Shown piece by piece: positions 1 to 64,000 of a stretch of 64,000 bases of DNA (the first letter of the stretch is position 1; the number at the start of each line of letters is the position of its first letter). The stretch is from assembly GCF_000344805.1 (NCBI RefSeq), contig NC_020453.1, positions 6,977,001 to 7,041,000 on the forward strand, in the 5' to 3' direction. Source of the DNA: Bradyrhizobium oligotrophicum S58 (GTDB lineage: Bacteria; Pseudomonadota; Alphaproteobacteria; Rhizobiales; Xanthobacteraceae). The translations under genes and the position numbers were made by a program. Below the pieces are notes generated by a model. The model saw nothing but the letters and a program-made list of their open reading frames with translations. It made no database searches and was not told the origin of the DNA.

Positions 1-195
1 ATCAAGGTGCTCAGCCTCGTCAGCCAGAGCACCCAGCGCAACAGCGACCGCCGCATGATCATCCCATCTCTGCTGATTGAGCCACGTCACGGCCTGCGGA
101 TTCAACCGTGTGCCGATGTTGCCGCTCGCAGCCTCATCAACCGCCAGCTTGCGCGCCGCGCCGATGACGGCTTGCTGATCAATCCCTGGAGCCAT
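1..195 (-). CDS. Open frame leaving the left edge, phage/replication-like C-terminal motif
   Basis: On the minus strand an ATG at 195 opens 65 codons with no stop before the window edge. The peptide contains LNPQAVTWLNQQRWDD. This tryptophan-rich motif resembles the C-terminal end of phage or plasmid replication-initiator-like proteins that finish with WLN..RW-type sequences. The frame differs from the GFA-like frame that overlaps it. I infer a fragment of a mobile-element gene fused to the remains of the GFA gene. The motif match is from memory and the frame could simply be a spurious open frame. Confidence 0.35.
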   Translation of the reverse strand, partial: MAPGIDQQAVIGAARKLAVDEAASGNIGTRLNPQAVTWLNQQRWDDHAAVAVALGALADEAEHLD

Positions 196-344
196 TCGAA
201 CTCCAAGGCCTTCACACTGGCGCGGCTTCGAAACGCCGCGCCCTGCGCCTTGCGACACATCGAACAGTGGCAGTTGAGCGCACGGGACAGCGCCCCATTA
301 ATCCTGTATTTGACGCGGCCGCACAGGCAACTGCCATGGATCAT
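102..344 (-). pseudogene. Truncated GFA/CENP-V family protein
   Basis: The first 53 or so residues match the start of glutathione-dependent formaldehyde-activating-enzyme-like (GFA) proteins. They include the zinc-binding CxC pair in SCLCGRVKY and the CHCSMCRKAQG motif, followed by AAFRSRASVKALEFEWLQG. From about base 190 downward the family sequence stops, the residues turn unrelated and Arg/Ser-rich, and the frame ends at 80 residues, against about 130 in the family. The missing half should carry the remaining zinc ligands, so the protein is probably not functional. The break coincides with the open frame that leaves the window, which points to recombination rather than a point frameshift. 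Confidence 0.55.
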
Positions 345-362
345 GCTCGCTTCTCTCCGGCC

Positions 363-1508
363 TCAATACGCCCGCCCCTTCGGCGCCCGTGCATCATAGT
401 GAAGCCGCTTGCCGCTTTCGGCGACACCATCCAGAAACGCACCGACCTCCCGGTTCAAAAACTCCACATCCGCCGGAAACAGCCCCGACGCCGCGGCATG
501 CCCGGTGACGCTGCCGGGGGAGATCGTCTTGATGGTCACGTCGGGAATGGTCTTCGCGCTCTCGATCGGCTCGAACTCGGGATTGAGCAGGTCCTTGGTG
601 CCGGTGAGGATCAGGGTCTTGGCCTTGATCGAGGCCAGCGCCTTCGCGGTGTCGCCGTCGAAGCCGGGCGTAGTGCCGACGTCGTGCCTGTCATAGGCCC
701 AGGTCTGGTAGATCCAGTCATCGGCGTCGAACGCCTTCACGAGCGCAGTCTCCTGCTGCTCCATCCAGGGCAGCACGTCGAGCCCGTTCTTGAACTGCGC
801 CGCATACATGTCCGGCGTGCGCGCCGCGAGCAGGGCGACGATGTCGCGCCACAGGCGGATGCCCTTCTCCGGCGGCGCCTCGTAGTTGCCGTCCTTCCAG
901 GCCGGATCGTTCATGATCGCCTTGCGCGAGGCCTCCATGACCGCGACCGACCAGGCCGGCGTCTTCGCCAGCGGCACTATCGCCACCAGCGAGTCCATGA
1001 ACTCGGGATGGCTGACGCCCCATTGCAGGGTCTGCATGCCGCCCATCGAGGGACCGACCACGGCGACGACGTGGTCGATGCCGAGCTTTTCCTTCAGCAG
1101 GCGGTATTGCGACTCCACCATGTCGCGGATCGCGAACTTCGGAAACGCCATGCGGGCTTGCGCCTTCGAATTGCTCGGCGAGGTCGACAGGCCGTTGCCG
1201 ATCGCATCGGTGCAGATGACAAAATACTTGTTGGTGTCGAGCGCCCGGCCCGGCCCGATCATGAAGTCGAGCCGGTGATGATTGCCCGAGATCGCCGTCA
1301 CCATCAGGATGGCGTTGGACTTCTGCGCGTTCAGCTCGCCGTGGGTGACGTAGGAGATCGCGAAATCCCTGATCACCTCGCCGCTTTCGAGCTTGAGGTC
1401 GCCTTCGGCGTAGGACTGGTGCGGCGGCTGCTGCGGGGTGTGGGCGGCGGCCGGGCCGGCGATCAGCAGCAGCGCGGCGATTGAGGCAATGCACGATCTT
1501 GTCGTCAC
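363..1508 (-). CDS. Exported MetX-like alpha/beta-hydrolase
   Basis: This 381-residue protein has the homoserine O-acetyltransferase (MetX) fold with a signal peptide in front (IASIAALLLIAGPAAA, then cleavage near AHT). It should therefore act in the periplasm, unlike true MetX. The nucleophile elbow is GPSMGG with Ser154; a late Asp in TGTKDLLNPE and a His in TGHAAA complete a plausible triad. The GTG at 1508 is chosen because GGGAGG lies 6-7 bases upstream and it gives the signal peptide; the frame continues upstream without either feature. The substrate is unknown. An extracytoplasmic acyltransferase or esterase is likelier than methionine synthesis. Confidence 0.8.
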   Translation of the reverse strand: MTTRSCIASIAALLLIAGPAAAHTPQQPPHQSYAEGDLKLESGEVIRDFAISYVTHGELNAQKSNAILMVTAISGNHHRLDFMIGPGRALDTNKYFVICTDAIGNGLSTSPSNSKAQARMAFPKFAIRDMVESQYRLLKEKLGIDHVVAVVGPSMGGMQTLQWGVSHPEFMDSLVAIVPLAKTPAWSVAVMEASRKAIMNDPAWKDGNYEAPPEKGIRLWRDIVALLAARTPDMYAAQFKNGLDVLPWMEQQETALVKAFDADDWIYQTWAYDRHDVGTTPGFDGDTAKALASIKAKTLILTGTKDLLNPEFEPIESAKTIPDVTIKTISPGSVTGHAAASGLFPADVEFLNREVGAFLDGVAESGKRLHYDARAPKGRAY

Positions 1509-1754
1509 GTGGAACCTCCCATCATGATCGAAGCGCTTGGCACGCCTTCGCGTTTGAACGCCGAAGCATACGAGCTGCAGGCCGAGCCGCAAGTCGAGCG
1601 CATCAAGCTCGCGCGAAGTTGCTTGCCCCTTTCGGGGTGTAGTGGCCGAGGCGCCCGATCAAGCTCTGCCAGACTGCCCGTGGCAGCCCAGGACATGAGG
1701 CACATTTCTTCTGAAAAAAATAAATTCCTTGCGCTTTTACGGAAATCATGATTG
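1509..1754. other. Intergenic, upstream of the MetX-like gene
   Basis: No coding frame is convincing here. The stretch 1705-1755 is AT-rich for this genome (TTCTGAAAAAAATAAATTCC) and leads into the dispersed repeat. Nothing else was recognised. Confidence 0.5.
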
Positions 1755-2150
1755 TATCCCCGCATCCCGCCTCACCGCAGAGGGGCGTTGCGCGCGATCG
1801 TCACGACACGCGAGGTGGGGATGCGATGGCCGCGAGAGATCGCAGCGTCTTCTCACGAAGGCGCCGACGAACGATGTCTTGCGGACGTGAAGTCGCAGCG
1901 TCCTGATACCCCGACGCTGGTATCAAGCCGCGATGGCGCTGATGTGCCGCGTGGCGATGGTGGCCAACAAGCCCGGCGCACCAGGGAGACTGCGTATAAG
2001 CGTGAAGACCGTCGCGCAGGGAATGCCGGTTGACCGGCACCACCTGTGGTACCTGCCGCCTGCATTTTTTTCTGCAGGCGGGCCATGGGTGAGGCCTTCA
2101 CCCGGCATTCCCTGCGCCCTCTGCATTTCAGGAGGGACGAACTGATCACA
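1755..2150 (+). repeat. Dispersed about 390-bp repeat, copy 1, with conserved hairpin
   Basis: This segment is the reverse-oriented relative of 16905-17290. Shared blocks in order are the GCGCCGACGAACGAT motif, a GGTGGCCAACAAGCC-like block, a GCGCAGGGAATGCCGG block, the near-identical hairpin block at 2045-2084, and a CCCTGCGCCCTC block. The hairpin arms are CCGCCTGCA and TGCAGGCGG around a T-rich loop. Several short frames run through it on both strands but none is conserved between the copies, so I treat it as non-coding. Repeats of this look are common between genes in Bradyrhizobium. Confidence 0.8.
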
Positions 2151-2240
2151 TCACTCGGGCATCGCGTGCCGCGAGGCTGCGCAGCCATGTCCCTGACCTA
2201 TCCCTCGGCTGTTTGAATCGTAAATCCGTCCTCCCCTCCG

Positions 2241-2417
2241 CTGTCGTCCCGGACAAGCCGCGACGCGCGTAGCGCGGCGTGGCGCCGGTCCGGGATCCAT
2301 ACGCCGCAGCGGTCGTGAGGGGAAAAAAGCCAATAGGCACCCTGCCCTAAACGACTCCCTGGGGGTATGGGTCTCGGCGCCGCGTGCGCAATTGCGCACT
2401 AGGCCGGGACGACAGTA
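2241..2417 (+). repeat. GTCGTCCCGGACAAGC repeat, copy 1
   Basis: The element begins CTGTCGTCCCGGACAAGC and ends CCGGGACGACAG, so its termini are inverted. Inside lie a (G/A)TCCGGGA(T/C)CCATACGCCGC block and a CTCCCTGGGGGTATGGGTC block. All are repeated in the same order and orientation at 36425-36582. It is non-coding, and the outer inverted ends could fold into a long stem. Confidence 0.75.
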
Positions 2418-2443
2418 GTGTTTGTCGGTGCAGCGCCGCCGCC

Positions 2444-2836
2444 TCAACCCATCGCGAGTGCCGCGACCGACAGCAGCGCCAGCATCACGGTCGAGCTCAG
2501 CAGCTGCAGCGATCCGTCCGGCTGCGTGCGCCAGCGCAGCACCTTGTCGGCGACGCCGAGCGTCGCGTCGTAGAACACGGGCGTGTAGGCCTGCTTGAGC
2601 AGACGCGGATAGCGCGGCCCGGCAGCAGAGCTCATCAGCACATGGATGATCGTTGCCGTCGTCACGAAACCAATGATGCTGCCTTGCAGCGCGCTGCTAT
2701 GCGCGAGCTTGAGGATCAGCGCAGCGCCGGCATAGGTCGGGATGGCCTGGAACAGCGCGGTCAGCGCCATGCCTTCGAGCAAATTGAACAGCGCCGCCTT
2801 CGGTGCGGATGTGCTGGGAGAGGCGATGGCGGACAT
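2444..2836 (-). CDS. Hypothetical membrane protein
   Basis: The likely product is 130 residues from the ATG at 2836 (MSAIASPSTSAPKAALFNLLEG). A further 30 in-frame codons upstream look non-coding. Three or four hydrophobic stretches are visible: LTALFQAIPTYAGAALIL, a segment at SIIGFVTTATIIHVLM, and the C-terminal LLSSTVMLALLSVAALAMG. I do not recognise a domain. The gene stands alone, between a repeat and a small exported protein on the same strand. The start is uncertain because no clear ribosome-binding site precedes it. Confidence 0.5.
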   Translation of the reverse strand: MSAIASPSTSAPKAALFNLLEGMALTALFQAIPTYAGAALILKLAHSSALQGSIIGFVTTATIIHVLMSSAAGPRYPRLLKQAYTPVFYDATLGVADKVLRWRTQPDGSLQLLSSTVMLALLSVAALAMG

Positions 2837-2987
2837 GGCTCGAAATCCGGTTGCGGTGGTCCTCGGCGAGGACCAGACCGCTCCGGTGTAGCCGGCGCCC
2901 GTGATGCGTACCGTGAGGGCGGTCACGAAGAGTGTCGCACCAACCTGACGCGGCGTTACGTCACGGCCGAACGACGCAGACGATCAG

Positions 2988-3218
2988 CTACGTCCGGCCC
3001 TGCCCGTTCACCTGGCCTTGCTGCTGCTGGCGGTCCTGCTCCTTGGCGCGGTGACGGCCGTAGAGACATCCCGCAGCGGCGCCGAGCATGCCGTGATGGC
3101 CGGCATAGTGACCGGCGACGCCGCCGACGATGGCGCCCTTGATGCAGCCCTTGGCCTCGGCGGCCTGGGTCGAGAGCAGCGCAACGGCGGCGACTGACAA
3201 CGCAAGAATGGTCTTCAT
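2988..3218 (-). CDS. Small exported glycine-zipper-like protein
   Basis: The 76-residue product has a signal peptide (ILALSVAAVALLSTQAAEA) with an AEA cleavage site. A Gly/Ala/His-rich segment follows (GAIVGGVAGHYAGHHGMLGAAAGC) with the GxxxG spacing of glycine-zipper periplasmic or outer-membrane proteins. The tail is Gln-rich and basic. GGAG lies 8 bases before the ATG. Two cysteines in the mature part, in KGCIKG and AGCLYG, could form a disulfide. The function is unknown. It is probably a small envelope protein of a type frequent in rhizobia. Confidence 0.65.
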   Translation of the reverse strand: MKTILALSVAAVALLSTQAAEAKGCIKGAIVGGVAGHYAGHHGMLGAAAGCLYGRHRAKEQDRQQQQGQVNGQGRT

Positions 3219-3489
3219 GATCGAGCTCCGCGAGGATGTTGCTCTCTAACTGCAGCATCACCACGCGGTTCCCGCCACGCGCAACGGGACGCCCCCGGCG
3301 AACCTTTTGGCCGCGCCCGTGACCTATCGCTTGAGAAAATTGATGGTGCCGGCCCGACGTCGCCAAGCTCCCGTTCACCGTGCCGTCGCATTTTGCAGCA
3401 GGATGTCAGCGCAGGTGATTGACGGTCGCGCGCCGATCTCCGCAAGAACCCATGGCGCGGACGCGGGCATTCCCGTCAGTGGAGACAGG

Positions 3490-3936
3490 ATGATCGAGCA
3501 CATCAACAAGCAGCGCGTGCGCAGACTGCTCGAAGCCCATGCCGCCGGCGATTTCGACAGCGTGCTGTCGCATTGCAACGACGACCTCGAGCACTTCGCC
3601 TCGGCGCCGATCGACATCTTCCCCCATCTCGGCCGCCGCCACGGCAAGGCCGAGGTGCGACAGATGTGGGAGACCGCGCGCAGCCGCTATGCCGATGTCA
3701 GGCATGAGATCAAGACCATGATCTGCGAAGGCGACCAGGTCGCCGTCGATCTGCGCATCTTCCTGCGCAAGCGCGACAACGACCGCATCGTGCAATATGA
3801 CCTCGCCGCCTTCTACACGCTGCGCGACGGCCGCATCAGCCGCATCCGCGAGATCATGGACACGTTCGACCTGGTGCAGCAGGTGCTCGAATGCGACCTC
3901 AGCCGGCTGCTGATCGCGGGGACCGCTCGGCCCTGA
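3490..3936 (+). CDS. SnoaL-like / NTF2-fold protein, paralogue A
   Basis: The 148-residue product has the size and pattern of the NTF2/SnoaL-like superfamily: an N-terminal helix (INKQRVRRLLEAHAAGDF), a PIDIFPHLGRRHGKAEV segment and later beta strands ending in IREIMDTFDLVQQVLE. The ATG at 3490 follows GGAGACAGG directly, and the longer upstream frame is unlikely. It is clearly related to 4520-4960, which shares the PID(I/M)FP.LG.RHGK and DTFDLV blocks. No catalytic residues can be named. Members range from isomerases to polyketide cyclases and non-enzymatic binders. Confidence 0.75.
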   Translation: MIEHINKQRVRRLLEAHAAGDFDSVLSHCNDDLEHFASAPIDIFPHLGRRHGKAEVRQMWETARSRYADVRHEIKTMICEGDQVAVDLRIFLRKRDNDRIVQYDLAAFYTLRDGRISRIREIMDTFDLVQQVLECDLSRLLIAGTARP

Positions 3937-4059
3937 GCGCAGCCGCCGCGCCCCAGCGCGTCCGATCACGGAAACGTCACCAGCCTCAGCCTCGTCCCAT
4001 TGAACCTCGCGGTCGGGCTCCGCACCCCATCAGCGGGTGGGTATACGGGGCTTGAAAAC

Positions 4060-4335
4060 ATGAAGATCGCATTCCTGGCGATGGCAGGACTGGTGATGGG
4101 CGTCGTCGGCGGCGCGACGGTTGGAATCGGGCTGGGCCTGGCCTGGATCGAGCTGTTCAACACCAGCGAGTTCGAAGGCTATGCCGGCATGCTGGTGTTC
4201 TTCACCTTCATGCCGCTCGGTGCCCTGATCGGCGGGCTCGGCGGCGCCACCCTGTTCGGGATGGCGGCCTTCCGCGATCACGAGCTCGCCATCGACGGCA
4301 AGAGGATGCCGCACCAGGGCATCAAGGGTGTGTGA
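4060..4335 (+). CDS. Small membrane protein, two TM segments
   Basis: The 91-residue product has a Gly-rich hydrophobic N-terminal helix (FLAMAGLVMGVVGGATVGIG) and a second one (GMLVFFTFMPLGALIGGLGG) before a charged tail (AFRDHELAIDGKRMPHQ). The ATG at 4060 is chosen because the helix begins there. It sits between two SnoaL-like paralogues on the same strand. No family was recognised. Confidence 0.6.
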   Translation: MKIAFLAMAGLVMGVVGGATVGIGLGLAWIELFNTSEFEGYAGMLVFFTFMPLGALIGGLGGATLFGMAAFRDHELAIDGKRMPHQGIKGV

Positions 4336-4519
4336 ACCGGTTGTCGCAACCGCGCCGCAGTGCGCATTTGTGCAATGCAAAAACAACCGTTGCGCGTGCT
4401 TTCCATTGGCGTATCTGAGAGATCAGAAAGTCAGGCCCGGTGCCCGGCGCGATCTCATTTGACGAGGTCGCCTGAAGGCTGGTGCGCCGCCTGCACGCCA
4501 AATCAGGATCACGACCAGG

Positions 4520-4960
4520 ATGACGGAGCACAGCCTCTGGCGTCTGTCGCGCGCCTTGCATCGCGCGATCAACGACCGCCATTTCGACGCGCTCGCCGAG
4601 CTTCTCGACGACGAGATCGACTGGGCCATCTACGGCCCGATCGACATGTTTCCCTTCCTCGGCGCCCGGCACGGCAAGGAAGCCGTGCTCGATGCCGTCA
4701 GGCAGATCGCGGACAACGTGCACATCCGGCGGCTCGAACGCGAGACGCTGATGCTCGACGAGACCAGTGCGGCGACCATGGTCCGCTGCGCCATGACGGC
4801 GCAGGATTCCGACAAGCCGATCACGGCGCGGCTCGCGCAATTCCTGCAATTCCGCGCCGGCAAGCTGGCGCGGCTGCGCATCCTGATCGACACGTTCGAT
4901 CTGGTGGAGCAGACACTCGGCCGGCCGATCGACCTGCCGCGGATCGGCAGCTTCGCCTGA
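4520..4960 (+). CDS. SnoaL-like / NTF2-fold protein, paralogue B
   Basis: The 146-residue protein belongs to the same fold family as 3490-3936. It carries PIDMFPFLGARHGKEAV near residues 39-55 and IDTFDLVEQTLGRPID near the C-terminus, at matching positions. The N-terminal helix (LWRLSRALHRAINDRHFDALAELLDDE) suits the cone-shaped fold. The two genes probably arose by duplication with the small membrane gene kept between them. The substrate is not deducible. Confidence 0.75.
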   Translation: MTEHSLWRLSRALHRAINDRHFDALAELLDDEIDWAIYGPIDMFPFLGARHGKEAVLDAVRQIADNVHIRRLERETLMLDETSAATMVRCAMTAQDSDKPITARLAQFLQFRAGKLARLRILIDTFDLVEQTLGRPIDLPRIGSFA

Positions 4961-5093
4961 AGCCGCCGATCGGCTGTTGGATTGCAGTCACAATCACCGA
5001 CAACCCAACACATCGTGACTGGCGCGGCCATAATTTTGCGCCAAGATTCCACCATATTCCGGCACACAGGTTCGGGCGGCGGGGGTTGCTCTC

Positions 5094-6026
5094 ATGACAT
5101 CGTATCGTTGCGCGCTGGCGTTCTTCACCGCCGGCCTGGGGCTTTTTGCGTCCGCCGCGCAGGCGCAGACGCTGATCCAGGCGCCGCAGCCGCTGCAGAT
5201 CGTGCCGTGGCAGCAGATCGCGCCCGCGCCGCAGGATGAGGACGAGGACAAGCCCGACGACCAGGCCGCGGCAGCCGACCCGATGAAGGATGTCGACGTC
5301 GCCAATCTCGACTGGAGCCAGCTCGCGATCGACGAGACGACCTTCCTCGATCGCCCCGAAGCGGCGGCAGCGAAGCGCAAGGCGGCCGCCGAGAAGGCTG
5401 CCGCGCTCGACTGGTCCAACCAGAACAAGGGCAGCCTCGCCTCCGGCGTCTCGGTCAAGCAGTCGGTGTCGCCGTTTTGGGACGCGCGCGTCGGCGCCGA
5501 CATGACGGTCGCGCGGCAGCCGAGCACGATGTCCGAACTGCTGGCGGAGAAGGCCGAGAACGGCGGCAACGCCCCACAATCCGGCGGCTCCGCCTGGGCG
5601 TCCGTCACCGCCCCGGGCGCCGGCGCGATCTGGGACAAGACCGCGATCGAGGCACGCGTCGATCCGGGCTCGGACCAGAGCCGGCTCGGCACCACCCTCA
5701 CCAAGGCGGTGCCGATCGATCACTACAATCTGACCCTGCAGAACGGCTACAACGTCACCCAGCAGGGCATGGTGCCGATCCCTGGTGCTGCGCCGAAGAC
5801 CAGCCGCAGCTTCGACACCGAGCAATCCGCGAAGCTCTCGATCCAGGATACGGGCACGAGCGTCACCGCCGGACAGACCTTGTCCTCGAGCGACGACAAA
5901 TGGCTGCGCAAGGTCGGCGCCGAGCAGAAGCTCACGGATGGCCTGAGCGTCTCCGGCTCGGTCAGCGAGACTGCGCAGGGCGGCACGAGCAAGAGCATCT
6001 CGGCGGGGTTTAAGCGGAGCTGGTAA
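5094..6026 (+). CDS. Conserved exported protein, possibly outer-membrane associated
   Basis: The 310-residue product starts with a signal peptide (ALAFFTAGLGLFASAAQAQ). A Pro/Gln/Asp-rich linker follows, with the acidic run PQDEDEDKPDDQ, then an Ala/Lys-rich helix around residues 95-108. The rest alternates short amphipathic strands (YNLTLQNGYNVTQQGM, SAKLSIQDTGTSVTAGQTL) and ends in aromatic GFKRSW. Alternating strands with a terminal aromatic residue suggest a surface or barrel-like domain, but this is inference. GGGGG precedes the ATG by 9-10 bases. No named family was recognised. Confidence 0.6.
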   Translation: MTSYRCALAFFTAGLGLFASAAQAQTLIQAPQPLQIVPWQQIAPAPQDEDEDKPDDQAAAADPMKDVDVANLDWSQLAIDETTFLDRPEAAAAKRKAAAEKAAALDWSNQNKGSLASGVSVKQSVSPFWDARVGADMTVARQPSTMSELLAEKAENGGNAPQSGGSAWASVTAPGAGAIWDKTAIEARVDPGSDQSRLGTTLTKAVPIDHYNLTLQNGYNVTQQGMVPIPGAAPKTSRSFDTEQSAKLSIQDTGTSVTAGQTLSSSDDKWLRKVGAEQKLTDGLSVSGSVSETAQGGTSKSISAGFKRSW

Positions 6027-6178
6027 TCGTTACGAATTGCGGCAGACCGCCACGAATGATCGAACGGTCGCCGCAACTTCGCCGCGTTGCGGCCCAATTT
6101 GGCCGCACTGATAGGCTTTGAGAAGTTCGTCGTGCGGGGACACCGCGCTCGTTTGAACGCGAAATGAGGAAATAGCCG

Positions 6179-6592
6179 ATGAATGTCATTCGTCCGGACA
6201 AGATCGAAGGAACTGAAGCCGAGCTGGATACGGATCTGGCCGCGGTCTCCGAAGTCGAGGCCGGCATTCGTGATTTCGTCCGTAATGATATCGCCTATCT
6301 GCGCCGCCCCAATGCGGCCGCGACGGCTGAGGCTGCGATCGATGCCGATGCTGCGGTCAACAGCGTCACCACGCTGATCCAGCGCGTCGCCGGCACCTCG
6401 CTGTCGGAGATCGAGAACCTGATCGGCGAGCTCGAGAGCCTGCGCGAATTGCTGCATGCCGAGGGTCAGCGCGTGCAGCGCGAGATCGCGAGCTATGCCC
6501 AGCTCAGCCAGGCGGCGATGAAGTCGACCCGCGCCATTGCCGAGAACGTCACGCAGTGGAAGCGCGCTGCCGACGGCCTGCGCGGCAGCTGA
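6179..6592 (+). CDS. Conserved hypothetical coiled-coil protein
   Basis: The 137-residue soluble protein is almost entirely helical. A long heptad-like stretch runs from about residue 65 to the end (SLSEIENLIGELESLRELLHAEGQ and on), followed by a WKRAADGLRG tail. There are no Cys, metal or nucleotide motifs. GAGGAAA sits 8-9 bases before the ATG. The gene stands alone, with a non-coding stretch on each side. The function is unknown. Confidence 0.6.
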   Translation: MNVIRPDKIEGTEAELDTDLAAVSEVEAGIRDFVRNDIAYLRRPNAAATAEAAIDADAAVNSVTTLIQRVAGTSLSEIENLIGELESLRELLHAEGQRVQREIASYAQLSQAAMKSTRAIAENVTQWKRAADGLRGS

Positions 6593-6747
6593 GCGTTCCT
6601 TCGAGCCTGAAACGGGACCGTCACGCGAGCCATCGCGTGGCGGTTTTCGTCTTTGGGACGCCGAATCCTTGAACGTCGCGTGACGGCCCCGCGACCAACC
6701 CGTGCCGTTCTTTTTGCGGGCACGTTGCGTCAGGGGCTGTCATTTTG

Positions 6748-6885
6748 ATGGAAACGATCCGTCCGGAAAACACCGATCCGATACCTCTGCGGCCGCAGCC
6801 ACAGAGGATCGGGACCATCATGGTCCGCTTCGTCGGATTGCTGGTGATTGCGATGGCGGTCATGGTGCTCATCTGGAGCCGCTAG
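6748..6885 (+). CDS. Small single-pass membrane protein (45 aa)
   Basis: This frame encodes a charged, proline-rich head with METIRPENTDPIPLRPQPQ and one strong transmembrane helix (VRFVGLLVIAMAVMVLIW) ending in SR. The topology is a typical single-pass small protein. The ribosome-binding site is weak: AGGGG is too far upstream. Expression is unproven; the clean hydrophobic design is the main support. Confidence 0.45.
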   Translation: METIRPENTDPIPLRPQPQRIGTIMVRFVGLLVIAMAVMVLIWSR

Positions 6886-6938
6886 ACCGTCTCTAGGGAC
6901 AAGGTGCCGTCCGTCCCGGTTAACGAGGAGTTAAACGA

Positions 6939-7082
6939 TCACTCGTTGATCGAGGCCGACGTCTCCAGCGAATACGAACCGTCGGCGTAGCCCTTCACGA
7001 CCATCCCTGTCGCGAGCATCACCGCGAGCGTCACGCTTGCAAAGATAAAGCCGAGGAGCTTCAGACCGCTACGATCTGCCAT
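6939..7082 (-). CDS. Small membrane-anchored protein (47 aa)
   Basis: Starting at the ATG at 7082, the frame reads MADRSGLKLLGFIFASVTLA, then VMLATGMVVKGYADGSYSLE and a short tail. It has one N-terminal hydrophobic helix and a small polar C-terminus. GGGGG lies 6 bases before this ATG; a second ATG at 7088 is too close to it. It is convergent with the small gene at 6748-6885. The function is unknown. Confidence 0.5.
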   Translation of the reverse strand: MADRSGLKLLGFIFASVTLAVMLATGMVVKGYADGSYSLETSASINE

Positions 7083-7197
7083 ACTCATCCCCCACATCCT
7101 GATCCCTGATTGGCTGTCTTATAGAGTCGAGGTTCAGAATGCGTTAGCGCGAAGTTCGTTCCGCGCCGACAATCCTACGCAGCGTGACCTTTTCGCC

Positions 7198-7677
7198 TCA
7201 ACCGTTGTTCCGTCTCGGCACGAAGGCTGATGCAAGCACTGAAAACACCAGCTCGCCACGCTGATTGGTGCCGGTGTTGCGCGCCTGCAGGATGCCCCAC
7301 TGCGGACGCGATGCCGATGCGCGAAGCGAATCGATTTCGCTGGAGAAGGTAATCGTATCACCCGCAAGTACCGGCTTGAGCCAGCGCAGCTCGCGAAATC
7401 CCGGAGAAGGACCTCCCACCGCGATCGCTTCACCGCGCGAGCGCGCGATCTCCGCGAGCCGCTGATTGTCGGCGACGATCAGCTTCATGCAGACAGAGCC
7501 GACATGCCAGCCCGAGGCGGCCAGTCCGCCGAACAGCGAGTTGCGGCCCTCCTCCTCATCGAGATGAAAGCGTTGCGGATCGAACTGCTGCGCGAAGCGT
7601 TTGATCTCTTCGGCGGTGAACATGTAAGAGCCGAGCTCGCGGCGCTGGCCGACCTGAAGATCCTCGAAGAAGCGCAT
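7198..7677 (-). CDS. MaoC-like dehydratase, second gene of pair
   Basis: The 159-residue protein shows the MaoC/hot-dog pattern: an AEEIKRFAQQFDPQRFHLDEE segment where the Asp and His of the hydratase-2 motif fall, then FGGLAASGWHVGS and a C-terminal strand set with GDTITFSSEID. Such proteins hydrate or dehydrate acyl-thioesters. The ATG overlaps the stop of the upstream gene as TGATG, so both are one transcription unit and probably one hetero-oligomer. The longer frame upstream lies inside that gene. Confidence 0.8.
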   Translation of the reverse strand: MRFFEDLQVGQRRELGSYMFTAEEIKRFAQQFDPQRFHLDEEEGRNSLFGGLAASGWHVGSVCMKLIVADNQRLAEIARSRGEAIAVGGPSPGFRELRWLKPVLAGDTITFSSEIDSLRASASRPQWGILQARNTGTNQRGELVFSVLASAFVPRRNNG

Positions 7678-8138
7678 CAGCCCACCTGCCCGCTTGTCTC
7701 GCGCCGCTCGACGATGATCGGAGACACCATCTCGCAGAGTCGTTCGCCGGCCTGGTTGCGCACGCTGCATTGGAAGGTGACGATCCCGGTCGACGGGCGG
7801 CTCCGCGACGCCCGCGCCTCCAACACCTCGACATCGAGCATCAGTTCGTCGCCGGGACGCAATGGCGACAGCCATTTGACCTCGTTGACGCCCGGCGAGC
7901 CGAGCGAGGCGGTGCGTCCGATGAAGCCGTCGAACATCATGCGCATCATCAGCGAGCAGAGATGCCAGCCCGAGCCCGAGAGACCCCTGAGCATCGACTG
8001 CCGGGCGGCTTGCTCGTCCAGGTGCATCGGCTGCGGATCAAACTCAGACGCGAAAGCGACGATCTCGTCGCGGGAGACGTGTCGCGGACCGAAGCTGCCG
8101 AACGGGCCTTGCGGAAAATCTTCGAAGGTGAGGGTCAT
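7677..8138 (-). CDS. MaoC-like dehydratase, first gene of pair
   Basis: The 153-residue product resembles its downstream neighbour: SRDEIVAFASEFDPQPMHLDEQ carries the D..P.H catalytic motif, followed by LRGLSGSGWHLCSLMMRM and a GDELMLDVEVLEAR strand. Its start is taken as the ATG at 8138 (MTLTFEDFPQGPFGSFG); a longer start at 8189 is possible because no strong ribosome-binding site decides it. Two adjacent MaoC genes often encode one enzyme acting on branched or bulky enoyl-thioesters. The physiological substrate is unknown. Confidence 0.8.
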   Translation of the reverse strand: MTLTFEDFPQGPFGSFGPRHVSRDEIVAFASEFDPQPMHLDEQAARQSMLRGLSGSGWHLCSLMMRMMFDGFIGRTASLGSPGVNEVKWLSPLRPGDELMLDVEVLEARASRSRPSTGIVTFQCSVRNQAGERLCEMVSPIIVERRETSGQVG

Positions 8139-8359
8139 GGGGTCGGGAATGGCTGAAAGAAGCCTGATTGTGGCCGCACTTTGCAGCAATCACAACCGGG
8201 CCGCTCGCATGGCTGAGGCCCGGTCCGGTCGCACAAGAGTGCCAGAAGGCTCCACATTTGAGAACGATATCGGCCGCGCCTGATCGTCATCTGGCGGAAG
8301 AGTCGAGCACGACTTAAAGACGAACTCGCCTGCGATTCGGAATTTGCTGGGGGATCAGG

Positions 8360-8650
8360 ATGTTGGAATTTCGTGATTTGTTCCAGTGGGACCGTTTCAT
8401 CACGCCCACGATCATCAAGACGTTCTACTGGCTCGTCATCGCCCTGATCATCCTGTCGGGAATCCGCGGCATCTTCGCGGGCCTGAGCGAGATGGCGATC
8501 AGCCCGTTCGGCGGTTTCCTGATGCTGCTGTCATCGCTCGCCGGCATCATCGTCGGAATGGTATTTTCCCGCATCATCGCCGAGTTCGTGCTGATCGTCT
8601 TTCGCATCAACGAGCATCTCGGCGCGATCCGCGAGCACGGGCGGATGTAA
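8360..8650 (+). CDS. DUF4282 family membrane protein
   Basis: The 96-residue protein matches the DUF4282 pattern: an N-terminal FRDLFQWDRFITPTIIKTFYWL helix, a second hydrophobic segment (FLMLLSSLAGIIVGMVFSRI) and a FVLIVFRINEHLGAIRE tail. It should be an inner-membrane protein with two transmembrane helices. It is a single gene between the MaoC pair and ychF. The family's function is not known. Confidence 0.75.
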   Translation: MLEFRDLFQWDRFITPTIIKTFYWLVIALIILSGIRGIFAGLSEMAISPFGGFLMLLSSLAGIIVGMVFSRIIAEFVLIVFRINEHLGAIREHGRM

Positions 8651-8665
8651 CCGCCCGCACGGCCT

Positions 8666-9763
8666 TCAGTTGTTGAAGCGGAAGTGCATGACGTCGCCGT
8701 CGGCGACGACATACTCCTTGCCTTCGAGGCGCAGCTTGCCGCCCTCGCGCGCGCCGGCTTCGCCGCCGAGCGCGACATAATCGGCATAGGCAATCGTCTC
8801 GGCGCGGATAAAGCCCTTCTCGAAGTCGGTGTGAATGACGCCCGCCGCGGCCGGGGCCTTGGTGCCGCGGTGAATGGTCCAGGCACGGGCTTCCTTGGGA
8901 CCTACGGTAAAATAGGTGATCAGGTCGAGCAGCTGATAGCCGGCGCGGATGAGACGATCGAGGCCAGCCTCCTCGAGCCCGAGCGTCTCCAGGAAATCCA
9001 CGCGCTCCTCGCGCGACAGCGTCGCGATCTCGGACTCGATCTTGGCCGAGATCACGACGGCGACCGCGCCCTCCTCCTTGGCGCGCGCGAACACCGCCTG
9101 CGAGAAGCTATTGCCGTCCTTGGCCGAGCCTTCCTCGACGTTGCAGACATAGAGCACGGGCTTCGAGGTCAGGAGGCCGAGCATGCCGAAGGCGCGCTCC
9201 TCCTCGGGCTTGCGCTCCAACAGCCGCGCAGGCTTGCCGTCACGCAGCAGCACCAGAGCCCGGGTAACGAGCTCGTACTGCTCCTTGGAGTCCTTGTCAC
9301 CGCCCTTGGCCTTCTTGGACAGGTTGTCGACCCGCTTCTCGAGACTGTCGAGATCGGACAGCATCAGCTCGGTCTCGATGGTCTCGATGTCGGCGAGCGG
9401 CGCGATCTTGCCCTCGACATGGGTGATGTCGGAATCCTCGAAGCAGCGCACCACATGGGCGATCGCGTCGACTTCGCGAATGTTGGCGAGGAACTGATTG
9501 CCGAGGCCCTCACCCTTCGAGGCGCCGCGCACCAGGCCCGCGATGTCGACGAAGGTCAGCCGCGTCGGGATGATCTGGCCGGACTTGGCGATCGCCGCGA
9601 GCTTCTCCAGCCTGGGATCGGGAACGGCGACCTCGCCGACATTCGGCTCGATGGTGCAGAATGGATAGTTCGCCGCCTGCGCCGCCGCCGTCTCCGTCAG
9701 CGCATTGAACAGCGTCGACTTGCCGACGTTGGGCAACCCGACGATCCCGCATTTGAATCCCAT
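8666..9763 (-). CDS. ychF: Redox-regulated ATPase YchF (Obg-like)
   Basis: The 365-residue protein begins [17 protein letters not shown], with the P-loop at residues 9-17. It has the G2/G3 region ([22 protein letters not shown]), a degenerate G4 (NVEE) explaining ATP preference in this family, a coiled-coil middle ([20 protein letters not shown]) and a C-terminal TGS domain ([15 protein letters not shown] to the end). It binds ribosomes and takes part in translation and stress control. The ATG follows GGGACGGGTC. Gene order rplY-pth-ychF is a common alphaproteobacterial translation cluster. Confidence 0.95.
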
Positions 9764-9802
9764 GACCCGTCCCGCATCCTTTTAGACGACGGCCCGAAGC
9801 GC

Positions 9803-10408
9803 TCACGCGGCGCCGGCATCGCCCTTGTCCAGAAAACCTTTGGCCTGCAGCGCCAGATGCACCTTGTTGGCGAAGGTGGAGTCGCGCTTGCCCGTCAACA
9901 ATCCTGCATTGTCGGCCACCGCCGCGCACAGCGCCTCGACCCAGGGCATGTCGGCCTTGGCGAAGTCCGACAGCACGTGGCCATGCACCAGCTCCTTGAC
10001 GCCGGGATGGCCGATGCCGAGCCGGACGCGGCGATACTCGTTGCCAATATGCGCCGAGATCGAGCGCAGCCCGTTATGACCGGCGATGCCACCGCCGACC
10101 TTCAGGCGCAGCTTGCAGGGCGGCAATTCGAGCTCGTCCTGAAACACCGTGACGTCGCCGACACCGAGCTTGAAGAAGCTGGCCGCTTCCTGCACGGCAC
10201 GGCCGGATTCGTTCATATAGGTCGTGGGCTTCAGCAGGATGACGCGCTCGGAGTCGAGCGTGCCTTCCGAGGTCTCGCCTTGAAACCTGCGGCGCCACGG
10301 CGAAAAATGATGTCGCCGCGCAATCTCGTCTACGGCCATGAAGCCGATATTGTGCCGGTTGCGCGCATATTTCGCGCCGGGATTGCCGAGGCCGACGAAC
10401 AGCAGCAT
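9803..10408 (-). CDS. pth: Peptidyl-tRNA hydrolase
   Basis: The 201-residue enzyme releases peptides from peptidyl-tRNA. It has the family start [20 protein letters not shown] with catalytic His19, the [10 protein letters not shown] substrate motif, and the [13 protein letters not shown] block. The length is normal for the family. It lies 72 bases downstream of rplY and 39 bases upstream of ychF and is probably cotranscribed with both. Confidence 0.95.
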
Positions 10409-10480
10409 GACGCGGCATCCGCACCCGCCGTCGCTCCCGGGAGCACGGGACCAGCCCGCGCTTCCCGAAAGCAGATCGGC

Positions 10481-11188
10481 TTACTTCTTCTTGTCGCCGC
10501 CGGCCGGCTTGGCCGCGGCAGCAGGGGCCTTCGCGGCGGCGGCAGGAGCCTTGGCACCGGCAGCCGGAGCGGCAGCAGCGGGAGCCGCGGCAGCGCCAGC
10601 GGCGGCCTTCTGCTCCTCGCCATAACCCGACGGCGGCACGATGGTGACGAGCGTCGCGTCGTCGCGCGACAGCGTCTTCACGCCGGTCGGCAGCTTGACG
10701 TCGGAGATGTGCAGCGAGTGGTTGATCTCGAGCGCGCTGACATCGGCCTCGATGAACTGCGGGATGTTCTCCGCAAGGCACTCCAGATCAAGCGTATGGG
10801 TCACGATGTTGACCGTACCGCCGCGCTTGACGCCCGGCGCGGCCTCCGAACCCACCACATGCAACGGCACGCTGACGCGGATGGTCGCGCCCTGGCCGAG
10901 CCGCATGAAGTCGACGTGGATCGGGAAATCCTTGACCGGATCGAGATGGAAGTCGCGCGGGATCACGCGGTGCTTCTTGCCGTCGAGGCTGACGTCGAAG
11001 ATCGTGGTCAGAAACCGGCCTGCCAGGATGCGCTGGCGCAGCTCGCGGTCTTCCACCGAGATCGGCAGCGGGGGCTGGTTGTCTCCATAAATCACTCCGG
11101 GCACTCTCCCGGCGCGACGCTCTGCCCGTGCGGCCCCCTTGCCGACTGACGGACGGGCGGTCGCCTTCAGTTCTCTGACGGTCGCCAT
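10481..11188 (-). CDS. rplY: 50S ribosomal protein L25/Ctc
   Basis: The 235-residue protein is the long CTC/TL5 form of L25. The N-terminal 5S rRNA-binding domain (to about residue 95) contains VPGVIYGDNQPPLPISVE and HVDFMRL. The TL5 C-domain follows up to VTIVPPSGYGEEQ. The final 50 residues are an Ala/Pro-rich low-complexity tail ending in GGDKKK. AAGGACT lies 7-8 bases before the ATG. The gene heads the rplY-pth-ychF group. Confidence 0.95.
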   Translation of the reverse strand: MATVRELKATARPSVGKGAARAERRAGRVPGVIYGDNQPPLPISVEDRELRQRILAGRFLTTIFDVSLDGKKHRVIPRDFHLDPVKDFPIHVDFMRLGQGATIRVSVPLHVVGSEAAPGVKRGGTVNIVTHTLDLECLAENIPQFIEADVSALEINHSLHISDVKLPTGVKTLSRDDATLVTIVPPSGYGEEQKAAAGAAAAPAAAAPAAGAKAPAAAAKAPAAAAKPAGGDKKK

Positions 11189-11210
11189 CGTGTTAAGTCC
11201 TTGTTTCTAA

Positions 11211-11234
11211 AAAGTTAAAGGCCGCAGCGCGGCC
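11211..11234 (-). terminator. Hairpin plus T-tract upstream of rplY
   Basis: Read on the minus strand, GGCCGCGCTGCGGCC is followed by TTTAACTTTTT. This is either a terminator for the UbiK-like gene or an attenuator in the rplY leader, since it ends about 23 bases before the rplY start. The hairpin is seen; the role is inferred. Confidence 0.45.
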
Positions 11235-11372
11235 CGTTTGGTTCGTCCTTGGCAAGCCTCCAGGGGTGCGGGGGCCGCGGACGTGGCGGGGTTCTAGCCG
11301 CAAACCTGGGAAATGACAAGGAAATGAAGGGGCCGGCTGCCCCTTCGTCCCATCCTCGTACGGCCTGCGGCA

Positions 11373-11663
11373 TCAGCCATCCGCACTGCCGGCCCCCGGC
11401 GAGCCGCCGGCCGCACCGCCAAGCTTGGCTTCCAACACCGCGATCCGGGCCTTCAGCGCCTCGTTCTCCTCACGGGCGAGCCGGGCCATGTCCTTGACGG
11501 CCTCGAACTCCTCGCGCTTCACGATGTCCAGGTCGTTCAGGATCTTTTCCGCCTGGTTGCGGATGACGGAATCGACCTCCCGCTTCATGCCCTGGGCAGC
11601 GCCCGCGGCATCGTTCATCAGGCGGCCGAGTTCATCGAAAAACCGGTTGTTGGTCTGGGTCAT
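11373..11663 (-). CDS. UbiK/BMFP family accessory protein
   Basis: The 96-residue protein begins MTQTNNRFFDELGRLMNDAAG, the typical start of BMFP (YqiC/UbiK) proteins. A coiled coil follows at residues 45-82 (REEFEAVKDMARLAREENEAL), then a Gly/Ala tail. UbiK assists assembly of the ubiquinone-synthesis complex and binds membranes; whether the alphaproteobacterial member does the same is inferred. GGAG lies 9 bases before the ATG at 11663. It is divergent from lgt. Confidence 0.8.
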   Translation of the reverse strand: MTQTNNRFFDELGRLMNDAAGAAQGMKREVDSVIRNQAEKILNDLDIVKREEFEAVKDMARLAREENEALKARIAVLEAKLGGAAGGSPGAGSADG

Positions 11664-11901
11664 GCTCAAACTCCGCTTCCCGCGACGCGCTCGATCACAC
11701 AATGGCGATCCGTCCCGCCGGCTTCAAGATGGGCTCGTCTTGTCATGCCTCGGTTTCCTTGTCATCGTACTTGTTGCGCCAGCCCGCCGCGCTGTATGAG
11801 CGGCCGAAGGACCATATGAGCCGCGTACGTTCATGTGGGTCAAAGCCCGCATCGCCCGCGTGCCTCCCGACGCGGAACGCCGTGCCCACGAAAGCCTGTG
11901 A

Positions 11902-12759
11902 ATGACGCCTCTCCTCATCGACTTTCCCGTGTTCGATCCGGTTGCGATCGCACTCGGCCCGCTCGCGATCCGGTGGTACGCGCTGGCCTATATCTGCGGC
12001 ATCGTGATCGGCTGGCTCTATGCCCGTTCGCTCCTGAAGAAGGAGCGGCTGTGGGGCGGACCGGCGCCGATCTCGCTGCCCCAGCTCGACGACTTCATCC
12101 TGTGGGCCACGCTCGGCATCATCCTCGGCGGCCGCAGCGGCTACGTGCTGTTCTACAATCTTCCGCACTTCATCAAGGACCCGCTGGATATTTTCCAGCT
12201 GTGGAACGGCGGCATGTCGTTCCACGGCGGCTTCATGGGCTGCGTGGTCGCGGTGATCTGGTTCGCCCGCCGCAACGGCCTGCCGATCCTCTCGCTCGGC
12301 GACGTCACCACGGCAGTCGCGCCGATCGGCCTGCTGCTCGGCCGCATCGCCAATTTCATCAAACCCGAATTGTGGGGAAGGGCGGCTGATCCCGATCTGC
12401 CCTGGGCCATGGTCTTTCCGACCGATCCCACCCAGCTGCCGCGCCATCCGAGCCAGCTCTACGAAGCGGGCCTCGAGGGCATCGTGCTGTTCATCGTGCT
12501 GGCCATCATGATCCGGTTCGGCGCGCTGAAGCGGCCGGGGCTGATCCTCGGCAGCTTCATCGGCCTGTATGGCCTCTCCCGCATCGTCAGCGAATTTTTC
12601 CGCGAACCGGATCCGCAACTCGGCTTCCTCTGGCGCGGCATGACCATGGGCATGCTGCTGTCGGTACCGATGCTGATCGTCGGCGCCATCCTGGTGGCCC
12701 GGGCGCTGCGCAAGCCTGCGACTCATCAAGCCACTCCCCCGCTGCAGGCCCATCCGTGA
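11902..12759 (+). CDS. lgt: Prolipoprotein diacylglyceryl transferase
   Basis: The 285-residue inner-membrane enzyme transfers diacylglycerol to the lipobox cysteine of prolipoproteins. It shows about seven transmembrane helices, the SFHGGFMG motif with the essential His, and the family signature ending [13 protein letters not shown] near residues 180-192. Its stop overlaps the GTG start of midA by four bases. The lipoprotein at 14774 downstream would be one of its substrates. Confidence 0.95.
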
Positions 12760-13883
12760 TCGAAACGTCTCCGCTCCACACCGAGATCAAGCGGCTGATC
12801 AAGGCGTCCGGTCCGATGCCGGTCTGGCGCTACATGGAGCTGTGCCTGATGCATCCGGAGCACGGCTACTACATCTCGCGCGATCCGCTCGGGCGTGAGG
12901 GCGACTTCACCACCGCGCCGGAAGTGAGCCAGATGTTCGGCGAGCTGCTCGGCCTGTGGGCGGCTTCGATCTGGAAGGCGACGGGATCGCCGCAGCAGTT
13001 TCGGCTGATCGAGATCGGACCCGGCCGCGGCACCATGATGTCCGATGCGCTGCGCGCATTGCGCGTGCTGCCGCCGCTGTACCAGACGATCTCGGTGCAC
13101 ATGGTCGAGGTCAACCCGGTGCTGCGCGAGAAGCAGAAGGCGACCCTGACCGGCCTGCGCAACGTCACCTGGCACGACAGCTTCGACGAGGTGCCCGAGG
13201 GCCCCAGCGTCATCTTCGCCAACGAGTATTTCGACGTGCTGCCGATCCACCAGATGATCAGGCGCGAGACCGGCTGGCACGAGCGCGTGGTCGAGCTCGA
13301 CGAGGAGGAAAACTTCGTCTACGGCGCCGCCGCGGATCCGACCCCGGGCTTCGAGCTGCTGCTGCCGCCGCTGGTGCGCGCCGCGCCGGCCGGCGCGATC
13401 TTCGAATGGCGGCCGAACACGCAGATGATGGCGCTGGCCAAGCGCCTCCGCGACCAGCGCGGCGCCGCCGTCGTCATCGATTACGGTCATGTCCGCAGCG
13501 ACGTCGGCGATACCTTCCAGGCCATCGCCCGCCACAGCTTCGCCGACCCCTTGAAGACGCCGGGGCTTGCCGACATCACCGCCCATGTCGATTTCGACGC
13601 GCTGGCGCGCACGGCGGAAGCGGTCGGCGCGCGCGTCCACGGCCCGGTCACGCAGGGCGAATTCCTGCAGCGGCTCGGCATCGAGACGCGGGCCCTGACC
13701 CTGATGCAGAAGGCGTCGCCCGAAGTCTCGGCCGACATCGCCAGCGGGCTGAAGCGCCTGACCGGCGGCGGCCGCGGCGGCATGGGCTCGCTGTTCAAGG
13801 TGCTCGGCGTGTCCGATCCGGCGATTCCGGTCCTGGCCGGAATCAGCGACGAGCACACCAACGAGAAGACGGGAGGCGCATGA
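12756..13883 (+). CDS. MidA/NDUFAF7-family SAM-dependent methyltransferase
   Basis: The 375-residue protein has the family opening ([19 protein letters not shown]), the [21 protein letters not shown] block and the SAM-binding loop [17 protein letters not shown]. Mitochondrial NDUFAF7 methylates an arginine of the complex I 49-kDa subunit; bacterial members are thought to act similarly. GTG is the start because it overlaps the lgt stop (GTGA). Its own stop overlaps pgeF as ATGA, so lgt-midA-pgeF form one operon. Confidence 0.9.
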
Positions 13884-14650
13884 TGCTGGTGTCATCGGAT
13901 GTAATGTCCGCTATCCCGGGCCTGCGCCACGCCTTCTTCACCCGTGAGGGCGGTGTCTCCGATGGCATCTATGCCGGGCTGAATGGCGGACTGGGATCGA
14001 ACGACGTGCCGGAGGCCGTCCGGGAAAATCGCCGCCGCATGGCGGCGCATCTCGGCGTGACACCCGAGCAGTTCCTCAGCCTGCACCAGATCCATTCGCC
14101 CGATGTCGTGGTTGCGGCCGGACCGTGGGATGGTCCTGTCAGACCGAAGGCCGACGCCATCGTGACGGCGACGCCCAATCTCGCGATCGGCGTCACAACG
14201 GCCGATTGCGGGCCGATCCTGTTCGTCGATCCCGAGAGGCGCGTGATTGGCGCCGCCCATGCCGGCTGGAAAGGTGCGCTCACCGGCGTGCTCGAATCCA
14301 CGCTGCAGGCGATGGAGGAGCTCGGCGCAGAGCGCGGCCGGATCATCGCCGCGATCGGTCCGCTGATCCGCCAGCCGAGCTACGAAGTCGGCGCCGAGTT
14401 CGTCACCCGCTTCGTCGACGATGACGCGGAGCACGCGCGCTTCTTCCTGCCCTCGCCGCGCGACGGGCATGCGATGTTCGATCTCGGCGGCTTCATCCGG
14501 ATGCGGCTGGAAAAAGCCGGCGTGCTGCTGATCGACGATCTCGGCCTCGATACCTATGCCGACCAGCGCTTCTTCAGTTACCGCCGCTCGGTCCATCGCA
14601 AGGAGCCGGACTACGGCCGGCATGTCCACGCCATCATGCTCGAAGGCTGA
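13880..14650 (+). CDS. pgeF: Peptidoglycan editing factor PgeF (YfiH/LACC1 family)
   Basis: The 256-residue protein has the copper/zinc-like site of the multicopper-oxidase-derived LACC1 fold: His72 in HQIHS, Cys110 in TTADCGP and His127 in AHAGWKG. In E. coli PgeF removes wrongly incorporated residues from peptidoglycan precursors; family members also show purine nucleoside activity. Two consecutive ATG codons exist; the first (13880) overlaps the midA stop and follows GGGAGGCGC. Confidence 0.9.
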   Translation: MMLVSSDVMSAIPGLRHAFFTREGGVSDGIYAGLNGGLGSNDVPEAVRENRRRMAAHLGVTPEQFLSLHQIHSPDVVVAAGPWDGPVRPKADAIVTATPNLAIGVTTADCGPILFVDPERRVIGAAHAGWKGALTGVLESTLQAMEELGAERGRIIAAIGPLIRQPSYEVGAEFVTRFVDDDAEHARFFLPSPRDGHAMFDLGGFIRMRLEKAGVLLIDDLGLDTYADQRFFSYRRSVHRKEPDYGRHVHAIMLEG

Positions 14651-14773
14651 AGCTGGGCGCGATTGTGGCCGCATGTGGATTGCTTAACCGTTTCTCTACA
14701 ACTGACGACGTTCTGTCCCGATCTGTGGCAGCGGCGACCTAGACGTTAATCGATTTTAACGATATCGCTCCCG

Positions 14774-15412
14774 ATGATGAGGGGAGCGCCGACACCACTT
14801 CGACTGATCAGCCGCGCCGCGCAGCACGCCTGCGTTGCCGCCGTCCTGATCACGTCTGCCGCAACGCTCGGCGGCTGCGCGAGCAGCAGCGGCGGTCCGG
14901 CGAACGCCTATGCGATGGCGCCCGCATCGGATAGCGCCACGATCGCCTTCGAGCAGATCGACGGTCCGCCGCCGCAGATCTTCGATCGCATGGTCAGCGT
15001 GCTCGACAGCGAATCCAAGCTGCGCAGCCTCGCCATCGTCTCGCGCGAGGCCCCGGCCGCCTATCGCGTCCGCACCTATCTCTCGGCGCAGGTCGTCAGC
15101 GGCAAGAGCGTGATCTCCTGGGTGTTCGACGTCTATGACCGCAACCAGCAGCGCGCGCTGCGCCTGTCCGGCGAGGAGCCGATCGGACGCGGCGGACGTG
15201 ATCCCTGGAACGCCGTCGACGACATGGTGCTGCGGAAGATCGCGCAGGCTGGTTTCAGCGGCCTCTCGGGCATGCTGAACGGCACGGCGCCGGCCGGGAG
15301 CGCGCCAGCGGCGGCGCCGGCCACGCGCGGCCCTGCGGTCGCGGCGACCGAACCGGCCTCGCCTTCCGCGGGCGGCACCAGCGTCGCCGCCCTCGGCTAC
15401 ACCGACCATTAG
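14774..15412 (+). CDS. Hypothetical lipoprotein
   Basis: The 212-residue product has a long signal sequence and the lipobox TLGGC with Cys35 as the lipidation site. The mature protein starts SSSGGPANAYAM, has a compact alpha/beta region (residues 60-165, with YRVRTYLSAQVVSGKSVISWVFDVYD) and ends in an Ala/Pro-rich linker. No named domain was recognised. A clean terminator follows at 15415. Lgt, encoded upstream, would modify it. Confidence 0.75.
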   Translation: MMRGAPTPLRLISRAAQHACVAAVLITSAATLGGCASSSGGPANAYAMAPASDSATIAFEQIDGPPPQIFDRMVSVLDSESKLRSLAIVSREAPAAYRVRTYLSAQVVSGKSVISWVFDVYDRNQQRALRLSGEEPIGRGGRDPWNAVDDMVLRKIAQAGFSGLSGMLNGTAPAGSAPAAAPATRGPAVAATEPASPSAGGTSVAALGYTDH

Positions 15413-15414
15413 GC

Positions 15415-15441
15415 AAAGCGGCGCATTTTGCGCCGTTTTTT
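15415..15441 (+). terminator. Rho-independent terminator after the lipoprotein gene
   Basis: CGGCGC, loop ATTTT, GCGCCG and six Ts lie three bases past the stop codon, with an AAA run before the stem that can pair with the Ts. Confidence 0.85.
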
Positions 15442-15577
15442 GACCGGGAAAACACGCGTGGCGGGTTGCCAGCCGCGCAGTGTCCTTGATATCACCTCGC
15501 CCGTGCAAAAGTGCCGGTTCCACGGATAGCCCGATATGCTGAATAAGGTCTCCAGCGAGACGCGAGGAGAATTCGCG

Positions 15578-16531
15578 ATGTCGGCCAAGAACGGCTCCAT
15601 CAAGCTCGTAGCGGGCAACTCCAATCCGGCTCTGGCCGCGGGCATCGCCGCCGAGCTCGGCTTGCCGCTGACGAAAGCCGTGGTCCGGCGCTTCGCCGAC
15701 ATGGAGATCTTCGTCGAGATCCAGGAGAACGTGCGCGGCTCCGACGTCTTCATCATTCAGTCGACGTCGTATCCGGCGAACGACCTGCTGATGGAACTTC
15801 TGATCATCACCGATGCGCTCCGCCGCGCCTCCGCGCGCCGCATCACCGCCGTGGTGCCCTATTTCGGCTACGCGCGGCAGGATCGCAAGTCCGGCTCGCG
15901 CACACCGATCTCGGCCAAGCTCGTCGCCAACCTGATCACCCATGCCGGCGTCGACCGCGTCATGACGCTCGATTTGCATGCCGGCCAGATCCAGGGCTTC
16001 TTCGACATTCCGACCGACAACCTCTATGCCGCGCCGCTGATGGTGCGCGACATCAAGGACCGGTTCGACCTCTCCAACGTCATGGTCGTCTCGCCCGACG
16101 TCGGCGGTGTCGCCCGCGCCCGCGGTCTCGCCAAGCGCATCAACACGCCGCTCGCCATCGTCGACAAGCGGCGCGAGCGCCCCGGCGAGTCCGAGGTCAT
16201 GAACGTGATCGGCGACGTCTCCGGCCATACCTGCATCCTGATCGACGACATCGTCGATTCCGGCGGCACGCTGGTGAACGCGGCCGATGCGCTGCTCAAA
16301 TACGGCGCCAAGGAAGTCTACGCCTACATCACCCACGGCGTGCTCTCCGGCGGCGCCGCGACCCGCATCACCTCGTCGCGGCTGAAGGAGCTCGTCATCA
16401 CCGACTCCATCATGCCGACCGAAGCCGTCCGCAACGCTCCGAACATCCGCGCTTTGCCGATCGCGCCGCTGATCGCCGAAGCCATCGGCCGGACGGCTGC
16501 GGAAGAGTCGGTATCGAGCCTGTTCGACTGA
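15578..16531 (+). CDS. prs: Ribose-phosphate pyrophosphokinase
   Basis: The 317-residue enzyme makes PRPP from ribose 5-phosphate and ATP for nucleotide, His and Trp synthesis. It carries the [18 protein letters not shown] signature, the flexible-loop KRR of [10 protein letters not shown], and the PRPP-binding loop [13 protein letters not shown]. The ATG at 15578 is chosen because GAGGAG lies 9 bases upstream and the family begins there; the frame is open 14 codons further. Confidence 0.95.
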
Positions 16532-16574
16532 GGCTGTCGCTCTTGCGAGCGAGAACGTCGACATCGCACACCGC

Positions 16575-16676
16575 CGTCATTCCCCGCGAAAGCGGGGAAT
16601 CCAGTACGCCGCGGCTCCTCGATCAATCACAACCATCTCCCTTTACTGGATCGCCCGGTCAAGCCGGGCGATGACA
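16575..16676. repeat. Composite palindromic repeat
   Basis: Outer ends are GTCATTCCCC and GCGATGAC. Inner arms GGAATCCAGTA and TACTGGATCG are inverted. Each end also forms its own hairpin (TCCCCGCGAAAGCGGGGA; CGCCCGGTCAAGCCGGGCG). It may act as the prs terminator. A similar GATGCGCGGGTCAAGCC hairpin occurs at 37027. Confidence 0.7.
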
Positions 16677-16766
16677 CTGGTGTTTGGGCGGAGGGCCTGC
16701 CCCACACTCCGTCATTGCGAGGAGCAAAGCGTTGGTGGCACAAAGGCCGCCGCGCGCCCCGTCCCC

Positions 16767-16849
16767 GTAGCCCGGATGAGCGCAGCGACATCCGGGGTCA
16801 CCGCTGATACGCGTAAGAACCCGGATATCGCTGCGCTCATCCGGGCTAC
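16767..16849. repeat. GTAGCCCGGATGAGCGCAGCG inverted repeat
   Basis: The arms GTAGCCCGGATGAGCGCAGCGA and TCGCTGCGCTCATCCGGGCTAC are perfect reverse complements at the ends of an 83-base element. Just before it, a lone GTCATTGCGAGGAGCAAAGC (16711-16730) looks like half of the GTCATTGCGAG family. Confidence 0.85.
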
Positions 16850-16904
16850 GCAGGAGCTGATACACCTCCGCGATCTCGCGGCGCTTGTTGCGTCCGAGCT
16901 TTGA

Positions 16905-17290
16905 TCACAGCATCGCCCTCTTGGTGGAGGGCGCAGGGAAGGCCGGGCGCCGGCCGCGCCCGTGGCCCGCCTGCGAAAAAAATGCAGGCGGCAGGTACCA
17001 CAGGTCTGGCCGAGAACACCCGGCCCTCCCTGCGCGATGGCTCTACAGCTGCTTCGCGTTCTCCCCGGTGCACCGGCTTTTGGCCACCGTGCGCGCAACA
17101 CGCTTATCGCGCGTTACGCGGGACACCAGCTTCGGGGTGCCAGGACCGCGCGACTTGACCGTGCGTGCCGGATCGTTCGTCGGCGCAAACTGAATTACGC
17201 TGCGACCCGACACGCCCACCGCATTCCGCTGCCGACGTCCATGACGACCGCGATACGTCCCCTCCGACGCAACGGAATGAGCGGGACCAT
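16905..17290 (-). repeat. Dispersed about 390-bp repeat, copy 2, with conserved hairpin
   Basis: The segment is homologous to 1755-2150 in opposite orientation. The best conserved part is the hairpin block 16961-17004, which on the minus strand reads TGTGGTACCTGCCGCCTGCA and on. GCGCAGGGA blocks flank it on both sides, and GCGCCGACGAACGATC lies near 17180. No shared reading frame was seen. The edges are approximate because identity fades gradually. Confidence 0.8.
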
Positions 17291-17418
17291 AATGCTGATT
17301 TGGCGAAGTAGCCAAACGATTTATTTTTATCCGAAGGGCTAGACAGCTTTTCGGGACGCAGACTGATTTGCCCGACGGGCGCAGATCGCGTACCTATCTG
17401 GGTTGCGGGAGATGAAGG

Positions 17419-17670
17419 ATGAGATATGCCGACGGGCAACTGGTAGCGCTGGGAGATCGCGTCCGCCTCGGCGGCGATGATGGCGGCCTAGTCGTCGCGG
17501 ATATCGATACCGGCCAATTCAGCGCCGACTTTCCGCAGGTCGAGTGGACTTATCTCCGAAAGGGGGCTCTCATTCGGTTTCCGACCTACGGACTGATCCA
17601 CTACGAAGTGGCCGAGCCAGGCCTTGAGCTGGTATCACGCGCGCCCCCGTCTCACTTAGGTCGTAAGTAG
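17419..17670 (+). CDS. Small conserved hypothetical protein
   Basis: The 83-residue product (MRYADGQLVALGDRVRLGGD at its start) is rich in beta strands and has the pattern W.YL..G..I.FP..GLIHYE..EP.LEL. I recall this pattern from small stand-alone proteins in many Proteobacteria. GGAGATGAAGG precedes the ATG. The gene lies alone between two repeat-filled stretches. No function is known to me. Confidence 0.6.
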   Translation: MRYADGQLVALGDRVRLGGDDGGLVVADIDTGQFSADFPQVEWTYLRKGALIRFPTYGLIHYEVAEPGLELVSRAPPSHLGRK

Positions 17671-17686
17671 CAGAGACTCTCGCTCC

Positions 17687-17888
17687 ACATGTCATTCCGG
17701 GGCGCGCGGAGCGACAAAGTCGCGTGAGCGCGAGCCCGGAATCCATATCGACGATGGCCTGCGGTCCATCGAGATAGCTGCCTGCGGCTATCTTCCCGTC
17801 CCAAATGTCGGCCCGTGGTTATGGATTCCGGGCTCATTCGCGCTCAAACAACGGCTTCGCCGTTCTGCGAACGCGAATGCTCCGGAAT
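17687..17888. repeat. CATGTCATTCCGG-type long inverted repeat
   Basis: The element starts CACATGTCATTCCGGGGCGCG and ends TGCTCCGGAATGACATGTGG, so its termini are inverted. Inner parts GCCCGGAATCCATA and TATGGATTCCGGGCTC are also inverted, making a two-lobed palindrome. Only one copy is in the window. It lies upstream of benE. Confidence 0.75.
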
Positions 17889-18040
17889 GACATGTGGAGA
17901 GAGAGGCGGCCGAACGAGACACCATCCGGCTGACCGGCGTCTACATTCCCCGCGCCTTGCACGGCTCGCCCCATTCAGTCAAAACATCCCCTACGACACC
18001 AAGGACAACAACAAGAACTCATCACGAGCCCCGCCCCATC

Positions 18041-19273
18041 ATGTTCAGCGCCATCGAACGCCCGCCGGGCCCGCCGCCCGGCCTTGCCCAGATCGCTGCC
18101 GACTTCGGCCCGCTCTATGCCTCGCACGGCTTCGTCGGCTGGCTGTTCGCGATCACCGGGCCCGTCGCCATCATTCTCTCGGTCGGCGCCAATGGCGGGC
18201 TGACGCAGGCGGAGATCGCGTCGTGGATCTTTGGCGTGTTCTTCATCAACGGGCTGATCACGCTCTTGCTGTCGTGGCGCTATCGCGAGCCGCTGGTGCT
18301 GTTCTGGACCATTCCGGGCACCGTGCTGGTCGGCCAGTCGCTGACGCATCTCAGCTTTGCGCAGGTCGTGGGCGCGTTCTACGGCACGGCGCTGCTGATG
18401 CTGATCCTCGGGCTCACGGGCTGGGTCAAGCGCGCGATGCAATTGGTGCCGATGCCGATCGTGATGGGCATGGTCGCCGGCGTGTTCCTGCGCTTCGGCC
18501 TCGATCTGGTGCGCGCCGTATTCGCGGATTTCGCCATCGCCGGGCCGATGGTCGTGCTCTGGCTGCTGCTGACCGCGCTGCCCGCACTCGGCCGGCGCTG
18601 CCCGCCGATCATCGGCGCGCTCATCGTCGGCACACTGGCAGCGATCGTATTTGGCAAATACGACCACAGCGCGCCACTCCAGATCGCGCTGATCCGGCCG
18701 GTGATCCAAACGCCCTCCTGGTCACTCGCGGCCATGATCGAGCTCATCGTGCCGCTCGCGGTCACCGTGCTGGTGGTGCAGAATGGCCAGGGCTTTGCGG
18801 TGCTGGCCGCCGCCGGCCACAAGCCGCCGGTCAATCTCGTCACCGTGGCCTGCGGCATCGGCTCGGCGCTATCAGCTGTCGTGGGCGGCGTCTCGACCTG
18901 CCTGACCGGGCCAACCAACGCCATCGTCGTCTCGGGCGGCGAGCGCAAGCGTCATTATACCGCCGCGATGGCCGTCGGCGTGCTCGCGCTCGGCTTCGGG
19001 CTGCTGGCGCCGACCTTTACGACGCTGCTGCTGATCGCGCCCAAATCATTGATCACGACGCTGGCAGGGCTTGCCATGCTGCGCGTGCTGCAGACGGCGT
19101 TCGTGACAGCGTTCAGGACGCGGTTCTCGCTGGGCGCACTGATCGCCTTTCTGGTGACCGTCGCCGACGTGCCGCTGCTCAACATCGGCGCCGCGTTCTG
19201 GGGACTGGTCGCAGGCTTCGCGCTGTCGTGGCTGCTGGAGCGGGCGGATTTCGCGACCGAAGCTGATATTTGA
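18041..19273 (+). CDS. benE: BenE-family benzoate/H+ symporter
   Basis: The 410-residue inner-membrane protein has the length and about 11-12 helices of BenE transporters. It shows the family-like VGQSLTHLSFAQVVGAFYGTA segment, MGMVAGVFLRFGLDLV, and a conserved GGVSTCLTGPTNAIV half-helix motif. It should import benzoate or a related aromatic acid with protons. The ATG at 18041 is chosen because the family begins there; the upstream frame is repeat-derived. No benzoate-degrading genes are adjacent, so the substrate is tentative. Confidence 0.85.
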   Translation: MFSAIERPPGPPPGLAQIAADFGPLYASHGFVGWLFAITGPVAIILSVGANGGLTQAEIASWIFGVFFINGLITLLLSWRYREPLVLFWTIPGTVLVGQSLTHLSFAQVVGAFYGTALLMLILGLTGWVKRAMQLVPMPIVMGMVAGVFLRFGLDLVRAVFADFAIAGPMVVLWLLLTALPALGRRCPPIIGALIVGTLAAIVFGKYDHSAPLQIALIRPVIQTPSWSLAAMIELIVPLAVTVLVVQNGQGFAVLAAAGHKPPVNLVTVACGIGSALSAVVGGVSTCLTGPTNAIVVSGGERKRHYTAAMAVGVLALGFGLLAPTFTTLLLIAPKSLITTLAGLAMLRVLQTAFVTAFRTRFSLGALIAFLVTVADVPLLNIGAAFWGLVAGFALSWLLERADFATEADI

Positions 19274-19411
19274 GCTGATTGCCGCATCGCATCACGCGCT
19301 CTTGTCGCATCCCCAGCCGAACGGACAACGCCCTGTTGCAGCGCCGCTGGATCGCGCTACACTTCCAGACCAAAGAAGAATGATCTCAAGAATGACCCTG
19401 GGAGGACACTG

Positions 19412-20731
19412 ATGACCGCGATCACGCGCCGCAACATGCTTGCAGGCACCGCAGCAGCAGGCGCGCTGGCGCTGACCGGCCGACCGGCCTGGTCCGAGCC
19501 GCAGTGGAAGAAATACGCCGGCACCAAGCTCGAGGTGATCCTGGCCAAGGGGCCGCGCGGCGACAATCTGCAGAAGAACATCAAGGAATTCACCGCGCTG
19601 ACCGGCATCGAGGTGGAATCCGAGCAGATCCCCGAGCAGCAGCAGCGGCAGAAAGTGGTGATCGAGCTGTCGTCGGGCAAGCCAAGCTTCGACGTCGTCC
19701 ATCTGAGCTATCACGTGCAGAAGCGGCAGTTCGAGAAGGCGGGCTGGCTCGCCGACATCACCGACTTCATGAAGGACCCGAACCTCACCGCGCCGGACCT
19801 CGTGCAGAGCGATTTCTCTGCCGCTGGGCTGACTTACGCCAGCAACGACAAGGGCCGGATGTTCTCGCTGCCGTGGTCGGTGGACTACTTCATCCTCTAC
19901 TACAACAAGGAGCTATTCGCGAAAAAGGGCGTCGAGGTGCCGAAGACGCTCGACGAGATGGTCGCAGCCGCGCAGAAGCTGACCGATGCCAAGGACGGCA
20001 CCTTCGGCTTCGTCGGGCGCGGCCTGCGCAACGCCAACATGACGTTGTGGACGAACTTCTTCCTCAACTATGGCGGCGAGTTCCTCGATGCCAAGGGCAA
20101 CATCCTGACCGATGGTCCCGAAGCGGTCGAAGCGACCAGGCTCTACCAGAAGCTGCTGACCACCTGCGCGCCTCCGGGCGTGGCCGGCTTCAACTGGATG
20201 GAGTCGATGGCCTCGTTCACGCAAGGCCGATCGGCGATGTGGATCGACGGCGTCGGCTGGGCGCCGCCGCTGGAGGATGCCAACGCCTCGCGCATCGTCG
20301 GCAAGGTCGGCTACACGGTGGTGCCGGCCGGTCCCAAAGGGCAGTATTCGGCGACCTATGGCGACGGCGTCGGCATCCCCGCGGCGTGCAAGAACAAGGA
20401 GGCCGCCTGGCTGCTGTGCCAATGGATGGTCTCGAAGGCGCAGGGCGCCCGCCTCGTGCAGGCCGGCGGCGGCGTGCCGTTCCGCAACTCCGTGCTCAAC
20501 GATGCGGAGGTTCAGGGCGGCGTGAAGATGCCGAAGGAGTGGCTGCAGTCGGCGATCGACTCCGGCAAGATCTCCAAGCTCGGCCTGCCGGTGATCATCC
20601 CCGTGGCCGAATTCCGCGATCTCGTCGGCGCGGCGTTGACCGCCACGCTGTCGGGCGCCGATCCCGCGACCGAGCTGAAGAAGGCGCACGAACAGTTCCG
20701 CCCGATCCTGGAGCGCAGCGAAAAAGCGTGA
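19412..20731 (+). CDS. Sugar-type ABC transporter substrate-binding protein
   Basis: The 439-residue protein is an extracytoplasmic solute-binding protein of family 1. The N-terminus MTAITRRNMLAGTAAAGALA has a twin-arginine-like RR followed by a hydrophobic stretch, cleavage near AWS. The mature part shows the fold pattern: SFDVVHLSYHVQKRQFEKAGWLADITDF, YNKELFAKKGVEVPKTLDEM and AMWIDGVGWA. It binds a carbohydrate or polyol for the two downstream permeases. GGGAGG precedes the ATG. Its stop overlaps the next start. Confidence 0.85.
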   Translation: MTAITRRNMLAGTAAAGALALTGRPAWSEPQWKKYAGTKLEVILAKGPRGDNLQKNIKEFTALTGIEVESEQIPEQQQRQKVVIELSSGKPSFDVVHLSYHVQKRQFEKAGWLADITDFMKDPNLTAPDLVQSDFSAAGLTYASNDKGRMFSLPWSVDYFILYYNKELFAKKGVEVPKTLDEMVAAAQKLTDAKDGTFGFVGRGLRNANMTLWTNFFLNYGGEFLDAKGNILTDGPEAVEATRLYQKLLTTCAPPGVAGFNWMESMASFTQGRSAMWIDGVGWAPPLEDANASRIVGKVGYTVVPAGPKGQYSATYGDGVGIPAACKNKEAAWLLCQWMVSKAQGARLVQAGGGVPFRNSVLNDAEVQGGVKMPKEWLQSAIDSGKISKLGLPVIIPVAEFRDLVGAALTATLSGADPATELKKAHEQFRPILERSEKA

Positions 20732-21663
20732 GCACGATCGTCGAACAGGCCGGCGCGGCAGCGGAGGCTGCTGCGCCGGAACGTGCATTGCGGCCGCCAT
20801 CCTATTGGCCGTTCGTGGTGCCGGCGCTGGTCACCGTGCTCGCGGTGATCATCTTTCCCTGGCTGTTCACGATCTGGATGAGCTTCCAGGAGTGGAAGGT
20901 CGGCTCGCCCACGACCTTCGTCGGCCTGTCGAACTATTTCAGGCTGCCGGCCGATCCGCGCTTCGTCGAGTCGGTCGGCCACACGCTGTCCTATACGGCG
21001 CTGTCGGTGCTGCTGCCGCTGGTGCTCGGCACCTTCGCCGCGGTGGTCTTCCACGCTCGCTTCCCCGGACGCGGATTGTTGCGCGCGCTGTTCATCATGC
21101 CGATGATGGCGACGCCGGTCGCGATCGCGCTGGTATGGACGATGATGTTCCATCCGCAACTCGGCATCCTGAACTATCTGCTGTCGCTGGTCGGCCTGCC
21201 GCCGCAGCTCTGGGTGTTTCACCCGGGCACCGTGATCCCGTCGCTGGTGCTGGTCGAGACCTGGCAATGGACGCCGCTGGTGATGCTGATCGTGCTCGGC
21301 GGCATCGCCTCGCTGCCGACCGAGCCTTACGAGAGCGCGCAGATCGACGGCGCCTCGACCTGGCAGATGTTCCGCTACATCACTTTGCCGCTGATCATGC
21401 CGTTTTTGTTCATCGCCGCGATGATCCGCGCCATCGACGCGATCAAGAGCTTCGACATCATCTTCGCGATCACCCAAGGCGGCCCCGGCTCGGCGTCGGA
21501 GACCATCAACCTCTATCTCTACAGCGTCGCCTTCGTCTATTACGACCTCGGCTATGCCTCGGCGATCGCGGTGGTGTTCTTCGCGCTGATCGTGGCGCTC
21601 ACCGCACTGCTGCTGGTGCTGCGCCGCCGCGCGCAATGGAATGCGCTGGGGAACGACACATGA
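20728..21663 (+). CDS. ABC sugar permease 1 (MalF-like)
   Basis: The 311-residue inner-membrane permease has six or more helices and a conserved EAA loop (YESAQIDGASTWQMFRYITLPLIMP). GTG at 20728 is the start because it overlaps the binding-protein stop as GTGA; a short soluble N-terminus precedes helix 1 (WPFVVPALVTVLAVIIFPWLF). It pairs with 21660-22484. The same strand and overlaps indicate one operon. Confidence 0.9.
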   Translation: MSTIVEQAGAAAEAAAPERALRPPSYWPFVVPALVTVLAVIIFPWLFTIWMSFQEWKVGSPTTFVGLSNYFRLPADPRFVESVGHTLSYTALSVLLPLVLGTFAAVVFHARFPGRGLLRALFIMPMMATPVAIALVWTMMFHPQLGILNYLLSLVGLPPQLWVFHPGTVIPSLVLVETWQWTPLVMLIVLGGIASLPTEPYESAQIDGASTWQMFRYITLPLIMPFLFIAAMIRAIDAIKSFDIIFAITQGGPGSASETINLYLYSVAFVYYDLGYASAIAVVFFALIVALTALLLVLRRRAQWNALGNDT

Positions 21664-22484
21664 GCGCGCGCAGCATTCTCGGCCGGCTTGGGCTGGCGCT
21701 CGGCGTCTTCCTCATCGTCTCGCCGGCGATCCTGTTCTTCCTCTGGATGATCTCGCTGTCGGTGAAGTTCGAGGTCGACAATGCCGCCTATCCGCCGGTG
21801 TTCTGGCCGGAGCATTTCGCCTGGAAGAACTACACGGATGTGCTGTCTTCGAACCGCTTCTTCACCTACTTCAAGAACAGCCTGCTGGTGACCGGCGGCG
21901 CGACGTCGTTGGCGATGCTGGTCGGCGTGCCCGCCGGCTACGGCATCGCACGCATGGCCGCACACAAATCGGCGATCGTGATCCTGATCGCGCGCATCAC
22001 GCCCGGCCTGTCCTATCTCATTCCGCTGTTCCTGATGTTCCAGTGGCTCGGCCTGCTCGGCACCTTGTGGCCGCAGATCATCATCCACCTCGTCGTCACC
22101 GTGCCGATCGTGATCTGGATCATGATCGGTTATTTCGAGACCACGCCGATCGAGCTCGAGGAGGCCGCGCGCATCGACGGCGCCACGCGCTGGCAGGTCT
22201 TTCGCCACGTCGCATTGCCTGTCGCCAAGCCAGGGCTCGCGGTCGCCTTCATCCTCGCGGTGATCTTCTCGTGGAATAATTTCGTGTTCGGCATCGTGCT
22301 GGCCGGCCGCGAGACACGCACCTTGCCGGTCGCGGTCTACAACATGATCTCGTTCGATCAGCTGAGTTGGGGACCGCTGGCGGCAGCGGCGCTGATCGTG
22401 ACCTTACCGGTGCTGCTGCTGACGGTATTCGCGCAGCGGCAGATCGTCGCGGGGTTGACGGCAGGAGCCGTGAAGGGCGGCTGA
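21660..22484 (+). CDS. ABC sugar permease 2 (MalG-like)
   Basis: The 274-residue permease has the MalG pattern, with an EAA loop EEAARIDGATRWQVFRHVALP near residues 167-187 and a C-terminal AQRQIVAGLTAGAVKGG. Its ATG overlaps the previous stop as ATGA. No ATP-binding subunit follows: the next gene is a sensor kinase 307 bases away. The pair probably uses a shared ATPase encoded elsewhere. Confidence 0.9.
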   Translation: MSARSILGRLGLALGVFLIVSPAILFFLWMISLSVKFEVDNAAYPPVFWPEHFAWKNYTDVLSSNRFFTYFKNSLLVTGGATSLAMLVGVPAGYGIARMAAHKSAIVILIARITPGLSYLIPLFLMFQWLGLLGTLWPQIIIHLVVTVPIVIWIMIGYFETTPIELEEAARIDGATRWQVFRHVALPVAKPGLAVAFILAVIFSWNNFVFGIVLAGRETRTLPVAVYNMISFDQLSWGPLAAAALIVTLPVLLLTVFAQRQIVAGLTAGAVKGG

Positions 22485-22791
22485 CCATCGCCTCAGCCGA
22501 ACGGTGGATGATCTCTCGGTATAATGCATGCCATAGAGAACCTGCGGCGGAATGTCGAACTTGCCTTCGTCAGGCCACAGTCTGCCCCTTGGTTACCTGC
22601 ATGGAACCGGGATTCGCCACGCGCCTGAAGCGCAGCGGCGGTGATCGCGTTGCTGGTTTCATCTCGTCTGAGTGCGGCTTCGTTCCAGCCGAATACCACT
22701 ACGCCGCACGATCGACCGGCTGCGGATTTGCGCCCCGCCCGGTCCGTCGTGCAACCCATCACCGGCTGAACGCCCGACCGACGAAAGCTTC
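22485..22791. other. Intergenic between the ABC operon and the GAF kinase
   Basis: A TATAAT lies at 22521-22526 but no matching -35 is clear. No repeat family or ribosome-binding site for another gene was seen. Confidence 0.4.
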
Positions 22792-23886
22792 ATGACGTCC
22801 GATCGCGACGCCTCCGCGCCAGACCGATTGGCTGCCTTGTTGCAGACCGACCTGCTCGACTCGCCGCCCGAGCCGGGCTTCGATCGCGTCACGCGCCTGA
22901 CCACGCGGCTGCTGCAGGCGCCGGCCGCGATCATCGCGCTGGTCGATCGCGACCGGCAGTTCTTCAAAAGCTCGGTCGGCCTGTGCGAGCCGTGGGCCTC
23001 GCTGCGCGAGACGCCGCTCAGCCACTCGTTCTGCCAGCACGTCGTCACGTCGGCGCAGCCGCTGGTGATCAGCGACGCCAACCAGCATCCGCTGGTAAAG
23101 GACAATCTCGCGGTGCCGGTTCTCGGCGTGATCGCCTATCTCGGCGTCCCTCTGCGGCTGCCGAGCGGCGAGGTGATCGGCGCGCTCTGTGCGATCGATC
23201 ATGAGCCGCGGCCGTGGAGCGATGACGACATCGCCCAGCTCACCGAGCTCAGCGAGATCGTGATGGACGAGATCGCGCTGCGCACCGAGAATACCCGGCG
23301 GCGCACGGTCGAACAGCACCATCGCGTGCTGGTCCATGAGCTCAATCATCGCGTCAAGAACACGCTCGCGCTGGTCGACAGCGTCATCGCGCTCAGCATC
23401 CGCGCCGATTCCGCGCTGGCCGAGTTCGGCGAGGCGTTGCGCGGCCGCATCGCCGCCCTGACCCGCAGCCACGCACTGGCGCTCGATCGCGGCCGCGAGG
23501 CGGTCGCCCTCGATGAGCTGGTCTGCGCCGAGCTCGCGCCGCTGCAGGGCGACCGTGTCGCGGTCGACGGCGCTGCCGTGCAGCTCCCGCCCGCCGTCGC
23601 GCTGTATCTGTCGATGGGGCTGCACGAGCTCGTCACCAATGCGGTGAAATACGGCGCACTGTCGAACGATGCGGGACGGGTGGCGTTGAGCTGGACGCAT
23701 GCCGACGGACGGTTGAAGCTGTCCTGGCAGGAGAACGGCGGGCCGGAGGTCGCCCCGCCCGCGCGCAACGGCTTCGGCTCGCTGCTGTTCGAGCGCATCC
23801 TCGGCGCAGCGCTGAAGGGCCAGGTCACGCGTGACTTCGCGCCGGATGGGCTGAAGGTGACGTTCGATCTGCCGCTGACGGCGTGA
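22792..23886 (+). CDS. GAF-domain sensor histidine kinase (HWE/HisKA_2 type)
   Basis: The 364-residue soluble protein has an N-terminal GAF domain (about 10-165). A dimerisation/phosphoacceptor region follows (LVHELNHRVKNTLALVDSVI, likely phospho-His186). The catalytic domain has the N-box LHELVTNAVKYGAL and G-box NGFGSLL. This H-box belongs to the HWE/HisKA_2 group that phosphorylates single-domain or PhyR-type regulators. No response regulator is next to it, so it is an orphan kinase. Its stop abuts the coxF stop exactly (TGATCA), a convergent arrangement. Confidence 0.85.
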   Translation: MTSDRDASAPDRLAALLQTDLLDSPPEPGFDRVTRLTTRLLQAPAAIIALVDRDRQFFKSSVGLCEPWASLRETPLSHSFCQHVVTSAQPLVISDANQHPLVKDNLAVPVLGVIAYLGVPLRLPSGEVIGALCAIDHEPRPWSDDDIAQLTELSEIVMDEIALRTENTRRRTVEQHHRVLVHELNHRVKNTLALVDSVIALSIRADSALAEFGEALRGRIAALTRSHALALDRGREAVALDELVCAELAPLQGDRVAVDGAAVQLPPAVALYLSMGLHELVTNAVKYGALSNDAGRVALSWTHADGRLKLSWQENGGPEVAPPARNGFGSLLFERILGAALKGQVTRDFAPDGLKVTFDLPLTA

Positions 23887-24702
23887 TCACCCGCGCTGGC
23901 CGCGCCTTCGTGTGAGCGTAATCTCGGCCAGGATCGACATCGCGATCTCCTCCGGCGTGATGGCGCCGAGATCGAGGCCTGCCGGCGCCTTGACCTTGTC
24001 GAGCAGCGCGGCGTCGATGCCGTCCTTGATCAGCTTGTCGCGCAGGCTGTCCATCTTGCGGCGGCTGCCGACGAAGGCGTGATAGGCGGCATCGCAAGCG
24101 AGCGCAGCGCGCAACGCGGCCTCGTCGCCCTTGCCTTGCGTCGATACCACGACGAAGCGGCTGCCGCAGCCCTGTTGTTCCAGCGCGAAGCCATCGATCA
24201 CCAGGTCAGCCTCCGGCGTGGTGATGAGATCGGCAGCGGGCGCTACGAGGGTGACATGATAGCCGAGCGGCCGGGCCTGCGCGGCCAGCGCCAGCGCCAC
24301 CGGGCTCGCGCCGAAGATCACCAGCGCGGGATGCGGCAGCACCGGCTCGACGAAGATGTCCATGGTCCCCTTGCTCGGGCACATGTTGCTGGCGAAGCGC
24401 ACGCCCTCTTTGGTTTCACCCGGCTTGACGCCGAGCTCGGCAAGCAAATTGTCCGGCTGCACCGAGACCATGCGCGGGACACCGTCGGCGAGCGCCTCGC
24501 GCGCCGCCTTCAGCACGGCGCCGCGCGCACAGCCGCCGCCGATCCAGCCCGCGACGATGGTGCCGTCGGGACGAATGATCGCCTTCGCGCCGGCCTTCGC
24601 CGCGGTCACCGACACCGTGCGGACGACAGTGGCGAGCACGAAGCTTTCGTCGTTGGCTTTCAGCTGCGCGGCGAGATCGAGCAGTTCAGGGGAGGTGGTC
24701 AT
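23887..24702 (-). CDS. coxF: CO dehydrogenase maturation factor CoxF (XdhC family)
   Basis: The 271-residue protein has the XdhC/CoxF pattern: an N-terminal domain with VRTVSVTAAKAGAKAIIRPDG and GWIGGGCARGAVLKAA, and a Rossmann domain starting ALVIFGASPVALALAAQA. XdhC proteins protect and deliver the molybdenum cofactor to the large subunit; CoxF is required for CO-dehydrogenase function in Afipia carboxidovorans. It is last in the cluster, 27 bases after coxE. No coxG, coxH, coxI or coxK follows. Confidence 0.9.
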   Translation of the reverse strand: MTTSPELLDLAAQLKANDESFVLATVVRTVSVTAAKAGAKAIIRPDGTIVAGWIGGGCARGAVLKAAREALADGVPRMVSVQPDNLLAELGVKPGETKEGVRFASNMCPSKGTMDIFVEPVLPHPALVIFGASPVALALAAQARPLGYHVTLVAPAADLITTPEADLVIDGFALEQQGCGSRFVVVSTQGKGDEAALRAALACDAAYHAFVGSRRKMDSLRDKLIKDGIDAALLDKVKAPAGLDLGAITPEEIAMSILAEITLTRRRGQRG

Positions 24703-24729
24703 GGGTGAGCTCCTCTCGGCGGCATGGTC

Positions 24730-25935
24730 TCACAACCTCGCCAGATATGGCTCGAGCGCAGCGAGCGACGACAGCGTATGCGCCGGGGCGTAGAGATCGA
24801 CATGTGGCAGCGCCGCCTTGATGCCACGCGCTTCCGGCGCGTAGCCGTCCCAGCCGAGCATCGGATTGAGCCAGACGATGCGGCGGCAGCGGCGTCTCAG
24901 TTGCGCCATCTCGCGGCCGAGCAGCGCGGGATCGCCGGTGTCGTAGCCGTCGGAGACGATCATCACGCAGGTGCGCGAATGGATGACGCGCGCGGCGTGC
25001 CAGCGATTGAAGGTCGCGAGGCTCTCGCCGATCTTCGTGCCGCCACCCGCGCCCTGCGCCATCATGGAGAGACGGTCGAGCGCCCGCGCGGCGTCCTTCT
25101 CCTTCATCGCATCGGAGACGTAGGCGAGCCGGGTATGGAACAGGAAGGCTTCGGCCTCGCGGAAAGCGTCGAGCACGCCGTGGATGAAGCGCAGGAACAC
25201 GGCGGTGTAGGGACTCATCGAACCGGAGGCATCGAGCAGCACCACCAGCCGCAGCGGCTTGTGCTTGCGACGGCGATGCACCAGCGCAATCGGCACGCCG
25301 CCATGGCTGATGTTGCGGTGAATGGTCCGGCGAAGGTCGAGTCGATCGCCCTTCCTGCGCAACTGATCGCGGCGCGTCAGACGCGTCCGCATCGCCTTGG
25401 CGAGCCGCTCCGCCGCCTCGTGCGCCACCGCGACCTGGTCGGGATCGGCGAGTTTGCGGAAGTCGGTATCGGCCAGCGTCTCGACGCGCGATGCGCCTTC
25501 GCGCACGCCCTCGCCGCCTGCCTCGCGTGGTGTCTCGTCGGACGGAATCTGATCGGTTGCGCCTTGCGGTCCGTGCGAACCAGCACTCGCATCGTGCAGA
25601 CTCTTCAGCGACGGACTGTTCGCCGCCGGCGGCGATCCCGCGACGAGCGAGCGCGAACGCACGCGCTTGCCGAGCCAGAATGCATCGAACAGGCCGTCGA
25701 AACGATCCCACTCGCTCTTGCGCGCCGAAAACAGATGCTTGAAGGCGGAGCGCAGCAGGCCGGGCCTGTCGGCATAGCCTTCGGCCATGACGGCCGCTGC
25801 GTCCTGCCCCTCCGCCAGACCAATAGCAAAGCCGTTGTCGCGTAGCGTCTTGAGAAATGCACCCAGGCGTCCCGCGACGAGCCGCGCCACCGCGTCCATG
25901 TCCTCGTGGTCGGGTGTGGCGCCACAGCAGCTCAT
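24730..25935 (-). CDS. coxE: CoxE, VWA-domain CO dehydrogenase maturation protein
   Basis: The 401-residue protein has a C-terminal von Willebrand A domain with a metal-ion-dependent adhesion site (LLDASGSMSPY) and a later VSDGYDTGD. The N-terminal half has a charged linker (residues 105-155). CoxE partners the AAA+ CoxD to assemble the [CuSMoO2] site. The ATG at 25935 overlaps the coxD stop as ATGA. Basic stretches (RRRKHKPLR) are typical of the family. Confidence 0.9.
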   Translation of the reverse strand: MSCCGATPDHEDMDAVARLVAGRLGAFLKTLRDNGFAIGLAEGQDAAAVMAEGYADRPGLLRSAFKHLFSARKSEWDRFDGLFDAFWLGKRVRSRSLVAGSPPAANSPSLKSLHDASAGSHGPQGATDQIPSDETPREAGGEGVREGASRVETLADTDFRKLADPDQVAVAHEAAERLAKAMRTRLTRRDQLRRKGDRLDLRRTIHRNISHGGVPIALVHRRRKHKPLRLVVLLDASGSMSPYTAVFLRFIHGVLDAFREAEAFLFHTRLAYVSDAMKEKDAARALDRLSMMAQGAGGGTKIGESLATFNRWHAARVIHSRTCVMIVSDGYDTGDPALLGREMAQLRRRCRRIVWLNPMLGWDGYAPEARGIKAALPHVDLYAPAHTLSSLAALEPYLARL

Positions 25936-26801
25936 GCGACCTTCCCCAACAGCCGCGCCGCGACCTCGCGGGTGACGCGCGAACGGTCCTCGTGAGTCTT
26001 GAGCAGGCACATCAGGGTGTCATGCACGACCTCCGGCTGGTCCTTGAGGTCTCTCACATCGAGCCCGACCAGTGCCGCCGCCCAGTCGAGCGTCTCGGCG
26101 ACGCCGGGCAGCTTGCGCAGTTCCTCCTTGCGCAGGCCTTCGACCAGGCGCGCGATCTGCAGAGCGAGCGTGGCCGAGGCGCCATCGACCCGTGCAAGGA
26201 TGATGCGGGCCTCGCGGTCGACGTCGGGATAGTCGACGTAGTGATAGAGGCAGCGCCGCCGCAGCGCGTCGGACAATTCGCGCGTGCCGTTGGAGGTCAG
26301 CACCACATGCGGGATGCTGGTCGCATGGATGGTGCCGAGCTCGGGGATCGAGACCTGGAAGTCGGACAACAGTTCCAGCAGGAACGCTTCGAACTCGTCG
26401 TCGGCGCGGTCGATCTCGTCGATCAGCAGCACCGGCGGCGCGGCGCGGCGGATCGCCGCCAGCAGCGGCCGCTCCAGCAGGTATTTTTCCGAGAAGATCT
26501 GATCTTCGATGGCATCTGCGTGGCCGCGATGGGCCTCGATCGCCAGCAGCTGGCGCTGGTAGTTCCACTCATAGAGCGCGGCGCTCTGGTCGAGCCCCTC
26601 ATAGCATTGCAGCCGGATCAGCTCGGTGCCGTGCACGCAGGCGAGCGCCTTGGCCACCTCGGTCTTGCCGACACCGGCCTCGCCTTCGAGCAGCAGCGGC
26701 CGCTTGAGCAGCTGCATCAGGGCAACCGCAGTCGAAAGCTCGCCGTCGGCGATGTAGCCGCAGGCGGCGAGGGATTGAGCGATGTCGTCGCGGGTTTTCA
26801 T
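25932..26801 (-). CDS. coxD: CoxD, MoxR-type AAA+ ATPase for Cu-Mo centre assembly
   Basis: The 289-residue protein carries Walker A (LLEGEAGVGKTEVA), Walker B (VLLIDEIDRAD) and a sensor-1-like VVLTSNGTRELSDALRRRC. CoxD of Afipia carboxidovorans drives insertion of sulfur and copper into CO dehydrogenase. The start at 26801 is chosen because the 27 upstream in-frame codons are translated repeat ([12 protein letters not shown]). A 259-base repeat-filled gap separates it from coxL. Confidence 0.9.
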   Translation of the reverse strand: MKTRDDIAQSLAACGYIADGELSTAVALMQLLKRPLLLEGEAGVGKTEVAKALACVHGTELIRLQCYEGLDQSAALYEWNYQRQLLAIEAHRGHADAIEDQIFSEKYLLERPLLAAIRRAAPPVLLIDEIDRADDEFEAFLLELLSDFQVSIPELGTIHATSIPHVVLTSNGTRELSDALRRRCLYHYVDYPDVDREARIILARVDGASATLALQIARLVEGLRKEELRKLPGVAETLDWAAALVGLDVRDLKDQPEVVHDTLMCLLKTHEDRSRVTREVAARLLGKVA

Positions 26802-26832
26802 GTCGAGATCAACTGCTGCGTCATCGGAGATG

Positions 26833-26935
26833 AACTCCCCTCCCCCTTGCGGGGAGGGGTTGGGGTGGGGGGTTCCACGCACACTGCCCGTGGGGTGCCC
26901 CTCTCCCTAACCCTCTCCCACAAGGGGGGAGGGAA
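26833..26935. repeat. CCCCTCCCCCTTGCGGGGAGGGG repeat, between coxL and coxD
   Basis: Hairpin CCCCTCCCCCTTGCGGGGAGGGG, then GTTGGGGTGGGGGGTTCC. The second arm near 26895-26930 is CCCCTCTCCCTAACCCTCTCCC followed by ACAAGGGGGGAGGG. This G/C-rich family recurs at 30036, 32814, 38901 and 41896. Confidence 0.85.
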
Positions 26936-26972
26936 CGCACGGCCTATGCCGTTATGTATTCAGCTCCCTCGG

Positions 26973-27041
26973 CGTCATTGCGAGCGTAGATCGTGGGCGG
27001 GACTCTGGATTGCTTCGTCGCTTCGCTCCTCGCAATGACGG
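26973..27041. repeat. CGTCATTGCGAG palindrome, copy 1
   Basis: The ends CGTCATTGCGAGCG and CGCTCCTCGCAATGACG are inverted around ACTCTGGATTGCTTCGTCGC. It sits in the 259-base gap between coxL and coxD, immediately after the coxL stop, and may serve as a terminator. Other copies are at 35901, 36901 and 42130. Confidence 0.85.
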
Positions 27042-27060
27042 TTGTGCTGTTGGATCGAGC

Positions 27061-29477
<2,417 letters not shown>

Positions 29478-29481
<4 letters not shown>

Positions 29482-29978
29482 TCCGCAGCCTCCTGGAATT
29501 CAACGCCGTTGATCTTGGCGGCGGCGTATTGGATCGCCTTGACGATGTTCTGATAGCCGGTGCAGCGGCAGATGTTGCCGGAGATGCCGGCGCGGATCTC
29601 GGCTTCCGTCGGCGACGGATTCTCCTGCAGCAGCCGATGCGCGCGCAGAATCATGCCGGGCGTGCAGAAGCCGCATTGCAGGCCGTGCATCATGCGAAAG
29701 CCTTCCTGCAGCGGCGACAAGGTGCCGTCGGCATTGGCCATGCCCTCGATCGTGGTGATCTCGGCGCCGTTGGCCTGCACCGCCAGCATGGTGCAGCTCT
29801 TCACGCTCATGCCGTCGATATCGATGGTGCAGGCGCCGCAATGGCTGGTCTCGCAGCCGATATGGGTGCCGGTGAGCTGCGCCTGCTCGCGCAGGAAGTG
29901 AACCAGCAAGGTGCGCGGCTCCGCGAGGCCCTCGACCTCGCTGCCGTTCACTTTCATCGTGACGTGGGTTTTGGGCAT
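29478..29978 (-). CDS. coxS: CO dehydrogenase small subunit, two [2Fe-2S]
   Basis: The 166-residue subunit, the same length as in Afipia, carries electrons from the Mo site to FAD. The plant-type cluster uses Cys42, 47, 50 and 62 ([20 protein letters not shown], then SC). The second, helical cluster uses Cys102, 105, 137 and 139 (QCGFC and ICRCTG). These numbers match the reference exactly. GGAG lies 7 bases before the ATG. It lies about 220 bases downstream of coxM, across a repeat. Confidence 0.97.
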
Positions 29979-30035
29979 TTGGTGCTCCGTCGAAAACTGC
30001 TGTTTGGGCCCGGCTAATGCCGCGGTGTCAGTGCG

Positions 30036-30138
30036 CTCCCCTCCCCCTTGCGGGGAGGGGTTGGGGGTGGGGGTCCACAGCGGCAGTGTCGCTTGGGGCT
30101 ACCCCCCTCCCCGACCCTCCCCCACAAGGGGGGAGGGA
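30036..30138. repeat. CCCCTCCCCCTTGCGGGGAGGGG repeat, between coxM and coxS
   Basis: It has the same arms as at 26833: CTCCCCTCCCCCTTGCGGGG, GTTGGGGGTGGGGG, then CCCCCTCCCCGACCCTCCC with ACAAGGGGGGAGGGAG. It sits in the M-S gap of the cox operon. Confidence 0.85.
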
Positions 30139-30202
30139 GATGAGAGAGCTTGCCGAGTGTCGAGGTGCACCGCCTAAACCGCGACGGCATCGCCACGCTC
30201 TG

Positions 30203-31066
30203 CTACTTGGCGCGGCTTGCCGCGCGCTGCAGGGCGCGCATCACCATGATGCCACCGACATGCTTGCGGTATTCGGCCGGGCCGCGCGCGTCGGACGCGG
30301 GTTGCATGATGTCCCGCGCGGCGCTCGCGGCGGCCTTCAGCGCGGCATCGTCGAGTGCCGTGCCGATCACCGCCTTGGCCGCGTCGGTCGCCAATAGCGG
30401 CGTCTCGTGCAGATTGGTGAGCGCGATCATGCACGTCGCGACCTTGCCGCCGGCCATCGTCAGCACGACGGCGGCTGCGGCCGTCGCATAATCGCCGACC
30501 TTGCGCTTCAGCTTCTCATAGGCGTAGCCGTGACCTGCGGGCGGAACGGGCACGCTGACCTCGGTCAGGATCTCGCCGGGCTCCAGCGCGGTGAAATAGG
30601 CGCCCTGGTAGAACTCGCGGGCGGCGATCTCGCGGGCGCCGTTCGGCCCTTCCAGACGGTAGCTTGCATCCAGCGCCAGCATCAGCGCCGGCATGTCGTT
30701 GCCGGGATCACCATTGGCGACGTTGCCGCCGAGCGTGCCGCGGTAGCGTACCTGCGGATCGGCGATCACCAGCGCGGTCTCGTGCAGGATCGGCAGGCTG
30801 CTTCCGATGTCGGCGGACGCCAGCAATTCGGCCTGGGTGGTCATTGCGCCGATCAAGATGCGGTCGCCGTCGCGGCGGATACCTTTCAGGCCGGCGATGC
30901 CGTGCAGGTCGACCAGATGCGCAGGGGTCGCCAGCCGCAATTTCATCATCGGCAGCAGGCTGTGACCGCCGGCGAGCGGGCGCGCCTCGTCGCCGAGATC
31001 AGCCAGCAGCTTGATGGCGTCGGTGACGCTCGCGGGCCGGTGATAGTCGAACGGGCCAGGAATCAT
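30203..31066 (-). CDS. coxM: CO dehydrogenase medium subunit, FAD-binding
   Basis: The 287-residue subunit (288 in Afipia) binds FAD and passes electrons to quinone. The FAD motifs are AGGHSLLPMMKLRLA at 32-46 and TLGGNVANGDPGNDMPA around 111-127. GGAGGGG lies 8-9 bases before the ATG, a very strong site. It is the first gene of the structural coxMSL set. Its 350-base upstream gap to coxC contains the LytTR-like repeats and an inverted repeat. Confidence 0.97.
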   Translation of the reverse strand: MIPGPFDYHRPASVTDAIKLLADLGDEARPLAGGHSLLPMMKLRLATPAHLVDLHGIAGLKGIRRDGDRILIGAMTTQAELLASADIGSSLPILHETALVIADPQVRYRGTLGGNVANGDPGNDMPALMLALDASYRLEGPNGAREIAAREFYQGAYFTALEPGEILTEVSVPVPPAGHGYAYEKLKRKVGDYATAAAAVVLTMAGGKVATCMIALTNLHETPLLATDAAKAVIGTALDDAALKAAASAARDIMQPASDARGPAEYRKHVGGIMVMRALQRAASRAK

Positions 31067-31124
31067 CGTGTTTCCCCTCCTGTGCTGGCATGCCTTGTCG
31101 GCTTGGCTTGGTTGCGCTGATGCG

Positions 31125-31164
31125 GCCGACGTTCATGCTGCAAGAGCGAGATGTGAACGTCGGC
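31125..31164. promoter_or_regulatory. 11-bp inverted repeat in the coxM leader
   Basis: GCCGACGTTCA at 31125-31135 and TGAACGTCGGC at 31154-31164 are perfect reverse complements separated by 18 bases. The site lies 59-98 bases upstream of the coxM start. It could be an operator or the stem of a leader hairpin. The repeat is seen, the role inferred. Confidence 0.5.
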
Positions 31165-31243
31165 GATGATCGCTGCTGGCGTGGAGGGTCGATCGTGACA
31201 GCCGGCTGCGCAACGAGGCCGGCACGGACAACCGTGAAATCAC

Positions 31244-31273
31244 ACGAACTGCCGGAGAACGCGCACGAACTGC
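31244..31273 (-). promoter_or_regulatory. LytTR-type direct repeats upstream of coxMSL
   Basis: On the minus strand GCAGTTCGT occurs twice, at 31273-31265 and 31252-31244, with exactly 12 bases between. The known LytTR consensus is (T/A)(A/C)(C/A)GTTN(A/G)T, two copies 12-13 bases apart; each repeat matches at 8 of 9 positions. The pair lies 178-207 bases before coxM and just downstream of coxC, whose product has a LytTR domain. CoxC binding is therefore an obvious hypothesis. Confidence 0.6.
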
Positions 31274-31415
31274 GTCAGCCAGGACGCCCCAATCGCGCGC
31301 GTCGAGGCTTGAATGGACGCACATCGCAGAACGGCAGCCACTCGCCGCCCATCGCTGTGCGAGCGTTGCGAGCATCACGGCGCGCGTCGCTGCAGCTGCG
31401 AACTGAAGAAGGGGA

Positions 31416-32627
31416 TCAGGCCTGCCGTCGCACCAGCCCGAGCCGCGCCTTGACCTCGGCGACCTTGGCGCGGCTGACCGGGACGCGCGGCTTCGACGGG
31501 CCGTCGAGCTCGATGATCGCGCCCTCGCCCTCCTTGCCGACGAAGGTCACATGCTCGATCGCGACGATGTGGCTGCGGTGCACGCGGATGAAGCGGCCGG
31601 GATCGAGCTGCGCCTCGGCCTCTGAGATCGACCACGGGCACATCCGCTCGCGGGTGCCGTCGTGAATCCGGGTGTAGTGCGCATCGGCGCGCACGCTGCG
31701 GACGTCGCCGGCGTCGATGAAATGGGTTCCGTTGGCGCCCTCCAGCGGCAGCCGCGCCGCGGTCACCCGCGGCGGCTGGCCGATGCCGCCGAGCGGCGCG
31801 GCAATGACCCGGCTCGGCGCGGCGACCTCGACCACCGGCTCGCTCGCCGTCGCGGCCGGCTCCGGCGCCAATCGCGGCGCAGCCTCGGCAACGGCCTGTA
31901 GCGGCTGCGATTGACGGCGCGGGTCCGGCACCAGCGACAGCAGGAAGCCGGCAGCAATGACGAAGCACAGCACCGCGACCACGATCGCGAGCGCCTGCGG
32001 CGATGCGGCAAGACCGGCTGCGACGTGGTGGTGCCCCTCGCCCGCCGGCACGACATGCATGCCGAGCATCGCCGTGTAATGCATGCCGGACACGGCGATG
32101 CCGAACGCCACTGCGCTGATGGCGAGCCGCAGGCCGTCCTGCCGTGCCAGGAAGATGCGCAGGCCGCCATAGGCGGCCACGATTGCGATGCCGACCGACA
32201 GCGCCACCAGCGCCGGATCATGCGTCAGCCCGAACGAGCCGGACAGGCCATGCATGCCGACATAATGCATGCTGGCGATGCCGGCGCCGAGCAGCAGCGC
32301 CGAAGGAATGACGCGCTGTGGCGAGGGGTCGCCGATGCTGACGAAGAACAGCGAGATGCCGATCACGAGCGCGCAGATCAGGAATGAGATGATGGTCGGC
32401 AGCACGAGGTAGACGGCATCGGCCGGCAGCGGCGCCGCCATCATGCCCACGAAATGCATGGTCCAGATGCCCACGGCCAGAATGCCTGCGGCGCCGGACA
32501 ACAGCACGCGCGCATTCTCTCCCGGCCCGCTGCGGATGCGCGCGGTGAGACTGAAACCGGTATAGCCACCCAGGCTCGCGATCACGACCGAGAGCGCGAC
32601 GAGATAAGGATCGTATCCTTCGATCAT
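31416..32627 (-). CDS. coxC: CoxC, MHYT membrane sensor with LytTR domain
   Basis: The 403-residue protein has an N-terminal seven-helix MHYT domain with three motifs (MHFVGM, MHYVGM, MHYTAM). A Pro/Ala-rich linker (about 265-300) leads to a C-terminal LytTR DNA-binding domain (about 305-400) with VRSVRADAHYTRIHDGT and FIRVHRSHIVAIEHVTFVG. MHYT domains are proposed to bind copper and sense diatomic gases such as CO or O2. It is transcribed in the cox direction, before coxM. A direct membrane-to-DNA regulator of CO oxidation is the likely role. Confidence 0.9.
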   Translation of the reverse strand: MIEGYDPYLVALSVVIASLGGYTGFSLTARIRSGPGENARVLLSGAAGILAVGIWTMHFVGMMAAPLPADAVYLVLPTIISFLICALVIGISLFFVSIGDPSPQRVIPSALLLGAGIASMHYVGMHGLSGSFGLTHDPALVALSVGIAIVAAYGGLRIFLARQDGLRLAISAVAFGIAVSGMHYTAMLGMHVVPAGEGHHHVAAGLAASPQALAIVVAVLCFVIAAGFLLSLVPDPRRQSQPLQAVAEAAPRLAPEPAATASEPVVEVAAPSRVIAAPLGGIGQPPRVTAARLPLEGANGTHFIDAGDVRSVRADAHYTRIHDGTRERMCPWSISEAEAQLDPGRFIRVHRSHIVAIEHVTFVGKEGEGAIIELDGPSKPRVPVSRAKVAEVKARLGLVRRQA

Positions 32628-32672
32628 CCTTGTCGGCCGCCCGTCGCCACGGGCAGGCCTCCTCCCGGGGAG

Positions 32673-32702
32673 ATTCTACAGGGGTGGCGAGGAGATTGAC
32701 AA
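32673..32702 (-). promoter_or_regulatory. Sigma70-like promoter for coxC
   Basis: On the minus strand TTGTCA (32702-32697) and TAGAAT (32678-32673) are 18 bases apart. This gives a start about 38-40 bases before the coxC ATG. The -10 matches at 5 of 6. No mapping exists here. Confidence 0.5.
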
Positions 32703-32813
32703 CACAAGGCGGGGAGCGTGAGGCGGCGTGCTGTCGCTGGGCGAGCGAGACAGATGTGCGACGACGATTGCGTGGAGCTGTGCTTGGGACAGGAGATCGA
32801 ACCGCGACGGCGG

Positions 32814-33004
32814 TGAACTCCCCTCCCCCTTGCGGGGAGGGGTCGGGAGCAGGGGTCCGCGAGTCCCGCTCTTGGCTGTGAGCTCAGCAACTCTCGATCA
32901 TCGATCTCCGTGAAAACCCGAACACGGCGACAGTGCCTCTCATAGAATTCAGCGCCCGGAGACCCCCGCCCCCAACCCCTCCCCGCAAGGGGGAGGGGAG
33001 CTCA
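32814..33004. repeat. CCCCTCCCCCTTGCGGGGAGGGG repeat, two arms
   Basis: One arm GAACTCCCCTCCCCCTTGCG with GGGAGGGGTCGGGAGCAGGG lies at 32814-32855. The other, reading GGAGACCCCCGCCCCCAACC into CCTCCCCGCAAGGGGGAGGGG, lies at 32959-33001. The 100 bases between include no gene. It occupies most of the space between coxC and ribH2. Confidence 0.8.
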
Positions 33005-33087
33005 CTGCCCGTGCCGCAAGATGCAGAATCCCAACGTCTCAGCGGCATGCGTGTGGCTGGCCTCGCCAGCCACACGCCCTGACCCGC

Positions 33088-33696
33088 TCAGATGATCCCC
33101 GCCGCCACCTGGCCGCGAAGCCGCTCCAGGCTGAGCAGCGTGTTGGCGCAGGCCTCCGCCACCTCGACACCCTTGGTCGCGAAATGCTTGCGGAAGAAAT
33201 CGTAGTGCGCCTGCGTCTCGTGGAATTGCTGCGGCGTCAGCACTGCGGAGAACACCGGCACCTCGGTGCGCAGTTGCACGTCCATCAGCGCCTTGATCAC
33301 GGTGTCGGAGACGAACTCGTGGCGGTAGATGCCGCCGTCGACGACGAGCCCGGCCGCGACGATCGCGGTGTAGCGCCGCGTCTTGGCGAGCAGCTGCGCA
33401 TGCAGCGGGATCTCGAACGAGCCCGGCACCTCGAAGATGTCGACGCGGTCACGCGGGATGTGGCGCACCTCGATCTCGTCGAGAAAGGCGATGCGGCATT
33501 CGGCGACGACGTCGCGATGCCAGGCCGATTGCACGAAGGCGATGCGCTGCGGCTTGCTGAAGCGCGGGTGCGACGGCGCCGGCGGTGACTCGTCGGGCGG
33601 ACTGGCAACGGTGAGCGCGTCCGGCGGTGAGCCGCCGGCTGCGGTGGTGTCGATGGTAGCGGTGTCGATGGAAGTGTCTTGCAACATCTGATTCAT
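33088..33696 (-). CDS. ribH2: 6,7-dimethyl-8-ribityllumazine synthase, RibH2 type
   Basis: The 202-residue enzyme condenses the penultimate riboflavin precursor. The catalytic core starts near residue 50 (FVQSAWHRDVVAECRIAFLDE) with VPGSFEIPLHAQLLA, GLVVDGGIYRHEFVSDTVI and a C-terminal EACANTLLSLERL. It is the type II enzyme known from Brucella and Rhizobiales. An N-terminal Thr/Ala/Pro-rich extension of about 48 residues is unusual, but GAGGA 8 bases before the ATG supports this start. An FMN riboswitch lies upstream. Confidence 0.9.
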   Translation of the reverse strand: MNQMLQDTSIDTATIDTTAAGGSPPDALTVASPPDESPPAPSHPRFSKPQRIAFVQSAWHRDVVAECRIAFLDEIEVRHIPRDRVDIFEVPGSFEIPLHAQLLAKTRRYTAIVAAGLVVDGGIYRHEFVSDTVIKALMDVQLRTEVPVFSAVLTPQQFHETQAHYDFFRKHFATKGVEVAEACANTLLSLERLRGQVAAGII

Positions 33697-33776
33697 GGTT
33701 GTCCTCGTAAGACGCCAGAATCAGGGCACACGGAACGACGACGCCCCCACGCTGAATTGCGCGGGGTGCCGGGACC

Positions 33777-33966
33777 CGTTCTCTTTCATCCGGACTGTGA
33801 CCGTCGGCTTCGGAGTCGCACCGAATCTGCTGACCCTTCTCCATTTGGTGCGATCCGGGGAACAGGATTCCCCGAATCGCGCCCCAGAGAGAAGGCGCTC
33901 GCGGGCTCGCGCCTCGACAGAGAACGCTTACCGCCGGTGGGGAATTTCGCCCCGCCCTGAGAACAT
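33777..33966 (-). promoter_or_regulatory. FMN riboswitch (RFN element) upstream of ribH2
   Basis: On the minus strand the aptamer core blocks are in order: TTCTCAGGGCGGGGCGAAAT, TCCCCACCGGCGGTAAGC, an AGCCCGCGAGCGCC hairpin, GGTCAGCAGATTCGGTGCGA, CTCCGAAGCCGACGGTCACAG and TCCGGATGAAAGAGAAC. These match the RFN consensus. A peripheral stem replaces the variable region at about 33840-33890. It ends about 80 bases before the ribH2 ATG. FMN binding should repress translation or cause termination. Confidence 0.95.
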
Positions 33967-34367
33967 GAGCCACCCGGATGGACGGCCCAAACCAACTATG
34001 CAGGGGGTCCGTGCCCCGGACAAGGGCTGACACCCGCACGGCGCGAGGGGCGGCCATGCCGTCCCGGAGCCCGCCCCTGCCTGCTTGCGGGCCTCCGGAG
34101 GGTCGAGCGGCGCTGCGGCGGCCAGTCCGATTCCGTTTTGTTCTCTTTTGGCCATGATTCCACAGTCCGGACAGGAGTTGTGGACGAAACGGTGTTTGGC
34201 TGTGGACGGACTCGCCCCCCCGTTGCGCGGATTCCGCAAATCACATCACTTTGTCCGCGCACGCCCGGACAACTCCGAGCCTGCAAGCCGGGTTCGAAGC
34301 GCCAGAGGGCGCGGGCCGGGTCGCCGCGTAAGTACCAACGAGATCAAGAAGACGAGGTCGAGACGGC
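33967..34367. other. Intergenic between the FMN riboswitch and the YbjN gene
   Basis: About 400 bases hold GC-rich sequence with several short inverted runs but no convincing gene, tRNA or listed repeat family. The ribH2 and YbjN promoters should both lie here. Confidence 0.4.
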
Positions 34368-34868
34368 ATGTCCCTGCTCGAAAGCACTATCGATTCCGGA
34401 GATCATCCCTTGAGCGTGGTCGAGAACATCGCCTCCGACAACAATTGGATGTTCGAGCGCTCCGGCGACGACGAGATCACGATCGCCTCCAAGGGGCAAT
34501 GGACCGACTATCAGATCTCCTTCACCTGGATGGCGGAGATCGAGGCGCTGCATCTGGCCTGCGCCTTCGACATGAAGATTCCGGAAGCGCGCCGCGCCGA
34601 GGTGCAGCGGCTGATCGCGGCCATCAACGAGCAGTTGTGGCTCGGCCATTTCGACATCTGGACCCATACCGGCATGGTGATGCACCGCCAGGCGCTGGTG
34701 CTGCCGGGCGGCATCACCGCCTCCGGTCCGCAATGCGAGAGCATGCTGGCCGGCGCCATCCACGCCTGCGAGCGCTATTTCCCGGCGTTCCAATTCGTCG
34801 TCTGGGCCGGCAAGTCGACCCAGGAGGCGATGGCGGCCGCGCTGTTCGATACGGAAGGCGAGGCGTAA
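34368..34868 (+). CDS. YbjN domain protein
   Basis: The 166-residue soluble protein matches the YbjN (DUF1790-like) pattern, a type III secretion chaperone-like alpha/beta fold: SVVENIASDNNWMFERSGDDE, FTWMAEIEALHLACAFDMKIP and GHFDIWTHTGMVMHRQALVL. GAGGT lies 10 bases upstream of the ATG. The function of this family is unclear; in rhizobia it is a stand-alone, conserved gene upstream of proC, as here. Confidence 0.85.
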   Translation: MSLLESTIDSGDHPLSVVENIASDNNWMFERSGDDEITIASKGQWTDYQISFTWMAEIEALHLACAFDMKIPEARRAEVQRLIAAINEQLWLGHFDIWTHTGMVMHRQALVLPGGITASGPQCESMLAGAIHACERYFPAFQFVVWAGKSTQEAMAAALFDTEGEA

Positions 34869-34892
34869 GGCGGCGGCGCTTCCCCATCCCTG

Positions 34893-35045
34893 GTGTCGTC
34901 CCTGCGACGCAGGGACCCCTGCGCGAGCGCCTTTGGCGCTCGTCGCAAGCCGCGTGATGCCGGTGTGGCGCGCGATGCTTGTCGCCCTGCCCTCGCTCCA
35001 CTAGAACCGCCGGTGGTTATGGGTCCCTGCGTTCCGCAGGGACGA
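34893..35045. repeat. GTCGTCCCTGCG-type inverted repeat
   Basis: The ends GTCGTCCCTGCGACGCAGGGAC and GTCCCTGCGTTCCGCAGGGACGAC are inverted and each forms its own hairpin. The middle holds GCCGCGTGATGCCGG and CGGTGGTTATGGGTCC. Only one copy is in the window. It fills the space between the YbjN gene and proC. Confidence 0.75.
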
Positions 35046-35055
35046 CAGCTTTGTT

Positions 35056-35886
35056 GTGGTGACAGCAGTGAGCAACAATCCCTTTCAACACCTCACCGGC
35101 ACCCTCGTCCTCGCCGGCGCCGGCAAGATGGGCGGGGCGATGCTGACAGGCTGGCTGGCCGGCGGGCTCGATCCCGCGCGCGTCGTCGTGATCGAGCCGA
35201 TGCCGTCGGCCGAGATCACCGCCCTCGCTGCGAACGGCATCCGCCTCAACCCGTCCGACGCTGCACCGGCCGAGGTCGTCGTCGTCGCCGTCAAGCCGCA
35301 GATGTTCCGCGCGGCCGGGCCGGCGCTGAAGCCATGGGTGAGCGAGTCCACGCTGGTGCTGTCGATCATGGCCGGCACGCCCATCATGGCCCTGCAGGAG
35401 GTGGTGGGCGGCGCGGTGGCGCGCGCGATGCCGAATACGCCTGCCGCGATCGGCCGCGGCATCACGGTGGCGGTGCCCGCCGGCAATGTCAGCGCCGCGC
35501 AGCGGGCACTGACGGATGCGCTGCTGCTCGCCACCGGCGCAGTCGAGTGGGTCGACGACGAGGCGCTGATGGATGCGGTGACCGCAGTCTCCGGCTCTGG
35601 TCCGGCCTATGTGTTCCTGCTTGCCGAGGAACTCGCCCGCGCCGGCGTGGCCGCTGGCCTGCCCGAGGCGTTGGCGACGCGGCTCGCGCGCGACACCGTG
35701 TCGGGCGCCGGCGAGTTGCTGCATCGCTCGGAGCTGTCCTCCGCAACCCTGCGCCAGAACGTCACCTCCCCCGGCGGCACCACCGCCGCAGCGCTGGCGG
35801 TGCTGATGGGCGCGGACGGTTTTCAGCCGCTGCTGGAGCGGGCGGTTGCGGCGGCCACGGCGAGGTCGAAGGAATTGGCGAAGTAG
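35056..35886 (+). CDS. proC: Pyrroline-5-carboxylate reductase
   Basis: The 276-residue enzyme makes proline from pyrroline-5-carboxylate with NAD(P)H. It has the Rossmann motif LAGAGKMGGAM, the VVAVKPQMF block, the RAMPNTPAAIGRG signature and the C-terminal SPGGTTAAALAVL. Two GTG starts are possible, 35056 and 35068 (VSNNPFQHLTG); the second could be the true one because neither has a clear ribosome-binding site. Confidence 0.93.
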   Translation: MVTAVSNNPFQHLTGTLVLAGAGKMGGAMLTGWLAGGLDPARVVVIEPMPSAEITALAANGIRLNPSDAAPAEVVVVAVKPQMFRAAGPALKPWVSESTLVLSIMAGTPIMALQEVVGGAVARAMPNTPAAIGRGITVAVPAGNVSAAQRALTDALLLATGAVEWVDDEALMDAVTAVSGSGPAYVFLLAEELARAGVAAGLPEALATRLARDTVSGAGELLHRSELSSATLRQNVTSPGGTTAAALAVLMGADGFQPLLERAVAAATARSKELAK

Positions 35887-35900
35887 GGCCCCACTCCATC

Positions 35901-35989
35901 CTCCGTCATTGCGAGCGCAGCGAAGCAATCCAGAGTCGCGTGCGGGACTCTGGATTGCTTCGTCGCTTACGCTCCTCGCAATGACGGAG
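35901..35989. repeat. CGTCATTGCGAG palindrome, copy 2
   Basis: The ends CTCCGTCATTGCGAGCG and CGCTCCTCGCAATGACGGAG are inverted around a GACTCTGGATTGCTTCGTCGC core. It lies exactly between the convergent proC and thioesterase genes, a place where a bidirectional terminator would work. Confidence 0.9.
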
Positions 35990-35996
35990 GCGGCCG

Positions 35997-36392
35997 CTAC
36001 GGCACCGCAAACCGCTTCTTGAACTGCGCGACATTGATCAGGCCGCGGCCGTGGCGGCCGTCGCCGATCTTCGTCGCGCCATGATAGGCCTCGACCACGA
36101 AGCGGATGACGCGGCGCTCGACCTCGATCACCTCGGCCACGGTGCGGATGGTGGCGCCGACCGGCGAGGCCGCGAGATGCCGGACATTGACCTCGGTGCC
36201 GACCGTGACCCAGCCCGGCGGCAGCACCGGATTGATGGCGTCGCCCGACGTCATCTCCATCTCCAGGATCATCATCGGCGTCGCATAGACCATCGGCATA
36301 TGAGGAACAAAGTGCCCGACCGTGCGCTCCGGCGGCACCACCAGCAGCCGCTCGGCGCGCATGCCCGGTTTGATGATCTCACGTGCGTCCAT
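35997..36392 (-). CDS. Hot-dog thioesterase, FlK-like
   Basis: The 131-residue protein has the fluoroacetyl-CoA-thioesterase-like pattern: REIIKPGMRAERLLVVPPERTVGHF, MVYATPMMILEMEMTSGDAINP and VGTEVNVRHLAASPVGATI. The family hydrolyses acyl-CoA. The ATG at 36392 follows GGAG 5 bases upstream; the longer start has no such site. The Glu in LEMEMT and His in VRHLAASP fit the reported catalytic positions. The physiological substrate is unknown. Confidence 0.8.
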   Translation of the reverse strand: MDAREIIKPGMRAERLLVVPPERTVGHFVPHMPMVYATPMMILEMEMTSGDAINPVLPPGWVTVGTEVNVRHLAASPVGATIRTVAEVIEVERRVIRFVVEAYHGATKIGDGRHGRGLINVAQFKKRFAVP

Positions 36393-36424
36393 GATCGCTC
36401 CAAGTATGGCTGCTCCAAGTTCAG

Positions 36425-36582
36425 ACGTCGTCCCGGACAAGCTGCGACGCGCGACAGCGCGGGCGTAGCGCCGATCCGGGACCCATACGCCGCGGCGGTC
36501 GTGATGGGCAAAAGGCCAATGACCGGCCTGCCTCGAACAGCTCCCCTGGGGGTATAGGTCCCGGCGTTCGCCGGGACGACAG
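36425..36582 (+). repeat. GTCGTCCCGGACAAGC repeat, copy 2
   Basis: This copy matches 2241-2417 in order and orientation: GTCGTCCCGGACAAGC, GATCCGGGACCCATACGCCGC, GTCGTGATGGGCAAAAGGCCAA, CTCCCCTGGGGGTATAGGTC, and CCGGGACGACAG at the end. Confidence 0.8.
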
Positions 36583-36632
36583 CGGTGGTTGTCGAGAGCG
36601 ATGTGATGGCCTCGCGTCGCCGGGACGACCAG

Positions 36633-36836
36633 CTACTTCTTCTGCTCGGCCAGGCGCTCGACGAAGGTCTTGCCGCCCTTCATCTTGTGCGTCAGCGGCG
36701 CCTCGTTGATCTGGATCACCACGGCTTCGGGATCGACGCCGAGATGCGTCACGAGCGCCTTGGTGATGTCGCGCATCATGTTGGCCTTCTGCTCGTCGGT
36801 GCGGCCGGCGGCCATGCTCACGGTGATCTCAGGCAT
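36633..36836 (-). CDS. 4-oxalocrotonate tautomerase family protein
   Basis: The 67-residue product begins MPEITVSMAAGRTDEQKANM. Removal of Met exposes the catalytic Pro1. The family isomerises 2-hydroxymuconate-like dienols in aromatic meta-cleavage, or other keto-enols. GAGGAG lies 8-9 bases before the ATG. It is not next to the aromatic island at 43.6-50.3 kb, so its pathway is open. Confidence 0.85.
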   Translation of the reverse strand: MPEITVSMAAGRTDEQKANMMRDITKALVTHLGVDPEAVVIQINEAPLTHKMKGGKTFVERLAEQKK

Positions 36837-36900
36837 TCGCGGTCTCCTCTATTTGCCGTGGTTCTCACGACAGACCTTTTCAAATCAATCCCTTTGGCTC

Positions 36901-36999
36901 TCGTCATCGCGAGGAGCGAAGCGACGAAGCGATCCAGGGCTTCTCCGACAGATCGTTCTGCTTGGCCCTGGATTGCTTCGCTTCGCTCGCAATGACGAG
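36901..36999. repeat. CGTCATTGCGAG palindrome, copy 3
   Basis: It starts CGTCATCGCGAGGAGCGAAG and ends GCTTCGCTCGCAATGACGAG. The core has two inverted halves, CGATCCAGGGC and GCCCTGGATTG. Confidence 0.85.
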
Positions 37000-37026
37000 C
37001 CAAAATCGACAGCGTCGTTTGAAGTG

Positions 37027-37056
37027 ATGGATGCGCGGGTCAAGCCCGCGCATGAC
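37027..37056 (-). terminator. Hairpin downstream of hisS
   Basis: The stem ATGCGCGGG, loop TCAAG, CCCGCGCAT lies 9 bases past the hisS stop on the minus strand. No T-tract follows, so it is a weak terminator or another repeat relative of 16651-16670. Confidence 0.45.
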
Positions 37057-37064
37057 GATCTACC

Positions 37065-38663
37065 CTACCCCCAGCTCACGTCATGGCGCGCGAGCACCTC
37101 GCGGACGCCGGCGACGAGTTCATCCTCCTTGGCTGAGAACTGCGCCGGACGGCTTTCGCGCCATTCCTGGTTGGAGGCGATCGCGGCCGCCGCCTTGGCG
37201 CCCTCGATCAGGTCCTTGATCTGCACCTCGCCGCGCGCCTTTTCGTCCGAACCCTGGATGATGACGCAGGGCGCGTTGCGACGGTCGGCATATTTGAGCT
37301 GGTTGCCCATGTTCTTCGGATTGCCGAGATAGAGCTCGGCGCGGATGCCGTGACTGCGCAGGGTCGAGACCATCTTCTGATAGTCGGCGATGCGATCGCG
37401 GTCGAACACGGTGACGACAACGGGCCCGAACGCCGGCCGCGTGTCGAGCTTGCCGAGCATGGTCAGCGCGGCCTGAAGGCGCGACACGCCGATGGAAAAG
37501 CCGGTCGCCGGCACCGGCTCGCCGCGGAAGCGCGAGACCAACCCGTCATAGCGACCGCCGCCACCGACCGAGCCGAACACGACCGGCTGGCCCTTCTCGT
37601 TGGGAATTTCGGCAAGCAGCTGCGCCTCGAACACCGGCCCCGTGTAGTATTCGAGACCGCGCACGACGGACGGATCGACCATGATCTGGCTCTGGTAGCC
37701 GGCGGCATCGACCAGGCGCGCGATCTCGACGAGCTCGTTCAGGCCGTCGACCGCGAGCTTCGAGTCGCTAAAGGTCTCGCGCAGCATGTCGACGATGCGG
37801 CGCGCGACGTCGTACTCACTCTCCTTGCGATCGGCATCGCCGGCGAGACGCTGCGCAACATCCTTGTCGCCGGCATAAGCGAGCGTCGGCGGCGCGACCA
37901 GCGCGCGCGCATTGACGAAGGTCTCGATCTTCCTGATCTGCGCGTCGTCGAGGCCGGCGCCCTTGGTGAAGTCGCCGCTGTCGTCCTTGCGGCCGGCGCC
38001 GAGCAGCTCACGCACGCCGCGTTCGCCGAGCCGGTCGAGCTTGTCGATCGCGCGCAGCACGGTCAGCCGGCGGCCGAAATTCTCGTCGCCGCCGAGGCCG
38101 ATCGACTCCATGACGCCGTCGAGCACTTTGCGGTTGTTGACCTTGATCGCGTAGTCGCCGCGGGCAATGCCCAGCGCCTCCATCGTGTCGGCCGCCATCA
38201 TGCACATCTCGGCATCGGCCGCCGGCGATGCGGAGCCCACCGTGTCGGCGTCGAACTGCATGAACTGGCGGAAGCGGCCGGGGCCCGGCTTCTCGTTGCG
38301 GAAGACGTAGCCGGAACGGTAGCTGCGATAGGGCAGCACCAGACTGTCGGTGCCGTATCTCTCGCCGACATAGCGCGCCAGCGGTGCAGTGAGATCGTAG
38401 CGCAGCGAGATCCACTGCTCGTCGTCGTCCTGGAACGAGAACACGCCCTCGTTCGGACGATCCTGGTCGGGCAGGAACTTGCCCAGCGCGTCGGTGTATT
38501 CGAACGCCGGCGTCTCCACCGGCTCGAAGCCGTAGCGCTCATAGACGGCGCGGATCTTCTCGACCATCTCGCGCGTGGCCGCGATCGCCGCGGGGCCGCG
38601 ATCCTCGAGCCCGCGCGGCAGCCGCGCCTTCAGCTTCTGGGTTTTTTTGGGTTTGTCGGACAT
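37065..38663 (-). CDS. hisS: Histidyl-tRNA synthetase
   Basis: The 532-residue class II synthetase has the motif 2 loop [20 protein letters not shown], the HisA motif [15 protein letters not shown], motif 3 [12 protein letters not shown] and a C-terminal anticodon-binding domain with [10 protein letters not shown]. It is longer than the E. coli enzyme, as in other alphaproteobacteria, with an extended central part. The ATG at 38663 ([21 protein letters not shown]) is chosen because the earlier 24 codons are repeat sequence. Confidence 0.95.
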
Positions 38664-38674
38664 GGGGACCGGAA

Positions 38675-38767
38675 CGTAGGGTGGGCAAAGCGCAGCGTGC
38701 CCACCATGGCTGGATGACGCCGTAGCGGTGGGCACGGCCCGCTTCGCGGCCCTTTGCCCACCCTACG
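38675..38767. repeat. CGTAGGGTGGGCAAAG inverted repeat
   Basis: The arms CGTAGGGTGGGCAAAGCGCA and GCCCTTTGCCCACCCTACG are inverted, with a nested GTGCCCACC / GGTGGGCAC pair and CGCTTCGCGGC. It lies about 12 bases upstream of the hisS start codon, in what should be the leader. Confidence 0.9.
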
Positions 38768-38900
38768 GGATGGAATTCGTTGAAGGCTTTGGTAGCAGCC
38801 GAGACAGGGTGCAGCAACCCGCGGGGAGATCACACGCTAGCGCGTGACGCTGGCTTGAGCGTCTCAATGAAAGCCGAGCTTTTCGCCGCACGGACGGTGC

Positions 38901-39004
38901 GCCCCCTCCCCCCTTGCGGCGGAGGGTCGGGGTGGGGGGTCCACACGGGAAGTCTTTCCTGGGACCCCCACCCCCGACCCCTCCCCGCAAGGGGGAGGGG
39001 AGCG
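38901..39004. repeat. CCCCTCCCCCCTTGCGG repeat upstream of hisS and downstream of ilvE
   Basis: The two arms are GCCCCCTCCCCCCTTGCGGCGG with GGGTCGGGGTGGGG, and CCCCCACCCCCGACCCCTCC with CCGCAAGGGGGAGGGG. It belongs to the family also found at 26833, 30036 and 32814. Confidence 0.85.
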
Positions 39005-39062
39005 CAGCGTCAGCGCGGCCAGACTGTGCCCAGAACCTTCAAGCGCAAGGGAGCCCTGCCCT

Positions 39063-40142
39063 TCACTTCACATCCCGGATCCAGCTATGCGGATCGGGAC
39101 TGCGGCCGTACTGGATGTCGACCAGCTGCTTGCGCAGGCCCATGGCGACCGGGCCGGCTTCGCCGCCGTTGATCAGGACGTCGCCGCTCGCCGAGCACAC
39201 CTTGCCGATCGGCGAGATCACGGCGGCGGTGCCGCAGGCGAAGGCTTCCTTGAGCTTGCCGCTCTTGGCGTCCGCGCGCCACTGGTCGATCGAATACGCC
39301 TCCTCGCGCACCTCGCGGCCGGCGTCGCGCGCCAGCTTGATGATGGAGTCACGGGTGATGCCGGGCAGAATGGTGCCGAGCGGCGGCGTCGACAGCGAGC
39401 CGTCGTCGAACACGAAGAACACGTTCATGCCGCCGAGCTCCTCGACATAGCGGCGCTCGATCGCGTCCAGGAACACGACCTGGTCGCAGCCATGCGCGAT
39501 CGCCTCGGCCTGCGCCTTGAGGCTCGCCGCATAATTGCCGCCGCATTTGACGCCGCCGGTGCCGCCGACGGCGGCGCGGGTGTAGTTCTCGGAGACCCAG
39601 ATCGAGACCGGCGCCGGGCCGCCCTTGAAATAGGAGCCGACCGGCGAGGCGATGACCGCGAAGATGTATTCCGCCGACGGCTTCACGCCCAGGAATACCT
39701 CGTTGGCGATCATGAACGGGCGCAGATAGAGACTGCCCTCGCCGCCCGGGATCCAGGCGCGATCGATTTGAACGAGCCGCTCGACCGCCTCGATGAAAAC
39801 CTCCGGCGGCAGCTGCGCCATCGCCATGCGCTCGGCCGAATTCCAGAACCGCTTGGCGTTGGCATCGGGGCGGAACAGGTTCACGCCGCCATCGTCGCGC
39901 TTGTAGGCCTTCAGCCCCTCGAAGATCTCCTGTGCGTAGTGCAGGACGGCTGCGGCCGGATCGAGCGGGAAGTTGGCGCGGGATTCGACGCGCGCGCTGT
40001 GCCAGCCCTTGTCCTGGCTGTACTGGACCACGGCCATGTGATCGGTGAACACCCGGCCGAAACCCGGGTTAGCGAGCCTGGTGGCGCGCTCCTGATCGGA
40101 GGTCGGGCTCGTCGAAGGCCTAATGTCGAATGTCAATGTCAT
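39063..40142 (-). CDS. ilvE: Branched-chain amino acid aminotransferase
   Basis: The 359-residue PLP fold-type IV enzyme performs the last step of Val, Leu and Ile synthesis. Family blocks are LHYAQEIFEGLKAYKRDDGG, YLRPFMIANE, and GGVKCGGNYAASL with Lys199 as the likely PLP lysine, then GTAAVISPIGKV. The ATG at 40142 (MTLTFDIRPSTSP) is chosen because AAGGAC precedes it; the frame continues 70 codons upstream with no family match. It is divergent from the MarR gene at 40488. Confidence 0.95.
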   Translation of the reverse strand: MTLTFDIRPSTSPTSDQERATRLANPGFGRVFTDHMAVVQYSQDKGWHSARVESRANFPLDPAAAVLHYAQEIFEGLKAYKRDDGGVNLFRPDANAKRFWNSAERMAMAQLPPEVFIEAVERLVQIDRAWIPGGEGSLYLRPFMIANEVFLGVKPSAEYIFAVIASPVGSYFKGGPAPVSIWVSENYTRAAVGGTGGVKCGGNYAASLKAQAEAIAHGCDQVVFLDAIERRYVEELGGMNVFFVFDDGSLSTPPLGTILPGITRDSIIKLARDAGREVREEAYSIDQWRADAKSGKLKEAFACGTAAVISPIGKVCSASGDVLINGGEAGPVAMGLRKQLVDIQYGRSPDPHSWIRDVK

Positions 40143-40487
40143 GTCCTTGCTTCCCCCGCTCTGGTCGCCATTTGCGAGTTCTGGCGCCGACCCGTCCGTT
40201 CGGGCCGGTCGGCTTTTGAATTTCTGACCTGCCGCGACCGGCTTTTGAGCCGCTCTCCGGGCAAGCGTGTCACCACAGGACATGCTTTTGCGCCCGGCGG
40301 AAGTCCAGTATGGTTTGCCGAAATGCCGCTCGACATCACACGGTAGTTCCAAGCGCGGCCCAGGCTGCCCGTCCGGGTTGCCAAAGGCCCGTTATGACAC
40401 GTCCTGAGACGATCGCCCGCCGATGAAACGACCTAAAATTTCGTAGCGGACGATTGTTTTGTAACATTGAACCGCAGAAACGTCAAT
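40143..40487. other. Divergent intergenic region between ilvE and the MarR gene
   Basis: About 345 bases hold promoters for both genes. An AT-richer patch at 40435-40480 precedes the MarR start. No clear -35/-10 pair or repeat family was found. Confidence 0.4.
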
Positions 40488-41054
40488 ATGGCTGACATAA
40501 ATTTCTCGTCTCCGGTATTGAGCCCCGAACTGCGGGCCGTCGAGCCCCAAGCGGCCGACGGCGCTCCCCCGCTGCGCTGGGACATCATCGAGCTGCTGTT
40601 CTTCGCCTATCGCGATTTCGTCGGCGATGCGGATCATGAGCTGGAAGCATTCGGCTTTGGCCGCGCGCATCACCGCGTGATGCATTTCGTCACGCGCTAT
40701 CCCGGCCTCAAGGTCGCCGACCTGCTGGACGTGCTGCGCATCACCAAGCAGTCGCTCGGCCGCGTGCTCAAGCAGCTGCTGGACGAGGACTACATCGTGC
40801 AGAAGACCGGCAACAATGATCGCCGGCAGCGCCTTCTTTTCGCCACGCCCAAGGGCGAGGCGCTGGTGGCCAAGCTCGCCGGATTGCAGACGCGACGCAT
40901 CGACCGCGCGCTGGAGCAGATCGGACCGGCCGGCGCCGAGAAGGTCCGGCAATTCCTGCGCGCGATGATCGATCGCGACGACCCGGACAAGGTGTTGGAA
41001 GCGATTTTCAGGACGCCCCTGGCCGGCACGAATTCGGCCACCGCAAAGGAATGA
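40488..41054 (+). CDS. MarR-family regulator (PetP-like)
   Basis: The 188-residue protein has a winged-helix core: WDIIELLFFAYRDFVGDADHE, LKVADLLDVLRITKQSLGRVLKQL (recognition helix) and the wing TGNNDRRQRLLFATP. Its stop overlaps the next gene's start as ATGA, so a MarR gene is translationally coupled to an OmpR-type regulator. The same pairing is known as petP-petR in Rhodobacter capsulatus; that parallel is inferred. The ATG at 40488 is taken; an earlier ATG at 40467 adds seven residues. Confidence 0.85.
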   Translation: MADINFSSPVLSPELRAVEPQAADGAPPLRWDIIELLFFAYRDFVGDADHELEAFGFGRAHHRVMHFVTRYPGLKVADLLDVLRITKQSLGRVLKQLLDEDYIVQKTGNNDRRQRLLFATPKGEALVAKLAGLQTRRIDRALEQIGPAGAEKVRQFLRAMIDRDDPDKVLEAIFRTPLAGTNSATAKE

Positions 41055-41782
41055 CCGTGACGATCGCCGCCATCGCCACCCGCACGCCGCAGACACCTGC
41101 CGACGACGCGCCGCATCTGCTGCTGGTCGACGACGACCGCCGCATCCGTGATCTCCTGTCGCGCTTCCTGCGCGGCGAAGGCTATCGCGTCACCACGGCG
41201 GCGAGCGCGAGCGATGCCCGCGCCAAGCTCACCGGGCTGCACTTCGACCTGCTGATCCTGGACGTGATGATGCCCGGCGAAAGCGGCTTCGATCTCGCCC
41301 GCTTCATCCGCACCCAGTCCTCGGTGCCGATCGTGATGCTGACGGCGCGGGCCGAGCCGGAGAGCCGCATCGAGGGCCTGCAGCTCGGCGCCGACGACTA
41401 TGTCGCCAAGCCGTTCGAACCGAGAGAACTCGCGCTGCGCATCGGCAACATCCTCAAGCGCGCGGCGCCGCCGCCGGCCGAGGAGGTCATCGAGCAGATC
41501 ACGTTCGGGCCGTTCGTCTATCATCTGGCGCGCGGCGAGCTGAAGCAGGCCGAGGAGATCGTCCACCTGACCGACCGCGAGCGCGAGATGCTGCGCATCC
41601 TCGCCAATGCCCGCGGCGAGACCGTCCCGCGCGGCGCGCTGACCGGCAACGGCACCGTCAACGAGCGCGCCGTCGACGTCCAGATCAACCGCCTGCGCCG
41701 CAAGCTCGAAAGCGACCCGGCCAATCCGCTGTTCCTGCAGGCCGTGCGCGGCATCGGCTACCGGCTGATGACGTCGGGTTGA
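41051..41782 (+). CDS. OmpR-family response regulator (PetR-like)
   Basis: The 243-residue regulator has a receiver domain (22-140) with acidic pocket LLVDDDRR, phosphoacceptor Asp71 in LILDVMMPG and Lys in YVAKPF, and a C-terminal winged helix (about 165-240) with VNERAVDVQINRLRRKLE. A kinase of EnvZ type lies downstream (42221), but 438 bases of repeats separate them. Coupling to the MarR gene suggests that one signal acts through both. Confidence 0.92.
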   Translation: MTVTIAAIATRTPQTPADDAPHLLLVDDDRRIRDLLSRFLRGEGYRVTTAASASDARAKLTGLHFDLLILDVMMPGESGFDLARFIRTQSSVPIVMLTARAEPESRIEGLQLGADDYVAKPFEPRELALRIGNILKRAAPPPAEEVIEQITFGPFVYHLARGELKQAEEIVHLTDREREMLRILANARGETVPRGALTGNGTVNERAVDVQINRLRRKLESDPANPLFLQAVRGIGYRLMTSG

Positions 41783-41895
41783 GAGCGGGTTGATGATAGG
41801 CCGCTCCGACCACGTTGCTCTTCTCGCGCGTTGCGCCAGTGAGGACGCTCATTCTCTCCGGTTGGATTCGAGCTCTCACCCCGAGCGCGGTCTCA

Positions 41896-42035
41896 ACCTC
41901 TCCCCGCCTGCGGGGAGAGGTCGGATTGCATCGTCAGATGCGATCCGGGTGAGGGAGTACAGGTCTCACCACGAACACCGCTCGTGCGCCCCCCCCTCAC
42001 CCCAGCCCTCTCCCCGTAAGAACGGGGAGAGGGAG
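41896..42035. repeat. CCTCTCCCCGCCTGCGGGGAGAGG repeat between regulator and kinase
   Basis: Hairpin CCTCTCCCCGCCTGCGGGGAGAGG at 41898-41921 is followed by a distant arm at 41992-42034 with CCCCTCACCCCAGCCCTCTC and CCCGTAAGAACGGGGAGAGGG. It is a variant of the CCCCTCCCCC family. Confidence 0.8.
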
Positions 42036-42129
42036 CGCACCGCCGTTGGCGCGGGAGCTACGTCTTCATCTTCGAAGCCGTCTGCGCTCACATCCTCACC
42101 GCGAGAGCAGAGAGGCCCTGCCCTCTCCC

Positions 42130-42199
42130 CGTCATTGCGAGCGAAGCGAAGCAATTCCCGCGATGACTCTGGATTGCTTCGCTTCGCTCGCAATGACGG
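42130..42199. repeat. CGTCATTGCGAG palindrome, copy 4
   Basis: The ends CGTCATTGCGAGCGAAGCGAAGC and GCTTCGCTTCGCTCGCAATGACG are inverted over a core of about 24 bases. It lies 21 bases upstream of the kinase start. Confidence 0.9.
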
Positions 42200-42220
42200 C
42201 AGCAGCGAGAGCGCCCCCTC

Positions 42221-43609
42221 ATGACCACGCTCGACACCGGCCTCACTCTCATCCGCACCGCATCGCGGCGGGTGTCGCGCGTCAACAGCGTGGTCGGCAA
42301 TGCGTTCAAGGGCTGGATGCCGACCGGCCTTTATGCGCGCGCGCTGCTGATCATGATCGTGCCGATGGTGATCCTGCAGACCGTCGTCGCGGGCGTGTTC
42401 ATGGAGCGCCACTGGAACACGGTGACGCGCCGCCTCTCCGCCGCCGTGGTGCAGGACGTCGCGGCGCTGATCGACATCTACAAGGGCTATCCGCAGGACA
42501 AGGACCGCACGCTGCTCCGCCGCATCGCGCAGCAGCGGCTGAACCTCGTGGTCGACTTCCTGCCCGCCGGCGACATGCCGCCGCCCGGACCCAAACCGTT
42601 CTTCAACCTGCTCGACCAGTCGCTGTCGAGCCAGATCGGCCGCCAGATCAGCAGGCCGTTCTGGATCGATACCGTCGGCCGCTCCAACCTGGTCGAGATC
42701 CGCATCGCGCTCGACGATGCCGTGATGCGCGTGTTCGCGCAGCGCGGCGCGGCCTACGCCTCGAACACCGACATCTTCCTGTTCTGGATGGTCGGCACGT
42801 CGTCGATCCTGCTGATCGTCTCGGTGCTGTTCCTGCGCAACCAGATCAAGCCGATCCTGCGGCTCGCCGATGCCGCCGAGAGCTTCGGCAAAGGCCGCGA
42901 GGTGCCGAACTTCCGGCCGCGCGGCGCGCGCGAGGTGCGGCGTGCGGCCCACGCCTTCCTGGAGATGAAGGCGCGCATCGAGCGCACCCTCGAGCAACGC
43001 ACGGCGATGCTGGCCGGCGTCAGTCACGACCTGCGCACCATCCTGACCCGCTTCAAGCTGGAGCTGGCGCTGCTCGGCGACAGTCCCGAGATCGACGCCA
43101 TGCGCAAGGACGTCGACGAGATGTCGCACATGCTGGAGGACTATCTGGCGTTCGCGCGCGGCGACAATGGCGAGATCGCGCAGCCGACCGACATCTCCAA
43201 TGCACTCGAGGAGCTGCGCAGCGACGCCGAGCGCAACGGCCATTCCGCCACGGTGTCGTTCCATGGCCTGCCGGTGGTCACGGTGAAGCCGCAGGCGCTG
43301 AAGCGCTGCCTCGGCAATCTCGTCTCCAATGCCGCGCGCCATGCCGATGCGATCGCCATCACCGGCCATCGCGATCACCGCTATCTCACCATCACCGTCG
43401 ACGATGACGGCCCGGGCATCCCGGCCGCCATGCGCGAGGAGGTGTTCAAGCCGTTCCTGCGCCTCGACGACGCGCGCAACCAGGACGAAGGCGGCACCGG
43501 CCTCGGCCTCGCCATCGCCCGCGACATCGCCCGCTCGCACGGCGGCGACATTACGCTGGGCGACAGCCCGATGGGCGGCCTGCGCGCGAGCGTGCGGATT
43601 CCGGTGTAG
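42221..43609 (+). CDS. EnvZ-like sensor histidine kinase
   Basis: The 462-residue membrane kinase has two transmembrane helices (about 41-60 and 186-206) around a periplasmic domain, a HAMP-like linker (207-255), the H-box LAGVSHDLRTILTRFKLEL with His269, N-box GNLVSNAARHA and G-boxes DDDGPGI and GTGLGLAIA. The usual EnvZ motif HDLRTPLTR has Pro; here it is Ile274. It should phosphorylate the 41051 regulator. It converges on the extradiol dioxygenase gene with a 16-base gap. Confidence 0.92.
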   Translation: MTTLDTGLTLIRTASRRVSRVNSVVGNAFKGWMPTGLYARALLIMIVPMVILQTVVAGVFMERHWNTVTRRLSAAVVQDVAALIDIYKGYPQDKDRTLLRRIAQQRLNLVVDFLPAGDMPPPGPKPFFNLLDQSLSSQIGRQISRPFWIDTVGRSNLVEIRIALDDAVMRVFAQRGAAYASNTDIFLFWMVGTSSILLIVSVLFLRNQIKPILRLADAAESFGKGREVPNFRPRGAREVRRAAHAFLEMKARIERTLEQRTAMLAGVSHDLRTILTRFKLELALLGDSPEIDAMRKDVDEMSHMLEDYLAFARGDNGEIAQPTDISNALEELRSDAERNGHSATVSFHGLPVVTVKPQALKRCLGNLVSNAARHADAIAITGHRDHRYLTITVDDDGPGIPAAMREEVFKPFLRLDDARNQDEGGTGLGLAIARDIARSHGGDITLGDSPMGGLRASVRIPV

Positions 43610-43625
43610 CCCTCGCCAGTTCGGC

Positions 43626-44609
43626 TCATTCCTGCGCGATGACAGCGTCGAGCCACGCGCAGTTCAGCGGCGGCACATTGGGGTCGGGCACGCGAACGCC
43701 GCGCGCAGCAGCGGACAGCCGCATGTCGCGCAGGCGCTTGCGCGGCTCGTCCGGCAGGTACAACCGCTCGTGTCCCCACAATGACGGACCGTCGAAGGTC
43801 TCATGCGGCTGCCAGGTCGTGGGATCGATCACCCGGCCGCCCCAGCCATATTCGATGAAGAATCCCGAGGGCGTGTTGACGTAGAACGAGGTCATGTGGT
43901 CGTTGGTGTGACGGCCCAGCGTGTAGGCCACGCGCCCGTCGTCGAGCTGCGCCAGGTCATAGCCCTGGCCGACATCGTCGAGGCTGCCGAGCTCCACCAT
44001 GAAATGATGCAGCGTGCGGCGGCCGGAGCCGACCATCGCAAAACTGTGGTGGCGGCCGTTGACGTGGAAGAAATACAGCTTGTACGGCGTCAGGCCGAAG
44101 TCGGACACCTGGAAGCCGAGCAGGTCGCGATAGAACGGCAGCAGCGGCTCGACCTCCTCGACGTTGAGCACCACGTGTCCCATGCCAAGCGCCCCGGTGC
44201 GAAAGCCGGAGATCGGACGTCCCGGCCTGAAGGGATCCGAGGCGACGGCTGCTCCCCAGAACACCTCGATCATGTTGCCGGCGGGATCCTGAAAGCAGAT
44301 CAGCTCGGTGACATGACGCTCGTCGGCCAGTGCCTGCGAACCGCTGATGACCTTCACGCCGTTGTCTTCGAGCCGGCCCGCCAGGCGCGCGAGCGCGGCG
44401 GCGTCGCCGACCTCCCAGCCCATGACGGCGAGCCCGCCATCGCCGCCGCCATCGACGATCAGCCGCTGCTTGCGGTCGTCCATGCGGTAGGCCTGCATCC
44501 CGGCCGCGCGATCGATGCGCTGCATCCCGAGCAGCTCGGTCGCCATCCGTCCCCACTGCTCCGCTTGCGACGACTTGATGCCGATGTAACCCAGCGCCGT
44601 GATGTCCAT
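43626..44609 (-). CDS. Extradiol ring-cleavage dioxygenase (BphC type)
   Basis: The 327-residue two-domain VOC enzyme should open catechol rings next to the diol. The C-domain iron ligands fit His145 (LGMGHVVLNV), His201 or 202 (LHHFMVELGS) and Glu253 (GFFIEYGWGG). The active-site His/Tyr motif TNDHMTSFY is also present. The ATG at 44609 follows GGGAG. The longer open frame extends across the divergent IclR gene and is not real. It is divergent from the regulator at 44751. Confidence 0.9.
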   Translation of the reverse strand: MDITALGYIGIKSSQAEQWGRMATELLGMQRIDRAAGMQAYRMDDRKQRLIVDGGGDGGLAVMGWEVGDAAALARLAGRLEDNGVKVISGSQALADERHVTELICFQDPAGNMIEVFWGAAVASDPFRPGRPISGFRTGALGMGHVVLNVEEVEPLLPFYRDLLGFQVSDFGLTPYKLYFFHVNGRHHSFAMVGSGRRTLHHFMVELGSLDDVGQGYDLAQLDDGRVAYTLGRHTNDHMTSFYVNTPSGFFIEYGWGGRVIDPTTWQPHETFDGPSLWGHERLYLPDEPRKRLRDMRLSAAARGVRVPDPNVPPLNCAWLDAVIAQE

Positions 44610-44750
44610 CTTGTTTTCTCCCGAAAGGCGCGGGCGGAATATTCGTATCAGCTCCGCGCGGTCCTGCAGTAGACTGCCGCCCCTGCATCCGGCTCGCGTT
44701 CTCAAGACGGTATCGGCGGACGGAAACGAAGAACAGGGAGGATTTTCCAG

Positions 44751-45542
44751 GTGTCCAAGCAACGGACGCGATCTCCGCAAGCCCGTCCTGCGGAGGGTGT
44801 CCGCGCCTTCAAGCGGGGCCTCGACGTGCTGCGCGCGGTCAATCGGTCCGGCGGCATTCGCGCCGGCGACGTCGCCCGCCTGCTCGATCTGCCGCGGCCC
44901 ACGGTCTATCGTCTGCTCGAAACACTGGAGGAGCTCGGCTACGTCGCGCGCAGCGCCAGCGACGACCGCTTCCGGGTGACGCGCCATGCGCTGAGCCTCG
45001 GCGACGGCTATGATCCCGGCACCGTCATCTGCCAGGCGGCCGCGCCCTATCTCGCCGAGCTCAGCCGCACCCTGGTCTGGCCCGTCGACCTGTCGACTTA
45101 TGAGAACGGCGCGATGGTCATCCAGGAGACCACGCATGCGCGCAGCCCGCTCTCGATCGATCGCAGCATGATCGGCAAGCGGCTGCCGATGCTGCGGACC
45201 TCGGCCGGCCGGGCCTATCTGGCCGCCTGCCCGCCCGCCGAGCGCGACCTCATCATCAATCACCTGCGACGCATCGAGGATGCCGAGGACGTCTCCTTCC
45301 TGGCGCCCGAGCGGCTGCAGCGCATGGTGACGGAAACGGCTCAGCGCGGCTATGCGATCCGCAACGAGGGTGAATTCAATCCGAAGACGTCGTCGATCGC
45401 GGTGCCGATCGTACGGGACGACGTCGTGTTCGGCTGCATGTCGATCATCTGGATCCGCTCCGCCATGAGCCTGGAGGAGGCTGTCGCTCAATACGCGGCG
45501 CCGTTGCGCGACGCCGCAGCCGCTATTCCCGTCGAGCGTTAA
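44751..45542 (+). CDS. IclR-family regulator of the aromatic island
   Basis: The 263-residue protein has an N-terminal winged helix (RAGDVARLLDLPRPTVYRLLETL, about 36-58) and a C-terminal effector domain (about 95-255) with SFLAPERLQRMVTETAQRGY and SSIAVPIV. IclR members such as MhpR bind aromatic acids and usually control the adjacent catabolic genes. GTG is the start because GGGAGG lies 10 bases upstream. The 141-base gap to the divergent dioxygenase contains a GGAATATTCG palindrome at about 44636-44645. Confidence 0.9.
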   Translation: MSKQRTRSPQARPAEGVRAFKRGLDVLRAVNRSGGIRAGDVARLLDLPRPTVYRLLETLEELGYVARSASDDRFRVTRHALSLGDGYDPGTVICQAAAPYLAELSRTLVWPVDLSTYENGAMVIQETTHARSPLSIDRSMIGKRLPMLRTSAGRAYLAACPPAERDLIINHLRRIEDAEDVSFLAPERLQRMVTETAQRGYAIRNEGEFNPKTSSIAVPIVRDDVVFGCMSIIWIRSAMSLEEAVAQYAAPLRDAAAAIPVER

Positions 45543-45611
45543 GCGTCCGCAGGGCGGACAGTTCGTGACCGCGCCTTGAAGCTGCGAGGCGGTTGCGGAT
45601 CAGATGCGACC

Positions 45612-47135
45612 ATGAGCAACACGGGCGCACACTCTCAAAATTTCGACGTCGTCATCGTGGGTCGCGGACCGGTCGGCTCGACGCTCGCCAATCTGCTCGG
45701 CCTCTGCGGCATCCGCACCCTGATCCTGGAGCGCGAAGCCAAGACCTATCATCTGCCGCGCGCGGTGCATTTCGACGACGAATGCATGCGCGTGTTCCAG
45801 ACCATCGGCCTCGCCGACGCCATCCTGCCCCATCTCAGCTTGAGTCCCGGCATGCGCTTCGTCGATGCGGAGGGCCGGTTGCTGCTCGACTGGCCGCGCC
45901 CGCGCGAGCTGACGGCGATGGGCTGGAATCTGAGCTACCGCTTTCACCAGCCAGACCTCGAAGCCGTGCTCAACAATGGCCTGGAGCGCTGGCCGCATGT
46001 CGAACTTCGCACGCGCTGCGATGTGTTCGCGCTGGAGCAGGACCACAACGGCGCCCGCGTTCGCTATGAGGATCTCGCCACCGGCCGGCTCGTCGACATC
46101 TCCTGCGCCTATGTGGTCGGCTGCGATGGGGCGCGCTCGCTGGTGCGCCGCTTCATCGGCTCGGCGCTGGACGATCTCGGCTTTCACGAGCGCTGGCTGG
46201 TCTGCGACGTGCTGCTGAAGCAGGAGCGGCCCGATCTCGGCGATTTCAGCGTCCAGCACTGCAATCCACAGCGCCCCGCGACCTATATTCGCGGCACCGG
46301 CAACCGCCGGCGCTGGGAAATCGCGGTTCACCCTGACGAGGACACGGTCGACATCACCCAACCGGCTCGCGTGTGGGAGCTGCTCTCGCCCTGGCTCCGG
46401 CCCGCAGAGGCCGAGATCGAACGCGCCGCCGTCTACACGTTCCACTCCGCAGTGGCCCAGCAATGGCGCGCCGGACGGTTCCTGCTCGCAGGCGATTCCG
46501 CACATCAAACTCCGCCCTTCCTCGGTCAGGGCATGTGTGCCGGCATTCGCGACGCAGCCAACCTCGCATGGAAGCTGGCCCATGTGATCGCCGGCAAGAC
46601 AACGCCCGATCTTCTCGACACCTATCAGAGCGAACGCGCGCCGCATGTGCGCGAATTCATCGAGCTCGCGATCCGGCTGGGTGGGCTCATCAACACCAAG
46701 GCGGTCGAGGCGGCGCTTGCGACCGGCACGGCACAGGGCGACGGCCAGCTCAAGCTCGACGTGCAGAAGCCGGCGCTCGGCCCGGGCCTTGCCTGCGGCG
46801 AACGCAGCATGACGGGAAGACTGGCGCCGCAATTCCGCAGCCGTGATCACGGCCGCAGCGACGACCGCGTCGGCTATCGCTTTGCGCTGCTCTGCCGGTC
46901 CGGTCTCGGGACCGCAATTATCGAGCAGCATCATGCCCGCCTGACGGCCGCTGACGTCGCCGTCATTTGCGGCGAGGAAGCTGGCGGCCTCGACGGCTGG
47001 CTCGATCAGCACGGCTTCGACGCCGTGCTGATGCGCCCCGACCGCTACATCCTGGGTGCTGTCCGCACGGGCGAAGATCCCGCGGCGCTGTTGTCAGGCC
47101 TCGCCTTCCTCGCACCGCTGCCGAGCGCGGCCTGA
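45612..47135 (+). CDS. FAD-dependent aromatic monooxygenase (MhpA-like)
   Basis: The 507-residue flavoprotein belongs to the phenol-hydroxylase-like group A monooxygenases. It has the dinucleotide motif VVIVGRGPVGSTLANLLG near residue 12, the DG motif VVGCDGARSLVRR and GDSAHQTPPFLGQGMCAG for FAD. The best relatives by memory are 3-(3-hydroxyphenyl)propionate hydroxylases. It would hydroxylate a phenolic acid to the catechol used by the extradiol dioxygenase. The ribosome-binding site is weak. Confidence 0.88.
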   Translation: MSNTGAHSQNFDVVIVGRGPVGSTLANLLGLCGIRTLILEREAKTYHLPRAVHFDDECMRVFQTIGLADAILPHLSLSPGMRFVDAEGRLLLDWPRPRELTAMGWNLSYRFHQPDLEAVLNNGLERWPHVELRTRCDVFALEQDHNGARVRYEDLATGRLVDISCAYVVGCDGARSLVRRFIGSALDDLGFHERWLVCDVLLKQERPDLGDFSVQHCNPQRPATYIRGTGNRRRWEIAVHPDEDTVDITQPARVWELLSPWLRPAEAEIERAAVYTFHSAVAQQWRAGRFLLAGDSAHQTPPFLGQGMCAGIRDAANLAWKLAHVIAGKTTPDLLDTYQSERAPHVREFIELAIRLGGLINTKAVEAALATGTAQGDGQLKLDVQKPALGPGLACGERSMTGRLAPQFRSRDHGRSDDRVGYRFALLCRSGLGTAIIEQHHARLTAADVAVICGEEAGGLDGWLDQHGFDAVLMRPDRYILGAVRTGEDPAALLSGLAFLAPLPSAA

Positions 47136-47166
47136 GCGTTTCCGTTCTTTTTGAGAGGGTTCACGT

Positions 47167-48018
47167 ATGAAGCTGGTTTCCTTTGTGATCGACGGGCGTC
47201 CCGGATACGGCGCGGTGAAGGGAGACGGTGTCGTCGACCTCTGCCGGCGGCTCCCGGCGAAGAGCCTGCGCGCGCTGCTCGAGGCGGATGCGCTTCGCGA
47301 CGCCGCCGCGCTGCTCGCGTCCGAACAGGTCGACTATCCGCTCGATGCGATCGCCTTTGCGCCCGTCATCCCAGATCCCGGCAAGATCATCTGCGTCGGC
47401 CTGAACTATCGTGACCACGTCGCCGAGACCGGGCGGACCGTCACCGAGAAGCCTGCGCTGTTCGCGCGCTTTCCGACCAGCCAGGTCGGCCATCTGCAGC
47501 CGATCGTTCGCCCTGCTGTCTCCGATCATTTCGACTACGAAGGCGAGCTCGCCCTGGTGATCGGGAAAGCCGGCCGGCATGTCCGGCGCGAGGACGCGCT
47601 CACCCACATCGCCGGCTATTCCTGCTACAATGAAGGCAGCATCCGCGACTGGCAGCGCCATACGTCGCAATTCCTGTCGGGCAAGACCTTCGACAAGTCC
47701 GGCGCGTTCGGTCCCTGGCTGGTCACCGCTGACGAAATCCCCGAGCCGTCCAAGCTGACGCTGCAGACCCGTCTCAATGGCGAGACCGTGCAGCGGACCA
47801 CCACGGATCTCCTCATCACCGATGTGCCTGATCTGATCGTCTATTGCTCGACGATCATGACCTTGCTGCCGGGCGACGTGATCGTCACCGGCACGCCGGG
47901 AGGCGTCGGCTTCAAGCGCACGCCACCGCTGTTCATGAAGCCCGGCGATACGGTCGAGGTCGAGATCTCCGGCATCGGCGTGCTGCGCAATCCCGTGGCC
48001 GCCGAACCGGCAGCCTGA
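47167..48018 (+). CDS. Fumarylacetoacetate hydrolase family protein
   Basis: The 283-residue protein has the FAH C-terminal fold: IICVGLNYRDHVAETGR, metal-binding Glu residues in FDYEGELALVIGKAGRHV, YNEGSIRDWQRHTSQFLSGK and TGTPGGVGFKRTPP. Family enzymes hydrolyse or decarboxylate ring-fission products. In this island it would act on the dioxygenase product, taking the place of an MhpC-type hydrolase, which is missing. GAGAGG lies 7-8 bases before the ATG. Confidence 0.9.
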   Translation: MKLVSFVIDGRPGYGAVKGDGVVDLCRRLPAKSLRALLEADALRDAAALLASEQVDYPLDAIAFAPVIPDPGKIICVGLNYRDHVAETGRTVTEKPALFARFPTSQVGHLQPIVRPAVSDHFDYEGELALVIGKAGRHVRREDALTHIAGYSCYNEGSIRDWQRHTSQFLSGKTFDKSGAFGPWLVTADEIPEPSKLTLQTRLNGETVQRTTTDLLITDVPDLIVYCSTIMTLLPGDVIVTGTPGGVGFKRTPPLFMKPGDTVEVEISGIGVLRNPVAAEPAA

Positions 48019-48101
48019 CTCTTCGCCTCGCGGACAACCGCGAGGCGCACCAACCAAACACGACATAACAAACAAAGTCGTTGAATCCGGGGAGGATCAT
48101 C

Positions 48102-49307
48102 ATGTCGCGCCGTCTCACATCCGGCATCGCTCTGCTGTTGCTGGTTGCAGGCTCATCCGCGCAGGCCGAAATCAAAGAGAAAGCCATCCGGATCGGCGTG
48201 CTCACCGACATGACCGGCATCTTCGCAACCGCGATGGGCCCCGGCTCGGTGGAGGCGGCGCGGATGGCGGCCGAAGAGTTCGGCGGCAAGATCAACGGCC
48301 GGCCGATCGAGATCCTGCAGGCCGACCATCAGAACAAGCCGGATATCGCGGTCTCGATCGCCCGGCGCTGGTTCGAGCAGGACGGCGTGCAGGCGATCGC
48401 CGACGGCGGCAGCTCCGGCGCGGCGCTTGGCGTCCAGGAGCTGGTGCGCAGCAATGGCAGGATCTTCCTGATCTCGGGGGCGGGCGCCAACCAGCTCACC
48501 GACGAGGCTTGCGCCCCGACCTCGGTGCAATGGACGCACGACGCCTATTCGACCGCGACCGCGGTCGTGTCGGGCATCATGCAGACCAGCAAGGAGCCAT
48601 GGTTCTTCATCACCGGCGACTACGCATTCGGCCATTCGGTCGAGGCGACCGCGCGGGCCCGCATCGCCGCGCTCGGCGGCACCGTCGCAGGCAGCGTCAA
48701 GGCGCAGCTCGGCACGCCGGATTACGGCTCGTTCCTGCTGCAGGCCCAGGCCTCCGGCGCCAAGATCCTGGCGCTCAACGTCGCCGGCGACAACGCCACC
48801 GCGATCAAGCAGGCCGAGGAATTCGGGCTTGCGGCGCAGGGCATGAAGATCGTGCCGATGTCGTTCCAGAACGTCGACATCGAAGCCATCGGCCTCAAGG
48901 CGACGCAGGGCGATCTCATCGTCACCAGCTTCTTCGAGGATGCCTCTCCCGCCGCGCGCCGCTTCTCCGACGCGTTCTACGCGCGCCGCAAGGCAATGCC
49001 GTCACAGATCCAGGCCGGGGTCTATTCGGCCGTGCGGCACTATCTGCAGGCGGTGAAGGATGCCGACAGCGATGACGGCGCGAGCGTGATGGCGAAGATG
49101 AAATCCACGCCGGTCTCGGACGCCTATGCGGACCATGGCCAGATCCGCGACGACCAGCGCATGGTGCACGACCTGTACCTCGTCCAGGTCAAGACGCCGG
49201 CCGAATCCAAGGCGCCCTGGGACTTCGTCAAGCTGGTGACGAAGATCGCTCCCGATCAGGCGTTTCGTCCGCTCGACCGCAGCAAATGCAGCCTGGTCGG
49301 CAAGTGA
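48102..49307 (+). CDS. Periplasmic substrate-binding protein (LivJ/aromatic type)
   Basis: The 401-residue protein has a signal peptide (LTSGIALLLLVAGSSAQA) and the type I periplasmic-binding fold: IRIGVLTDMTGIFATAMGPGS, GRPIEILQADHQNKPDIA and WFFITGDYAFGHS. Several such proteins bind aromatic acids. No permease or ATPase gene is adjacent, so uptake must borrow other components. GGGGAGG lies 8-9 bases before the ATG. It is cotranscribed with the FAH gene by position. Confidence 0.88.
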   Translation: MSRRLTSGIALLLLVAGSSAQAEIKEKAIRIGVLTDMTGIFATAMGPGSVEAARMAAEEFGGKINGRPIEILQADHQNKPDIAVSIARRWFEQDGVQAIADGGSSGAALGVQELVRSNGRIFLISGAGANQLTDEACAPTSVQWTHDAYSTATAVVSGIMQTSKEPWFFITGDYAFGHSVEATARARIAALGGTVAGSVKAQLGTPDYGSFLLQAQASGAKILALNVAGDNATAIKQAEEFGLAAQGMKIVPMSFQNVDIEAIGLKATQGDLIVTSFFEDASPAARRFSDAFYARRKAMPSQIQAGVYSAVRHYLQAVKDADSDDGASVMAKMKSTPVSDAYADHGQIRDDQRMVHDLYLVQVKTPAESKAPWDFVKLVTKIAPDQAFRPLDRSKCSLVGK

Positions 49308-49325
49308 GCACATGAGCGACCAGGC

Positions 49326-50321
49326 ATGATTCCGAACCATCAGCGCGCCGTGATCATCACCGCCGCCGGCGGCCCCGAGGTCCTGTCGGAGCGGCAGGAC
49401 TGGCCGGTCCCGGCGCGCCTCGGACCCGACGACGTGCTGATCGAGGTCGCCGCCGCCGGCATCAACCGTCACGACTGCAACCAGCGCGCCGCCGGGCCGT
49501 CGCGGGAGCCCAATCCCGTGCCGGGGTTGGAAGCCTCGGGGCGCATCGTGGCCTGCGGCGCCAACGTTCACCCGGAGCGACTGGGTGAAGCGGTGATCGC
49601 GCTGACCGACGGCGGCTCATACGCGCAATACGTTGCCACCGATCAGCATCTTGCACTGGACTTGCCGAACGGCCTCGACTGGATCCAGGGCGCCGCCCTG
49701 CCCGAGGCGATGTTCACGACCTGGTTCAACTTCTTCGAGCTGATGCGCATGGCGCCCGGGGAGACGGCCCTGATTCATGGCGGCAGCAGTGGTGTCGGCA
49801 CCATCGCGATCCAGCTGCTGCGCGCGCTCGGTCATCCGGTCTTTGCCACCGCCGGCACCGCGGAGAAGCGCGCCGCGGCGCTCAGGCTCGGCTGCAGCGC
49901 CGTGTTCGACTATGCCGATCCCGATCTCGCCGGGCAGATCCGCGCGGCGACGGGGAAGCGCGGCGTCGACTGCATCCTCGACACCTCCGCAGGCGCTCAC
50001 ATCGCGCAGGACCTTGCTGCGCTCGCGATGGGCGGACGGATCGCCCTGCTGTCGGCTGGAGGCGGGAAAGACCTCGGAGTGCCACTGCGCAGCCTGATGG
50101 CGCGCCGGGCCAGCATCACCGGCGCATTCCTGCGGTCGACGCCGCTCGATCTCAAGCGGCGCATCGCAACCGACCTGAGGCAACGCATCTCACCCCTTCT
50201 CGGAACGGCCATTCGGCCGCACATCGACAGGACCTATCGCCTGTCCGAGGCAGCCGATGCGCACGAACGCATGGAGACGAGCCGACACATCGGGAAGATC
50301 GTACTTCGCGTCCGCGGATGA
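49326..50321 (+). CDS. MDR-family quinone oxidoreductase
   Basis: The 331-residue protein has the medium-chain reductase pattern: GPDDVLIEVAAAGINRHD, VPGLEASGRIVACG, LPEAMFTTWFNFFEL and the NADPH loop LIHGGSSGVGTIAIQLLRALG. Zinc-site cysteines are absent, so it is quinone-reductase-like. It closes the aromatic island and begins 18 bases after the binding-protein stop. Its substrate is unknown. Confidence 0.85.
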   Translation: MIPNHQRAVIITAAGGPEVLSERQDWPVPARLGPDDVLIEVAAAGINRHDCNQRAAGPSREPNPVPGLEASGRIVACGANVHPERLGEAVIALTDGGSYAQYVATDQHLALDLPNGLDWIQGAALPEAMFTTWFNFFELMRMAPGETALIHGGSSGVGTIAIQLLRALGHPVFATAGTAEKRAAALRLGCSAVFDYADPDLAGQIRAATGKRGVDCILDTSAGAHIAQDLAALAMGGRIALLSAGGGKDLGVPLRSLMARRASITGAFLRSTPLDLKRRIATDLRQRISPLLGTAIRPHIDRTYRLSEAADAHERMETSRHIGKIVLRVRG

Positions 50322-50367
50322 GCGCCAACCCACGTCTCTGCGCTCGCCACGCGCAACGAGCGCACGC

Positions 50368-50913
50368 CTACTGCTTCACGCCCGGGATCAGGGCCTTCAG
50401 CTTGTTCATGTCCTTGACGTTCATCTTCATGCCGCCGGGCATCACGATGTCGCCGGGTTTCTGGTCGGGTTTGCAGGCCCCGAGCCACTTGGCCTCGATC
50501 GTCATCGCCGTGTCCTTGCCGGCGGGGCCGGTCGTGCCGCCCTGGATGTGCGAGCTGGTCTTGACCGTATAGGCCGAGTTGAAATCACCGGTGATCTCGG
50601 CATGCGAGGTCGTGTTCATGCCGCCGAAGCTGCAGACGGAATCGCTGACATAGCCGGCCGCGGTCTTCTGGATGTCCTGCTTCGAGCAGGCCTGCTGCGC
50701 CATCGGCGAGGCCATGTTGTTCATGTCCTTGTCGGTGGTCTCGTCGGTGCAATGCTGCATGGTCATTTCCGGCAGCTGGCCACCGGACCTGATCATCTTC
50801 AATTCCCACAGGCCGGGCTTGCGCACCGGCAAATCGAGCGCAACGGCGGTGCCAGCCGCCCCGCCGAGCACGCCGAAACAGAGCAGTCCGAGAGCGAGGC
50901 GATGGCGTGTCAT
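50368..50913 (-). CDS. DUF3617 family exported protein
   Basis: The 181-residue product has a signal peptide (ALGLLCFGVLGGAAGTAVAL) and the DUF3617 pattern: RKPGLWELKM near residue 31, MQHCTDETTDKDMN, CSKQDIQKTAAGYVSDSVC and WLGACKPDQKPGDI with four conserved cysteines. It should be periplasmic with disulfides. GTGs and ATGs are nearby, but the ATG at 50913 fits the signal. The function is unknown. Confidence 0.8.
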   Translation of the reverse strand: MTRHRLALGLLCFGVLGGAAGTAVALDLPVRKPGLWELKMIRSGGQLPEMTMQHCTDETTDKDMNNMASPMAQQACSKQDIQKTAAGYVSDSVCSFGGMNTTSHAEITGDFNSAYTVKTSSHIQGGTTGPAGKDTAMTIEAKWLGACKPDQKPGDIVMPGGMKMNVKDMNKLKALIPGVKQ

Positions 50914-50967
50914 GATCGTGTTCCGGCTTGATGTCGATCGGCGGACCGATGACGCCGAATCATGGCG

Positions 50968-51288
50968 TTAGTAGAGCGTCCGCAGCGGCCGCTGCGCCGA
51001 GCCATATGGCACCCAGCGGCAGGCGAACGACACGTAGCCGCCATAGCGGGCGTCGACCGCCAGGAATTTGGCGACCTTGCCATAGGAGGCGCAGTGATCG
51101 ACCGCGACCTGGCGCGCATCCGTGGTCTGGGCCAGCGGGTAGGCGATGATGCCGCCGGTGTCGTTGCCCCTGAAGGCCGGCACCGTGTCGGCCGATGCCG
51201 GCGCCGCGGCGAGCACCGCCACAGCGGCCAACAGGCCGGCAGCCTTGACGACTCGGGCGTTCGCGGTCCCGACCTTTAGCATCCGCAT
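50968..51288 (-). CDS. Small exported protein
   Basis: The 106-residue product has a signal peptide (ARVVKAAGLLAAVAVLAAAP, cleavage near ASA). The mature domain reads TVPAFRGNDTGGIIAYPLAQ with VAVDHCASYGKVAKFLAVDARYGGYVSFACRW and two cysteines. AAGGAG lies 6 bases before the ATG at 51288; an ATG at 51282 is an alternative. No domain was recognised, though the GNDTGGIIAY start resembles many rhizobial small exported proteins. Confidence 0.7.
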   Translation of the reverse strand: MRMLKVGTANARVVKAAGLLAAVAVLAAAPASADTVPAFRGNDTGGIIAYPLAQTTDARQVAVDHCASYGKVAKFLAVDARYGGYVSFACRWVPYGSAQRPLRTLY

Positions 51289-51457
51289 TGCATTCTCCTT
51301 CGCGCTGGTGTGCCATCCTAAAGGTCCTGTCCGGCCAAGAAAAGAACACCGGCCTCGCGTTAACAGGACTAATCGTGGAGTGTTGCCGCGTTGCACTTGA
51401 CCTCCTGTGGCCGCCGCGGCACGGTCCACGCTCCCGGATCAGCCTTGCGGACGGCCC

Positions 51458-51937
51458 ATGCGTGACTTCAGCACACCTTTCAAGACGATCGGCGCCAAGA
51501 CGACCGGCGCTGCCGGCGGCGCGCTGCTCGCGGCCATGATCGCGACCGCGCCGGCCCACGCCGCCAACCCGCTCGAGATGAACTTCTGGCTCTCCGGCCC
51601 CAAATATGAAGGCCGGGTCGCCCCCTGCGAGGCGGCAATCCCGACCATCGTCTCGCGCTTCCAGGACAAGGAAAGCACCTTCTGGAATTCCTCGCTGACG
51701 ATCACCGGCGTCGCCAACGTCCGCGAGATCGCCTTCCGGTCCTGGCAGTCCGACAACATCCCGCGCCGGTTCTGCACCGGCAGCGTGATGGTCAGCGACG
51801 GCAAGGTGCGGACGCTGAATTATTCGATCATCGAGGATGGCGGCTTCGCCGGTTACGACCAGGGCGTCGAGTTCTGCGTCGTCGGCCTCGACCGCAACTG
51901 GGCGTTCAACCCGGCCTGCCGCGCCGCCAAGCCCTGA
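51458..51937 (+). CDS. Small exported disulfide protein
   Basis: The 159-residue product has a signal peptide (GAAGGALLAAMIATAPAHA). The mature part has MNFWLSGPKYEGRVAPCE, WQSDNIPRRFCTGSVMVSDG, SIIEDGGFAGYDQGVEFCVV and LDRNWAFNPACR with four conserved cysteines. I recall this pattern as a widespread unnamed family in alphaproteobacteria. The ATG at 51458 is chosen for the signal. A terminator at 51964 ends the transcript. Confidence 0.7.
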   Translation: MRDFSTPFKTIGAKTTGAAGGALLAAMIATAPAHAANPLEMNFWLSGPKYEGRVAPCEAAIPTIVSRFQDKESTFWNSSLTITGVANVREIAFRSWQSDNIPRRFCTGSVMVSDGKVRTLNYSIIEDGGFAGYDQGVEFCVVGLDRNWAFNPACRAAKP

Positions 51938-51963
51938 TCACGGCAACGACTATGCGCTGGAAC

Positions 51964-51988
51964 GGCTGCCGCTCGGCAGCCGTTTTTG
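51964..51988 (+). terminator. Rho-independent terminator
   Basis: GGCTGCC, loop GCTC, GGCAGCC and then GTTTTTG follow the 51458 gene by 26 bases. It separates that gene from RNase T2. Confidence 0.85.
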
Positions 51989-52044
51989 TTCTTGTAATGT
52001 TCCAAGGCATTGGTAAGTTCCTGGAATAGTCCAGGGAGTTCGCC

Positions 52045-52746
52045 ATGTTCGATTGCCTGCGCCGCCCCGCCCGCCTCGCCACAACGATCGCCTGTTTCGC
52101 GCTGCTGCTCGGCGCTCTCGCCGCTGCGCCAGTGGCGGCCCAGGACCGCCGCCAGAACGCGCCGGGCGCGTTCGACTTCTACGTGCTGTCGCTGTCCTGG
52201 TCGCCGTCCTTTTGTGCCGAGGCCGAAGAGCGCGGCGGCCGCGGCAGCCGCTCGCAGCAATGCAGCGGACGGCCCTACTCCTTCGTCGTGCACGGGCTGT
52301 GGCCGCAATACGAGGCCGGCTATCCGGAATATTGCGAGCAGCCTTCGCCACGCCTGCCGCGCAACATCATGACCTCCATGCTCGATTTGATGCCGGCGCC
52401 GGGCCTGATCTACAACGAGTGGGACAAGCACGGCACCTGCGCCGGCCTGTCGGCGAAGAGCTATTTCGAGACCATCCGCAAGGCCCGCGCCGCGATCAAG
52501 ATCCCGCAGGAATTCCTCGACCTGACGGAGGCGAAGACGGTGTCCCCAGCCGCCATCGAGGACGCCTTCATCAAGGTCAATCCCAAGCTCACGACATCGG
52601 CCATCGCCGTGACCTGCAACCGCACGCGGCTCAGCGAGATCAGGATCTGCCTGACCAAGGACCTCGAATTCCGCAACTGCGACGAGGTCGACCGCCAGGC
52701 CTGCCGGCGCGACGAGGTCAACATGCCGCCGATGCGCGGCGGATAG
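52045..52746 (+). CDS. Ribonuclease T2 family enzyme
   Basis: The 233-residue exported nuclease has a signal peptide (ATTIACFALLLGALAAAPVAA) and both catalytic boxes: CAS I FVVHGLWPQ with His83, CAS II NEWDKHGTC with Glu125 and His129. The second His and Glu complete acid-base catalysis of RNA through 2',3'-cyclic phosphate. Six or more cysteines suit disulfides. It is probably periplasmic. GGGAG lies 9-10 bases before the ATG. Confidence 0.92.
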   Translation: MFDCLRRPARLATTIACFALLLGALAAAPVAAQDRRQNAPGAFDFYVLSLSWSPSFCAEAEERGGRGSRSQQCSGRPYSFVVHGLWPQYEAGYPEYCEQPSPRLPRNIMTSMLDLMPAPGLIYNEWDKHGTCAGLSAKSYFETIRKARAAIKIPQEFLDLTEAKTVSPAAIEDAFIKVNPKLTTSAIAVTCNRTRLSEIRICLTKDLEFRNCDEVDRQACRRDEVNMPPMRGG

Positions 52747-52852
52747 CCCGCCTTCGCCAAGCGGCCGCCGCGTAGCGTCCTCCGCCGCGGCGGCGGGCGT
52801 GGCCTCAACGACGGGGTACCCTTTTCACGCGGAACGGCGTAACCCCAATCGC

Positions 52853-53713
52853 ATGAACTACCGACACGCCTTTCACGCCGGCGGCTTCGCCGACGTCATC
52901 AAACACATCGTGCTGACGCGCATCCTGGTCTACCTCCAGGACAAGCCGGCGGCGTTCCGGGTGATCGACACCCATGCCGGCGCCGGTCTCTATGATCTCA
53001 CCGGCGACGAGGCGACGCGCAGCGGCGAGTTCCTGACCGGCATCGCGCGGCTTCTGCAGGCGCGGCTGTCGGATCAGGCCTATGCGCTGGTCGCGCCCTA
53101 TCTCGACATCGTCCGATCGTTCAATCCGACCGCCGAGCTCGTCGCCTATCCCGGCTCGCCGCTGATCGCCCGCGCACTGCTGCGGCCGCAGGACCGCATG
53201 ACCCTGTGCGAGCTGGCGCCCGGTCCGCGCAAGCAGCTGATCGATTCGCTGCGCCGCGATACGCAGGCCCGCGTCGTCGATCTCGACGGCTGGATTGCCC
53301 TGCCCGCCTTCGTGCCGCCGAACGAGCGCCGCGGCGTGGTGCTGATCGATCCGGCGTTCGAGGCGAAGGATGAGTTCGAGCGCCTCGCCGACCGCTTCGC
53401 TGCGGCCTTCGCGAAGTGGACGACCGGTATCTACGTGCTGTGGTATCCGGTCAAGAGCCGGCGCGCCACCGAGCAGCTCGCGGACCGCGTCGCGCATTTC
53501 GCAGCTGCGGCCAAGCCGCCCGGCAAGGTGCTGCGGATCGAGTTCAGCGTGGCCCCGCAGATCGAAGGCGAGGTGCTGACCTCGACCGGGCTGCTCGTCG
53601 TCAACCCGCCCTGGACTTTGCATGATGAGCTCAAGCTGATCCTGCAGGAGTTGCAACGGCCGCTCGGCCAGGGCGGCCCCGCACGCTTCAGGCTGGACAT
53701 CCCCAAAGCTTGA
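52853..53713 (+). CDS. rlmJ: 23S rRNA A2030 N6-methyltransferase RlmJ
   Basis: The 286-residue methyltransferase starts MNYRHAFHAGGFADVIKHIV, the strongly conserved RlmJ opening. A SAM-binding loop IDTHAGAGLYDLTG follows near 38-51. The catalytic motif IV, usually (D/N)PP(Y/F), reads DPAF at 166-169: the second Pro is Ala. It methylates A2030 of 23S rRNA in E. coli. The ATG at 52853 is taken because the family begins there. Activity could be reduced by the Ala. Confidence 0.9.
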   Translation: MNYRHAFHAGGFADVIKHIVLTRILVYLQDKPAAFRVIDTHAGAGLYDLTGDEATRSGEFLTGIARLLQARLSDQAYALVAPYLDIVRSFNPTAELVAYPGSPLIARALLRPQDRMTLCELAPGPRKQLIDSLRRDTQARVVDLDGWIALPAFVPPNERRGVVLIDPAFEAKDEFERLADRFAAAFAKWTTGIYVLWYPVKSRRATEQLADRVAHFAAAAKPPGKVLRIEFSVAPQIEGEVLTSTGLLVVNPPWTLHDELKLILQELQRPLGQGGPARFRLDIPKA

Positions 53714-53965
53714 AGCGGGCGCTGGTCGAAAAGCCATAGGCAATCGCCGCGGAACCGTATTACAGTGGTTGATTGTAAGACTGGCTTTACGTTCCGCTTC
53801 CGCGAATGGTTGCGGCGGGGTGATCAAGGCCTAACAAGATCCGACGATCCGGCGTGGCGAGCGCTGGGCGTTAAGGTGGCCAACGCTTTCCGATCAAAGT
53901 GATGTCCGGTCGGACGCTGCGCAAAGCGCGCAGTGGAGGAAGCATTGCGGGGGAGGAGTTTCCCG

Positions 53966-54181
53966 ATGGCCATGACTGGGACAGTCAAGTTCTTCAATGG
54001 TGAGCGCGGCTACGGCTTCATCAAGCCGGACGACGGTGGACGCGATGTGTTCGTGCACATCACGGCGGTGGAGCGCGCGGGCCTGAAGGATCTGACCGAA
54101 GGACAGCGTATCAGTTTCGAGGTCGAGCCGGACAAGAAGGGCAAGGGCCCGAAGGCCGTGAACCTGGTGCTGTCGTCGTAG
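53966..54181 (+). CDS. Cold-shock protein (CspA family)
   Basis: The 71-residue single-stranded nucleic acid chaperone starts MAMTGTVKFFNGERGYGFIK with RNP1-like GYGFIK, then DVFVHITAV (RNP2-like) and ends in KAVNLVLSS. It is the family's normal size. GGGAGGAG lies 8 bases before the ATG. A long 5' leader (253 bases to the previous gene) could carry temperature control, but no fold was checked. Confidence 0.93.
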   Translation: MAMTGTVKFFNGERGYGFIKPDDGGRDVFVHITAVERAGLKDLTEGQRISFEVEPDKKGKGPKAVNLVLSS

Positions 54182-54361
54182 ACTAGGCCCGCTCGACCAC
54201 GGCCGCATCCGAGCGGTCGGTCGCAGCGGGCGCATCGACGTCAATTCATCCGTTGGTCTGGAAGCCGTTGGTCGGGAAGCTGCCGGCGGCCCCGCCGGCT
54301 TGCGCGCGGGGCGTTGCTGCCCGCGACGGCGCGCGCCTTCACGCCGCAGATCCGCGAGACA

Positions 54362-54390
54362 GAAAAATCCCGGCCGCGCGAGCGGCCGGG
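54362..54390 (-). terminator. Terminator downstream of the beta-barrel protein
   Basis: On the minus strand CCCGGCCGCTCGCGCGGCCGGG is followed by ATTTTTCT, about 43 bases after the stop of the 54433 gene. Confidence 0.8.
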
Positions 54391-54432
54391 AGGTTGTCGT
54401 TCGACGTTTCTTCTTCCTATCCCGTGTCGCTA

Positions 54433-55053
54433 TCAGAAGTGGAAGTTGATGCCTGCGCGCACCACGCCAGACCGATAGTCGTTCTTCGCCCCCGTGATCA
54501 CGAAATTGCTGCTGTCGAGATCGACATAGAGATACTCGATCTTGGCGCTCCAGTTCTGCGCCAGGCCGAATTCGGTGCCGACGCCGAGCGTCCAGCCCAC
54601 CGTGGTGTGCGATTCCGAAAGACCGAAGGTCTCCGCGCGCAACGAGCCGAAGGCGAGACCGCCGGTGCCGTAGAACAGGATGTTGTTGAAGGCGTAGCCG
54701 GCGCGGCCGCGAATGGTGCCGAACCAGGGGTTCGAGAACTTCCACGGCGCGAAGGTGTCGTTGGCGCCGGTGATGTTGATGTCCCCCTCCGCGCCGAACA
54801 CCCATGGCCCGGTCTGCCAGTTGTAGCCGGCCGTCAGCCCGCCTGCGAGGCCGGACGGCTTTGTCGGGTTGTTGGCGACCGAGCCCCATTCATAGCCCAG
54901 CGTGCCGCCGAGATAGGGCCCGGCCCAGCTATAGGCGTTCAGGGGTTGGTTCACCGTATAGGGCGCGCGCCGCCCGTAGTTGAAATCGGCGGCCTGCGCC
55001 GTCATCGATCCCAGAGCCGCCACGGCGGCCGCACCGACCATGAACCTTTTCAT
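54433..55053 (-). CDS. Outer-membrane beta-barrel protein (Omp25/RopB type)
   Basis: The 206-residue protein has a signal peptide (FMVGAAAVAALGSMTAQAAD). The barrel shows repeated strands such as WAGPYLGGTLGYEWGS, FGTIRGRAGYAFNNILFYGT and IEYLYVDLDSSNF, ending in the aromatic INFHF typical of outer-membrane insertion. It resembles the Omp25/Omp31 family of Rhizobiales. A terminator follows. It is probably an abundant envelope protein. Confidence 0.88.
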   Translation of the reverse strand: MKRFMVGAAAVAALGSMTAQAADFNYGRRAPYTVNQPLNAYSWAGPYLGGTLGYEWGSVANNPTKPSGLAGGLTAGYNWQTGPWVFGAEGDINITGANDTFAPWKFSNPWFGTIRGRAGYAFNNILFYGTGGLAFGSLRAETFGLSESHTTVGWTLGVGTEFGLAQNWSAKIEYLYVDLDSSNFVITGAKNDYRSGVVRAGINFHF

Positions 55054-55293
55054 CGCTCACTCCACGCAACTCGCCGTGTCCCACCGGGCCTGCGCCGCGC
55101 GATCCGATGCGGGGCCGGTGTGGTTACGGAACTCCATCTTTTTTCGTGAGCATTTATCGAGAGTTTTAGGTTAAGCCGTTGTTAAGCCCGGTTACCCGCC
55201 GATTAATGTGCTTAACGGAGCGTTACCGCGGCGCCTGTGCATGGCGCGTCCCCGCGCTGGCGGGAGCGGCTGCGAACGCTTAATTTGCTGGAC

Positions 55294-57357
55294 ATGACCA
55301 CCGACAGCTCCGATCCACCCAAGGCGCCGGCGCCCGCCAGCCGCCGTGGCACGGCCGACCTGCCGCCCGAGCCCTTCGATACCCCCGATCTCGATCCCGC
55401 CGCCCCTGCTGCGGACGAGGACGACGAGGCACGCCTGCCGGAGCTGACCGAGGAGAGCCTGGAGGCGGTCGGCGAAGGCCCGCTCGCGACCGGCCATGCC
55501 GCGATCGAGAACGCCGTCCGGCTGGCGCCGACCTCGCCCGGCGTCTACCGCATGCTCAATGCGGCCCACGACGTGCTCTATGTCGGCAAGGCCAAGAACG
55601 TCAAAAAGCGCCTGTCGTCCTATGCGCGCGCCAACGCGCCGCTGCCTGCGCGCATCCTGCGCATGATCGCGGCCACCGTGACCGTCGAGATCGTCTCCAC
55701 GACCACGGAGACCGAAGCGCTGCTGCTGGAAGCCAATCTCATCAAGCAGCTCAAGCCGCGCTTCAACGTGCAGCTGCGCGACGACAAGTCATTCCCCTAC
55801 ATCCTGATCACCGGCGACCATTGGGCGCCGCAGATCCTCAAGCATCGCGGCGCGCAGTCCAGGCCAGGGCGCTATTTCGGCCCGTTCGCCTCGGCGGGCG
55901 CCGTCAACCGCACCATCACGGCGCTGCAGCGCGCGTTCCTGATCCGCTCCTGCACCGATTCGTTCTTCGAGAGCCGCACCCGTCCCTGCCTGCTGCACCA
56001 GATCCGGCGCTGCGCCGGTCCCTGCACGCAGGAGATCGACTTCCCCGGCTATACCGAGCTGGTGCGCGAGGCGACCGACTTCCTGTCCGGGCGCAGCCAG
56101 GCGGTGAAGGCGCTGCTCGCGACCGAAATGGAGAAGGCGTCAGGCGAGCTCGAGTTCGAGACCGCGGCCGTCTATCGCGACCGTCTCGCGGCGTTGTCGG
56201 CGATCTCGTCGCAGCAGGGCATCAATCCGCGCACCGTCGAAGAAGCCGACGTGTTCGCGATCCACCAGGAGGGCGGCTATTCCTGCGTCGAGGTGTTCTT
56301 CTTCCGCACCGGCCAGAACTGGGGCAACCGCGCCTACTTCCCGCGTGCGGAGAAGAGCTATCTGCCGGAGGAGGTGCTGTCGGCTTTCATCACGCAATTC
56401 TACGACGACAAGCCGCCGCCGAAGCTGATCCTGCTGTCGCACGAAATCGAGGAGGCCGAGTTGCTCGCCGAGGCGCTGTGCGTCAAGGCCGGCCACAAGG
56501 TCGAGGTCTCCACGCCGAAGCGCGGCGAGAAGAAGGAGCTGGTTCAGCACGCGCTGACCAATGCCCGCGAGGCGCTCGGCCGCAAGCTCGCGGACACCGC
56601 GACGCAGAGCCGTTTGCTGGAGGCGATGACCGCGACGCTGGCGCTGCCGCACACCCCGAAGCGCATCGAGGTCTACGACAACAGCCACATCCAGGGCACC
56701 AACGCGGTCGGCGCGATGATCGTCGCCGGCCCCGACGGCTTCATGAAGAACCAATACCGCAAGTTCAACATCAAGTCGGAGGGGCTGAGGCCCGGCGACG
56801 ACTACGGGATGATGAAGGAGGTGCTGCAGCGCCGCTTCAAGCGGCTGGTCGCGCCGTCCGAGAAGGATGTCGCCCGCGCCGCGAAAGAGGACGACGTGCC
56901 GCAATGGCCTGATCTGGTCATCATCGACGGCGGCCGCGGCCAGCTCAACGCCGTCCGCGAGATTTTCACCGAGCTCGGCGTCACCAACGTCGCGCTGATG
57001 TCGGTCGCCAAGGGCCCGGATCGCGACGCCGGCCGCGAGACGCTGTTCATCCCGGAGCGCGAGGCGATCAAGCTCGAGCCGCGCGACCCCGTGCTGTATT
57101 TCATCCAGCGGCTGCGCGACGAGGCGCATCGCTTCGTCATCGGCTCACACCGCAAGCTGCGCAAGAAGGACATCCGCGAGGCAGGGCTGCAGGAGATCCC
57201 CGGCATCGGCCCCTCGCGCAAGCGCGCACTGCTGCACCATTTCGGCACCCTGAAGGAGATCGAGCGCGCCTCGATCGCCGACCTCGGCAAGGTGCCGGGC
57301 GTCTCCGCGGAGAGCGCGCGGAAGATTTTTGAGTACTTTCACAGCAACGCGAGCTGA
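55294..57357 (+). CDS. uvrC: Excinuclease ABC subunit C
   Basis: The 687-residue repair nuclease makes both incisions in nucleotide-excision repair. An acidic N-terminal extension of about 75 residues precedes the GIY-YIG domain ([21 protein letters not shown]). Next come the UVR UvrB-binding domain ([20 protein letters not shown]), the RNase H-like half ([18 protein letters not shown]) and a helix-hairpin-helix end ([16 protein letters not shown]). The ATG at 55294 is the best start; the 55237 frame adds 19 residues without a family match. Confidence 0.95.
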
Positions 57358-57387
57358 CGGAGGCCTTGCTCCGTTCGCGACCGCCGC

Positions 57388-57807
57388 TCAGAACGGCTTG
57401 ACGACGACGAGGACAGCGATCGCAGCCGTGCTACCGACGATCAGCGGCGGCAGATGAGAGAACCAGCGCGGCGCCGGCGCCTCGGACCGCGCGAGCCGCC
57501 GCAGCATCCCCGCGAGCACGCCGTGCAGCGCGGACAGCGCGACCACGACACCGAGCTTGACCGTCAGCCACAGCGAACCGAACCATTGGCCTTGCGTGGC
57601 GAGTGCAAGCCCTGCGCCCCACACGATGAGCATGGCCGGCGTGGTGACGCGCCGATCCCATCGGCTGACGAATTCGATCATGACGTTGCTGCCTGCCGCA
57701 TCCACCTTGGCCGCATGCACCGCGATGGTCATCGCGGCGGCCAGCATCCCGCCGCTCCAGCACAGCACCGCCGCGACGTGCAGTGCCTTGAGCCACTCAT
57801 AGATCAT
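57388..57807 (-). CDS. CopD-family small membrane protein
   Basis: The 139-residue protein has four helices: WLKALHVAAVLCWSGGMLAAAM (His in helix 1), TTPAMLIVWGAGLALATQG, LTVKLGVVVALSALHGVLAG and LPPLIVGSTAAIAVLVVV. The arrangement resembles CopD/HemJ-like proteins, where helix His residues bind copper or heme. Its start overlaps the previous stop by four bases. It is last in a four-gene operon. Confidence 0.75.
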   Translation of the reverse strand: MIYEWLKALHVAAVLCWSGGMLAAAMTIAVHAAKVDAAGSNVMIEFVSRWDRRVTTPAMLIVWGAGLALATQGQWFGSLWLTVKLGVVVALSALHGVLAGMLRRLARSEAPAPRWFSHLPPLIVGSTAAIAVLVVVKPF

Positions 57808-58136
57808 GGCGCGACCAGCCGCGTCTCGCGTCGAGCCAGGACGCGGGCATTGACGAAGCCGCCGAACGGCACCAGCGCAGCGATCGTCATCCGGATGATC
57901 TCCGCTCGCGACCAGCCGCCACTGGTGGCAAGCTGGATCAGCATCCAGACGTAGGTCAGGAAGGCGAGACCGTGGATCGGCCCCATGATGCGGGTCGCGA
58001 TCGCGAAGCCGGCAAGATGTTTCAGCGGCACCGCGACGAGCACCAGCAGCAGCAGCGTGCTGCCTTCGATCAGCGAAAGCGCGCGCATCCGCTTCAGTTG
58101 CGACAGCTCCTCGGCGTGGTCCGGGGATGTCATCAT
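57804..58136 (-). CDS. DUF3817 membrane protein
   Basis: The 110-residue protein matches DUF3817: RMRALSLIEGSTLLLLVLVAVPLKHLAGF, MGPIHGLAFLTYVWML and EIIRMTIAALVPFGGFVNARVL give three helices. Its ATG overlaps the previous stop as ATGA, and its stop overlaps the CopD-like start. The family's role is unknown. Confidence 0.85.
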   Translation of the reverse strand: MMTSPDHAEELSQLKRMRALSLIEGSTLLLLVLVAVPLKHLAGFAIATRIMGPIHGLAFLTYVWMLIQLATSGGWSRAEIIRMTIAALVPFGGFVNARVLARRETRLVAP

Positions 58137-58396
58137 TCGACCTCCTTCAGCACCTTTTCGACCTGGGCGAGCCGCAGCTCGATCTGCCCGAGACTGCCCT
58201 TGAGCGCAGCGAGCAGCTCGGCGCTGGTCTCCTGCGACCGCACGGCTCGCTCGGTCAGCGCGCGATAGCTCTCTTCCGTCGCGGCCTGCAGTCCGGCCTG
58301 CCGGGCGGCCGCGAAATACTTCATCGCAAACACCAGGATGATGGTGACGAGGATGAGGATCGTCACGAGCAGGAAGATGGCGGCCTTGTCAGCCAT
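58133..58396 (-). CDS. Membrane-anchored coiled-coil protein
   Basis: The 87-residue protein has one N-terminal helix (AIFLLVTILILVTIILVFAM) and a long cytoplasmic or periplasmic coiled coil (residues 40-87) ending LRLAQVEKVLKEVE. No domain name applies. It overlaps the ArsR stop by 8 bases and the DUF3817 start by four. Confidence 0.7.
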   Translation of the reverse strand: MADKAAIFLLVTILILVTIILVFAMKYFAAARQAGLQAATEESYRALTERAVRSQETSAELLAALKGSLGQIELRLAQVEKVLKEVE

Positions 58397-58754
58397 GTTG
58401 GTCTCCTTCCGGTTTGATGGAGGATGGGACGACGGACAGCGTCTCGACGGCTTCGGCGATCGAGGACGGCGTCAGGGCGATCTCGAAGGGAGCGACCTCG
58501 AAGTAGTTCAGCGCCTTGCCGTCGGCAGAGAGCTCCAGCCGGCTGGTGACGAGTCCCGCCTCTTCGAGCTTGCGGAGATGCAGGTGCAGCAACGGCCGGC
58601 TGATCCCGAGCTCGCGCGCGAGCTGGCTGACATAGGTCCGCCCCTTGTTCTGAAGCGCCGCCAGCACCCGCAGCCGATGCGGATTGGCCAGCGCCGCCAG
58701 CCTGTCCAGCAGTTGATCGCCCGTGTTCGGCACGCGCCGCGCTCCACCTGTCAT
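58389..58754 (-). CDS. ArsR-type winged-helix regulator
   Basis: The 121-residue protein has the ArsR fold: LLDRLAALANPHRLRVLAALQ, TYVSQLARELGISRPLLHLHLRKLEEAGLV (recognition helix) and a wing with RLELSADGKALNYFEV. No Cys metal site is present in the alpha-3 or alpha-5 regions, so it may sense something other than a metal. The ATG at 58754 is chosen because the family starts there. It leads the membrane operon and probably controls it. Confidence 0.85.
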   Translation of the reverse strand: MTGGARRVPNTGDQLLDRLAALANPHRLRVLAALQNKGRTYVSQLARELGISRPLLHLHLRKLEEAGLVTSRLELSADGKALNYFEVAPFEIALTPSSIAEAVETLSVVPSSIKPEGDQHG

Positions 58755-58889
58755 GATTTTCTTACAGGTAGAGAGCGCCAGCGTCAATCATCTCAAACAT
58801 ATGTCAGCAAAATATTTCACATGACGCTTCGGTTCGTGATCGACGGCACCGCGAGCTGCCACGGCCATCCGAATGAAACGATCGCCGGC

Positions 58890-59378
58890 TCATGCCGCAG
58901 TCGGCGGCTCGTCCTTTACCGCATCGGCGAACTTGCGCATCAGACGCACCAGTTCGTCGACGTCGCGCGCCTCCCAGGTTTCGAAGATGGCACGGCCGAT
59001 GCGGTCGCGCGCAGCATCCACCATGTCGGTCATCGCCTTCCCTCTGGGCGTGATCACCGCCTCGCGCACCCGCCGGTCGGCGGCGCTGCCTTGCCGCGCG
59101 ACCAGGCCGAGGCTCTCGAGCTTGGCGACCTGCCGGCTCACGGTGGTGTAGTCGCGCCCGACGCGATCGGCCATCTCCACCACGCCGATCGGACCGAAGC
59201 GCTCGATCCCGACCAGCAGCGGAAACAGCGCCCGATCGAGCGCGATCCCCGCCTCCTGGATCATGGCCTCGTCGCGCTGCGGCCGGTTCATCACGGCGAC
59301 GATGTCGAGCAGCGCCGCATGCAGCTTGCGGAGGTTTTCACTAATATGTGTATTTTGCACATTCTTTGTTGCCGACAT
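58890..59378 (-). CDS. MarR-family repressor, divergent from MDR gene
   Basis: The 162-residue protein has a MarR winged helix: FGPIGVVEMADRVGRDYTTVSRQVAKLE (recognition helix) and AADRRVREAVITPRG in the wing. GGAGGGG lies 6-7 bases before the ATG at 59378. The operator-like palindrome at 59392-59414 is between it and the 59431 gene, and a second one is inside its first codons. Autoregulation and control of the oxidoreductase are likely. Confidence 0.9.
   Translation of the reverse strand: MSATKNVQNTHISENLRKLHAALLDIVAVMNRPQRDEAMIQEAGIALDRALFPLLVGIERFGPIGVVEMADRVGRDYTTVSRQVAKLESLGLVARQGSAADRRVREAVITPRGKAMTDMVDAARDRIGRAIFETWEARDVDELVRLMRKFADAVKDEPPTAA
59343..59365. promoter_or_regulatory. Second MarR operator-like palindrome
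   Basis: AATATGTG, spacer TATTTTG, CACATTCT. The arms match at 6 of 8. Geometry (8-7-8) equals the stronger site at 59392-59414 and the centres are 49 bases apart. It lies inside the first codons of the MarR gene. Confidence 0.5.
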
Positions 59379-59391
59379 CGATCCCCTCCGA

Positions 59392-59414
59392 TATATGTGC
59401 ATTATACACATATA
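59392..59414. promoter_or_regulatory. MarR operator palindrome
   Basis: TATATGTG, spacer CATTATA, CACATATA: 8-bp perfect arms, 7-base spacer. It overlaps a TATAAT on the minus strand (59406-59401) and adjoins one on the plus strand (59411-59416), so a bound repressor would block both promoters. Confidence 0.75.
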
Positions 59415-59430
59415 ATCACAGAGCACCATC

Positions 59431-60384
59431 ATGAAAGCCGCCATCGTCCGCCACGCCGGCCAGACGCCGACATATGGAGATTTTGAGAGCCCGGTCGCCA
59501 GCGCTGGCGAGCACCTCATCGACGTCAGCGCCGCCGCGATCAGCCCGCTCACGCGTGGCCGCGCCTCCGGCACGCATTACAGCTCCGACAACGCATTTCC
59601 GTTCGTGCCGGGCATCGACGGCGTCGGCCGGCGCGAGGATGGCGGCCGTGTCTATTTCGTGCTGCCGCGCGCGCCGCATGGCGCCATGGCCGAGCAGACC
59701 GTGGTGCCGGCCGCACGCTGCCTGCCCCTGCCGGCGGATCTCGACGACATCACCGCAGCCGCGATCGCCAATCCGGGCCTGTCGTCCTGGGCCGCACTCA
59801 AGGAACGAGCGCGGCTCCGGACCGGAGAGACCGTGCTGATCAACGGCGCCACCGGGATCTCCGGCCGGCTCGCCATCCAGATCGCAAAGCATCTCGGCGC
59901 GGCGAAGGTGATCGCGACCGGACGTGACAGCGCGGCTCTGCACGAGCTGGCTGCGCTCGGCGCCGACGCCACCATTGCCCTCGTCGAGGACGGCGAGGCC
60001 CTGGAACGGAGCTTCAAGCCGCACGTCGCGGCGGGCGTCGACATCGTCCTCGACTATCTCTGGGGACCGAGTGCCCAGCGCCTGCTGATCGCGGCCGCGC
60101 GCGCGGCCACCGGCACGGTGCCGATCCGCTTCGTGCAGATCGGCTCGGCGAGCGGCGGCGACATCACGCTGCCCAGCGCGGCCCTGCGCGCCTCCCCCAT
60201 CACGCTGATGGGCAGCGGCATCGGCAGCATTCCGCTCGAACGTCTGGTCGCATTGACCGCCGAGCTGCTGCAGGCCGCCGTACCGGCCGGGCTTCGGGTC
60301 GCGGTCGATCCGGCTCCGCTGAGCGATATCGACCAGAGCTGGACGCGCGAGTCCGGCCATCGACGGACGGTGATGACGATGTGA
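59431..60384 (+). CDS. MDR-family zinc-free alcohol dehydrogenase/quinone reductase
   Basis: The 317-residue protein has VPGIDGVGRREDGG, SSWAALKERARL and the NADPH loop LINGATGISGRLAIQIAKHLG. It is a short MDR member without zinc ligands. Divergence from a MarR gene is typical of inducible detoxifying reductases, for quinones or reactive aldehydes. The start is clear (MKAAIVRHAGQTPTYGDF). Confidence 0.88.
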   Translation: MKAAIVRHAGQTPTYGDFESPVASAGEHLIDVSAAAISPLTRGRASGTHYSSDNAFPFVPGIDGVGRREDGGRVYFVLPRAPHGAMAEQTVVPAARCLPLPADLDDITAAAIANPGLSSWAALKERARLRTGETVLINGATGISGRLAIQIAKHLGAAKVIATGRDSAALHELAALGADATIALVEDGEALERSFKPHVAAGVDIVLDYLWGPSAQRLLIAAARAATGTVPIRFVQIGSASGGDITLPSAALRASPITLMGSGIGSIPLERLVALTAELLQAAVPAGLRVAVDPAPLSDIDQSWTRESGHRRTVMTM

Positions 60385-60458
60385 GCCGTGTTGATCCTAT
60401 ATTTACCCGGATGAAAATATCGCGTATTGTCTCCGGGCAATATTCACGAGAGGCGGCC

Positions 60459-60794
60459 ATGACCCCCGATCAGCGCAAGGCGGCCGTGGCCGCCTACAAG
60501 GAACGCAAGACCCCCGCCGGCATCTTCGCCGTGACCTGTGCCGCCACCGGCGAGCGCTGGATCGGCTGCGCGCCCGATCTCGACAAAATCCAGAACCGGC
60601 TGTGGTTCACCCTGCGCCAGGGCGGCCACCGCCGCGGCGGGCTGCAGGCGGCGTGGACCGCTCACGGTGCTGACGCGTTCAGCCTGGAGGTGCTGGAGAC
60701 ATTCGATGAGGAGACGCTGGCCTATGTCCGTGACCGCGCGTTCGCGGAGCGCCAGGCGCATTGGTGCGCGGTGCATGGCGCGGAGGCGATCTGA
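60459..60794 (+). CDS. GIY-YIG nuclease-family protein
   Basis: The 111-residue protein has the GIY-YIG pattern with a modified first motif: PAGIFAVTCAATGERWIGCA (GIF...WIG), the conserved helix KIQNRLWFTLRQGGHRRGGL and a LEVLETFDEETLAYVRDR region. It could be a DNA-processing enzyme or an inactive relative. The ATG at 60459 follows GAGAGG by about 5 bases. No restriction-modification partner is adjacent. Confidence 0.75.
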   Translation: MTPDQRKAAVAAYKERKTPAGIFAVTCAATGERWIGCAPDLDKIQNRLWFTLRQGGHRRGGLQAAWTAHGADAFSLEVLETFDEETLAYVRDRAFAERQAHWCAVHGAEAI

Positions 60795-61052
60795 CGCCGG
60801 GCTGCGACATTCGCGCCCCTGTCATTGCACCGCAATAAGGTCGGTCGGCCGTGCACACCCACCCGCCGATCTGGAGACTGGCGCCGGCGCGCGCCGTTGC
60901 TTAAGGAAGCGTTTATCGCTCTCTTTGTCTCCAGCGGGAGAGTTCCTATCTCCGCAGGACTTCGTTGCGAACAGCGTCATATCTGCGTCATCCTGCCGGA
61001 ACGGCTCGGCTCGGAGGTTGACGTTCGTACGGCGGCAGTATTGGTACACCGG

Positions 61053-61694
61053 ATGAATATTGCGACCACACGCGTGCCCAGCAAGACGTCGACGTCCTTG
61101 CCGAACATCCTGACCTATACGCGCATTGCTGCGATACCGGTCGTGGTGGGCTGTATCTACGCGCAGTCGGTCTGGCAGTATCCGTTGTGGCTCCGCTGGG
61201 TCGCCGTCGCAGTGTTCATTGCGGCTGGGATCACCGACTACCTCGACGGTCATTTCGCGCGGATCTGGAACCAGCAATCGGCATTTGGCCGGATGCTCGA
61301 CCCGATCGCCGACAAGCTTCTGGTCGCCTCGTGCCTGCTGATGCTGGCGGCCGACAGCACCATCCAGAACTGGTCGCTGTGGGCTGCCATCGTGATCCTG
61401 TGCCGCGAGATCCTGGTCTCGGGCCTGCGCGAATATCTCGCCGCGCTGCGCGTCTCGGTGCCGGTCACCAAGGTCGCGAAATGGAAGACCACGATGCAGC
61501 TGGTGGCGATCGGCTTCCTGCTCGCGGGCGAGGCCGGCGACACGGCGGTCGCCCAGATCTCGACGGCCGTCGGCCCGATCGTGAGCGGGATTGGAATCTG
61601 GCTGTTGGGCCTGTCGGCGGTCTTCACCATCTACACCGGCTACGACTATTTCCGCGCCGGCATCCACCACCTCATCGAGGAAGACTCGCGATGA
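61053..61694 (+). CDS. pgsA: CDP-diacylglycerol-glycerol-3-phosphate phosphatidyltransferase
   Basis: The 213-residue inner-membrane enzyme makes phosphatidylglycerol phosphate. It has the CDP-alcohol motif DG..AR........G...D...D as DYLDGHFARIW with FGRMLDPIADK, and about four to six helices. The start at 61053 is chosen because SLPNILTYTRI is the family opening. The moaD start overlaps its stop as ATGA. Confidence 0.95.
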   Translation: MNIATTRVPSKTSTSLPNILTYTRIAAIPVVVGCIYAQSVWQYPLWLRWVAVAVFIAAGITDYLDGHFARIWNQQSAFGRMLDPIADKLLVASCLLMLAADSTIQNWSLWAAIVILCREILVSGLREYLAALRVSVPVTKVAKWKTTMQLVAIGFLLAGEAGDTAVAQISTAVGPIVSGIGIWLLGLSAVFTIYTGYDYFRAGIHHLIEEDSR

Positions 61695-61942
61695 AGGTGA
61701 AGTATTTCGCCTGGGTGCGGGAGCGGATCGGCAAGGCCGAAGAGACCATCGAGCCGCCGGCGGATGTCCGCACGGTTGGCGAGCTGATCACCTGGCTGAC
61801 CGCGCGCGGCGAGGGTTACGCCTATGCGTTCGAGAAGCCGAAGGTGATCCGCGCCGCGATCGACCAGACCCATGTCCAGGCCGACGCCGCCATCTCCGGC
61901 GCCCGCGAGATTGCGTTCTTTCCGCCGATGACCGGCGGCTGA
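61691..61942 (+). CDS. moaD: Molybdopterin synthase small subunit
   Basis: The 83-residue ubiquitin-like sulfur carrier ends in the required GG (FFPPMTGG). It begins MKVKYFAWVRERIGKAEETIE. Its thiocarboxylated C-terminus transfers sulfur to precursor Z inside MoaE. It overlaps pgsA and precedes moaE by 25 bases. Molybdopterin made here is needed by CoxL. Confidence 0.93.
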   Translation: MKVKYFAWVRERIGKAEETIEPPADVRTVGELITWLTARGEGYAYAFEKPKVIRAAIDQTHVQADAAISGAREIAFFPPMTGG

Positions 61943-61967
61943 AGCGAAGCCGCCAGAAGACCCATCC

Positions 61968-62432
61968 ATGACCGCGATCGTCACCGTCCGCGTACAGCAT
62001 GAGGATTTCGACACCGCAGCCGAGATTGCGGCGCTCAGCCACGGCCGCACCGACATCGGCGCCGTCGTCAGCTTCTCCGGCCTGTGCCGCGGCAACGACC
62101 ACGACACGCCGATCGCCGCGCTGACGCTCGAGCACTATCCGGGCATGGCGGAAGCGGAGATCATGCGCCATGCCGAGGAGGCGATGGCGCGCTGGCCGCT
62201 GCAGGGCCTGACCGTGATCCACCGCCACGGCCGCATCAAGCCGGGCGAGAACATCGTGCTGGTGGTCACCGCCTCGAGCCACCGCCAGGCGGCGTTCGAG
62301 GCCGCGGAGTTCCTGATGGATTATCTCAAGACCAACGCGCCGTTCTGGAAGCGCGAGGAGACCGCCGATGGCGGCAGCTGGGTCGAGGCCAAGAGCCATG
62401 ACGACGCCGCCACGGCGCGCTGGACATCGTGA
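61968..62432 (+). CDS. moaE: Molybdopterin synthase large subunit
   Basis: The 154-residue catalytic subunit binds MoaD. Family residues include IGAVVSFSGLCRG, LTLEHYPGMAEAEI, VIHRHGRIKPGENIVLV and the active Lys in APFWKREET. Its stop overlaps the prmB start. It completes the synthase with MoaD. Confidence 0.95.
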   Translation: MTAIVTVRVQHEDFDTAAEIAALSHGRTDIGAVVSFSGLCRGNDHDTPIAALTLEHYPGMAEAEIMRHAEEAMARWPLQGLTVIHRHGRIKPGENIVLVVTASSHRQAAFEAAEFLMDYLKTNAPFWKREETADGGSWVEAKSHDDAATARWTS

Positions 62433-63397
62433 TGGCGAAGACGATCAAGACGGCAGCGCCGCGCAAGGCGCCGGCGCCCAAGCTGCCGAAGGTCAATGCG
62501 GGCGAGCTCGTCAGCTTGCTCGACTACCTGCGCTATGCCGTCAGCTGCTTCCAGCAGGCCGACCTGGTGTTCGCGCACGGAACCACCGACCCGGTGTCCG
62601 AGGCGGCCTTCCTGATCGGAGAGGCTTTGCATCTGCGCCCTGATCAATTCGAGAGTTTCATCACGGCGCGGGTCACCGCCGCCGAGGGCAAGGCGATCCT
62701 CGACCTCATCACCGCCCGAATCACCACCCGCAAGCCGGCGGCGTATCTGGTCAACAAGGTCTACATGCGCGGCCTGCCGTTCTATGTCGACGAGCGCGTC
62801 ATCGTGCCGCGGTCGTTCATCGGCGAATTGCTGGAGACGCATTTCGGCGGCGCCGAGGGCGACGGCACCTCGCTGATCGACGATCCCCTCGCCGTCGACA
62901 GCGTGCTCGATCTCTGCACCGGCTCTGGCTGCCTCGCGATCCTCGCCAGCCGGCATTTTCCGAACGCCGTGATCGACGCCGTCGACATCTCCAAGGATGC
63001 GCTCGCGGTCGCCGCGAAGAACGTCGCCGACTACGGCCTCGCGGAGCAGATCTCGCTGCATCGCGGCGACCTGTTCGCGCCGCTGAGTCAGCGCCGCTAT
63101 GACCTGATCATCACCAATCCGCCCTATGTCGATGCCGAGGGCATGGCCGGCCTGCCGAGGGAATGCCGCGCCGAGCCGGCGCTCGCCTTCGACGGCGGCG
63201 CTGACGGGCTCGACATCATCCACCGCATCCTCGGCCAGGCACGCGACCATCTGACCGCCGAAGGCGGGCTGCTGTGCGAGGTCGGCCGCGACCGCCCGCA
63301 GATCGAGGCGGCCTACCCGGACCTGCCGCTGCTGTGGCTCGATACCGAAGACTCCGAAGGCGAAGTGTTCTGGATCAGCGCGCGCGATCTGGTTTGA
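62432..63397 (+). CDS. prmB: Ribosomal protein L3 glutamine methyltransferase
   Basis: The 321-residue enzyme methylates a Gln of L3. It has the SAM loop VLDLCTGSGCLAI and the catalytic motif IITNPPYVDAEGM. The N-terminal helical domain (DYLRYAVSCFQQADLVFAHG) is of the PrmB type. The ATG at 62432 overlaps the moaE stop (TGATG); a GTG one codon earlier is an alternative. Confidence 0.93.
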   Translation: MAKTIKTAAPRKAPAPKLPKVNAGELVSLLDYLRYAVSCFQQADLVFAHGTTDPVSEAAFLIGEALHLRPDQFESFITARVTAAEGKAILDLITARITTRKPAAYLVNKVYMRGLPFYVDERVIVPRSFIGELLETHFGGAEGDGTSLIDDPLAVDSVLDLCTGSGCLAILASRHFPNAVIDAVDISKDALAVAAKNVADYGLAEQISLHRGDLFAPLSQRRYDLIITNPPYVDAEGMAGLPRECRAEPALAFDGGADGLDIIHRILGQARDHLTAEGGLLCEVGRDRPQIEAAYPDLPLLWLDTEDSEGEVFWISARDLV

Positions 63398-63703
63398 TCG
63401 GCAGGCCATGACGGCCTGCCACGAAATGACGCAGCGACTTCCAATATCCGGCACTTTCCGCTGCCGTTGTGCAGAAACCGCTCACCAGGGCAGCAGCGAA
63501 CGCTGGACCTTTGACGTTTCCGTCGGCCTGCGAAACTGATAGCTTGCCGCTGGCCCGGATCATCGGCTGACCACGTCGGCGCGCGCATTCAGGCCCATCA
63601 AGCACGATCCGTTTCGGCAAGCCGTTCTGGCACCGGTTCGCCACCTTTCCGGATCATGCTGCCGCCGTCGCCCACGCTGCCTTGAACGTCCGAAGAGGTC
63701 CCC
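63398..63703. other. Intergenic before the omega-aminotransferase
   Basis: About 306 bases contain no recognised repeat, RNA or gene. GAAGAGGTCCCC precedes the next ATG. Confidence 0.4.
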
Positions 63704-64000
63704 ATGCTGGACAAGAGCCCCCGCCCCGCCGTCTCCGTTCCGAATGATCTTGCCGCGCATTGGATGCCGTTCACCGCGAACCGCGCCTTCAAGAAGAACC
63801 CGCGCCTGCTCGCCGGCGCCAAGGACATGCACTACATCACCGTCGACGGCCGCAAGATCATCGACGCCGCCGCCGGCATGTGGTGCTGCAACGCCGGCCA
63901 TGGCCGCAGCCAGATCGCCGAGGCGATCGGCAAGCAGGCCGCGGCGCTCGACTACGCACCACCGTTCCAGTTCGGCATTCCGCAGGCGTTCGAGCTCGCG
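63704..64000 (+). CDS. Omega-amino acid:pyruvate aminotransferase, partial
   Basis: Only the first 99 codons are in the window. MLDKSPRPAVSVPNDLAAHW is followed by MPFTANRAFKKNPRL, DAAAGMWCCNAGHGRSQIAEAI and a FQFGIPQAFELA end. This is the opening of beta-alanine:pyruvate class III aminotransferases. The PLP lysine lies beyond the edge. GAAGAGG precedes the ATG by about 5 bases. Confidence 0.88.
   Translation, partial: MLDKSPRPAVSVPNDLAAHWMPFTANRAFKKNPRLLAGAKDMHYITVDGRKIIDAAAGMWCCNAGHGRSQIAEAIGKQAAALDYAPPFQFGIPQAFELA

Follow-up and report, generated by a model that had tools for sequence, protein, structure and literature searches.

A candidate three-unit operator for the membrane regulator CoxC upstream of coxMSL in Bradyrhizobium oligotrophicum and other CO-oxidising alphaproteobacteria

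Two direct repeats in the coxC-coxM gap of Bradyrhizobium oligotrophicum S58 are, with good probability, the first two of three operator units for the membrane protein CoxC, lying 5' of a predicted coxMSL promoter at which CoxC would most likely contact RNA polymerase. The site, its conservation, its link to coxC and its spacing from the predicted promoter were computed here, starting from a stretch of 64,000 nucleotides (the window, to which positions refer unless another locus is named). On the minus strand of the window, coxC (31416..32627) is separated by a gap of 349 bp (31067..31415) from coxM (30203..31066), coxS (29478..29978) and coxL (27061..29481), which encode the medium, small and large subunits of CO dehydrogenase. 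CoxC, 403 aa long, joins a membrane MHYT domain of three repeats to a LytTR DNA-binding domain, and the MHYT and LytTR assignment of the initial annotation is confirmed by Pfam (three MHYT stretches at 1.5e-37, LytTR at 1.6e-16). With its N-terminal MHYT repeats, its C-terminal LytTR domain and its place beside coxMSL, the protein has the features of the CoxC family; it is 38% identical to CoxC of Afipia (Oligotropha) carboxidovorans, and a search of solved structures with it gave no match up to E 0.01.

The repeats themselves are exact copies, GCAGTTCGT-N12-GCAGTTCGT, at 31244-31273 on the minus strand, just as the initial annotation had placed two 9-mers 12 bases apart. The 64-kb window contains this arrangement a single time, as does the whole 8.26-Mb genome, and 100 dinucleotide shuffles contain it nowhere. 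Each 9-mer also agrees at 8 of 9 positions with the LytTR consensus as written in that annotation. This agreement is not significant, since pairs of 9-mers 21 bp apart, each fitting the consensus at 8 or more of 9 positions, number two in the window against about 1.0 expected from 10 shuffles; a match to the LytTR consensus alone is at chance level and is insufficient to define a site. The identical GCAGTTCGT pair is found in only one of 95 distinct coxC-coxM gaps, that of the window itself, and only 17 of the 95 first units have G immediately before TT. A strict search for GTTNNT pairs 20-22 bp apart matched only three of 91 gaps (the window, L081 and L107), which marks GTTNNT as the wrong consensus, and a learned model took its place.

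This model was built from 118 loci, the window included. Seven lack coxC or coxM, and among the 111 with both, 16 gaps identical to another were removed, leaving the 95. All 95 hold a triad, CGCAnTTCGTGC / CGCAnTTCGTGC / TTCGTGCC (as fitted: CGCAnTTCGTGC, CGCAnTTCGTGC, nnnnttcGTGcc), with about two helical turns between units, although the loci share ancestry and such counts are not independent. The 21-base-period repeat that the initial annotation expected in other gaps is thus present in the form of the triad, but not as an identical 9-mer pair. That annotation had described two units and overlooked the third, and the core it took to be identical GCAGTTCGT copies gives way to a conserved TTCGTGC. 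In the TTNNNGC register, the window reads TTCGTGCG, TTCGTGTG and TCCGTGCC, at periods of 21 and 20 bp. Unit 1 (CGCAGTTCGTGC, core TTCGTGCG) occupies 31263..31274, unit 2 (GGCAGTTCGTGT, core TTCGTGTG) follows 21 bp later at 31242..31253, and unit 3 (GTTGTCCGTGCC, core TCCGTGCC) lies 20 bp after the unit 2 core at 31221..31232, all on the minus strand. Unit 3 is weak, with all four fixed bases of TTNNNGC present in 22 of 95 gaps and three of them in the window.

Triad scores range from 28.5 to 56.5 in the 95 gaps on which the model was learned, whereas none of 950 dinucleotide shuffles scores above 8.5. When 54 gaps (CoxC at least 70% identical) were used for training and 41 (CoxC 38-70%) were held out, the triad was found at the same place in 41/41, the lowest score being 16.1 against a highest of -2.3 in 1640 base-composition shuffles; in this test, units in the training gaps were placed according to the fit to all 95. 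In a refit on the 54 alone, which is free of this leak, the triad again fell at the same place in all 41, and 38 exceeded the highest of 820 dinucleotide-model random sequences, 19.8, which the other three did not top. The triad is the best site on both strands of the fetched locus in 95/95 loci, and through this model direct repeats about two helical turns apart, as expected of a LytTR site, are found better than chance. In one locus (L034), where coxC and coxM are 2.4 kb apart, the site is still 142 bp before coxM. Taken with its link to coxC, described below, the triad at coxM very probably represents the coxMSL operator of CoxC.

Across the 64-kb window, the triad at coxM scores 38.4. The second-best match (43720, plus strand, 15.5) falls within long ORFs or coding sequence and slightly exceeds the best of 40 random 64-kb sequences, 14.9. 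The genomic sites 6512035 and 2792010 were rejected as further operators because both are inside long ORFs, and these matches are probably due to chance; so too, perhaps, is the one at 43720, although by outscoring the random controls it may be more than pure chance. No triad upstream of coxC, as autoregulation might require, was among the five best of either window strand. Outside the coxC-coxM gaps, nothing in the 95 loci scores above PcoxB of A. carboxidovorans, at 9.9.

A seeded search 3' of unit 3 converges on TTGCgg-N17-gAcCcT, and the -35 and -10 elements named here are predictions from this search. The mean score of the predicted promoter is 14.21, against at most 6.18 in 20 shuffled sets (10 rounds of fitting on real gaps, 6 on shuffled ones). 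From the start of unit 3 to the -35 element, the distance is 19 bp in 55 of the 95 gaps, 30 in 29, 31 in one, 38-39 in seven and otherwise in three. A weak predicted promoter hence stands at 19, 30(-31) or 38-39 bp in 92/95, in steps of about one helical turn, while in the shuffles any single distance was used at most 7 times. At coxM of A. carboxidovorans, the search picked a distance of 53 and not TTGAAT-N17-CTTCCT at 19. The 19 and 30 states switch at least 8 times on the CoxC tree, a weakly supported tree (23 of 92 inner branches starred) on which 19 was assigned manually as the A. carboxidovorans distance. In the window, the predicted -35 (TTGCGC, 31208..31213) lies 19 bp after the unit 3 start and is followed across a 17-bp spacer by the predicted -10 (GACCCT, 31185..31190), with a predicted transcription start near 31178, all on the minus strand. 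Unit 3 ends 7 bp before this -35, without overlap. Because of this 7-bp gap and the one-turn distance steps, contact between CoxC and RNA polymerase at coxM is most likely, and the helical phasing suggests activation or dual control by CoxC.

Between the predicted transcript start and the ribosome site, coxM leaders such as those of L022, L039 and L074 carry a CGUCC...GGACG hairpin, which in an alignment of 69 leaders has 315 of 345 cells paired, with 13 compensatory, and which pairs with the ribosome site in some folds. In the window leader the stem (31126-31163) is longer and of another kind, and the window's own clade does not show it clearly.

Published work describes CoxC of A. carboxidovorans as a membrane LytTR protein that depends on copper and represses PcoxB until relieved by CO (Durante-Rodriguez et al. 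2024, NAR; PMC11347149). In that account, repression was seen in E. coli, CO relief was seen both there and by gel shift, and the apparent KD for binding by the LytTR part is near 25 nM; CoxC binds three direct repeats at PcoxB, requires copper and is released by CO. The initial annotation, which predicted a CO- and copper-linked LytTR protein CoxC acting before coxMSL, agrees with this work as to the class of regulator, CO and copper. Its remark that membrane gas sensors touching DNA are little studied has been overtaken by the same characterisation. The kind of regulator and its gas switch are already known from this work, while the place of the operator at coxM, the 21/20-bp register, the conservation and the helical phasing appear to be new: we found no operator at coxM in print in the open-licence collection searched, which lacks most subscription journals.

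The published PcoxB repeats, named TTNNNGCN, are given as 18-21 bp apart and overlapping the -35 (PMC11347149). As deduced from the reported primers and the sequence, they are TTACCGCC, TTTGGGCA and TTGCGGCA, with starts 29 and 26 bp apart. The triad model instead reads PcoxB (L114:2193-2241) as TTCATGCG, TTGGTGGA and TTTGGGCA, 21 and 20 bp apart, followed by TTGATG-N17-CTATCG at the 19-bp step. In a close relative (G154), the PcoxB triad and promoter are largely kept, and TTACCGCC reads CCACCGCA, losing its TT. The 21/20-bp register suits PcoxB better than the published repeats do. The published binding data fit both registers, because the published mutations, as deduced from the primers, still hit units 2 and 3. 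Compared with TTNNNGCN, the window units TTCGTGCG, TTCGTGTG and TCCGTGCC comprise one full match and two with one mismatch. The published spacing and the -35 overlap are both absent from the window, where 13 and 12 bp separate the 8-mers and unit 3 stops short of the predicted -35. On the 16.5-kb A. carboxidovorans plasmid stretch, the top sites are the coxC-coxM gap (20.3), PcoxB (9.9) and the coxH-coxI gap (5.9), with the fourth at -4.0. A CoxC-like site lies in the coxH-coxI gap both there (L114:14460, 5.9) and in the relative G154 (L238:1290, 15.2), which suggests that this gap may hold a third CoxC target promoter. The coxH gene of A. carboxidovorans OM5 (L114:13225-14425) is annotated as two overlapping coding pieces.

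The same triad could serve CoxC purely as a repressor of coxM, bound to DNA without CO and released with it. This is what the repression and CO relief demonstrated for PcoxB, both in E. coli and in gel shifts, would lead one to expect (PMC11347149, as far as its account of PcoxB goes), and PcoxB shares with coxM the triad and the 19-bp step to its TTGATG-N17-CTATCG promoter. However, the units at coxM are clear of the predicted -35, and 37 of 95 gaps place that element 30-39 bp from the unit 3 start, at helical intervals for which a simple road-block would have no need. The geometry thus points to activation or dual control at coxM, whereas the published PcoxB promoter points to repression, and we regard pure repression at coxM as a real possibility, though one that falls short of being probable.

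The site goes together with coxC. A further survey covered 70 loci, of which three lack coxM (L130, L148 and L154) and one, L121, where the contig ends, was kept out of the count. The site scores over 5 at coxM genes beside coxC in 53 of 58 loci (20/22 in the family, where four of the 22, L126, L147, L151 and L153, repeat loci of the 95, and 33/36 in the order), against one of eight coxM genes for which the 1.3-4.0 kb fetched upstream contains no coxC (Fisher p 7.5e-6, at a cut of 5 picked after the scores were seen). At the strictest control cut, 19.8, the counts are 39/58 and 0/8. In the single exceptional genome (G337, 19.5), a full-length relative of CoxC, at 29-32% identity, is encoded on another contig. 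Among the five coxM genes beside coxC that score below 5, four (L131, L135, L190 and L211) carry degenerate pairs and one (L219) carries none. In G542, where coxC lies about 9 kb downstream, the site is absent from 16.5 kb, and one coxC-less cluster has a LysR regulator upstream. At L121, the site scores 27.6, the contig ends 218 bp upstream, and a LytTR protein was not found in the draft genome. A strict two-unit pattern, allowing up to two mismatches, was matched 27 times among 296 family genomes, in 25 of which it occurs, against 7 matches for the reversed control pattern. Nineteen of the 27 matches stand immediately before coxM, but they cover only 19 of 50 family genomes in which a form-I-like coxM is present. 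On a plasmid of Sinorhizobium meliloti AK83 (L116:6249), coxC and a strong site (44.2) occur with no coxMSL within the 5 kb fetched beyond.

RcoM1 is a soluble PAS protein. That the site serves another LytTR protein, either RcoM or the second one of this genome, is very unlikely. RcoM1 of Paraburkholderia xenovorans LB400 does use three TTCNNGCA repeats 12-13 bp apart (PMC11347149, as given there), and the genome does encode one LytTR protein besides CoxC. It has just these two, however, and the second (G000:C1:4220062-4220340; L140:1536-2414, minus strand; 292 aa) shows, on inspection by eye, hydrophobic segments near its N terminus; neither of the two matches PAS at E 0.001, and the site tracks coxC throughout the order. 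It is scarcely credible that the repeats are chance, or that they reflect some regulator-independent feature, in DNA or RNA, conserved at the coxC end or in the coxM leader: the pair is indeed at chance level by the LytTR consensus alone, but the triad occupies every gap, passes the held-out test and is nearly absent without coxC, and it stays at coxM even where coxC lies 2.4 kb off or on another contig.

A canonical LytTR site comprises two 9-bp direct repeats with 10-13 bp between them (PMC11347149, in its summary of such sites). The window site likewise consists of direct repeats about two turns apart, but it has three units, does not keep the G of GTT and is conserved further 3', in TTCGTGC. 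Like the window, RcoM1 combines a LytTR domain and aerobic cox genes with three TTC-type direct repeats, 12-13 bp apart and 5' of the -35; it differs from CoxC, a membrane copper MHYT protein, in being a haem sensor and activator (PMC11347149, from its description of RcoM1). The closest counterpart is CoxC at PcoxB of A. carboxidovorans OM5, where an MHYT and LytTR membrane regulator is encoded beside cox genes and three direct repeats are bound, according to the published description, and where our re-reading gives the same 21/20-bp register and 19-bp step to the -35. In contrast to that system, the window operator stands directly before coxMSL, and coxC adjoins a lumazine synthase gene and no coxB.

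Binding, CO response and the sign of control at coxM are what we infer. CoxC, anchored in the membrane, would place its LytTR domains, presumably three, along a single side of the DNA at intervals of about two turns, where they would bind the three TTCGTGC-type units. When CO reaches the copper-bearing MHYT domain, DNA binding would change, by analogy with what is published for PcoxB and its CoxC in A. carboxidovorans. Rather than just occluding the promoter, CoxC would most likely touch RNA polymerase at coxM and so activate, or act both ways. We propose tentatively, as a reading that is plausible but somewhat less than an even bet, that CoxC at coxMSL is a membrane-bound, CO-responsive activator or dual regulator working through a phased triad, that this role and not PcoxB repression is the ancestral one, and that the PcoxB register is shifted.

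These results provide a defined candidate DNA target for a membrane-bound gas sensor, placed before the enzyme genes in many CO-oxidising alphaproteobacteria. In addition, a corrected operator register is proposed.
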